A stretch of 39,070 nt of DNA from Streptomyces sp. XM83C (GTDB taxonomy: Bacteria > Actinomycetota > Actinomycetes > Streptomycetales > Streptomycetaceae), in contig NZ_JALLGL010000021.1 in the NCBI RefSeq assembly GCF_023072675.1, forward strand, positions 1-39,070. The letters are read 5' to 3'. How positions within the stretch are numbered: position 1 is the first letter of the stretch; each line of letters starts with the position of its first letter. The notes below the pieces were generated by a model that ran no database searches, was not told the DNA's origin, and saw only the letters and a list, made by a program, of their open reading frames with translations. Below, one piece after another: positions 1 to 39,070 of this stretch. The position numbers and the translations under genes were made by a program.

Positions 1-1
1 G

Positions 2-370
2 GAGGGGGCCGAGGGCGGGGATGGGGCCGAGGGAGCCGGAGAGACGGACCTCGACGTGATCCGGGACGGCGGTCGCCAGTACCGCCTCGAAGTACGCCCT
101 CGTGTGCTCGGCGACTTCATGACCGGCGCCTGGTGGCACAGCACCTCACCGCGGTCCCACTTCATGCGGTCGCTGGTGTGTTCGCGAGTGACGGAGGACG
201 GCGGGAGGGTGACGCTCAGCGGGCGTCGGCTGACGTCCACGGCGGCCGACGGGACGCGGCGGGAGCGCGAACTGGGCGCGGACGAGGAGGTGCTGGCCGC
301 CTATCGGGAGTGGTTCGGCATCGAGCTGGACCGTGTGCCGGTCGTACGGCGGCGCGGCGGCGACGCCTGA
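2..370 (+). CDS. Arylamine N-acetyltransferase, C-terminal part (5' truncated by window)
   Basis: The reading frame is open from the first bases of the window to a TGA at 368-370, so the start lies upstream. The visible 122 residues look like the C-terminal domain of arylamine N-acetyltransferases. There is a stretch with WWHSTSPRSHFMRSL, matching the family's 'N-x-y-x-S-T-x-P-x-S-x-F' segment, then a beta-strand region with VTLSGRRLT and a closing EVLAAYREWFGIEL. Known family members transfer an acetyl group from acetyl-CoA to arylamines or hydrazines through a Cys-His-Asp triad; the triad lies in the missing N-terminal part and cannot be checked. The first visible residues are a Gly/Glu/Ala-rich insertion (positions 2-43), which is unusual and may be a low-complexity linker. 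The identification rests on motif memory only. Confidence 0.75.
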   Translation, partial: EGAEGGDGAEGAGETDLDVIRDGGRQYRLEVRPRVLGDFMTGAWWHSTSPRSHFMRSLVCSRVTEDGGRVTLSGRRLTSTAADGTRRERELGADEEVLAAYREWFGIELDRVPVVRRRGGDA

Positions 371-440
371 CATCCGCCGGTGGGGGCAGCCTCATGTCCC
401 CTGGGGAGGGAGGTGTGCGGGGCTGCCCGAGAATGGTGCC

Positions 441-686
441 GTGAGCGATGTGAGACATGTGCTGGTGCTGCCCGATCGCGATGCCGCGGAGGAGGTCGTG
501 GAGGCGCTCGGGGAGCGGTTCGGGGTGTCGGAGGAACCGCGGCTCGTCCGGGACGCGCTCGCGGGGGAGGACGACGCAGAGGACGCGCAGTGGCTGGTTG
601 TCCTGCGGGACGAGGAGGCCCTGCTGGACCCGGCCGAGCTGGACGCGTTCGCGGGGGAGTGGGACGGCTGGCGCGAGGAACCGTGA
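441..686 (+). CDS. Small conserved acidic protein of unknown function
   Basis: This is an 81-residue protein starting at a GTG (441). The start was chosen because the sequence becomes ordered there (VSDVRHVLVLPDRDAAEEVV); no convincing ribosome binding site is visible. The frame also continues upstream to an ATG at 333, but that part is out of character and overlaps the previous gene. The composition is strongly acidic. An alternating hydrophobic strand (HVLVLP), a helix (AAEEVVEALGERF) and a second strand (QWLVVLRDEE) suggest a small alpha/beta fold. I do not recognise a family with a known function. It lies between the acetyltransferase and holA, on the same strand, with 70 bases before it and 445 after it. 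A 13-bp hairpin at 890-918 may end its transcript. Confidence 0.55.
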   Translation: MSDVRHVLVLPDRDAAEEVVEALGERFGVSEEPRLVRDALAGEDDAEDAQWLVVLRDEEALLDPAELDAFAGEWDGWREEP

Positions 687-1131
687 CCGGACCGGGGCGC
701 CGCGGAGGGTGCCGCTCCGGGGCCGGGTGACGGGCGGGCGCGGCGCACACGGTTCCGGCGGGCGGTGTCGGGGCGCGTGGGGCTCGCCGTTCTGGCGGGC
801 TCGGGGCGCGTGGGGCTCGCGGGCAGGTTGGGTCGAGGCGCGTGGAGCGGGGCGGTCGGCCGAAGGCCGGTGGGCGCTGACAAGACGGCGCGTGCCGACG
901 GGGCGCCCGTCGGCACGCTCACGGTGTCGGCGCGGGACCCGGTCAGGGGCTGCCCCGGACCGGGCCAGACGCCCACGGCCCGAGTGTGATCGGCGGGCCG
1001 GAGGGTGATATGCGGCCTGAGTGTGATCCTTGGGCCCGAGGGTGCTCTCAGGGCGGGCCCCGTCGCCGGGGTGGCACGGCCGGGCCGGGCGGCGGGGTTC
1101 GTTGTCAGTGGCGCGTGCCATGCTTGTCCCG
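687..1131. other. 445-base gap before holA with hairpin and direct repeats
   Basis: No convincing gene is seen here. The gap holds two copies of a 20-base G-rich direct repeat (about 768-787 and 801-820), the perfect hairpin at 890-918, and two copies of GAGTGTGATC (about 981-991 and 1018-1027) in a diverged repeat. Open frames exist on several phases but consist of Gly/Arg/Pro-rich translation typical of non-coding high-GC DNA. The holA promoter should lie in the last 200 bases, but I cannot assign it. Confidence 0.5.
890..918 (+). terminator. Perfect 13-bp hairpin, likely terminator
   Basis: The arm at 890-902 is an exact reverse complement of the arm at 906-918, with a 3-base GCG loop. 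There is no T-run, which is normal for actinomycete terminators. It sits 204 bases after the stop of the small gene at 441-686, so it may end transcription from there or from the acetyltransferase gene. Confidence 0.45.
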
Positions 1132-2118
1132 ATGGCCAGGAAGACTGCGAACGACGACCCGCTTGCCCCCGTGACCTTGGCCGTGGGGCAGGAGGACCTG
1201 CTGCTCGATCGTGCCGTGCGGGACGTGGTGGCCGCCGCCAGAGCCGCCGACGCCGACACGGACGTGCGCGAGCTGACCCCCGACCAGTTGCAGCCGGGCA
1301 CGCTGGCCGAGCTGGTCAGCCCGTCCCTGTTCGCCGAGCGCAAGGTCGTCGTCGTACGGAACGCGCAGGACCTGTCCGCCGACACGATCAAGGACGTGAA
1401 GGCGTATCTCGCGGCGCCCGCCGAGGAGATCACGCTGGTGCTGCTGCACGCCGGCGGTGCCAAGGGCAAGGGGCTGCTGGACGCCGCGCGCAAGGCGGGG
1501 GCGCGGGAGGTGGCGTGCCCGAAGATGACGAAGCCGGCGGACCGGCTGGCGTTCGTACGGCAGGAGTTCCGCGCGTCCGGGCGCTCCGCCACCCCGGAGG
1601 CCTGCCAGGCGCTCGTCGACGCGATCGGCAGCGATCTGCGGGAGCTGGCGTCGGCGGTGTCGCAGCTGACCGCGGATGTCGAGGGCACGATCGACGAGGC
1701 GGTGGTGGGGCGGTACTACACGGGCCGGGCCGAGGCCTCCAGCTTCACCGTCGCCGACCGAGCGGTGGAGGGGCGGGCCGCCGAGGCGCTGGAGGCGCTG
1801 CGGTGGTCCCTCGCCACCGGTGTGGCGCCGGTGATGATCACCAGTGCGCTGGCGCAGGGCGTGCGGGCCATCGGCAAGCTGTCCTCGGCGTGTGGCGGCC
1901 GGCCCGCCGACCTGGCCCGCGAGCTGGGCATGCCGCCGTGGAAGATCGACCGGGTACGGCAGCAGATGCGCGGCTGGACACCGGACGGGGTGGCGGTGGC
2001 GCTGCGGGCGGTGGCGGAGGCCGACGCGGGCGTCAAGGGCGGCGGCGACGACCCCGAGTACGCGCTGGAGAAGGCCGTCGTGACCATTGCGCGGGCCGCT
2101 CGCTCCAGAGGCCGGTAG
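1132..2118 (+). CDS. holA: DNA polymerase III subunit delta (HolA)
   Basis: The 328-residue length is typical of the clamp-loader delta subunit, which opens the beta sliding clamp so that it can be loaded on primed DNA at the replication fork. The N-terminal domain shows the family pattern: PVTLAVGQEDLLLDRAV near residues 10-27, then LFAERKVVVVRNAQDL around residues 70-85, and LVLLHAGGAKGKGLLDAA near 105-122. The middle carries the conserved DLRELASAVSQL helix, and the C-terminal collar domain follows. As usual for delta, no Walker A motif is seen. The ATG at 1132 was chosen because MARKTANDD begins the conserved part; an in-frame ATG at 1120 and the upstream extension to 1030 are less likely. 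The gene stands alone on the plus strand, followed 69 bases later by a pseudogene. Confidence 0.93.
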   Translation: MARKTANDDPLAPVTLAVGQEDLLLDRAVRDVVAAARAADADTDVRELTPDQLQPGTLAELVSPSLFAERKVVVVRNAQDLSADTIKDVKAYLAAPAEEITLVLLHAGGAKGKGLLDAARKAGAREVACPKMTKPADRLAFVRQEFRASGRSATPEACQALVDAIGSDLRELASAVSQLTADVEGTIDEAVVGRYYTGRAEASSFTVADRAVEGRAAEALEALRWSLATGVAPVMITSALAQGVRAIGKLSSACGGRPADLARELGMPPWKIDRVRQQMRGWTPDGVAVALRAVAEADAGVKGGGDDPEYALEKAVVTIARAARSRGR

Positions 2119-2187
2119 GCGGGCGGCGCAGAGAATTCGGAGGCGTCAGCCGTACATCGCCGGAATGACGGAGAGGTGGCGATCGGC

Positions 2188-2580
2188 ATGGCTGAGCATC
2201 CGTACGCAGCGCTCGTCCGCTAGGGGTACGAGGCTTTCCAGCAAGGGGACATGGACACGCTTCGCTCCCTGATGACCGGGGACTGCATACACCACGTGCT
2301 CGGCTCCAGCATGCCGTCGGGCGACCACTAGGGCATCGACTCGATCATCGACGGCTGCTACGCCCGGCTCGCCGCGGAGACCGGCGGCCGGGTCGAGTTG
2401 CAGCACGTGCTCGTCGACGGCCGGGGGCACGCCGTGTCCCTGCACCGTGCCACGGCCGACCGTGGCGGCAAGCACCTGGACGAGATGGGCGGCATCGTCT
2501 TCCGGATCATCGGGGACAAGATCACGGACCTGGACGAGGTCCTGGCCGACATCGACGACATCGACGGCTTCTGGTCGTGA
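2188..2580 (+). pseudogene. SnoaL-like / NTF2-fold protein, broken by two in-frame TAG codons
   Basis: Reading from the ATG at 2188 gives MAEHPYAALVR, a TAG at 2221-2223, then GYEAFQQGDMDTLRSLM and more, a second TAG at 2329-2331, and an uninterrupted 83-codon stretch ending at TGA 2578-2580. The frame is kept throughout, so the only lesions seen are the two amber codons. The pattern (YEAFxxGDMDTLRSLM, then GRGHAVSLHRATADRGGKHLD, then FRIIGDKITDLDE) matches small SnoaL-like proteins of the nuclear-transport-factor-2 superfamily, a fold used by ketosteroid isomerase-like enzymes and ligand-binding proteins. The usual length of about 130 residues is conserved. A start inside the frame (2398) would give only 60 residues and lose the first half of the fold. 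I infer recent inactivation; sequencing error is unlikely to produce two stops without indels. Confidence 0.75.
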
Positions 2581-2591
2581 CACATGGCGGC

Positions 2592-2744
2592 GCGACCGCG
2601 AAGAGGCGGGCCGCGTCGCCCCACCAGTCCCGCGGCAGCGAAAGCCGGGCCGCGTCGCCCCACCAGCCCCGCGACCGCGAAGAGGCGGGCCGCGTCGCCC
2701 CACCAGCCCTGCGACCGCGAAGAGGCGGGCCGCGTCGTCCCACA
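2592..2744. repeat. Tandem repeat, about 4 copies of a 39-40 bp unit
   Basis: Copies begin at 2592, 2632, 2671 and 2711. Each starts with GCGACCGCGAAGAGGCGGG or a variant and continues with CCGCGTCGCCCCACCAG. The second copy is the most diverged and one base shorter; the fourth is partial. The unit length is not a multiple of three in every copy and the translations are Arg/Pro-rich in all phases, so it is not coding. It lies directly after the pseudogene stop and before the hairpin at 2754-2807. The 352-base gap 2581-2932 holds this repeat, that hairpin and the rpsT 3' region. Confidence 0.8.
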
Positions 2745-2753
2745 CCCGGCATG

Positions 2754-2807
2754 CCGAAGGCCCCGTCGCCCCGCCCTGGGGAAGGGCGGAGGCGGCGGGG
2801 CCTTCGG
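2754..2807. terminator. Strong bidirectional hairpin between pseudogene and rpsT
   Basis: The outer arm CCGAAGGCCCCG at 2754-2765 region pairs with CGGGGCCTTCGG ending at 2807, extended to about 17 bp with one wobble. An inner arm CCGCCC pairs with GGGCGG around a TGGGGAA loop. It is symmetric, so it can stop transcription in both directions between plus-strand and minus-strand genes that converge here. Confidence 0.7.
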
Positions 2808-2888
2808 GTGAAGCTGGTGGAACCGCGCCCGCGTGGCGAACGCAGGCCGCGCGCGGCTCCGGGGGTGCCGGTCGGGGACGGATGAGAG

Positions 2889-2907
2889 AGGGCCCGCCCT
2901 GGGTCCT
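2889..2907 (-). terminator. Short hairpin just after rpsT, possible terminator
   Basis: Read on the minus strand, AGGACCC (2907-2901) can pair with GGGCCCT (2895-2889), with one G-U pair, around a 5-base loop. It starts 26 bases after the rpsT stop. The stem is only 7 bp, so the larger hairpin at 2754-2807 may be the real stop. Confidence 0.35.
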
Positions 2908-2932
2908 TCCGGCGATCAGATCAGCAGATGTG

Positions 2933-3199
2933 TCAGCCCTTGAGGGACGCGACCTTCACAGCCAGCGCCGACTTCTTGTTGGCGGCCTGGTTCTTGTGGA
3001 TGACGCCCTTCGAGACGGCCTTGTCCAGCGCACGCGCGGCAGCGCGCTGCAGCTCGACGGCCTTCTCGACGTCACCCGCGGCAGCGGCCTCGCGAGCCTT
3101 GCGGATCGCGGTCTTCAGAGAGGACTTGACGGCCTTGTTGCGCAGCCGGGCCTTCTCGTTGGTCTTGATCCGCTTGATCTGGGACTTGATGTTCGCCAC
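2933..3199 (-). CDS. rpsT: 30S ribosomal protein S20
   Basis: The 88-residue length and the sequence are characteristic of S20, which binds 16S rRNA early in small-subunit assembly. [18 protein letters not shown] at the N-terminus is the family signature, followed by a basic three-helix bundle, [14 protein letters not shown], and the conserved [13 protein letters not shown] near residues 65-77. The start is a GTG (3199-3197 on the minus strand) preceded by GAAAAGG with a 7-base spacing. The gene is divergent from lepA, a common arrangement in actinomycetes. A promoter-like pair at 3343-3372 would give a leader of about 135 bases, longer than expected for a simple leader. Confidence 0.97.
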
Positions 3200-3342
3200 G
3201 AATGAGCCTTTTCAGGTTCAGGCACGGAGCGTCGGGGGCCCGAGGGTGATCCCGAGGGATGTCCCGAAGGTTCCCGAGTCCCGTGCCAGGTGATTTCTTG
3301 GGGTCGTGCCTCGCGCTGAGAGGGCATGAGACACAGCCACCT

Positions 3343-3372
3343 ACACTACCAGCGGCCCTTCGAGTGGCCCAA
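3343..3372 (-). promoter_or_regulatory. Candidate rpsT promoter
   Basis: On the minus strand a -35-like TTGGGC (3372-3367) is separated by 18 bases from a -10-like TAGTGT (3348-3343). The start of transcription would fall near 3336, giving a leader of about 135 bases to the rpsT GTG. The spacing and the TAGnnT form fit the main sigma factor of streptomycetes, but this is a match by eye. Confidence 0.4.
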
Positions 3373-3461
3373 ACCGGTCGCCGCGCCCTGCCCGTGGGAC
3401 CATGGAACCTACGTATCGATCCGACCCGAGGCATAAGGCGCCTCAAGAGACAGGACCCTGC

Positions 3462-5330
3462 GTGCCCGCGACCCCTAACCATGTGCCCGAGCCGAGCCGT
3501 ACCGACCCGGCTCTGATCCGCAATTTCTGCATCATCGCGCACATCGACCACGGCAAGTCCACGCTCGCCGACCGGATGCTCCAGCTGACCGGCGTGGTCG
3601 AGCAGCGGCAGATGCGTGCTCAGTACCTCGACCGGATGGACATCGAGCGCGAGCGCGGCATCACGATCAAGTCCCAGGCCGTGCGCCTGCCCTGGGCCCC
3701 GACCCACGACCCGGGCAACACGCACATCCTCAACATGATCGACACCCCGGGGCACGTCGACTTCACCTACGAGGTCTCGCGGTCGCTGGCCGCCTGTGAG
3801 GGGACCATCCTCCTCGTCGACGCCGCCCAGGGCATCGAGGCGCAGACCCTCGCCAACCTGTATCTGGCGATGGAGAACGACCTCACGATCATCCCGGTGC
3901 TGAACAAGATCGATCTGCCTGCCGCGCAGCCCGAGAAGTTCGCCGAGGAGCTGGCCAACCTGGTCGGATGTGACCCCGACGACGTGCTGAAGGTCTCCGC
4001 GAAGACCGGCCTCGGCGTGGAGGCGCTGCTGGACAAGGTCGTCGCCGACATCCCGGCGCCGGTCGGTGTCGCCGACGCCCCCGCCCGCGCGATGATCTTC
4101 GACTCGGTGTACGACTCGTACCGCGGTGTGGTGACGTACGTCCGTGTCATCGACGGCCAGCTCAACAAGCGTGAGCGCATCAAGATGATGTCGACGGGCG
4201 CCACGCACGAACTGCTGGAGATCGGCACGAACTCCCCGGAGATGCTGCCGGCCGACGGCCTGGGCGTCGGCGAGGTGGGCTACCTCATCACCGGTGTGAA
4301 GGACGTCCGCCAGTCGAAGGTCGGTGACACCGTCACCAGCCAGAACAAGGGCGCCACGGAGCCGCTCGGCGGCTACAAGGACCCCAAGCCGATGGTGTTC
4401 TCCGGGCTGTACCCGCTGGACGGCTCCGACTACCCGGAGCTGCGCGAGGCCCTGGACAAGTTGCAGCTGAACGACGCCGCGCTGGTGTACGAGCCGGAGA
4501 CGTCGGCCGCGCTCGGCTTCGGTTTCCGCGTCGGCTTCCTCGGCCTGCTGCACCTGGACGTGATCCGGGAGCGGCTGGAGCGCGAGTTCGGCCTCGACCT
4601 GATCGCGACCGCGCCGAACGTGGTCTACCGCGTGATCATGGAGGACGGCAGCGAGCACGTCGTCACCAACCCGAGCGAGTTCCCCGAGGGCAAGATCGCC
4701 GAGGTGTTCGAGCCGGTGGTGCGGGCGACGATCCTCGCGCCGTCGGAGTTCATCGGCGCGATCATGGAGCTGTGCCAGACGCGGCGCGGCACCATGCTCG
4801 GCATGGACTACCTCTCCGAGGACCGGGTGGAGATCCGCTACACCCTGCCCCTCGCGGAGATCGTGTTCGACTTCTTCGACCAGCTGAAGTCGAAGACGCG
4901 CGGGTACGCCTCGCTCGACTACGAGCCCACGGGCGAGCAGTCCAGCTCGCTGGTGAAGGTGGACATCCTGCTGCACGGCGACAAGGTGGACGCCTTCTCG
5001 GCGATCACCCACCGGGACCAGGCGTACGCCTACGGTGTGCGGCTCGTCGCCAAGCTGAAGGAGCTGATCCCCCGGCAGAACTTCGAGGTGCCCGTGCAGG
5101 CGGCCATCGGCTCGCGGGTCATCGCCCGTGAGACCATCCGCGCCATCCGCAAGGACGTCCTCGCCAAGTGCTACGGCGGTGACATCTCCCGTAAGCGGAA
5201 GCTGCTGGAGAAGCAGAAGGAAGGCAAGAAGCGGATGAAGATGGTGGGTTCGGTGGAGGTTCCGCAGGAGGCCTTCATCGCCGTCCTCTCCAGCGATGAC
5301 AGCGCGGGGTCGGCCAAGGGCAAGAAGTAA
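3462..5330 (+). CDS. lepA: Elongation factor 4 (LepA GTPase)
   Basis: This 622-residue translational GTPase binds the ribosome and is thought to back-translocate or remobilise stalled ribosomes. The G1 motif AHIDHGKST lies near residues 28-36, switch I holds [12 protein letters not shown]3 is DTPGHVDF, and G4 is NKID. Domains II and III follow, then the LepA-specific C-terminal domain with [19 protein letters not shown] close to the end, the diagnostic element of the family. The GTG at 3462 was chosen because AGGA lies 6 bases upstream and [19 protein letters not shown] resembles known actinomycete N-termini; an upstream in-frame ATG at 3402 is less likely. The gene diverges from rpsT and ends in front of a strong hairpin. 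Confidence 0.97.
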
Positions 5331-5372
5331 CCACCGGTTACCGCAGGTCGACCCGGCAAAGCGGGCGCAACA

Positions 5373-5404
5373 GGGGCCCGTCGTACGAAAGTGCGACGGG
5401 CCCC
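5373..5404 (+). terminator. lepA terminator, 14-bp stem with GAAA loop
   Basis: The arms 5373-5386 and 5391-5404 pair along 14 positions (one T-G wobble) around a GAAA tetraloop. It starts 43 bases after the lepA stop. There is no T-run, as usual in this group. Confidence 0.85.
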
Positions 5405-5497
5405 TCCGCATCTCACATCGGTATCGCGGCGCAAGTGACCGGGCGCGGCCCCTTACGCAGCGACTGCCTGACCCTTACCCTGATCCCTGCTCGATAG

Positions 5498-5511
5498 TTA
5501 CTCGCGAGTTA
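5498..5511. promoter_or_regulatory. Near-palindrome upstream of the acyl-CoA synthetase, candidate repressor operator
   Basis: TTACTCGCGAGTTA is a 14-base near-palindrome with a perfect CTCGCGAG core and one mismatched pair. It lies 70 bases before the GTG start, in an AT-richer patch (GATAGTT just upstream) where a promoter is likely. TetR-type regulators of fatty-acid genes in actinomycetes often bind short palindromes at such places; which regulator binds here is not shown by the sequence. Confidence 0.45.
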
Positions 5512-5580
5512 AACAACGCCTCGCGGGTAGGAACCAGCTGCACTGAGCCAGCCGCACTGACGCGGGCCCCGGAGGATGTC

Positions 5581-7455
<1,875 letters not shown>

Positions 7456-7483
7456 CCGTCACTCCGTGACGGGGCAAGACGCA

Positions 7484-7524
7484 ACGGGGCGGGTCCCTGG
7501 CCGAACCTCAGGGCCCCGCCCCGT
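7484..7524 (+). terminator. Acyl-CoA synthetase terminator, 16-bp stem
   Basis: The arms 7484-7499 and 7509-7524 pair over 16 positions with a single T-G wobble; the 9-base loop is GCCGAACCT. It starts 28 bases after the stop codon. Between here and the hsdR ATG (7525-7703) I see only a -10-like TAGGCT at 7620-7625. Confidence 0.85.
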
Positions 7525-7703
7525 CGAGTGTTCTTGTCCGCCTCATCGGTCGAGGCATACGGCCACTCGAACTGTGCGCACTCACGATGCAAGTCATGGC
7601 CGCCCGAGCCGACGGCGGCTAGGCTGAATGATCCTCAGGACGCCCGATCAGCCGGAAACGGCCTCGGTGCACACGGCCACGGCAGAGAGAGCCCACTCAC
7701 CCG

Positions 7704-10700
7704 ATGAGCGCAGACGGCACGGCACGCACGCCGGATCCCAAGCTTGCCGAACTCGCCCGGACGTCACGCAACTTCGGCTTTCTGTACGACCATCTGCCGC
7801 TCCTCGTCGCCTACGGCACGGCCGCCGAGGCCCATGTCTTCACCGACCCCAACACCTCGCTCATCAAGTCCCGTCAGTTCGGTGAGGCCCTCGCCTCCGA
7901 CCTCGTCCGGCGCGGGCGTGTCCAGTACACCGGCAGCAAGCAGGCCGAGCGCCTGGAGGCCCTGGATCGTGAGGGCTATCTCCACGGCAATGTGAAGGCC
8001 GCGTTCCACGAGGTCCGCATACTCGGGAACAAGGCCAATCACGAGGGCTACGACAGCCCCGAAGACGCTTTCCGGGCGCTGCGCACCTGCCACCGCCTCG
8101 GCGTCTGGTACTACCGGCTGCTCACCGCTTCCCGCGAGCAAAAGCCTTTCATCCCCCCGAACCCGGCGCGTACTCCGGCTGCCGAGAACGAGGAGCTGCG
8201 CGCTCAGGTCGAGCAGGCACGCAGGGCCCTGGAGGAGGCCTGCCTGACCTATGAGGGCAAGGCCACGCAGGCGCAGGCCGAACAGGCCGCCCGTGCGGCC
8301 GCAGAGCGGGAGCTGGCCGCGGCCACCGCCGAGCGCGAGGAACTGGCCCGCCAGGTCGAGGCCATGCGCGACCAGCTCGCAGCCCTCCAGCAGGCACAGT
8401 CCGACAACGACAACCGCCTGCTGCGCGCGCAGGCCACCAGCCCGGCCGCCGCCTCCGAGGCCGTGGCGGAACGCGCTCGGCTGCTGGACAACGCCGAGCA
8501 GGCCGCCCGTGAGCCCCTCACCGAGGCCCAGGTGCGCACGCGCCTGGACGAGATGCTCACCGAGGCCGGCTGGAGCGTCCAGGACGGGGGCGCCAACCTC
8601 AACCTCCATGTGCAGGGCGACCGGCGCGGCAACGGTGTGGCCGTCCGTGAGGTGACCACCGCGAAGGGCCGGGCCGACTACGCCCTGTACGTGGAGCACA
8701 AGCTCGTCGGAGTGATCGAGGCCAAGCGGGAGGGGGCCGACCTGACCGCCGCCCAGGCACAGGCCGACCGGTACGCGGACCACCCCACCGACGCACAGCA
8801 GCGCCTGATCGCCTGGCGCACACCACTGCCGTTCCGCTACGTCTCGGACGGTGGCGAGACCCGGTTCCGCAACAGCCTCGACCCGGACTCGCGCACCCGG
8901 CGCATCTTCTCCTTCCACCAGCCCCGCACCCTCGCCCGGTGGATCCGTCAGGCCGAGCAGGACCCCCAGGCCCCCTCGTACCGCGCCCGGCTGCGCTACC
9001 GGATGCCCGAGCTCGACGAGCGCCCGCTCCGTCCCGCGCAGATCAAGGCGGTGCGCGGCGTTGAGGAGTCCGTCGCGCTCGGCAAGGGGCAGCAGGGCAC
9101 CGGACAGTCCCGCTCCCTGGTGCAGATGGCGACCGGTGCGGGCAAGACCTACACGGCGGTCACGTTCGCGTACCGCATGCTCAAGTACGCCCAGGCCGAG
9201 CGTGTCCTGTTCCTGGTGGACCGCAACAACCTGGGCGCCCAGGCCCAGACCGAGTTCGAGAACTTCACCACCCCCGACACCAACCGCACCTTCGCCGACC
9301 TGTTCAACGTGCAGCGCCTGGGCGCTGAGGGGATGAACCCCTCCGCGAAGGTCGTCGTCTCCACGGTGCAGCGCCTGTACATGGAGCTGACCGGTGCCAG
9401 CGTGCCCACGCAGACGGGCACGGACGGCGAGGAGGAATACGCCTACGATGTGCCGGGCGACATCGCCGTCGGCTACAACCGGGACATCCCGCCGGAGTCT
9501 TTCGACCTGATCATCGTCGACGAGTGCCACCGTTCCATCTACGGCAAGTGGCGCTCCGTCCTGGAGTACTTCGACGCGCCGATCGTCGGCCTGACCGCGA
9601 CACCCGTCGCACAGACCTTCGGCTACTTCAACGGCAACCTGGTCAGCGAGTACACCTACCAGGAGGCCGTCGCCGACGGCGTCAACGTCGACTTCCAGGT
9701 CTACGAGATCCTCACCCGGATAACGGGCCAGGGCGGAGTCATCGCCCGGGGCACCATCCCCGTCCGCGACCGGCGTACCCGCCGGCAGCGCTACGAGGAC
9801 TTCGACGAGGACGTGACGTACGGCGCCAAGGAAGTGGGCGTCGGTGTCATCAGCAAGGACCAGCTGCGCACGGTGATCCGCACCTTCCGCGAGCGCCTGT
9901 TCACCGAGATCTTCCCCGAACGCGCCAAGCGCGACAAGGAGACCGGTGAGCTGCTGTGGGACGAGATGTACGTCCCCAAGACCCTCATTTTCGCCAAGAA
10001 CGACAACCACGCCGAGGAGATCGTCGAGGTCGTCCGGGATGTCTTCGGCAAGGGCGACGACTTCTGCACGAAGATCACGCACGCGGCCAAGAAGCCCGCC
10101 GAACGCCTCTCCGACTTCCGCAACCTCCCGCAGCTGCGCATCGCGGTCACCGTGGACATGATCGCGACCGGCACGGACGTCAAGCCGCTGGAGTGCCTCC
10201 TCTTCCTGCGTGACGTCAACAGCTGGGCCTACTTCGAGCAGATGAAGGGCCGGGGCGCGCGGACCCTGTCGCTGACCGAGTTCGAGCGCGTCACACCTGG
10301 GGTCGGCCCCAAGACGCGCTTCGTGATCGTCGACGCGGTGGGAGTGACCCGCAAGCCGAAGGTGGACGCGGGCCCGCTGGAGCGGCACACGGAGAAGGAC
10401 CTCAACCTGGAGAAACTCCTCCGCCTGACCGCCCGGGGCATCGCGGAGGACGAACACGTCTCCACCTTGGCCTCGCGCCTCGCCAAGCTCGACCTCCAGA
10501 TGACCGACGAGGAACGGGCCGAGATCGAGACCCTCAGCAACGGCGTGCCCCTGAAGACCATCGTGCACAACATGGTCGAGGCCGTATCCGTCGACGAGCA
10601 GGCCAGGACCCGGGAGGCCGCGGAACAGCTCGGCCTCGATCCGGACAAGGCCGTCAGGTCCTTGGTCGAGCGTGCCCTGCTGCCGTTGGCGTCCAACCCC

Positions 10701-11384
10701 GCTTTGCGGAGCCGGCTGCTGGAGATGCGCCGCGCGAAGGACATCCTGTACGACGAGACCAGCCGCGACGCCCTCGTGTCCGCCGGCGCCGTCGCGGAGG
10801 ACGAGTCGACGGCGCATGACACCGTCCGGGACTGGAAGGCGTACGTGGACGAGCACCGGGACGAGATCGCAGCGCTCTCCCTCGCCTTCGCCGCAGGCTC
10901 GCAGGTACCTCCGCGCGAGGCCCTCAGGCGCCTCAAGGACCTGGCACGTTCCGTGGCCCGCCCGCCGCGTTCCTGGACACCGGACCGGCTGTGGCGTGCC
11001 TACGAGCAGGTGGGCGAGGCAGTGGCAGCGGACCGTTCCGCCGCCCGGACGGCGGCTGACCTGCTCGCCCTGCTGCGGTACGAACTGGCGGGCGGCGCGG
11101 AGAACGGCGCCGAGCCGCCCCGCCCCCACCAGGAGGCGGTCCAGGAGCGGTACGCGGCCTGGCTGGCTCGGCAGGAGCAGGCCGGTGTGACCTTCACCGA
11201 GGCCGAGCGCTGGTGGCTGGACCACATCGTCCGTGCGACGGTCGACCGTGTACGCTTCGACACCGCCGACCTCGACTACGCCCCATTCACCAAGCGGAAC
11301 GGCACGGACGGCTTCCTCGCGGAGTTCGGTGAGGTGAGGGCGGAAGAAATCCTCGACGAACTGGACAGGGAGCTGGGCGCGTGA
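7704..11384 (+). CDS. hsdR: Type I restriction endonuclease subunit R (HsdR)
   Basis: This 1226-residue subunit is the motor and nuclease of a type I restriction complex: it translocates DNA with ATP and cuts away from the unmethylated site. In order it has an N-terminal domain like DUF4145 (about 1-150; KAAFHEVRILGNKANHEGY), a long Ala/Glu/Arg coiled coil (about 165-275), and the nuclease core with D325 and E339-A-K341, a PD-(D/E)xK pattern. The helicase motor follows: motif I MATGAGKTY at 475-483, motif II DECH at 606-609, motif III LTATP at 630-634, and a C-terminal domain like that of EcoEI HsdR (WWLDHIVRATVDRV region). No lesion is seen. A weak AGAGAG precedes the ATG. Its stop overlaps the hsdS start by four bases (GTGA), so R and S are translationally coupled. 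Confidence 0.95.
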   Translation: MSADGTARTPDPKLAELARTSRNFGFLYDHLPLLVAYGTAAEAHVFTDPNTSLIKSRQFGEALASDLVRRGRVQYTGSKQAERLEALDREGYLHGNVKAAFHEVRILGNKANHEGYDSPEDAFRALRTCHRLGVWYYRLLTASREQKPFIPPNPARTPAAENEELRAQVEQARRALEEACLTYEGKATQAQAEQAARAAAERELAAATAEREELARQVEAMRDQLAALQQAQSDNDNRLLRAQATSPAAASEAVAERARLLDNAEQAAREPLTEAQVRTRLDEMLTEAGWSVQDGGANLNLHVQGDRRGNGVAVREVTTAKGRADYALYVEHKLVGVIEAKREGADLTAAQAQADRYADHPTDAQQRLIAWRTPLPFRYVSDGGETRFRNSLDPDSRTRRIFSFHQPRTLARWIRQAEQDPQAPSYRARLRYRMPELDERPLRPAQIKAVRGVEESVALGKGQQGTGQSRSLVQMATGAGKTYTAVTFAYRMLKYAQAERVLFLVDRNNLGAQAQTEFENFTTPDTNRTFADLFNVQRLGAEGMNPSAKVVVSTVQRLYMELTGASVPTQTGTDGEEEYAYDVPGDIAVGYNRDIPPESFDLIIVDECHRSIYGKWRSVLEYFDAPIVGLTATPVAQTFGYFNGNLVSEYTYQEAVADGVNVDFQVYEILTRITGQGGVIARGTIPVRDRRTRRQRYEDFDEDVTYGAKEVGVGVISKDQLRTVIRTFRERLFTEIFPERAKRDKETGELLWDEMYVPKTLIFAKNDNHAEEIVEVVRDVFGKGDDFCTKITHAAKKPAERLSDFRNLPQLRIAVTVDMIATGTDVKPLECLLFLRDVNSWAYFEQMKGRGARTLSLTEFERVTPGVGPKTRFVIVDAVGVTRKPKVDAGPLERHTEKDLNLEKLLRLTARGIAEDEHVSTLASRLAKLDLQMTDEERAEIETLSNGVPLKTIVHNMVEAVSVDEQARTREAAEQLGLDPDKAVRSLVERALLPLASNPALRSRLLEMRRAKDILYDETSRDALVSAGAVAEDESTAHDTVRDWKAYVDEHRDEIAALSLAFAAGSQVPPREALRRLKDLARSVARPPRSWTPDRLWRAYEQVGEAVAADRSAARTAADLLALLRYELAGGAENGAEPPRPHQEAVQERYAAWLARQEQAGVTFTEAERWWLDHIVRATVDRVRFDTADLDYAPFTKRNGTDGFLAEFGEVRAEEILDELDRELGA

Positions 11385-12811
11385 CGCTGGGGCTGGATAC
11401 GGCTGTGGGGGACGGGCCCCAGGGGCCTGATGGCCCCGAGGCACCTGCTGGGGGAGCTTCTGGGGAGCTTCCGCCGGGGTGGGCACGGGCGACGCTGGGG
11501 GAACTCGGTGAGTGGTTCGGCGGTGGCACACCGTCGAAGAAACGTCCGGAATTCTGGACTGACGGCACCATTCCCTGGCTCTCTCCCAAGGATATGGGGC
11601 CCGATATCCTCGCAGCGACGCAGGACCTCATCCACGAATCCGCACTGGATGCGTCACCTGTGAAACTGGTACCGGCGGGATCTGTCGCTCTGGTCGTTCG
11701 CTCCGGCATTTTGGAGCGCAAGGTCCCTGTGGCTTATGTGCCCTTCGATGTGACGCTCAACCAGGACATGAAGGCGGTTGTCCCGCATCATGGGATCGAT
11801 GGTCGCTGGCTGTCCTGGGCCATTCGGGAACGCGAGCGGTACATTCTGGAGAACTGCCGTAAGCATGGCACAACGGTCGCCTCGCTTGAGGTGCCCTGGC
11901 TAATGAGCACTGAAGTCTTGGTGCCGCCATACGAGGAGCAGCTTCGGATTGTAGCCGAGGTGGAACGGCAGATTGCCCATATCTCACTCGGGGAACTCGC
12001 AGTTGATCGGGCGCGTCGTGAAATCACACACTTGAAGAGTGCAGTGCTCGAACGATCTCTGATCGAGGCGGCATCGTCAGGGCGATTGCTTAAAGACCTA
12101 ATTTCGGAGCCGCTGGCAAACGGGAAATCAGTGCCCACGTGCGATGGTGGTTTCCCTGTCCTGAAGCTCAACTCGATTCGTGGGACGTTGGTTGACCCAT
12201 CGATTCAAAAGGGTGGAGACTGGGAGGGTATCGACCCCAAGAAGTACTTGATTGCTGAGGGTGACTTCCTTGTAGCTCGCGGAAATGGGACGCTGTCTCT
12301 CGTAGGGCGCGGTGCGTTGGTGCCCGAGGTTCGCTCGCCTATCGCCTACCCTGACACTTTGATCAGGGTCAGGGTTGACATGGATAAGTTGTCTCCCGTT
12401 TACCTCGGACTGGTGTGGAATTCCCGAAGCGTTAGGGAGCAGATCGAGAGGCAAGCGCGCACTACGGCTGGGATTTACAAGATCAACCAAGCCATCCTGG
12501 AAAATATAGAGATTCCGTACGTTCCCTTGAGAGATCAGCAGTTGCTGGTTGAAGAGGTATCTCAGGCTTATGCCGCCTTTGAGCCTTTCGCTGATGAGGT
12601 CGACAAAATCCGGTCCTCTTCTTCACATCTTCGTGCCGCTCTCCTCCAAGCCGCCTTCACCGGCGCCCTCGTGCCCCAGGACCCCGCCGACGAACCGGCA
12701 TCGGCACTGCTCGACCGGATCCGTGCCGAGCAGAAGGCCAAGGCGCCCCGCAAGCGCGCCGTCCGTAAGCCCCGCTCCACCCCGCCCGGTCAGGAAGAAC
12801 TGCCCTCATGA
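11381..12811 (+). CDS. hsdS: Type I restriction-modification specificity subunit (HsdS)
   Basis: This 476-residue subunit chooses the bipartite DNA target of the restriction-modification complex. It has the usual two-fold layout: target recognition domain 1 (about 25-170, with GTPSKKRPEFW and IPWLSPKDM), a spacer helix region (about 175-225, EEQLRIVAEVERQI), recognition domain 2 (about 230-375), and a second helix (RDQQLLVEEVSQAY onward) ending in a basic tail. The start is a GTG overlapping the hsdR stop; its own stop overlaps the hsdM ATG by four bases (ATGA). Base composition is the odd feature. Counted lines inside the gene give 52% GC (12241-12300) and 45% GC (12481-12540), against 67% in hsdM (13321-13380). 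This fits frequent exchange of recognition domains. The target sequence cannot be predicted. Confidence 0.94.
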   Translation: MTLGLDTAVGDGPQGPDGPEAPAGGASGELPPGWARATLGELGEWFGGGTPSKKRPEFWTDGTIPWLSPKDMGPDILAATQDLIHESALDASPVKLVPAGSVALVVRSGILERKVPVAYVPFDVTLNQDMKAVVPHHGIDGRWLSWAIRERERYILENCRKHGTTVASLEVPWLMSTEVLVPPYEEQLRIVAEVERQIAHISLGELAVDRARREITHLKSAVLERSLIEAASSGRLLKDLISEPLANGKSVPTCDGGFPVLKLNSIRGTLVDPSIQKGGDWEGIDPKKYLIAEGDFLVARGNGTLSLVGRGALVPEVRSPIAYPDTLIRVRVDMDKLSPVYLGLVWNSRSVREQIERQARTTAGIYKINQAILENIEIPYVPLRDQQLLVEEVSQAYAAFEPFADEVDKIRSSSSHLRAALLQAAFTGALVPQDPADEPASALLDRIRAEQKAKAPRKRAVRKPRSTPPGQEELPS

Positions 12812-14421
12812 GCACCACCCCCGCCCCAGTGAACAGCGCCACCGCTCGCCGGTCCGCAGGAGAGACGACCTCGACGCTCGTCAACCGTCTCTGGTCGTAC
12901 TGCGAGCTGCTGCGCCACTCCGGGGTCTCCACCCTCGACTACGTCGAGCAGCTGACCTACCTCCTCTTCCTGAAGATGGCGGACGAGCGGGCCAACCGTC
13001 CCGCGAGATTCCGCAAGAACGAGCCGGAGGAACCGCTCGTCCCCGTAGGACTGGACTGGCCCAGCCTCACCAGCCGGTCGTCCGAGGACCTCCTGGAGCA
13101 TTACGAGCACATCCTGCGGGAGCTGGGCCGCAAGGGCGGCACCATGCTCGGCGAGGTCTTCACCAAGGCGCAGAACAAGATCCACGAGCCCGCCGTTCTG
13201 GACCGGCTCGTCAAGGACCTGATCGACCCCTACACCTGGACCCGCGAGAACCAGGACCTCAAGGGCGACGCCTACGAAGGGCTTCTCCAGCGCGGCGCCG
13301 AGGACCGCAAGACCGGCGCGGGCCAGTACTTCACCCCCCGGCCCCTCATCGACGCCATGGTCGACTGTGTGCAGCCCAAGCTTGGTGAGACGATCACCGA
13401 CCCCGCCTGCGGCACCGGCGGCTTCCTCATCGCCGCGCACGCTCACATCGTCGAGCGTTACGAGGACCAGCTCTACGGTGACCAGGCCCGCAAACTCCAG
13501 ACGGGAGCCATCACCGGTTACGAGCTGGTGCGGGAGACCGCCCGGCTGGCGCTGATGAACATGCTCCTGCACGGCATCGGTACCTCTGACGGCCGTCCCC
13601 TGATCACGGTCCAGGACTCCCTGGCGAAGTCGCCGCACAAGTTCTACGACATCGTGCTCGCCAACCCGCCCTTCGGTGTGGGTTCCGTTACCGGCGAGGC
13701 GTACAGCGCCCGCAAGGACTTCTGGACCCAGACCACCAACAAGCAGCTCAACTTCGTCCAGCACATCTACACCCTGCTGAAGACCAACGGCCGGGCCGCA
13801 GTCGTCCTGCCCGACAACGTGCTGTTCGAGGGCGGGGCCGGCGCGGAGATCCGCCGCCGCTTGCTGGACCTCACCAACGTCCACACGCTGCTTCGGCTGC
13901 CCACCGGCATCTTCTACGCCAACGGCGTCAAGGCGAACGTCCTGTTCTTCGACAAGGTCCCGCCCCGACCTGGTGGCAAGCCCGCCACCAAGCAGCTGTG
14001 GGTCTACGACTTCCGTACCGACCAGCGCTTCACCCTCAAGCAGCGTGCCTTGCGCCGCGAGCACCTGGACGACTTCGTCGCCGCCTTCCACTCCGGGGGC
14101 ACGGACTACTCGGCCCGAAAGCCCAGTGAGCGCTTCCAGCCGTATGAGTACGATGAGCTGATCGCACGCGACAAGGTCAACCTCGACCTGACGGTGCTTC
14201 AGTCCGCTTCCGCCTCCTCTGCCCCGCTCGCGCCCCCGGACGTGATCGCTCAGGAGATCGTGGACGAACTGGAAAGCGCGTTGGCCGAGTTCACTGCCGT
14301 TGCCCAGGCCCTGAAGAAGGCCGTCGGCACGACTGCCGACGTCGAAGCGGATCCGGCCGCGGGCGACCGTGCGAACAGCACCACCACTGGCACCACCGAA
14401 GAGACAGACCAGGAGCGGTAG
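12808..14421 (+). CDS. hsdM: Type I restriction-modification methyltransferase subunit (HsdM, first copy)
   Basis: This 537-residue protein is an N6-adenine DNA methyltransferase that with HsdS protects the host's sites. The N-terminal helical HsdM_N domain (STLDYVEQLTYLLFLKMADE, about residues 45-64) is followed by the catalytic domain. Motif X is GQYFTP (172-177), motif I is DPACGTGGF (198-206), and motif IV is NPPF (286-289), the signature of amino-methyltransferases. All key residues are present. A C-terminal tail rich in Ala, Thr and acid residues (about 505-537) has little predicted structure. The ATG overlaps the hsdS stop, giving the coupled order R-S-M. It is followed after 83 bases by a second, diverged M gene that aligns along its whole length. 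Confidence 0.95.
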   Translation: MSTTPAPVNSATARRSAGETTSTLVNRLWSYCELLRHSGVSTLDYVEQLTYLLFLKMADERANRPARFRKNEPEEPLVPVGLDWPSLTSRSSEDLLEHYEHILRELGRKGGTMLGEVFTKAQNKIHEPAVLDRLVKDLIDPYTWTRENQDLKGDAYEGLLQRGAEDRKTGAGQYFTPRPLIDAMVDCVQPKLGETITDPACGTGGFLIAAHAHIVERYEDQLYGDQARKLQTGAITGYELVRETARLALMNMLLHGIGTSDGRPLITVQDSLAKSPHKFYDIVLANPPFGVGSVTGEAYSARKDFWTQTTNKQLNFVQHIYTLLKTNGRAAVVLPDNVLFEGGAGAEIRRRLLDLTNVHTLLRLPTGIFYANGVKANVLFFDKVPPRPGGKPATKQLWVYDFRTDQRFTLKQRALRREHLDDFVAAFHSGGTDYSARKPSERFQPYEYDELIARDKVNLDLTVLQSASASSAPLAPPDVIAQEIVDELESALAEFTAVAQALKKAVGTTADVEADPAAGDRANSTTTGTTEETDQER

Positions 14422-14504
14422 CCCGGCCCTCAGTCCTTTGGCCGCCCGGCCCAGAGGGCCCGTCGGCGGCCACTCCGGGAACTGACACAGGGACTGGGTG
14501 AAGC

Positions 14505-16004
14505 ATGGTCTACGGGTTCGGCCGAGGCGACGGCGCGGCGGGGGCGGGCACTCCACCGGAGAGGTCCTGGACGGGCGAGGAGATCGCTGCACGGCTCTGG
14601 AGGTTCTACAACGAGAAGACCAGTACCCGTGCCATCACGCGACTCGGGTTCGTGGAGCATGTCGGCTATCTCCTCTTCCTCAAACTGGACCATGAGCGCT
14701 CCCAGCGCCCCGGTAGGTTCGCCCGGAAGTCCGTCGCCCCTGAGGGCACTTGGCCGAGGCTGACCGATCTGAGCGGCGACGCCTTGCACTCCGGTCTCAC
14801 CGATCTCATGCGGGAGCTCGGCGACCAGGCCCCTGCCCGTTCCGACCGGCAGACCGCCGGCATGGTCTTCCGCGACGCCCAGCCCTGGGACCTCGACCGC
14901 ATGGCCGAGCTGGCGATGCTGATCACCGAGCAGATCGATCCCTACGCGTGGCGCCTCGTACCCCAAGCCGAACTGGGGCGCGCCTTTTCGATCATGTTGC
15001 GTGACTGCCGCGAGGACATCGACCGGAAGATCGAAACAGGCCAGACGCTGACGCCGTTCCCTGTCCTGAGCGCAGTCGTCAAGGTGCTCGACGTGCGGCC
15101 CGACGACATCGTCATCGACCCGGCGTGCGGCACCGGCTCGACACTCATCGCGGCCTACCAGGCGATGCAGTCCACGGATCCGGCCGCCATCGCGGGGGCC
15201 GATCTGGACGCCCAGATGTGCCGACTCGCCACCATGAACATCCTGTTCAACACAGGCCGGCCGTTCTCCGATCCCGCTCCGGTGAAGCTCGCGGACACCC
15301 TCACGCGCAAGGTCCCGGTCGTGCGGGCGGATTCCGGAGTCCTCCCCACCGTGGCCATCTGCAACCCGCCCTTCAGGAGCGACGGTGTGGTGCCCAACGC
15401 CACCATGCGGGACGACTTCCTGGCCTACGGCGACTTCCCCACCAACTTCCTCCAGCACCTGATGGTCACCTTGAAGCCGGGTGCCAGGGCGGCCGTGTTC
15501 GTCCCCGACGGAGTGCTGTTCGGTGGAGGCGCTGCGGCTACCGTACGACGGGCGCTGTTGAAGAACTGCGATGTGCACACACTCCTGCGGCTTCCCACGG
15601 GGATGTTCCACCGCAAGGGCGTGAAGTCGAACATCCTCTTCTTCACGAAGGCCACCCCCAAGCCGAACGGTCAGCCCGTCACCCGGAATCTGTGGGTCTA
15701 CGACGCCCGCACGGGCAACCACCGTACGGACACCGGAAACCCTGTCACCGAAGAGGACTTCGACGACTTCGTCAACGCATGTCTGGCTGGCGGAGACATC
15801 TCAGAGCGCACCGAGTCGGACCGCTTCCGCCGCTACCCGGTGGGCGACCTGCTGGACCATCCGACTGTGAGCTTCAACCTCGATGCCTACCTCGCAGCAG
15901 AGGTGGTGGACCTCGGCTCCCCGAAGGAGATCGCCTCCGAGATCGCGGACCTGCTCGACACCGCGGCCAAGCACTTCCGGGAGGTCGCGGCGGCTCTGCC
16001 GTAG
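14505..16004 (+). CDS. Second, divergent HsdM-like DNA methyltransferase subunit
   Basis: This 499-residue protein aligns with the preceding HsdM over both domains: RLWRFYNEKTSTRAITRLGF matches the N-terminal helices, and RLPTGMFHRKGVKSNILFF matches the conserved region after the catalytic core. Motif I is DPACGTGST (205-213) and motif IV is NPPF (287-290), so SAM binding and catalysis look possible. Motif X, GQYFTP in the first copy, is GQTLTP here (179-184): both aromatic residues have gone. The region between the two domains is shorter and more diverged. The gene is on the same strand, 83 bases after the first M gene, and a perfect palindrome follows the stop, so it is probably the last gene of the operon. 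No second HsdS or HsdR is present. It may be a partner subunit, a separate methylase, or a decaying duplicate; the intact frame argues against decay. Confidence 0.85.
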   Translation: MVYGFGRGDGAAGAGTPPERSWTGEEIAARLWRFYNEKTSTRAITRLGFVEHVGYLLFLKLDHERSQRPGRFARKSVAPEGTWPRLTDLSGDALHSGLTDLMRELGDQAPARSDRQTAGMVFRDAQPWDLDRMAELAMLITEQIDPYAWRLVPQAELGRAFSIMLRDCREDIDRKIETGQTLTPFPVLSAVVKVLDVRPDDIVIDPACGTGSTLIAAYQAMQSTDPAAIAGADLDAQMCRLATMNILFNTGRPFSDPAPVKLADTLTRKVPVVRADSGVLPTVAICNPPFRSDGVVPNATMRDDFLAYGDFPTNFLQHLMVTLKPGARAAVFVPDGVLFGGGAAATVRRALLKNCDVHTLLRLPTGMFHRKGVKSNILFFTKATPKPNGQPVTRNLWVYDARTGNHRTDTGNPVTEEDFDDFVNACLAGGDISERTESDRFRRYPVGDLLDHPTVSFNLDAYLAAEVVDLGSPKEIASEIADLLDTAAKHFREVAAALP

Positions 16005-16016
16005 TTACGTCCGGAG

Positions 16017-16044
16017 GGGGAGGCGCTGTCGACAGCGCCTCCCC
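16017..16044. terminator. Perfect 28-base palindrome ending the restriction operon
   Basis: The 14-base arm at 16017-16030 (GGGGAGGCGCTGTC) is the exact reverse complement of 16031-16044. It lies 13 bases after the second methylase stop and 25 bases after the end of the convergent DUF397 gene, so it can serve both directions. Confidence 0.8.
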
Positions 16045-16068
16045 ACGCGCTGTGTCCGAGCGGTCGGC

Positions 16069-16263
16069 TCAGTCCGCAGCCGCGAAGCCCACGAACGCCG
16101 CCCAGCCGGCCGCGTTCACGGAGAGATGCGGCCGGTGCACGTCCTTGGAGTCGCGGATATAGACACTTCCCGAGGTGGCGGCCACTTCCACGCACTCGCC
16201 TCCCTCATTGCCGCTGTAGCTGCTCTTGCGCCAGACGAGCTGTTGGGAGTTCTCAGCACTCAT
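16069..16263 (-). CDS. DUF397 domain protein
   Basis: This 64-residue protein carries the DUF397 signature: [18 protein letters not shown] near residues 11-28, VYIRDSKD near 34-41, and WAAFVGFA at the end. DUF397 proteins are very numerous in streptomycetes and are usually encoded beside a WhiJ-like XRE regulator, often with an ATPase, as here. Known roles of the group are in control of development and antibiotic production; the molecular action is not settled, though a partner role to the regulator is commonly proposed. The start overlaps the end of the XRE gene by 11 bases, so the two are co-translated on the minus strand. It ends 24 bases from the palindromic terminator of the restriction operon. 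Confidence 0.92.
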
Positions 16264-17137
16264 CTTCCGTCTGCATCCTCTCGATCAAGGCCAGAGACTC
16301 TCGCGGAGTGAGTGCCTGGGCCCTGATGCTGCCGTAGCGTGCGGCCAGGATACGGACCTCGTCCATGTCTGTGACCAGGCGTGCGACGGCCTGCACTTCC
16401 GTATATCCCACCTGAGGCTTCCCCTTCGGGGTCAGCAAGGTGAACGGACCGCCCATACCAGCGTGCTCGGTCCGGTCCGTGGGCATCACCTGCAACTCGA
16501 CTGTGCGGAGCCGCCCGAGTTCGAGCAGTCGGTTCAACTGCTCCTTGTGCACCTCGCGCCCTCCGATCGGCCGACGAAGCACTACTTCCTCGATCACCGC
16601 GGTCACCATGGGAGGGGGCCACTGGGTCAGGATCTCCTGGCGACCCATCCTGGAGGCCACGCGTTGTTCAACGGTTTCTTCGTCGAGCAAGGGCTTCCGC
16701 ATCTCGTACAGTGCACGGGTTCGTCGCTCGGTCTGGAACAACCCGGGAATGTCGTGGTTGTTGTAGAAGTTGACCTCGACCGCCTCCGCCTCCAGCCGCG
16801 CGTAGTCCCGGAACCACGCCGGGTGCCGGACCCGTGCGCGGGCCTTCGCCCGGGCCACGTCCTCCTTCGTCACCTTCAGCAGCCCTCCGGCACCGAGCAG
16901 GTCGTCCGCCGCGTCGAGGAACTCCGGCTGGGGTGTTCTGCGGCCCCGCTCCAGGGAGGAGATGAGATCCTCGCCGTAACCCAGCCGGTCACCCAGCTCC
17001 TTCTGGGTCAGGCCGGCTCGCTCCCGCAGCAGCTTGACCTGCCTCCCCACAGCCCGGTTCAGGTCGAGGAGGCCGTCCGTGTCCTCCTGGGGCTCGGGGC
17101 GGTCTCCGGCGCCGCTCCGACGAGGCTCCGATGCCAT
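16253..17137 (-). CDS. XRE-family helix-turn-helix regulator with DUF5753 domain (WhiJ-like)
   Basis: The protein is about 294 residues long. The N-terminal helix-turn-helix (about 30-80) reads [18 protein letters not shown] then a recognition helix and [12 protein letters not shown], a classical Cro/C1 domain. The rest is the DUF5753 domain: [18 protein letters not shown], a segment with RMGRQEIL, and [16 protein letters not shown]. Members act as DNA-binding regulators in streptomycetes, the best known being WhiJ in aerial development. The ATG at 17137 was chosen over the adjoining GTG at 17140 because GGGGGA lies 6 bases upstream. It is divergent from the HATPase gene, with 139 bases between them that should hold promoters for both. 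It could regulate itself and the trio, and possibly the adjacent defence genes, but no operator is identified. Confidence 0.93.
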
Positions 17138-17276
17138 CACTCATCCCCCAACCCGCCTGGCCGTCGGCCGGTTACTCCCGTCAGCACGGACACGCAACCG
17201 TCAGCGGCGGTACAGGCGTGTGCCGTACCGATGGTTCCTCTGGTCAGCGTACGACCATCTGGACACGCTCTGTCAC

Positions 17277-17762
17277 ATGAAGTACGAAATCCGTGACCAG
17301 TCCCATGTGGCCCGCTGCGTCACCTCTCCCGCGCCCTTCATCCAACGGTTCAGCTCGACGCGGCGTGGAGCGCGCCTCGCGCGCCTGCTCGCGACCCAGC
17401 AGTTGGCGGACTGGGGGTGGGCCAGGGGCGGTGAACATCTGGAGGCCGCCGAGCTGGTGGTGGGCGAGCTCGCCGCGAATGCGGTTACACATGGACTGGT
17501 GCCCGGGCGGGACTTCATGCTCACGATGACCCTCACCCCGTTCCCTGAAGGCTGCTCCGGCATCCTCCGGATCGAGGTCGCGGACTGCCGGGGAGAGCGG
17601 CTGCCCACCCTGGCGGAGGCGCCCTGCCCGAACGGCGAACATGGACGAGGGCTGCTGCTCGTGAGCGCGCTCGCTTCCCGGTGGGGTGTCACACCCCGGT
17701 TTCCCTCGGGCAAGACCGTGTGGGCCGAGTTGCAAGGGCCGCAGGGAACAGACGACGCGTGA
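17277..17762 (+). CDS. HATPase-domain ATP-binding protein (anti-sigma/AbaA-associated type)
   Basis: The 161-residue protein has a single GHKL ATPase fold. The N box is ELVVGELAANAVTHG (about residues 58-72), the G1-type residue lies in RIEVADCRGERLP, and the G2 box is HGRGLLLVSALASRWG (about 121-136). This matches the small RsbW-like ATP-binding proteins of streptomycetes, which bind and block sigma factors or phosphorylate partner proteins; many are companions of WhiJ/DUF397 pairs, as here. The ATG at 17277 was chosen because the conserved part begins shortly after; the frame is open further upstream but lies in the divergent promoter region. The start lacks a strong ribosome binding site. 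It converges with the AIPR gene, ending 42 bases from it. Partner proteins cannot be told from sequence. Confidence 0.88.
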   Translation: MKYEIRDQSHVARCVTSPAPFIQRFSSTRRGARLARLLATQQLADWGWARGGEHLEAAELVVGELAANAVTHGLVPGRDFMLTMTLTPFPEGCSGILRIEVADCRGERLPTLAEAPCPNGEHGRGLLLVSALASRWGVTPRFPSGKTVWAELQGPQGTDDA

Positions 17763-17804
17763 GCGTCATCGCCGGCCCCGGTCCGTGCGCCTCGGCCCGA
17801 ACAC

Positions 17805-19979
17805 CTACGACAGGTGGTCGTCCGCCTCCGGCTCCTCCCCGGCCGCGATCCGCTGCCAGAGCCGCTCGGCGATCTCCACGAGCGTTCCTTCCCCCGGCAC
17901 ACGCCACTGCTTGGGGCCCTGGACCGCGCTCCACTGCTCCTTCCAGTCCGCCTCGTTCCACATCTGGGAGACCAGCCCGGTCGGAGAGTAACGCCGGCCG
18001 TCGGCCTCCCAGAGAAGCGGCGCCTTGCGGTCGTTCACCCAGCTGGCACGACGACGCCGGGGATCGGCGTTGAGCCAGGCCCCGATGGCGAATTCCTCCG
18101 CAGCGCTGGGGGCGTACTCCAGAGGCGTACCGTCCTTGATCACGTCATGGTCCACGAGCAGGCGCACGGTCGGAGGCCTGCGCTGCCGTGTCTGCCCGGC
18201 AACCTTCAAGAGTGCGGCCAGATTCATGGGAGAGTCCGGCCCGTCGCCGCGTTCGAGCGTGCCGAGCACCGCCGATACCAGGCGCGCGCAGCGTTCCTCG
18301 TTCGCGAACGTGCTGGTGACGTAGCTTGCGGGGGTGAAAAGGGTATCGACGAGACTGATCAGAGCCGCCAACACCTGGCTCACCTGGTTCGGGATATCCG
18401 CGAGTACGCCCTCCCACTCCCGGTCGGAGTCTTCGAACCGGTCCCGCCCGATGCGCTGGAAGACCAGGTGGGCGACGAGGAGAGCCCCACTGTCCGCGAT
18501 GGCGGCCGGCCGTCCGGTGAGCTTCGCCCGGGTCTTCGTCAGCTCGTCACGTACCAGGCGCAATACCTGGACCGCGCGCCAGATCTGCTGAGCGCTCGGC
18601 TGTTGCCCGAAGAGACGCGTGTAAGCCCCGTTGGGCCCTTCGCTCCACAGGACGTTGGTCGAGCCCTTGACCCGGACGGCGAGCGACGAGTCCCGGTGCA
18701 TACAGGCCAGGGCGGTGGCCGCCTCTGTGACCGAGCAGCCCGACTCGGGTGCGGGGTCCAGCTCGCCCCTGCGGAAGACATATTCCTTGTCGAGGGAGAT
18801 ACGGAAGTCCTTCTGGATCTCGCTCTGAACGGGGTCGATGGCGATGAAGTCCCGGCGCTCCATGTGGTTCTGCGTGTTGGTGGCCTTGGTGATGGAATGA
18901 CCGAAGCCCTCCGGCGCCCCCTCCAGGGAGATGACGCGCACCATCACGTAGGCCTCCGCGACGGCGTCCGGGTCCTTCTCGTACGCCCGAAATGCCGAGG
19001 TGACCGTCTGTGCGCCATTGACGACGCTGGCGTTGCTCAGGGTGAGGATCGTCGGCTGCCCCACCGCTCGTTTGAGGGGATACTCCTGCACGATGTCGTC
19101 GCACTGCACCGTGATGCCGTTGTGGCGGTAGAGGAAGCCCTCGGGATCTTCCAGCATGGAGTCGACCATGGTCTGGTTGACTCCGGTGAGTCCGAGGGAG
19201 CGGCGGACGTTACGGTCGTAGAGGCGCTCGCCGTGCCCCTCGTGCTCGCCGTTGCCGCCGTACCAACGCGCCAGCTGGTCCGCGCTGACCTCACCGATCA
19301 CTGCCTTGAACGGGGTCTCGCGGGCGTACCACTCCCGGTTCATGGTCGCCTTGAGCGTGATCGGCTGGGGCTTGAGGTCTTCTCGGATGGCTCGATGGAA
19401 GTCGGCCTGGTTCACCACCCGGTACGTGACGGTCCGCCCGAGTCCGCCGAACTCACGGGCTGCCTCGTCCAGGATGTCGCGGGTCTCCTGGGAGAGGCGG
19501 CCGTCTCCCATCAGCGCGATGACCAGGTACACCTTGCAGGTGGGGAGCCGGAGGACACCGTGGACGCGGTCGGAGAGGAGCTGCAGCCGTTCGTTGAAGT
19601 GGTCGAGGTCGCGGTTGTCGAGCTTCTTCAAGCCGTGCACCAGCTTGAGGGCTGCCGCCGTGTCGAAACCGGCTGTCCCCTTGTCCTTCCACTTGGCCTG
19701 GATCAGATAGATCTCGGAGCCCGATGCAGAGAACGCCACACAGTCGATACCGAAGTCGTCACGGCCGTCGATGACCCCGGCCGCGGCCTCGTCAGAGGTG
19801 CAGTCCGTGAGGATGCGGGCCGCCTTCGCGGAGACGGCCCTCGACAACAGTGCCGTCTCGCGCTCCTTGGGGTCCTTCTTCTCGAAGTCCTCCATGGAGA
19901 TCCGCTGTCCGAACTCCTTCAGCAGCGCCTTCCGGATGTGCTGAACCTCCAGCGGCACGTCCTGCCCGCCCTGTCCCAT
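17805..19979 (-). CDS. AIPR-family protein (abortive infection phage resistance)
   Basis: This is a 724-residue protein. The N-terminal part (about 1-200) has a restriction-endonuclease-like pattern: GID (D79) followed by EIYLIQAKWKD with Q94-A-K96, resembling the D-(E/Q)xK core of Mrr-type nucleases. The middle (about 250-560) is the AIPR domain, with RNVRRSLG, a helix with MLEDPEGFLYRHNGITVQC, and VVNGAQTV (319-326). The last part (about 604-695) contains IKDGTPLEY, LLWEADGRRYSPTGLVSQ and WKEQWSAV, which by eye resembles RAMA-like domains thought to read DNA modification. AIPR proteins are named from phage-resistance loci and often lie beside restriction systems. Its own candidate promoter is at 20001-20029; a G-run lies just before the ATG. 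Nuclease activity and phage defence are inferences from motif and location. Confidence 0.88.
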   Translation of the reverse strand: MGQGGQDVPLEVQHIRKALLKEFGQRISMEDFEKKDPKERETALLSRAVSAKAARILTDCTSDEAAAGVIDGRDDFGIDCVAFSASGSEIYLIQAKWKDKGTAGFDTAAALKLVHGLKKLDNRDLDHFNERLQLLSDRVHGVLRLPTCKVYLVIALMGDGRLSQETRDILDEAAREFGGLGRTVTYRVVNQADFHRAIREDLKPQPITLKATMNREWYARETPFKAVIGEVSADQLARWYGGNGEHEGHGERLYDRNVRRSLGLTGVNQTMVDSMLEDPEGFLYRHNGITVQCDDIVQEYPLKRAVGQPTILTLSNASVVNGAQTVTSAFRAYEKDPDAVAEAYVMVRVISLEGAPEGFGHSITKATNTQNHMERRDFIAIDPVQSEIQKDFRISLDKEYVFRRGELDPAPESGCSVTEAATALACMHRDSSLAVRVKGSTNVLWSEGPNGAYTRLFGQQPSAQQIWRAVQVLRLVRDELTKTRAKLTGRPAAIADSGALLVAHLVFQRIGRDRFEDSDREWEGVLADIPNQVSQVLAALISLVDTLFTPASYVTSTFANEERCARLVSAVLGTLERGDGPDSPMNLAALLKVAGQTRQRRPPTVRLLVDHDVIKDGTPLEYAPSAAEEFAIGAWLNADPRRRRASWVNDRKAPLLWEADGRRYSPTGLVSQMWNEADWKEQWSAVQGPKQWRVPGEGTLVEIAERLWQRIAAGEEPEADDHLS

Positions 19980-20411
19980 CCAACCCCCTGCAACGAGAGA
20001 CTAGTTGGCATGTCAGCTTAGCCAGACAAACACGTTGATGCTGGCCATGGAGATTCCTGGTCATCGGCTTTCGCCGTGCCGCCCACTTGTCATTGCCGCC
20101 CTGCAAGCCCACGCTGGACGCCGGGAAGCGGAGGCCGCTCAACTGTCTCTGCTTCGCTCACGCACGACGAGCAAGTATCACTGCAGAACCGGTAGTCCCC
20201 GCCCCAAGCCACCGGCATATCCGGGTGCCGTCCGAGCCACCGGCATAGTTCAGACGCTCGGTTCCGGCCGCCAATGGGCCCGAATCGAGCATCCCTTTAC
20301 CACGGGCTCCCTCATGGCGGACCACTTCGACAACTCACCGCGTCCGGGTGGGTTCGGTCTGTCACCCTGTCGGCAGCAACCGACATACGACGGACTGTCC
20401 GGGAGTCGCCG
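19980..20411. other. 432-base divergent gap between AIPR and phosphatase genes
   Basis: No gene, tRNA-like structure or repeat is seen. The first 200 bases are visibly less GC-rich than the flanks and carry the candidate AIPR promoter. The right part should hold the promoter of the SpoIIE-type gene, whose ribosome binding site GGGAG is at 20401-20405. This gap is the right border of the accessory island as I read it; no inverted or direct repeat marks an insertion site. Confidence 0.5.
20001..20029 (-). promoter_or_regulatory. Candidate promoter of the AIPR gene
   Basis: On the minus strand TTGTCT (20029-20024) is followed after 17 bases by AACTAG (20006-20001). Transcription would begin about 15 bases before the ATG at 19979, a very short leader with a G-run that can act as ribosome binding site. 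Confidence 0.4.
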
Positions 20412-22445
20412 ATGGGGGCCGTTCCTGCGCAACGGGACACCGACACCCGTGCGGGCGACGCGCCCGTGCCCGGCACACACGAGCCCGGCCGCACCTACGC
20501 CACGCTGCCCGGCGGCTCCCTCGCGCCCGGCACCGCCCGCGACCTGGTCCGCGCCGCGCTGCGCGAATGGGCCGCCGACCCGGCGACGCCCGGCGCGCGG
20601 CAGCTGACCGACCGGCTCGCCGAGGACGCGATACTCGTCGTCAGCGAACTCGTCACCAACGCCGTCGTCCACGCCGGCACCGACGTCGGCCTGCTCTGCC
20701 GCCTGGAGCCCGCCGGGCACATCGTCGTCGAGGTCTCCGACCAGCACCCCGCCCGCGCCCCGCGCGACGGCGGCACCGGCCGCACCGACCCGGCGGCTCC
20801 GGCGTACGACACCCCCGAGCACGGGCGCGGACTGCGCCTCGTCGCCACTCTCGCCGAGTCCTGGGGCATCACCTACCGGCGCGGCGCCAAGACCGTCTGG
20901 GTCCGGCTGTCCCCCTCCGACGACGCCCACACCGTCCCCGACACCCCCGCCGACGCCCTCGACGTCCCCCTGGACGCCGCCCTGGACGTCGCCGGAGGGC
21001 TCGCCCCGGAGCCCGGCTGCGGCGGGCGGGACCGCGAGTGGCTCGGGCGCGGCGCGCTGTCCTTCCTCGCCGAGGCCTCCGATCTGCTCGCCGGGCAGCT
21101 CGACGAGGACTTGGTCGCCGCGCTCACCGGACAGCTGATCGTGCCGAGGCTCGCCGACTGGTGCGCGGTGTGGCTGGAGGACGAGATCACCGGCCGCGGC
21201 CGCTGGGGCACCGGCACGGGGGGTCTCGTATCGCGGCCCGCGCGTGTCTGGCACACCGACGAACACCTTGTCGAGGACCTGCGCCGCGCCCTGGAGAAGG
21301 AACCGCCCGTACCGCCGGACCTGCTCGGTTCCGGCCCGGTGCCGTATCCGTACCCGTATCCGTACCCGTATCCGTACCCGTGGCCTCCGGCCGCCTCCGG
21401 CCCGTCCGCCGGTGCCGCGCCCGCCGTCCCTGCTGGTGCCGCGCCCGCCGCCCCTGCCGGTGCCGCGCCCGCCGTCCCTGTCGAGGCCGTCCCCGCCGGT
21501 GCCGCCCTCGCCTACCGGCTCGTCGCCGGGGGTCGGCCCCTCGGCACGCTCGTCATCGGACAGGCCGGCGTGGCACGGTTCCCCGACGAGGTCACCGGCC
21601 TGGTGGAGGACCTCAGCCGGCGCGTCGCCCTCGCCATCGGCGCCGCCCGCCAGTACGCCCGGCAGGCCACCATCAGCGCCGTGCTCCAGCGCGGCCTGCT
21701 GCCCGGCGCGCTCCCCGAGATCCCCGGCATGAGCAGCGCCCTCGTCCATGAGCCGTGCGACATCGGCGGACCCAGCGGCGACTTCTACGACCTCTTCCCG
21801 GCCGGTGAGGGCCGCTGGTGCTTCGCCGTCGGCGACGTCCAGGGCAAGGGCCCCGAGGCGGCCGTCGTCATCGGCCTCGCCCGGCCCTGGCTGCGGCTGC
21901 TCGCCCGCGAGGGATACGGCGTCGCCGACGTCCTCGACCGCCTCAACCAGCTCCTCCTCGACGACGCCACCGAGGCCGCGGACGCCGCCGCCCGCGCCCT
22001 GGCCGGCCCCACCGCCCCGGCCGACGGCACGCAGAACCGCTTCCTCTCCCTCCTCTACGGCGAACTCGTCCCCCACGAGGGAGGCGTCCGCTGCACCCTC
22101 GCCGCCGCCGGGCACCCCCTGCCGCTCGTCCTCGGCCCCGACGGCGCCGTACGGACCGCCGCCCGGCCGCAGACCCTGCTCGGCGTCGTCGAGGACGAGA
22201 CGTACATCAGCGAGACGGTGGAGCTGCGCCCCGGCGACACCCTGCTGTGCGTCACCGACGGCGTCACGGAGCGGCGCAGCGGCTCCCGTCAGTTCGACGA
22301 CGGCGACGGCCTCGCCGGAGCCCTCGCCGGATGCGCCGGGCTCCGCGCCGAGGAGATCGCGACCCGGATACGGCGGCTCGTGCACGAGTTCGGAGGACAG
22401 CCCCCGGAGGACGACCTGGCCCTGCTGGTGCTCCAGGCCGGGTGA
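20412..22445 (+). CDS. SpoIIE/PP2C-family serine phosphatase with N-terminal HATPase and GAF-like region
   Basis: The protein has 677 residues. An anti-sigma-type HATPase comes first (about 40-168: ELVTNAVVHAG at 79-89, D110, HGRGLRLV at 137-144). A GAF-like region (about 205-260 and 365-430) is split by a low-complexity linker with a Pro-Tyr repeat (311-324) and Gly-Ala-Pro repeats (from 334). The PP2C domain is last (about 455-677): SGDFYDLF, FAVGDVQGKGPEAA, CVTDGVTERR and EDDLALLVL hold the metal-binding acids. Such kinase-phosphatase fusions control sigma factors through anti-sigma antagonists in response to stress or development. The ATG at 20412 follows GGGAG by six bases. The gene stands alone, 61 bases before hemW. 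Partners and signals are unknown. Confidence 0.92.
   Translation: MGAVPAQRDTDTRAGDAPVPGTHEPGRTYATLPGGSLAPGTARDLVRAALREWAADPATPGARQLTDRLAEDAILVVSELVTNAVVHAGTDVGLLCRLEPAGHIVVEVSDQHPARAPRDGGTGRTDPAAPAYDTPEHGRGLRLVATLAESWGITYRRGAKTVWVRLSPSDDAHTVPDTPADALDVPLDAALDVAGGLAPEPGCGGRDREWLGRGALSFLAEASDLLAGQLDEDLVAALTGQLIVPRLADWCAVWLEDEITGRGRWGTGTGGLVSRPARVWHTDEHLVEDLRRALEKEPPVPPDLLGSGPVPYPYPYPYPYPYPWPPAASGPSAGAAPAVPAGAAPAAPAGAAPAVPVEAVPAGAALAYRLVAGGRPLGTLVIGQAGVARFPDEVTGLVEDLSRRVALAIGAARQYARQATISAVLQRGLLPGALPEIPGMSSALVHEPCDIGGPSGDFYDLFPAGEGRWCFAVGDVQGKGPEAAVVIGLARPWLRLLAREGYGVADVLDRLNQLLLDDATEAADAAARALAGPTAPADGTQNRFLSLLYGELVPHEGGVRCTLAAAGHPLPLVLGPDGAVRTAARPQTLLGVVEDETYISETVELRPGDTLLCVTDGVTERRSGSRQFDDGDGLAGALAGCAGLRAEEIATRIRRLVHEFGGQPPEDDLALLVLQAG
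21342..21383 (+). repeat. In-gene 12-bp tandem repeat encoding Pro-Tyr
   Basis: CCGTATCCGTAC is repeated three times and followed by CCGTGG, encoding a Pro-Tyr run closed by Pro-Trp (residues 311-324 of the phosphatase). From about 21411 to 21482 another 24-base unit beginning GGTGCCGCGCCC repeats three times and encodes Gly-Ala-Ala-Pro blocks. Both are in frame and prone to slippage. Confidence 0.85.
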
Positions 22446-22506
22446 GCGGGCACCCGCCCTCGACCGAGGCGGCCGGTGCACCGCCGGGTGCTGGACAATG
22501 GAACCC

Positions 22507-23736
22507 ATGCCTTCCGCTCTCCCCGACGGCGAGCCCGTCCCCGCCGACGGCGCTCTGCCCCCGCACGCGCTCGGGGCCGCCGACCGCCCCCTCGGCTTCT
22601 ACCTGCACGTCCCCTACTGCGCGACCCGCTGCGGCTACTGCGACTTCAACACCTACACCGCGACCGAGCTGCGCGGCACCGGCGGCGTCCTCGCCTCCCG
22701 CGACAACTACGCCGACACCCTCACCGACGAGATCCGCCTCGCCCGCAAGGTCCTCGGCGACGACCCGCGCCCCGTCCGCACCGTCTTCGTCGGCGGCGGC
22801 ACCCCCACCCTCCTCGCGGCGGACGACCTCGTGCGCATGCTCGCCGCGATCCGCGACGAGTTCGGCCTCGCCGACGACGCCGAGATCACCACCGAGGCCA
22901 ACCCGGACTCCGTCGACCCCGCCTACCTGGCCACTCTCCGTGAGGGCGGGTTCAACCGGATCTCCTTCGGCATGCAGAGCGCGAGGCAGCACGTCCTGCG
23001 GATCCTCGACCGCACCCACACCCCCGGCCGCCCCGAGGCCTGCGTCGCCGAGGCCCGCGCCGCCGGCTTCGAACACATCAACCTCGACCTGATCTACGGC
23101 ACGCCCGGCGAGAGCGACGACGACTGGCGCGCCTCCCTGGACGCGGCCCTCGGCGCCGGCCCCGACCACATCAGCGCCTACGCCCTCATCGTCGAGGAGG
23201 GCACCCAGCTGGCCCGCCGCATCCGCCGCGGCGAGATCCCCATGACCGACGACGACGTTCACGCCGACCGCTACCTCATCGCCGAGGAGACCCTGTCCGC
23301 GGCGGGCTTCCACTGGTACGAGGTGTCCAACTGGGCGACCTCCGAGGCCGGGCGCTGCCTGCACAACGAGCTGTACTGGCGGGGCGCCGACTGGTGGGGC
23401 GCGGGCCCCGGCGCCCACTCCCACATGGGCGGCGTGCGCTGGTGGAACGTCAAGCACCCCGGAGCGTACGCGGCGGCGCTCGCCGAGGGGCGCTCCCCCG
23501 GCGCGGGGCGTGAGATCCTCACCGACGAGGACCGGCGCGTCGAACGCGTCCTGCTGGAGCTGCGGCTGCGGGACGGCGTACCCCTGTCCCTGCTGAAGGA
23601 GGACGGCCTCGCCGCGTCCCGCCGCGCCCTCGCCGACGGACTGCTCCAGCAGCGGCCGTACGACGAGGGCAGGGCCGTGCTCACCCTGCGCGGCCGGCTC
23701 CTCGCCGACGCGGTGGTCAGGGACCTGGTCGACTGA
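22507..23736 (+). CDS. hemW: Radical SAM heme chaperone HemW (coproporphyrinogen III oxidase-like)
   Basis: This 409-residue radical SAM protein carries the Cys motif HVPYCATRCGYCDF with C38, C42 and C45, which bind a 4Fe-4S cluster. FVGGGTPTLL, the SAM-binding strand with NPDSVD, the conserved INLDLIYGTPGES, and GPGAHSHMGG follow, as in HemW. HemW proteins bind heme and deliver it to respiratory enzymes; they were long annotated as oxygen-independent coproporphyrinogen oxidases. An ATG at 22498 in the same frame is possible, but the chosen start begins the conserved region. The gene follows the phosphatase gene by 61 bases and ends before a nested hairpin shared with the convergent DUF3097 gene. 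Confidence 0.94.
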   Translation: MPSALPDGEPVPADGALPPHALGAADRPLGFYLHVPYCATRCGYCDFNTYTATELRGTGGVLASRDNYADTLTDEIRLARKVLGDDPRPVRTVFVGGGTPTLLAADDLVRMLAAIRDEFGLADDAEITTEANPDSVDPAYLATLREGGFNRISFGMQSARQHVLRILDRTHTPGRPEACVAEARAAGFEHINLDLIYGTPGESDDDWRASLDAALGAGPDHISAYALIVEEGTQLARRIRRGEIPMTDDDVHADRYLIAEETLSAAGFHWYEVSNWATSEAGRCLHNELYWRGADWWGAGPGAHSHMGGVRWWNVKHPGAYAAALAEGRSPGAGREILTDEDRRVERVLLELRLRDGVPLSLLKEDGLAASRRALADGLLQQRPYDEGRAVLTLRGRLLADAVVRDLVD

Positions 23737-23757
23737 GCCGAGCGGCCGGCGCCGGGC

Positions 23758-23813
23758 GTCCGGTGGCCTCAGCGCGCCCCTGAGGCCCAAGCGCATCCCC
23801 GACGCCACCGGAC
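23758..23813. terminator. Nested hairpin between convergent hemW and DUF3097 genes
   Basis: An outer 10-bp perfect stem joins GTCCGGTGGC (23758-23767) and GCCACCGGAC (23804-23813); an alternative inner 8-bp stem joins GGCCTCAG (23765-23772) and CTGAGGCC (23780-23787). It begins 21 bases after the hemW stop and can act in both directions. Confidence 0.7.
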
Positions 23814-23883
23814 CGACCCCGCTCAGGCCCTCGCCGGGCTCGGTGCGCTCCCGCCCGTCTCGGCGTGCTCCGGCCCCGCCCCC

Positions 23884-24690
23884 TCAGGGCACCGTCACAT
23901 GGTCGATGAGGCGTTCGACACACCCCAGCAGCTCCGGCTCCAGATCCTTGTACGACCGCACCCGCTTCAGGATCGCCTGCCACACCGCGCCCGTGTTGTC
24001 CGACGGCCAGCCCAGCGCCCGGCACACCCCCGTCTTCCAGTCCTGCCCGCGCGGCACCGGCGGCCACGCCGGGATGCCCAGCGACGACGGCTTCACCGCC
24101 TGCCAGATGTCGATGTACGGATGGCCCACCACCAGCGCGTGCTCACTCGTCACCGACTCGGCGATCCGCCACTCCTTCGACCCCGGCACCAGATGGTCCA
24201 CCAGCACACCCAGCCGTGCGTCCGGGCCCGGCGCGAACGCCTCCACGATCGCCGGGAGATCGTCCACGCCCTCCAGGTACTCCACGACCACGCCCTCGAT
24301 GCGCAGGTCGTCGCCCCACACCTTCTCGACCAGCTCCGCGTCGTGCCGGCCCTCCACGTAGATACGGCCCGCGCGCGCCACCCGGGCCCGGGCGCCGGGC
24401 ACGGCCACCGAACCGGACGCCGTACGCGACGGCCGTACCGGAGCGGCGGCTGCCGGCCTCACCAAGGTCACCGGGCGGCCCTCCAGCAGGAAACCGCGCG
24501 GCTCCAGCGGGAACACCCGGTGCTTGCCGAAACGGTCCTCCAGGGTGACCGTGCCCGCCTCGCAGCGGATCACCGCCCCACAGAAGCCCGTACCGGCCTC
24601 CTCCACCACCAGGCCGGGCTCCGCAGGCACCTCGGCGACCGGCTTCGGCTTCTTCCAGGGCGGGGTCAGATCGGGGGAGTACTGCCGCAT
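23884..24690 (-). CDS. DUF3097 domain protein
   Basis: This 268-residue protein shows the DUF3097 pattern of actinobacteria: MRQYSPDLTPPWKKPKP at the start, TLEDRFGKHRVFPLEPRGF near residues 50-68, a long acidic region RIYVEGRHDAELVEKVWGDD, and VLVDHLVPGSKEWRIAE. The segment with VEGRHDAE and DHL resembles a Toprim-like arrangement, so a nucleic-acid or phosphate-transfer role is possible; no activity is established that I know of. The ATG at 24690 was chosen because MRQYSPDL is the usual start; a GTG two codons upstream (24696) is also possible, and neither has a clear ribosome binding site. It lies 42 bases after the metallo-hydrolase gene on the same strand and converges with hemW. Confidence 0.88.
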   Translation of the reverse strand: MRQYSPDLTPPWKKPKPVAEVPAEPGLVVEEAGTGFCGAVIRCEAGTVTLEDRFGKHRVFPLEPRGFLLEGRPVTLVRPAAAAPVRPSRTASGSVAVPGARARVARAGRIYVEGRHDAELVEKVWGDDLRIEGVVVEYLEGVDDLPAIVEAFAPGPDARLGVLVDHLVPGSKEWRIAESVTSEHALVVGHPYIDIWQAVKPSSLGIPAWPPVPRGQDWKTGVCRALGWPSDNTGAVWQAILKRVRSYKDLEPELLGCVERLIDHVTVP

Positions 24691-24732
24691 TCGCACGACG
24701 ATAGGAGAAGTCGCCGCCCGTTCCGGTGAAGA

Positions 24733-25494
24733 TCAGCGCGACACGCCGAAACGGGCCGCCAGCTCGTCCCGCTGCCGCCGCACGAACGCCGCGTCCACCA
24801 CCGCCCCGTGCCCCGGCACGTACAGCGCGTCCTCGTCGCCCAGCGCCAGCAGCCGGTCCAGCGCGTCCGGCCACCGCGACGGCACCGCGTCCGGGCCCGC
24901 CTGCGGCTCCCCGGACTCCTCCACCAGGTCCCCGCAGAACACCACCTCCGGCTCGCCCGGCACCAGCACCACCAGGTCGTGCGCGGTGTGACCCGGCCCC
25001 ACGTTCGCCAGCAGCACCTGCCGGCCGCCGCCCAGGTCCAGCGTCCACTCGCCCGACACCGTGTGCCGCACCGGCACCAGCGCCTCCACCGCCTCCTCCG
25101 CGGCGCCCGCGTCCAGACCGTTGCGCACAGCGTCCGCGTACAGCTCCTCCCGGTCACGCGCGCGTGCCAGCACCGCGTCCACGCCCACCGCGCCGAACAC
25201 CTCCGCGCCCGCGCACGCCGCCGCCCCGAATGCATGGTCGAAGTGCGGATGCGTCAGCGCGAGATGAGTCACACGCCCCCCGCACAACCCCTCCGCCTCG
25301 GCCCGCAGCCGGGCCCCCTCCGCCAGGCTCGACCCCGCGTCGATCAGCAGCGCCGCGCCCTCGCCCGCCACCAGCCCTGCCGTGCAGTCCCACACCGGCA
25401 GCCGGCACCGCCCGACCCCCGCCGCCAACCGCTCCCAGCCCGCCTCTTCCCAAGTCACGTCCACAGAGGCGACGCTAGCTGCCGTGACGGCCAC
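24733..25494 (-). CDS. MBL-fold metallo-hydrolase
   Basis: The protein has about 253 residues with an intact metallo-beta-lactamase zinc site. The [12 protein letters not shown] motif supplies the HxHxDH residues, VGPGHTAHD the next histidine, FCGDLVEES the bridging aspartate, and VPGHGAVVD the last histidine. It is a general hydrolase of this superfamily; the substrate cannot be deduced. The start is uncertain: a GTG at 25494 is preceded by GGGA at a short distance and was chosen; a GTG at 25464 closer to the conserved part is possible. The frame is open further upstream across the CIRCE operator, which is not credible as coding. It is divergent from hrcA, with the hrcA promoter region immediately upstream, and may form a unit with DUF3097. 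Confidence 0.85.
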
Positions 25495-25571
25495 ACGGTC
25501 CCGTCGATCACCACGACGGGACCGACCTTGCCCCCGGTGTACCCCACAGCCGTACACTGGGCCGGGGAAGT

Positions 25572-25598
25572 CTGGCACTCGGACGCGCAGAGTGCCAG
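25572..25598 (+). promoter_or_regulatory. CIRCE operator (HrcA-binding site)
   Basis: CTGGCACTC, nine bases, GAGTGCCAG: a perfect 9-9-9 inverted repeat that agrees with the CIRCE consensus in its GCACTC/GAGTGC core. It lies 39 bases before the hrcA ATG. A -35-like TTGCCC at 25528 and a -10-like TACACT at 25553-25558 lie just upstream, so HrcA bound here would block transcription. HrcA therefore represses its own operon. Confidence 0.95.
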
Positions 25599-25637
25599 GC
25601 GGGACGCAAGGGGACGACTTCTGGAGGTGTGCGCGCG

Positions 25638-26654
25638 ATGCTGAGTGAACGCAGGCTTCAGGTACTGCGCGCGATCGTCCAGGACTACGTCGGCACCGAG
25701 GAGCCCGTCGGCTCCAAGGCGCTGACGGAGCGGCACAACCTCGGCGTCTCCCCGGCCACGGTCCGCAACGACATGGCGGCCCTGGAGGAGGAGGGATACA
25801 TCGCCCAGCCGCACACCAGCGCCGGGCGCATCCCCACCGACAAGGGCTACCGGCTCTTCGTCGACAAGCTCGCCGGCGTCAAGCCGATGACCCCGCCGGA
25901 GCGCCGCGCCATCCAGAACTTCCTGGAGGGCGCCGTCGACCTCGACGACGTCGTCGCCCGGACGGTACGGCTGCTCGCGCAGCTCACACGGCAGGTCGCC
26001 GTGGTGCAGTACCCCTCGCTGACCCGCTCCACGGTGCGGCACGTCGAACTGCTGTCACTCGCCCCCGCGCGCGTGATGCTCGTGCTGATCACCGACACGG
26101 GCCGGGTCGAGCAGCGGATGGTCGACTGCCCGGCGCCCTTCGGCGAGACGTCCCTGGCCGACCTGCGCGCCCGGCTCAACAGCCGGGTCGCCGGACGCCG
26201 CTTCACGGACGTCCCCAAACTGGTGGAAGACCTGCCCGAGGCCTTCGAGGTCGAGGACCGCGGTACGGTCTCGACGGTGCTCTCCACGCTGCTGGAGACG
26301 CTCGTCGAGGAGAACGAGGAGCGGCTGATGATCGGCGGCACCGCCAATCTGACCCGCTTCGCGCATGACTTCCCCCTCACGATCCGGCCGGTGCTGGAGG
26401 CGCTGGAGGAGCAGGTCGTGCTCCTGAAGCTGCTCGGCGAGGCGAAGGATCCGGGCGTGACCGTGCGTATCGGTCATGAGAACGCCCACGAAGGACTCAA
26501 CTCCACGTCCGTCGTGTCGGTGGGCTACGGTTCGGGCGGCGAGGCGGTTGCCAAGCTCGGCGTGGTCGGACCGACCCGCATGGACTACCCGGGAACGATG
26601 GGAGCGGTACGCGCAGTGGCACGGTACGTCGGACAGATCCTGGCGGAGTCGTAG
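25638..26654 (+). CDS. hrcA: Heat-inducible transcription repressor HrcA
   Basis: This 338-residue repressor controls heat-shock genes through CIRCE elements. The winged-helix N-terminus reads [18 protein letters not shown], then [31 protein letters not shown] (about 25-55, recognition helix), [15 protein letters not shown], and a C-terminal dimerisation region with ESNxx-like and [18 protein letters not shown] at the end. The ATG at 25638 follows a GGAGG (25623-25627) by 10 bases; a GTG at 25629 lies only one base from it and is less likely. Its perfect CIRCE site is 39 bases upstream, so autoregulation is expected. The stop is directly followed by the dnaJ GTG with no spacer, so both are one operon. 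Confidence 0.97.
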
Positions 26655-27788
26655 GTGGCCACGGACTACTACGCCGTACTCGGCGTGCGCCGCGACGCGT
26701 CGCAGGAAGAGATCAAGAAGGCCTTCCGGCGGCTCGCGCGCGAGCTGCACCCGGACGTCAACCCCGATCCGAAGACGCAGGAGCGGTTCAAGGAGATCAA
26801 CGCCGCCTACGAGGTGCTGTCGGACCCGCAGAAGAAGCAGGTCTACGACCTCGGCGGCGACCCCCTCTCCCAGTCCGGCGGCGGAGCGGGCGGCTTCGGG
26901 GCGGGCGGCTTCGGCAACTTCTCCGACATCATGGACGCCTTCTTCGGTACGGCGTCCCAGCGCGGCCCCAGGTCGCGTACGCGGCGCGGCCAGGACGCGA
27001 TGATCCGCATCGAGGTCGAGCTGGACGAGGCCGCCTTCGGCACCACCAAGGACATCCAGGTCGACACCGCGATCGTCTGCTCCACCTGCAACGGTGAGGG
27101 TGCCGCGCCCGGCACCTCCGCGCAGACCTGCGACATGTGCCGCGGTCGCGGAGAGGTGTCCCAGGTCACGCGGTCCTTCCTCGGCCAGGTCATGACCTCC
27201 CGGCCCTGCCCCCAGTGCCAGGGCTTCGGCACGGTCGTGCCCACGCCGTGCCCGGAGTGCGCCGGCGACGGCCGCGTCCGCTCGCGGCGCACACTCACCG
27301 TGAAGATCCCCGCCGGTGTCGACAACGGCACCCGCATCCAGCTCGCCGGGGAGGGCGAGGTCGGCCCCGGCGGCGGCCCCGCCGGCGACCTGTACGTCGA
27401 GATCCACGAGCTGCCGCACCCCGTCTTCCAGCGCCGCGGCGACGACCTGCACTGCACGGTCACCATCCCCATGACGGCGGCGGCCCTCGGCACCAAGGTG
27501 CCGCTGGAGACGCTGGACGGGATGGAGGAGGTCGACATCCGGCCCGGCACCCAGTCCGGCCAGTCGATCCCGCTGCACAACCGCGGCGTCACCCACCTGC
27601 GCGGCGGCGGACGCGGCGACCTCATCGTCCACGTCGAGGTGCAGACCCCGACCAAGCTCGACCCCGAGCAGGAACGCCTGCTGCGCGAGCTGGCCAAGCT
27701 GCGCGGCGAGGAACGCCCCCAGGGGCAGTTCCAGCCGGGGCAGCAGGGGCTGTTCTCGCGGCTGAAGGACGCGTTCAACGGGCGGTGA
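26655..27788 (+). CDS. dnaJ: Chaperone protein DnaJ (second copy type, hrcA-linked)
   Basis: This 377-residue type I J-protein stimulates DnaK ATPase activity and holds unfolded substrates. The J domain has ELHPDVNP with the HPD triad at 32-34. The Gly/Phe region (about 70-100) contains [15 protein letters not shown]. Four CxxCxGxG zinc motifs run from C142 to 206 ([32 protein letters not shown]), followed by the client-binding beta domains. The start is a GTG at 26655, immediately after the hrcA stop; translation is likely coupled, and AGTCG upstream gives no independent binding site. Streptomycetes usually have a second dnaJ in the dnaK operon; the hrcA-linked gene is commonly called dnaJ2. 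Confidence 0.95.
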
Positions 27789-27888
27789 GCCTTTCGTACG
27801 GGCCGCCTTCCTGCCTTGGTGCGGGGGGCGGCCCGGCCCGTCTGGCTCCGGCCGGTGTCCTTCCCGGGCTTGCGGTGGCGGGGGTGGG

Positions 27889-28077
27889 ATTCGCCGGGCA
27901 GTGCGCCGGCGGGGCTCGAATCCTCGGCTCGTGCGGTGCCAGGGCTCGGATTCGCCGGGCTGCGCGGTGCCAGGGCTCGGATTCGCCGGGCTGCGCGGTG
28001 CCAGGGCTCGGATTCGCCGGGCTGCGCGGTGCCAGGGCTCGGATTCGCCGGGTTGTGCGGTGCCGGGGCTCGAATTC
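27889..28077. repeat. 31-bp tandem repeat, about six copies
   Basis: GGTGCC recurs at 27935, 27966, 27997, 28028 and 28059, always 31 bases apart, inside a unit that reads GGTGCCAGGGCTCGGATT then CGCCGGGCTGCGC. Two diverged copies precede them from about 27889 and the last is partial. Since 31 is not a multiple of three, no frame is kept. The 322-base gap between dnaJ and the next gene (27789-28110) consists mainly of this array; no hairpin terminator is evident. Confidence 0.9.
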
Positions 28078-28110
28078 GGACTTGTTCGGCGTACGTGACA
28101 CCATGCGCTC

Positions 28111-29334
28111 ATGTCCACCGCACTGACCGATCTACTGCACCACCCGATCGTGCAGGCCCCCATGGCGGGCGGCGTCTCCGTCCCCAAGCTCGCCGCCGCC
28201 GTGTGCGAGGCGGGCGGGCTCGGCTTCCTCGCCGCCGGGTACAAGACCGCCGACGGGATGTACCAGGAGATCAAGCAGCTGCGGAGCCTCACCTCCCGCC
28301 CCTTCGGCGTCAACCTCTTCCTCCCGCAGCCCGACCACGCCGAGTCCGGCGCCGTCGAGCTGTACGCCCAGCAACTCGCCGGTGAGGCCGCCTGGTACGA
28401 GACCGAACTGGGCGACCCGGAGACCGGACGCGACGACGGGTACGACGCCAAACTCGCCGTCCTGCTGGACAACCCCGTACCCGTCGTCTCCTTCCACTTC
28501 GGCGTCCCCGGCCAGGAGGCGCTGGAAGCGCTGCGGCGCATCGGCACGTACACCCTCGTCACCGCCACCACCCCCGAGGAGGCCCTCGCCGTGCAGCGCG
28601 CCGGGGCCGACGCGGTCATCGCGCAGGGCGTGGAGGCGGGCGGCCACCAGGGAACCCACCGCGACGACCCCGAGACCGACTGCGGCGGCGTCGGGCTGCT
28701 GGCGCTCGTCGCCCAGATCCGCGAGACCGTGACCATCCCCGTCGTCGCCGCCGGCGGCATCATGCGCGGCAGCCAGATCGCCGCCGTGCTCGCCGCCGGC
28801 GCGTCCGCCGCGCAGCTCGGCACCGCCTTCCTCGCCACGCCCGAATCCGGGGCCCACGCCGTGCACAAACAGGCACTCGTCGACCCGCTGTTCGTGCGGA
28901 CCGAGCTGACACGGGCGTTCTCCGGGCGGCCCGCCCGAGGGCTCGTCAACCGGTTCATGCGCGAGCACGGGCCGTACGCGCCCGCCGCCTACCCCGAGGT
29001 CCACCACCTCACCTCACCCCTGCGCAAGGCCGCAGCCAAGGCGGGCGACCCGCAGGGGATGGCCCTGTGGGCCGGGCAGGGCCACCGGCTGGCGCGCCCG
29101 CTGCCCGCCGGGCGGCTCGTCCATGTGCTGGTGGAGGAGCTGGAGGCGGCGCGGACAGCGTTGTCGGGCGGGGGTGCGGTCGGGACGGGGGGTCCCGGTG
29201 ACGCCGGGTACGGGGTCGAAGGGGATGGCACGTACGGGACCGAGGGCGACGCCGGGTACGGGGCCGAGGGTGATGCCGGGTTCGGGTTCGGGCCCGATGC
29301 CGGGTTCGGGCCGGATGGCGGAGGAGTGCGATGA
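28111..29334 (+). CDS. Nitronate monooxygenase (NPD-like, FMN-dependent)
   Basis: The protein has 407 residues and a TIM-barrel like 2-nitropropane dioxygenase. PIVQAPMAGGVSVPKLAAAV (residues 13-32) and GLGFLAAGY form the first strand and FMN site. FGVNLFLP and AVIAQGVEAGGHQGTHR (with the conserved H) lie near the active site. PVVAAGGIMRGSQIAAVLAAGA binds the phosphate, and LGTAFLATPES follows. Known members oxidise alkyl nitronates. From about residue 350 a repetitive Gly/Asp/Tyr/Phe-rich tail (GDAGYG, GDAGFG units) is added, which is not part of the enzyme and looks disordered. The ATG at 28111 begins the conserved part. The stop overlaps the rsmE ATG by four bases (ATGA), indicating coupled translation. 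Confidence 0.9.
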   Translation: MSTALTDLLHHPIVQAPMAGGVSVPKLAAAVCEAGGLGFLAAGYKTADGMYQEIKQLRSLTSRPFGVNLFLPQPDHAESGAVELYAQQLAGEAAWYETELGDPETGRDDGYDAKLAVLLDNPVPVVSFHFGVPGQEALEALRRIGTYTLVTATTPEEALAVQRAGADAVIAQGVEAGGHQGTHRDDPETDCGGVGLLALVAQIRETVTIPVVAAGGIMRGSQIAAVLAAGASAAQLGTAFLATPESGAHAVHKQALVDPLFVRTELTRAFSGRPARGLVNRFMREHGPYAPAAYPEVHHLTSPLRKAAAKAGDPQGMALWAGQGHRLARPLPAGRLVHVLVEELEAARTALSGGGAVGTGGPGDAGYGVEGDGTYGTEGDAGYGAEGDAGFGFGPDAGFGPDGGGVR

Positions 29335-30071
29335 CCGCGCCTGTGTTCGTTGTCGAGACGCTGCCCGACGGGGCCGGGCACGGATTCGTGCTCGACGGGC
29401 CCGAGGGGCGGCACGCCGTGTCCGTCAAACGGCTCCGCGTCGGAGAGACCGTCGTCCTCACCGACGGGGCCGGACGATGGGCCGAGGGTGCCGTCGCCGC
29501 CGTCGAGGGCAAGGACCGGCTCGTCGTGGACCTGGACGGTGTACGGGAGGAACCCGAGGAGAACCCCAGGATCACCGTCGTACAGGCCCTCCCCAAAGGC
29601 GACCGCGGCGAACTCGCCGTCGAGACCATGACCGAGGTCGGCGTCGACGCCATCGTCCCGTGGGCCGCGTCGCGCTGCATCACCCAGTGGAAAGGCGAAC
29701 GCGGACTGAAGGCCCTCGGCAAGTGGCGGGCCACCGCCCGCGAGGCCGGCAAACAGTCCCGGCGTGTGCGGTTCCCCGACGTCGCGGACGCGGCGAGCAC
29801 CCGGCAGGTTGCCGCACTTCTCGCCAAGGCGGACTTCGCGGCCGTCCTGCACGAGAGCGGTGACCGGCCGCTGGCCGCCGCCGAGTTGCCCCCGCGGGGC
29901 GACATCGTGCTCGTCGTCGGACCCGAGGGCGGGGTGTCGCCCGAGGAACTCGCCGCGTTCGAGGAGGCCGGCGCGGTCGCCTACCGGCTCGGTCGTACAG
30001 TGCTGCGTACATCGACCGCCGGTACGGCCGCAGCCGCGCTGCTGCTGGGGCGTACCGGGCGCTGGTCCTGA
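29331..30071 (+). CDS. rsmE: 16S rRNA m3U1498 methyltransferase RsmE
   Basis: This 246-residue SPOUT-class enzyme methylates N3 of U1498 in 16S rRNA using SAM. The N-terminal PUA-like part (HAVSVKRLRVGETVVLTDG, about 28-46) binds RNA. The conserved ALPKGDRGELAVETMTEVG (about 86-104) and ARCITQW-like stretch (SRCITQW, 113-119) follow. The knotted C-terminus has VVGPEGGVSPEEL (about 195-207) and the LGRTVLRTSTAGTAA loop, both diagnostic. The ATG overlaps the stop of the nitronate monooxygenase gene, so it is expressed from the same transcript. It is followed by the VOC gene after a 21-base gap. Confidence 0.94.
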   Translation: MTAPVFVVETLPDGAGHGFVLDGPEGRHAVSVKRLRVGETVVLTDGAGRWAEGAVAAVEGKDRLVVDLDGVREEPEENPRITVVQALPKGDRGELAVETMTEVGVDAIVPWAASRCITQWKGERGLKALGKWRATAREAGKQSRRVRFPDVADAASTRQVAALLAKADFAAVLHESGDRPLAAAELPPRGDIVLVVGPEGGVSPEELAAFEEAGAVAYRLGRTVLRTSTAGTAAAALLLGRTGRWS

Positions 30072-30092
30072 ACCCGACGGGGAGTGAGTGCT

Positions 30093-30485
30093 GTGGAACT
30101 TGCCCAAGTGCGGCTGCTGGTCAGCGACTTCGCCGCGTGTTACCGCTTCTACGGTGAGGTGCTCGGGTTGAAGCCGCAGTCCGGGGCGAGCGAAGGACCC
30201 TACGAGAAGTTCAGCCCCGCGGTGGGCTCCGCCGGGATCGCACTACAGGACCGGGCGATGATGGCGTCCGTCCTGGACGAGCTGGGGGACGCGGCGACGG
30301 GGCATCGGTCGCTGGTGGTGCTCCGGGTGGACGACCTCGACGCGTACTGCGCGGAGATCACCGCGCGCGGCGCTGTACTGGCACACGGCCCGGCCCCCAT
30401 GACCGACCGTATGCGAGTCGCCCACCTCAAGGACCCCGAGGGCAACCTGGTGGAACTTCAGGAGTGGCTGCTGCTGCGGGGGTGA
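30093..30485 (+). CDS. VOC-family (glyoxalase/bleomycin-resistance fold) protein
   Basis: The protein has about 130 residues, two beta-alpha-beta-beta-beta modules of the vicinal oxygen chelate superfamily. ELAQVRLLVSDFAACYRFYGEVLGL starts the first module (shortened here to VRLLVSDFAACYRF) and VDDLDAYCAEITARGA the second. DPEGNLVELQEW at the end carries the conserved glutamate. The usual first metal histidine is absent, so metal use is doubtful. The GTG at 30093 was chosen because GGGGAG (30079-30084) lies eight bases upstream; the GTG at 30084 overlaps that sequence. Function (drug binding, dioxygenase or isomerase) cannot be told. It may be co-transcribed with rsmE. Confidence 0.82.
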   Translation: MELAQVRLLVSDFAACYRFYGEVLGLKPQSGASEGPYEKFSPAVGSAGIALQDRAMMASVLDELGDAATGHRSLVVLRVDDLDAYCAEITARGAVLAHGPAPMTDRMRVAHLKDPEGNLVELQEWLLLRG

Positions 30486-30685
30486 CGGGGGAGGACCGGG
30501 GCCGGCTCTGTCGCGCATTCCCCGAGCCCCTCGGGGGCGTCGGTGCGAGGGCGGCCCGTACGGAAACCTCCCGGACCGCGGTCACATCGACGCCCGTATC
30601 CGTCCCACCCACCCCCCTCATCCTTTCGGGCCCTTGGCTGTTTGCGGGCTGGTGGTTGTGGGGGTGGGGTGGCAGGCTGGCGTGT

Positions 30686-31225
30686 ATGGGGGTTGTCAGG
30701 CGGATACGGCGCAGGCCGGCTCTGGCCGGCTTGGTGGGGCTCGTTGCTGTGGGGGTCGGTGGGGTCGTCGCGTGTGATCCGGCGGGTGGGCTCAGTGCCG
30801 CTGCCGTGGCGTACACGACCGATCAGACCGCCACCGCGGAGCTGGAGCGGCGTGACACCGGTGTGCAGTGGCTCAACTGCACCGGGACGTACGGCAGCGG
30901 GCAGGGCGTCACGCCCTCCGCGGGTGAGCAGTCCGTCGCCACCGTCGACTGCACCGGCAGGACCGAGGACGGCAGGGACATCAGCGTCAAAGGGCGGGTG
31001 ACGAAAGCCGTTTCGGGGTCGTGCGTGCGCGGGGACCTCGTTGCTCGCGTCGGTGGCAAGCAGGTGTTCCGCGTCAGTGGGCTCGGGACGTGCGAGGGGA
31101 CGCCCTCGCCGGTGCGGCCCCCGGACAGCGGCTCGCAGCCCGGTCGGCCGACCGTCACCGTGACCGTCACCCGTACCGTCTGGTGCGAGGTCGAACCGCA
31201 CTGCCGCCCCGTAGAGGGCAAGTGA
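30686..31225 (+). CDS. Putative secreted lipoprotein of unknown function
   Basis: The 179-residue protein starts with a basic n-region (MGVVRRIRRRPALAG), then a hydrophobic stretch and a lipobox VVAC with the modified cysteine at residue 30. This signals export, lipid attachment and exposure on the outer face of the membrane. The mature part has four or more cysteines (WLNCTG, VDCTG, GSCVRGD, GTC) in a pattern like DUF4333-type domains, and ends with a Thr/Val repeat (TVTVTVTRTV) and a Cys-containing tail. The ATG at 30686 follows a GGCAGG by about 9 bases. The 200-base gap upstream holds nothing I recognise. It is followed by the protease gene after 46 bases. Confidence 0.7.
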   Translation: MGVVRRIRRRPALAGLVGLVAVGVGGVVACDPAGGLSAAAVAYTTDQTATAELERRDTGVQWLNCTGTYGSGQGVTPSAGEQSVATVDCTGRTEDGRDISVKGRVTKAVSGSCVRGDLVARVGGKQVFRVSGLGTCEGTPSPVRPPDSGSQPGRPTVTVTVTRTVWCEVEPHCRPVEGK

Positions 31226-31271
31226 TCGGAATTCACTGTGCAGGGGCGCCCGTGCTGCTTAGGGTGATCGT

Positions 31272-34200
31272 GTGACACAGTCGCCCGCGTCCTACCTCCG
31301 GTTCCCGCATCTGCACGACGAGTTGGTGACCTTCACCGCCGAGGACGACGTCTGGCTGGCGCCCGTCGACGGCGGCCGTGCCTGGCGGGTCAGCGCCGAC
31401 AACGTGGCCGTGACCCTGCCGCGTATCTCGCCCGACGGCACCACCCTCGCCTGGACGTCCACCCGCGACGGCGCCCCCGAGGTGCACATCGCGCCCGTCG
31501 ACGGGGGGCCCGCCAAGCGGCTCACCCACTGGGGGAGTTGGCGGACCCAGGTGCGCGGGTGGACGCCCGACGGGCGGGTGCTCGCCTTGACCACGTACGG
31601 GCAGACCAGTCTGCGCCGCACCTGGGCGCACGCCGTGCCGCTCGACGGCGGGCCCGCCGAGCGGCTGCCGTACGGCCCGGTCGGGCATGTCGCGTACGGC
31701 CCGCACACCGTGCTGCTGTCCGCGGGCGGACGCGACGCCGCCCACTGGAAGCGCTACCGGGGCGGCACCGCGGGCAAGCTGTGGATCGACCCGGACGGCG
31801 ACGGCGAGTTCGTACGGCTGCACGAGGAGCTGGACGGGAACATCGAGTACCCGGCGTGGGTCGGCGACCGTATCGCGTTCCTGTCGGACCACGAGGGCAC
31901 CGGCGCTCTGTACTCGTCCCTCGCCGACGGCTCCGACCTGCGGCGGCACACCCCGCTCGACGGGTTCTACGCGCGGCAGGCCTCCTCCGACGGGCGGCGC
32001 GTCGTCTACATGGCCGCCGGCGAGCTGTGGATCCTCGACGACCTGGACGGCGCCGAGCCCCGCCCGCTGGACATCCGGCTCGGCGGGCCGCGCGTCGACC
32101 AGCAGCCGTACCCGGTGAACGCGGCGCGCTGGTTCAGCTCCGCCAGCCCCGATCACACCGCGCGCGGCAGCGCCGTCTGCGTGCGCGGCGGCGTCCACTG
32201 GGTCACCCACCGCTCCGGTCCCGCCCGCGCGCTCGCCGCCGAGCCGGGCGTACGGGCGCGCCGTCCCCGGGCGTTCCGGGCCGACGGCGAGGACTGGGTG
32301 GTGTGGGTCACCGACGCCGAGGGAGACGACGCGCTGGAGTTCGCCCCGGCCGGCGGGCTCGCGCCGGGTGCCGTCCCGAGGAGGCTCGCCGCGGGCCGGC
32401 TCGGCCGGGTCCTCGACCTGGCCGTGGCACCCGACGGCAGCCGTGTCGCCGTCGCCAGTCATGACGGGCGGGTGCTGCTCGTGGAGCGGGAGAGCGGCGA
32501 GGTCCGCGAGATCGACCGCAGCGAGGACGGCGATGTCTCCGGGCTGACCTTCTCCCCTGACTCGGTGTGGCTCGCCTGGGCCCACCCCGGGCCGCGCCCG
32601 CTCAGCCAGCTGAAACTCGCCAACACCACCGACCTGTCGGTCACCGAGGCGACCCCGCTGCGCTTCCAGGACTACGCGCCCGCCTTCACCCTCGACGGCA
32701 AGCATCTCGTCTTCCTGTCGTCCCGGTCCTTCGACCCCGTCTACGACGAGCATGTCTTCGATCTCGCGTTCGTGGAGTCCTCGCGGCCCTATCTGATCCC
32801 GCTGGCCGCCACCACCCCGTCCCCGTTCGGGCCGCAGCGACACGGCCGCCCCTTCGAGACGCCGGACAAGGACGAGACCCCGGAGGGCGAGAGCGGCCCC
32901 GCCACCCGTATCGACCTCGACGGGCTCGCCGACCGCATCGTGCCGTTCCCCGTCGAGGCCGCCCGCTACTCCAACCTGCGTGCCGCCAAGGACGGCGTGC
33001 TGTGGCTGCGCCACCCCGTGCGGGGCGTCCTCGGCGCCAACCGCGCCACCCCCGACGACCCCGACCCGAAGACCGAGCTGGAGCGCTACGACCTCGCCCA
33101 GCAGCGTCTCGAGCATCTCGCCGCCGACGCCGACCACTTCGAGGTCAGCGGCGACGGCAAACGGCTGCTGCTGTGGGCCGACGGCCGGCTCAGGGTCGTC
33201 CCCAGCGACCGCCGCGCCTCCGGCGACGACGACAGCGACAACAACGTCAACGTCGACCTGTCCCGCGTCCGTCAGCTCCTCGACCCCGCCGCCGAGTGGC
33301 GCCAGATGTACGAGGAGACCGGGCGGATCATGCGGGACAACTTCTGGCGCGCCGACATGGGCGGCGTCGACTGGGACGCCGTCCTCGACCGCTACCGGCC
33401 CGTGCTGGACCGGATCGCCACCCACGACGACCTCGTCGACCTGCTGTGGGAGGTGCAGGGCGAGCTGGGCACCTCCCACGCCTACGTCCTGCCGCACGGC
33501 AGCGCCGGCCACGGCCCCCGCCAGGGACTCCTCGGCGCGGACCTCTCCCGCCACGAGGACGGCCAGTGGCGCATCGACCGCGTCCTGCCCGCCGAGACCT
33601 CCGACCCCGAGGCCCGCTCCCCGCTCGCCGCGCCCGGCGTCGCCGTACGGCCCGGGGACGCGATCGTCGCCGTCAACGGCCGTCCCGTCGACCCCGTCAC
33701 CGGGCCGGGACCGCTGCTCGTCGGCACCGCCGGCAAGCCGGTCGAGCTGACCGTGTCACCGGCGGGCGGCGGCGACGTACGGCACGCCGTCGTCGTACCC
33801 CTCGCCGACGAGGAACCCCTGCGCTACCACGCGTGGGTCGCCGACCGGCGGGCGTACGTGCATGAGAAGTCCGGCGGGCGGCTCGGCTATCTGCACGTCC
33901 CCGACATGCAGGCCCCCGGCTGGGCGCAGATCCACCGCGACCTGCGTGTGGAGGTCGCCAAGGAGGGTCTCGTCGTCGACGTCCGGGAGAACCGCGGCGG
34001 GCACACCTCGCAGCTCGTCATCGAGAAACTGGCCCGCCGGATCGTCGGCTGGGACGTGCCGCGCGGCATGCGGCCCTTCAGCTACCCGCAGGACGCGCCG
34101 CGCGGGCCCGTCGTCGCCGTGGCCGACGAGTTCTCCGGCTCCGACGGCGACATCGTCAACGCCGCGATCAAGGCGCTCGACCTCGGGCCGGTCGTCGGCA

Positions 34201-34472
34201 CCCGCACATGGGGCGGCGTCATCGGCATCGACAGCCGCTACCGGCTCGTCGACGGCACCCTCGTCACCCAGCCCAAGTACGCCATCTGGCTGGAGGGCGT
34301 CGAATGGGGCGTGGAGAACCACGGCGTCGACCCGGACGTGGAGGTCGTACAGCGGCCCCAGGACTACGCCGCCGGACGTGACGCGCAGCTCGACGAGGCC
34401 GTACGGATCGCCCTGGAGGCGCTGGAGCGGACCCCGGCGAAGACCCCGCCCGAGCCGCCCGCCCTGCCCTGA
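31272..34472 (+). CDS. Tricorn-like S41-family protease
   Basis: This 1066-residue protein has two N-terminal beta-propeller regions (about 1-650) with WD40/PD40-like repeats ([42 protein letters not shown]), a core domain, a PDZ-like domain (about 765-860) and the S41 catalytic domain. Residues match the tricorn protease tetrad: GTSHAYV gives S735-H736, GSDGD gives S957, and the acidic residues of [12 protein letters not shown] are present. In archaea tricorn trims peptides from the proteasome; in streptomycetes the role is less clear, likely cytoplasmic peptide turnover, as no signal peptide is seen. The GTG start at 31272 follows AGGGTG by five bases. The gene is alone on the plus strand, with the HIT gene 69 bases downstream. 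Confidence 0.93.
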
Positions 34473-34541
34473 CCGTACGAGGGGCGCCGCGGCGGTCGCT
34501 ACGATGCCCTCAGAGATCATCCCTGTCGCAAGGAGGCACCG

Positions 34542-34895
34542 ATGGCCGGCGAGCCACAGGACGACTGCCTGTTCTGCAAGATCGTCGCGGGCAGCATCCC
34601 GGCGACGATCGTGCGCGAGACGGAGACCACGGTCGCCTTCCGGGACATCAACCCGCAGGCGCCCACCCACGTCCTGGTGATTCCCAAGGCGCATCACAAG
34701 GACGCCGCCGCCCTCGCCGCCGCCGCGCCCGAACTCGCCGCCGACGTGCTGCGCGAGACGCAGGCCGTCGCCGACGAGGAGAAGCTGGAGAGCTACCGCA
34801 TCGTCTTCAACACCGGCAGCGGCGCCGGCCAGACCGTGTGGCACGCGCACGCGCACGTCCTCGGCGGGCGCGGCCTGAACTGGCCCCCCGGGTAG
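34542..34895 (+). CDS. HIT-family (histidine triad) nucleotide-binding protein
   Basis: The 117-residue protein has the family N-terminus [15 protein letters not shown], the strand [18 protein letters not shown] and the triad [11 protein letters not shown] near the C-terminus, where the second and third histidines lie in HxHxHxx form. HIT hydrolases cleave or bind nucleoside phosphoramidates and related compounds. The ATG at 34542 follows an AGGAGG by six bases. It forms a short operon with the RNase Z-like gene, which begins five bases after its stop. Confidence 0.94.
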
Positions 34896-34900
34896 GCGCC

Positions 34901-35806
34901 GTGTCCGTCCGTGAACTCGTCGTCCTCGGCACCGCCAGCCAGGTCCCCACCCGGCACCGCAACCACAACGGCTATCTGCTGCGCTGGGACGGCGAGGGCA
35001 TCCTGTTCGACCCCGGTGAGGGCACGCAGCGGCAGATGCTGCGCGCCGGGGTCGCCGCCCACGACATCCACCGGATCTGCGTCACGCACTTCCACGGGGA
35101 CCACTCGCTGGGCCTCGCCGGGGTGGTGCAGCGCATCAACCTGGACAAGGTGCCGCACCCGGTCACCGCGCACTATCCGCGCTCCGGGCAGCGGTTCTTC
35201 GACCGGCTGCGGTACGCGACCGCGTACCGCGAGACCGTCGACATCGCCGAGGAGCCGGTGGACGCCGACGGGGTTCTCGCCGACACCGGCGCCTACACGC
35301 TGACCGCGCACCGGCTGTCCCATCCTGTCGAGTCGTACGGATACCGGCTCACCGAGCCCGACGGCCGCCGTATGCTGCCCGACCGGCTTGCCGCGCACGG
35401 CATCAAGGGCCCGGACGTCGGCCGTCTCCAGCGCGAGGGCCGGCTGGGCGATGTCACGCTGGAGGACGTGAGCGAGACACGGCGCGGGCAGCGGTTCGCG
35501 TTCGTCATGGACACCCGGCTCTGCGACGGTGTGCACACCCTGGCCGAGGGCTGCGACATGCTCGTCATCGAGTCCACGTTCCTCGGCGAGGACATCGCCC
35601 TCGCCGAGGAGTTCGGGCATCTGACGGCCGGCCAGGCGGCGACCGTGGCACGGGACGCGGGTGTACGGCACCTGGTGCTGACCCACTTCAGCCAGCGCTA
35701 CAGCGACCCCGACGAGTTCGAACGGCAGGCCCGCGCGGCCGGCTTCGAGGGCGAGCTGACCGTGGCGAAGGACTTGCAGCGGGTGCCCATGCCGAAGCGG
35801 CGGTAG
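34901..35806 (+). CDS. RNase Z-like MBL-fold nuclease
   Basis: This 301-residue protein has the zinc-dependent beta-lactamase fold of tRNase [14 protein letters not shown] carries HxHxDH, and the substrate-side elements [13 protein letters not shown] and ERFDxx-like stretches follow. [11 protein letters not shown] supplies the aspartate, and [10 protein letters not shown] the last histidine. Known family members remove the 3' trailer of tRNA precursors. The GTG at 34901 was chosen because [18 protein letters not shown] begins the domain; the frame is open upstream but overlaps the HIT gene. The HIT-to-RNase Z gap is 5 bases, so they are translated together. A degraded transporter gene follows on the minus strand. 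Confidence 0.9.
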
Positions 35807-35838
35807 CGGCCCGGCGGCTGGGCGTCGCGGTCGTGGTC

Positions 35839-36296
35839 TCAGGCCGCCGTCGTGTGCGCTGCCGGGGTCTCCGCCCGCTGCACGGGGTGGTCCGGGAGCC
35901 CAGGGCAATCTCCTGCACCTCCACCGTCTGCCGTGCGCCCGCCGTGCCGCGTACGGCGACCGGGGCGAGCGGCACCGCGACGAGCAGCAGGCCCGCCGCG
36001 AGGACCGCGCCCATCACGGCACAACCGGCGTGAGCGGACAGCAGGCTGCCCGTCAGAGGGCCACGCCGCCGTCCCCAGGGACGAGGCGGAACCCGCGAGC
36101 ACCGCCCAGCGGCCCCGGGTGTCGAGTGAGCGGCGAGACCGATCAGATACGACAGCACGATCGGGTAGCACAGGTTCCGGGCGATCTCGCCGACCGCGAA
36201 GGACGGCAGATCCACGGCGGACGCGCTCAGGGCGACGCAGCCCGCGATGAGGGCGGTGCCCGCGCCGATCGGCGCGCACGGCGCTTTCCCGGGCCG
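35839..36296 (-). pseudogene. MFS-type transporter remnant, N-terminally missing and frameshifted
   Basis: The 490-base gap 35807-36296 holds a minus-strand membrane-protein remnant. From the right end one frame reads GAGTALIAGCVALSAS, then LPSFAVGEIARNLCYP and LSYLIGLAA. A second frame takes over near 36121-36135 with LDTRGRWAVLAGSASSLGTAA. The first frame resumes near 36050-36062 with TGSLLSAHAGCAVMGAV and LAAGLLLVAVPLAP. Put together these resemble the last transmembrane helices of a major facilitator transporter (RGRW, then GxxxxxG in the last third). The first two-thirds of the gene is missing, and the iclR end abuts it at 36297. Two frame changes with a net return of frame suggest two indels. 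Its position beside glucarate catabolic genes suggests a lost uptake system, which is an inference only. Confidence 0.6.
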
Positions 36297-37079
36297 TCAA
36301 CGCCACTGCACCGCCCCGGCCCCGCCCGGCACCGCCGCCTCGATCCGGGCACGGATCTCCCGCATCACGGCCACGATCCGCTCCTCGTGCTCCGGCGTCA
36401 GCCGGGCCACCGGCACCGAGCAGCTCACCGCGTCCCGCGCCGGGACGTCGTACCGCAGCGCGAAACCGAAACCGACGATCCCCGGGACACCCTCCTCGCG
36501 GTCCACGGCGAAACCGCGGGCGCGCACCCGCGCCAGATCTGCGGCGAGCGCCTCCCGTGTGGTGTGCGTCCGCGCGGTGAGCGCCTCGTACGGCCCGTCG
36601 GGCAGCTCGGTGTCCGGACGTTCGGCGAGCAGCGCCTTGCCGAGAGCGCCGGCGTGCGCGGGCAGCCGGCGGCCGACCCTGCTGATCGTGCGCAGATACT
36701 CGTGCGACTCCCGCGTGACCAGGTACACCACGCTCGCGCCGTCCAGCCGGCCCAGATGGATCGTCTCGCCGAGCGCGTCCGACGCCTCGTCCAGATACGG
36801 CCGCACCAGCCGAACCCGCGGGTCGGAATCCAGATAGGCGGTGCCGCTCAGCAGGGCGCGCAGTCCGATGCCGTACAGCGAGCCGGTGACGTCGGTGCGG
36901 ACCCAGCCGCGGGAGATCAGGGTCTGTAGCAGGGCGTACATCGAGCTGCGCGGCACGTCGAGCGTGTCCGCCAGCTCCTGTAGCCGGGCGGGCCGGTCGC
37001 CGCGCCGCGCCAGCAGTTCCAGCAGCTCCACCGTCCGCGCCGCGGACTTCACCTCGCGGACGCCCCCTGTCTCGGACAT
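36297..37079 (-). CDS. IclR-family transcriptional regulator
   Basis: The protein has 260 residues. The winged helix-turn-helix (about 10-65) reads SAARTVELLELLARRG, LQELADTLDVPRSSMYALLQTL and GWVRTD. The ligand-binding domain follows, with PYLDEASDALGETIHLG, RVGRRLPAHAGALGKALLA and GFAVDREEGVPGIVGFG, all conserved in the family. IclR regulators usually repress catabolic operons and release DNA when a small acid binds. The ATG at 37079 was chosen because MSETGGVREV begins the domain; a longer start at 37106 reaches into the promoter region. The gene is divergent from glucarate dehydratase with a 7-5-7 inverted repeat between them, so it probably senses glucarate or a product and controls that gene. 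Confidence 0.92.
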   Translation of the reverse strand: MSETGGVREVKSAARTVELLELLARRGDRPARLQELADTLDVPRSSMYALLQTLISRGWVRTDVTGSLYGIGLRALLSGTAYLDSDPRVRLVRPYLDEASDALGETIHLGRLDGASVVYLVTRESHEYLRTISRVGRRLPAHAGALGKALLAERPDTELPDGPYEALTARTHTTREALAADLARVRARGFAVDREEGVPGIVGFGFALRYDVPARDAVSCSVPVARLTPEHEERIVAVMREIRARIEAAVPGGAGAVQWR

Positions 37080-37152
37080 GAGCCGATGGTAGACGGGCCC
37101 GCGCACGCCCCATTGACGCCCGGCTGTCCGCGTATCTAACCTCCATCTTCAT

Positions 37153-37171
37153 ACGTAGACAACATCTACAT
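37153..37171. promoter_or_regulatory. 7-5-7 inverted repeat, candidate IclR-family operator
   Basis: ACGTAGA (37153-37159), five bases, TCTACAT (37165-37171): an inverted repeat with one mismatched pair and a perfect GTAGA/TCTAC core. A -35-like TTGACG (37113-37118) and a -10-like TCTAAC/TAACCT patch (37135-37142) lie just upstream, so a protein bound here would sit over or just after the transcription start of the dehydratase gene. Form and place fit IclR-family control, but no binding is shown. Confidence 0.6.
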
Positions 37172-37186
37172 GGGGAGATGGCGCGT

Positions 37187-38494
37187 GTGAGTTCCGCAGC
37201 CGGTACGGCGCTCCGGATCGCCGACGTCCGCCTCACGCCGGTCCTCGTCGCCGACCCGCCGCTGCTGAACACGCAGGGCGTCCACCAGCCTTACACCCCG
37301 CGTCTGATCGTCGAGGTGGAGACCGAGGGCGGGACCACCGGCGTCGGCGAGACCTACGGCGACACGAAATACCTGGAAGTGGCCAGGCCCCTCGCCGAGC
37401 GGCTCACCGGACATCAGGTCAGCGATCTGAACGGGCTGTTCCTCCTCGCCGACCAGGTCGCCGTCGACCGGTCACAGGTCTCCGGGAACGTCGATGTCGG
37501 AGGACTGCGAGGCGTGCAGACCGCCGACAAACTGCGCCTGTCCGTCGCCTCCGCCTTCGAGGTCGCCTGCCTCGACGCCCTCGGCCGACACCTCGGCCTG
37601 CCCGTGCACGCCCTGCTCGGCGGCAAGGTCCGCGACACCGTCGAATACAGCGCGTACCTCTTCTACAAGTGGGCCGACCACCCCGACGGCGTTCCCGCCG
37701 AGAAGGACGACTGGGGCGAAGCCCTCGACCCCGCCGGGATCGTCGCGCAGGCCCGCGCCTTCACCGAACGCCACGGCTTCACCTCCTTCAAGCTCAAGGG
37801 CGGCGTCTTCCCGCCCGAGGAGGAGATCGCCGCGATCCGCGCCCTCGCCGACGCCTTCCCCCGGCATCCGCTGCGGCTCGACCCCAACGGCGCCTGGAGC
37901 GTGCCCACCTCGCTGAAGGTGGCCCGCGAACTCGGCGATCTGCTGGAGTACCTGGAGGACCCCGCGCTCGGCACACCCGCCATGGCCGAGGTCGCCCGGC
38001 AGACCGGCGTACCGCTCGCCACCAACATGTGCGTGACCACGTTCGCCGAGATCCCCGAAGCCTTCACCAAGGGCGCCGTCCAGGTCGTCCTCTCCGACCA
38101 CCACTACTGGGGCGGCCTGCGCAACACCCGGCACCTCGCCGCGATCTGCCGCACCTTCGGCGTCGACGTGTCCATGCACTCCAACACCCACCTCGGCATC
38201 TCCCTCGCCGCGATGACCCACGTCGCGGCGACCGTGCCCGGCCTCCACCACGCCTGCGACTCCCACTACCCCTGGCAGGCGGAGGACGTCCTCACCGAAC
38301 GGATCACCTTCGACGGCGGCCGGGTCGCCGTACCCGACGCGCCCGGACTCGGCGTCGAACTCGACCACGACCGGCTGCGGTTCCTGCACCGGCGGTGGCT
38401 CGACGACGACGGCCGGCTCCGCGACCGTGACGACGCCGCCGCGATGCGCGTCGCCGACCCGGACTGGGTGACACCGGCCGTACCACGCTGGTAG
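37187..38494 (+). CDS. Glucarate dehydratase (enolase superfamily)
   Basis: The protein has 435 residues from the chosen GTG. It dehydrates D-glucarate to 5-keto-4-deoxyglucarate. The enolase-superfamily capping domain (RLTPVLVADPPLLNTQGVH) is followed by a barrel with the catalytic K-x-K in FTSFKLKGGVF, metal ligands in LRLDPNGAW, YLEDPALG and NMCVTTF, and the general acid-base histidine in SMHSNTHLGIS, all present. Length agrees with bacterial GudD. An ATG at 37178 is in frame, but GGGGAG (37172-37177) touches it directly; GTG 37187 is nine bases away and was preferred. It follows the operator at 37153-37171 and is divergent from the IclR gene. A downstream aldolase or dehydrogenase is not in the window, so the pathway beyond this step is not visible. 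Confidence 0.9.
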   Translation: MSSAAGTALRIADVRLTPVLVADPPLLNTQGVHQPYTPRLIVEVETEGGTTGVGETYGDTKYLEVARPLAERLTGHQVSDLNGLFLLADQVAVDRSQVSGNVDVGGLRGVQTADKLRLSVASAFEVACLDALGRHLGLPVHALLGGKVRDTVEYSAYLFYKWADHPDGVPAEKDDWGEALDPAGIVAQARAFTERHGFTSFKLKGGVFPPEEEIAAIRALADAFPRHPLRLDPNGAWSVPTSLKVARELGDLLEYLEDPALGTPAMAEVARQTGVPLATNMCVTTFAEIPEAFTKGAVQVVLSDHHYWGGLRNTRHLAAICRTFGVDVSMHSNTHLGISLAAMTHVAATVPGLHHACDSHYPWQAEDVLTERITFDGGRVAVPDAPGLGVELDHDRLRFLHRRWLDDDGRLRDRDDAAAMRVADPDWVTPAVPRW

Positions 38495-38515
38495 GACGCG
38501 TGGACGCGGGCCGTT

Positions 38516-38539
38516 GTCAGTGGCGTGGTGCACACTGAC
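38516..38539. promoter_or_regulatory. 7-10-7 perfect inverted repeat before the sugar kinase
   Basis: GTCAGTG (38516-38522) and CACTGAC (38533-38539) are exact reverse complements separated by 10 bases. They lie 21 bases after the dehydratase stop and 29 bases before the kinase GTG. They could form a weak terminator or an operator; which of the two cannot be told from sequence. Confidence 0.4.
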
Positions 38540-38568
38540 TGGAACCGCACCATGTCAGGGAGCGCACC

Positions 38569-39070
38569 GTGATCGCGTCCGCCTCACCCCACGGAAAGGG
38601 ACCGGCCGGGACCGGACGACCCCCCCTCGGCAAAGGGCCCTCGCCCATCACCGAGGGGCCGCAGCAGCAGGCCCAGGTCGACCCCCTCGCCGCTTTGCGC
38701 GCGCCCGACGACCCGCCCTGGGACGTGTACCTGACGGGCACGGTCTTCCTCGACATCATCTTCACCGGCCTCGACTCCGCGCCCGTCCGCGGCACCGAGT
38801 CCTGGGCGCGCGGCATGGGCTCCAGCCCCGGCGGCGTCGCCAACATGGCGACCGCGCTCGCCCGGCTCGGCCTGCGCACCTCCCTCGCGGCGGCGTTCGG
38901 CGACGACCACTACGGCGAGTACTGCTGGGACGCCCTCGAACAGGGCGAGGGCATCGACCTGTCCCAGTCCCGCACCGTCCCCGGCTGGCACTCGCCGGTC
39001 ACGGTCTCCATGGCGTACGAGGGCGAGCGCACCATGGTCTCCCACGGCCACGAACCGCCGCCCGCCGACC
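38569..39070 (+). CDS. PfkB-family carbohydrate kinase, N-terminal part (3' truncated by window)
   Basis: The frame is open to the end of the window; 167 complete codons are visible. After a Gly/Pro-rich N-terminal extension (about 1-45) the PfkB fold starts: DVYLTGTVFLDIIFTG, then SPGGVANMATALARLG (the family's first signature, with the GG substrate-site motif), and AAAFGDDHYGEYCWDAL. Such kinases phosphorylate sugars, nucleosides or sugar acids with ATP; the ATP-binding DTxGAGD motif is beyond the window. The GTG at 38569 follows AGGGAG (38557-38562) by six bases. It lies 74 bases after glucarate dehydratase and may belong to the same catabolic unit, though no substrate can be inferred from the visible part. 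Confidence 0.85.
   Translation, partial: MIASASPHGKGPAGTGRPPLGKGPSPITEGPQQQAQVDPLAALRAPDDPPWDVYLTGTVFLDIIFTGLDSAPVRGTESWARGMGSSPGGVANMATALARLGLRTSLAAAFGDDHYGEYCWDALEQGEGIDLSQSRTVPGWHSPVTVSMAYEGERTMVSHGHEPPPAD

Follow-up and report, generated by a model that had tools for sequence, protein, structure and literature searches.

A predicted nuclease of the AIPR family with a RAMA-like tail is linked to type I restriction-modification genes in Streptomyces and its relatives

That AIPR proteins lie beside restriction-modification (R-M) genes is already known: in the passages of the literature consulted here, AbiU1/AIPR is described as a frequent neighbor of R-M systems (PMC3506569), an R-M association is likewise given (PMC2292703), one AIPR case accompanies a type I system (PMC5379612), and a tie between restriction and suicide has been proposed, in part from gene neighborhoods (PMC3506569). 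The stretch of DNA analyzed here over its whole length of 39,070 nucleotides (the window; Streptomyces sp. XM83C, contig NZ_JALLGL010000021.1) carries an AIPR gene whose product was predicted to begin with an Mrr-like core and to end in a RAMA-like domain, and it raises the question of whether such a protein could link the modification state of DNA to an abortive response. By modeling, the product combines a nuclease fold, an AIPR core and a tail of the RAMA fold, and its tie to type I R-M completes a combination that is new as a variant; among the matches listed in a literature search covering mainly papers outside subscription, none dealt with AIPR and RAMA together.

The open reading frame itself is borne out by translation. 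It lies on the minus strand, a detail absent from the original prediction, and comprises 724 codons plus stop between an ATG start and a TAG stop. All quoted strings are present, namely D79, Q94-A-K96, HNGIT, NGAQTV, IKDGTPLEY (residues 614–622) and ADGRRYSPTGLVSQ (residues 659–672), as is the Trp-rich C-terminal end with eight Trp beyond residue 590. A Pfam scan of the protein returned no match besides AIPR at E ≤ 1, and a search of PDB sequences with the whole protein gave no match. Close intact relatives exist, such as an AIPR protein of Streptomyces sp. CB01373 with 91% identity. The protein alignment holds 49 sequences, the window protein and the 48 of 78 intact relatives retained by an 85% identity filter; excluded were L075 (five stops) and L101 (partial, one stop). 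A full-length model based on these 49 sequences (mean pLDDT 85.9, pTM 0.49) yielded no Foldseek match at E ≤ 0.001, the top of the list consisting mostly of transporters and other noise, and was then compared by VIA against 1000 chains.

The adjoining R-M operon is also real: HsdR, HsdS, HsdM and a second N6 methylase occupy positions 7704–16004, all on the plus strand (Table 1). The AIPR gene faces this operon with three genes in between, and the block has lepA and an AMP-binding gene at one end and a SpoIIE-type phosphatase gene at the other. Two adjacent N6 methylases, as at 12808–16004, are common per system in related loci, where the NPPF motif as searched is absent from 12 of the 82 methylase genes. 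A MADS-type kinase/AAA neighbor was sought in the window and none was found; kinase and AAA neighbors in some other loci match the mad6 and mad3 profiles, but other profiles match them better, and MADS was rejected.

Table 1. Coordinates of the AIPR gene, its predicted domains and neighboring genes in the window.
Feature	Position	Strand	Evidence or remark
HsdR, type I restriction subunit	7704..11384	+	profile searches
HsdS, specificity subunit	11381..12811	+	profile searches
HsdM, N6-adenine methylase, NPPF motif	12808..14421	+	profile searches, motif search
Second N6 methylase, HsdM-like, NPPF motif	14505..16004	+	profile searches, motif search
DUF397 protein, between R-M operon and AIPR gene	16069..16263	-	
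Helix-turn-helix/DUF5753 regulator	16253..17140	-	also beside several close AIPR relatives
Histidine-kinase-like ATPase (HATPase_c_2), convergent with AIPR gene	17220..17762	+	Pfam; start is a gene-caller prediction
AIPR-family protein, three-part architecture, 724 aa	17805..19979	-	ORF, Pfam, alignment
Predicted RAMA-like domain, C-terminal, modeled as residues 588–716 (MPND match 601–710)	17832..18218	-	fold and profile comparison
AIPR domain (PF10592), residues 255–484; HNGIT 286–290, NGAQTV 321–326	18528..19217	-	Pfam
Predicted PD-(D/E)XK nuclease-like domain, ~residues 24–204, D79/Q94/K96	19368..19910	-	model, FokI match, conservation

The AIPR domain with its two strings is confirmed by a Pfam score of 117.7 bits, far above the gathering cut-off of 25 (E 1.1e-33). 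This core is common to AbiU, whose PADLOC model matches all 49 aligned sequences and covers residues 59–392 of the window protein, the D-QxK region included. The AbiU model has 537 positions and the 50 untailed relatives surveyed below measure mostly 560–680 aa, whereas the window protein adds the RAMA-like tail. The core is likewise common to MzaE of the MZA system (residues 247–390), but with 40.9 bits against an NCBIfam equivalog cut-off of 1050 the window protein falls below the threshold for membership. In fold, residues ~219–382 weakly match ParB-N (Z 5.5) and SspE (Z 4.1) by VIA, with VVNGAQTV of the core aligning to VVDGQQRL; this is a weak likeness to SspE/GmrSD and ParB, from which the nuclease of the window protein differs. 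A profile of the middle domain scored 0.4 against ParB_N (28 rows) and 1.1 against GmrSD_N (27 rows), with its own shuffles reaching 8.2 and 4.1, a comparison of little power since GmrSD_N against ParB_N itself scores only 1.7. Because the fold likeness is weak and the profile tests failed, a nucleotide switch in the AIPR core is only an idea.

The N-terminal domain of the full-length model places D79 just ahead of the strand 80–83 and both Q94 and K96 on the strand 89–96, preceded by a helix at 37–58. D79, Q94 and W97 are conserved in 49 of 49 aligned sequences and K96 in 48, with Arg in L082. FokI is the best structural match by VIA (Z 9.1 for residues 24–204; 142 residues, 3.3 Å), the range matched in FokI being 196–561, which presumably starts ahead of the FokI cleavage domain. 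Second are Mglu entries, which are not nucleases (Z up to 7.0 over residues 74–193), and lower matches comprise HamA of Hachiman (6.5), CdiA-CT toxins (6.1 and 5.9), EcoT38I (5.9) and HindIII (4.9). Model, VIA matches and conservation agree that the D-QxK residues lie at strands of a PD-(D/E)XK-type fold. The geometry behind the predicted Mrr-like core is thus supported, while for Mrr specifically the support is weak: the profile comparison with Mrr_cat (PF04471) covered 27 columns at a probability of 43.5%, with 50 shuffles reaching at most 1.0, and FokI is the closest solved fold among the VIA matches listed. With its catalytic-type residues conserved on a PD-(D/E)XK-type fold, the N-terminus is regarded here as a predicted nuclease. 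This modeled assignment differs from that in passages of PMC3506569, where the AIPR N-terminus is ascribed to a HEPN domain. The window protein is probably not alone in having the nuclease-like part, since a loose search for the motif D...(E/Q)xK found a Q(A/S/V)K triplet within residues 1–160 in 24 of the 50 untailed AIPRs.

Structure prediction and profile comparison of residues 588–716 recover the RAMA fold that had been proposed by eye for the C-terminus. The tail, modeled with 48 relatives (pLDDT 90, pTM 0.81), was compared by VIA with 57 chains and matches MPND (7ydw, Z 9.5 over 89 aa at 2.3 Å; 7ydt, Z 9.4) and residues 268–357 of CcrM (6pbd, Z 8.7), the next fold being SAND domains at Z ≤ 5.1. 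MPND was also matched by the full-length model at residues 601–710 (Z 9.1) and ranked first in a Foldseek search with the tail model (E 0.022, probability 0.99; no match at E ≤ 0.001). Furthermore, the tail profile aligns 93 columns in order with 17 RAMA domains from the bacterial family of the window at 93.2% probability (P 3e-7), or 92.2% (P 5.9e-7) when built from 49 sequences; the controls, consisting of N-terminal and middle profiles, nine tiles, a reversed profile and 50 column shuffles, reached at most 1.9%. Residues W635, W647, W657, D660, Y664, L669, G688 and W692 are invariant in the 49-sequence alignment. The Pfam RAMA model (PF18755, gathering cut-off 35.2 bits) does not match the tail of the window protein even at E ≤ 10 and matches 6 of the 49 tails weakly (best E 0.0073). 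The commonest weak Pfam match of the tails is in fact DUF4880 (9 of 49, best E 0.00088), which was taken as chance. The tail shares with the RAMA domains of MPND, CcrM and PF18755 the fold and the patterns DG..[YF].SPS and G...W in the same order, but has about 20 additional residues with a conserved Trp and an RR pair. Being below the Pfam cut-off, it is filed as RAMA-like rather than as a member of PF18755, and the models point to a divergent subfamily.

The same subfamily, extra Trp included, ends proteins with a NucS_C-like part, so that two kinds of nuclease-like protein seem to carry it. Among five scanned tail-bearing proteins of this second kind, NucS_C is matched by four at E ≤ 0.005, in each case under the Pfam cut-off, and not by the fifth (L325); two of the five show an alkyltransferase-like match, also under the cut-off. 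In the Streptomyces-family proteins L031 (5552–6970, minus strand) and L033 (4198–5772, plus strand), NucS_C-like and RAMA-like parts are followed by an O6-methylguanine-transferase-like C-terminus (Pfam, below cut-offs), and L032, L035 and L037 show this architecture by eye, while L034 and L326 have the first two parts only. To judge from their domains, these three-part proteins are possibly lesion- or modification-directed nucleases. Finally, L038 (7239–7709, minus strand) is a stand-alone protein of 156 aa with ~69% identity to the window tail.

What RAMA domains read is still debated (passages of PMC9963953 and PMC11037411). The domains of MPND and CcrM were identified as RAMA and bind DNA independently of sequence and without base-specific contacts, and a preference for 6mA is given as unconfirmed for the MPND domain (PMC9963953, in part). 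RAMA-nuclease fusions (RAMA-Mrr-NTPase, GIY-YIG-RAMA) may, according to one proposal, read 6mA in type IV restriction (PMC11037411, in part). They likewise join RAMA and a nuclease in one chain, but the window protein differs from them by its AIPR core, its domain order and its type I R-M context. Excerpts of other papers describe a DUF3780-RAMA fusion (PMC12839542) and, in an author note, mention studies of RAMA-HNH fusions (PMC12707154). RAMA and GmrSD_N (PF03235) share open frames in G030, G018 and G009 (RAMA loci L046, L058 and L044; GmrSD_N loci L252, L246 and L265); lying in the same long frames (726, 754 and 862 aa), RAMA seems to be fused to a type IV-type domain there.

Genes for the tailed form of AIPR lie in close physical linkage with those for N6-adenine methylases and type I R-M. 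A survey of 297 genomes of the bacterial family of the window gave 90 AIPR rows, of which one fragmentary row (G268) was dropped and the partial untailed genes L165 and L189 were kept, leaving 39 tailed and 50 untailed AIPRs; no open reading frame at the 50 untailed loci matches the tail profile. An N6 methylase gene (PF02384, counted at E ≤ 1e-17, with some contigs ending inside 10 kb) lies within 5, 10 and 15 kb of 16, 27 and 30 of the 39 tailed AIPRs, respectively, as opposed to none of the 50 untailed ones at any of these distances (Fisher P 8e-14 at 10 kb, without correction for descent). Under a laxer threshold counting all listed rows, a single untailed AIPR qualifies (G026, a 1394-aa frame ~3 kb away) and no tailed case is added. 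Genomes with tailed AIPRs average 3.1 methylases and those with untailed AIPRs 1.6, an excess that, being only about twofold, cannot alone make the gap. R-M is not obligatory, as no PF02384 gene lies within 15 kb of 9 of the 39 tailed AIPRs and 12 of the 80 loci considered next have a kinase and no R-M gene.

Among 80 named actinobacterial loci (L061–L140), a methylase is present in 55 and any M, S or R gene in 63, while 41 have a Ser/Thr kinase (e.g., L118, 15383–16951), the 12 without M, S or R being among these, and five have neither M, S, R nor kinase. These counts are circular, since the models were built from neighbors at the same loci, whereas the PF02384 test is free of this circularity. 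Applied to the 50 untailed loci, the same models gave one methylase, three HsdR-like matches and one kinase, with 45 loci lacking any match. The kinase of one scanned locus is of the PD-T4-6 type (Pfam, PADLOC), and at six loci a DUF7019 protein lies directly upstream of AIPR with a kinase downstream (e.g., L082, 9168–9911). L075 (10001–12005, Streptomyces dysideae) holds the broken AIPR copy with HTH and ATPase genes nearby; Hsd-like genes were sought in the fetched stretch and none matched.

On a quick tree of 47 proteins, the tailed proteins form one clade in which three tailless members (L175–L177) are nested beside the tailed L194, and no methylase was found within 15 kb of these four. 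The cases of linkage are therefore not independent events, and the correlation of tail and linkage is weak as an evolutionary test because the tail state changes only twice; a reading as many independent events was rejected on the same grounds. To judge from the tree, a joint inheritance of tail and linkage is possible. Among 22 viral loci, the match ends at or before residue 587 in 21 and spans residues 7–706 in the remaining one (L297), and the M, S, R and kinase models find no match in any of them.

As a whole, the gene neighborhoods support a link of the tailed AIPR to methylation systems, and, going by the predicted folds, the window protein is most likely a nuclease directed to DNA that serves type I restriction systems as an accessory. 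Our preferred explanation, to which we give somewhat better than even chances, is that the tail docks the enzyme, the AIPR core switches it and the N-terminus cuts, with the state of R-M or methylation as the cue. The tail would bring the enzyme onto double-stranded DNA, where local methylation or the R-M-bound state would probably be sensed; the core would act as the switch, possibly in a nucleotide-dependent manner if the ParB/SspE-like resemblance is real, and the N-terminal domain would then cleave DNA. Since the host genome should carry the linked type I methylation, the simplest scheme would have the enzyme silent on DNA that is self-methylated or occupied by R-M. Unmethylated DNA, or a type I complex disabled by phage, would release it, and the released enzyme would destroy phage DNA or kill the infected cell, which is the least certain step.

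The protein could instead be a self-standing abortive-infection nuclease of the AbiU/AIPR type, its tail a non-specific DNA anchor and the R-M genes merely sharing a defense island. The uniform AbiU match, the sequence-independent DNA binding of MPND and CcrM (PMC9963953, in part), the frequent adjacency of AbiU1/AIPR and R-M reported in passages of PMC3506569 and the 12 of 80 loci with a kinase and no R-M gene all fit this reading, which we nevertheless consider rather doubtful: within one bacterial family, an N6 methylase lies near 27 of 39 tailed but 0 of 50 untailed AIPRs (1 of 50 at the laxer threshold), and at 17 of the 79 loci with a called AIPR gene an M, S or R gene runs in the same direction no more than 150 bp away. 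Such near-abutting genes suggest shared operons, and an M, S or R gene is the direct neighbor of AIPR in 30 of the 79 loci.

To an equally doubtful degree, the protein could be a restriction guard. PrrC, which adjoins EcoprrI, offers an analogue: by this analogy, the type I complex would hold AIPR inactive until disabled by phage, and the tail would touch the complex or its DNA rather than a methyl group. In six loci (L108, L111, L113, L125, L127 and L130), a methylase gene lies directly upstream of AIPR after R and S, co-directional and with gaps of 0 to 109 bp, as expected of such a partnership. Close AIPRs also accompany different type I systems, the type of the window in L061–L068 and L071 and another in L070 and L072–L074 (L069 has a kinase and no R-M), which suggests repeated re-association; yet this change of partners, while showing that AIPR keeps such company, would need contacts conserved across different type I systems.

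A more specific form of the preferred explanation assigns the cue to the methyl group itself: the tail would read the adenine methylation of the linked type I system and hold the AIPR-controlled PD-(D/E)XK nuclease off, and loss or absence of the mark, or a type I system disabled by phage, would unleash it. We hold this methylation-gated version to be unlikely as it stands, a shade below the two alternatives above. Least probable of all is a type IV-like enzyme that cuts foreign-modified DNA with its tail recognizing a base modification of the phage instead of the host's, which the RAMA-nuclease fusions proposed as possible 6mA readers (PMC11037411, in part) and the frames shared by RAMA and GmrSD_N would suit but which by itself fails to explain why host N6 methylases, whose product the enzyme would then attack, are linked to it.

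What is new here is the difference in methylase linkage between tailed and untailed AIPRs (27 of 39 versus 0 of 50 within 10 kb), along with the co-directional, near-abutting R-M genes at 17 of 79 loci. A tail modeled on the RAMA fold, a predicted nuclease fold and, in some genomes, methylase genes are united in one apparent operon, so that the tie between restriction and suicide and the reading by RAMA domains are both testable with one protein and one deletion, for which the tailless relatives L175–L177 provide natural controls. The AIPR-RAMA protein may tie methylation to a last-ditch defense of the cell; should the methylation-gated version hold, it would join R-M to abortive infection as a module recurring in actinobacteria, in many cases together with a Ser/Thr kinase.
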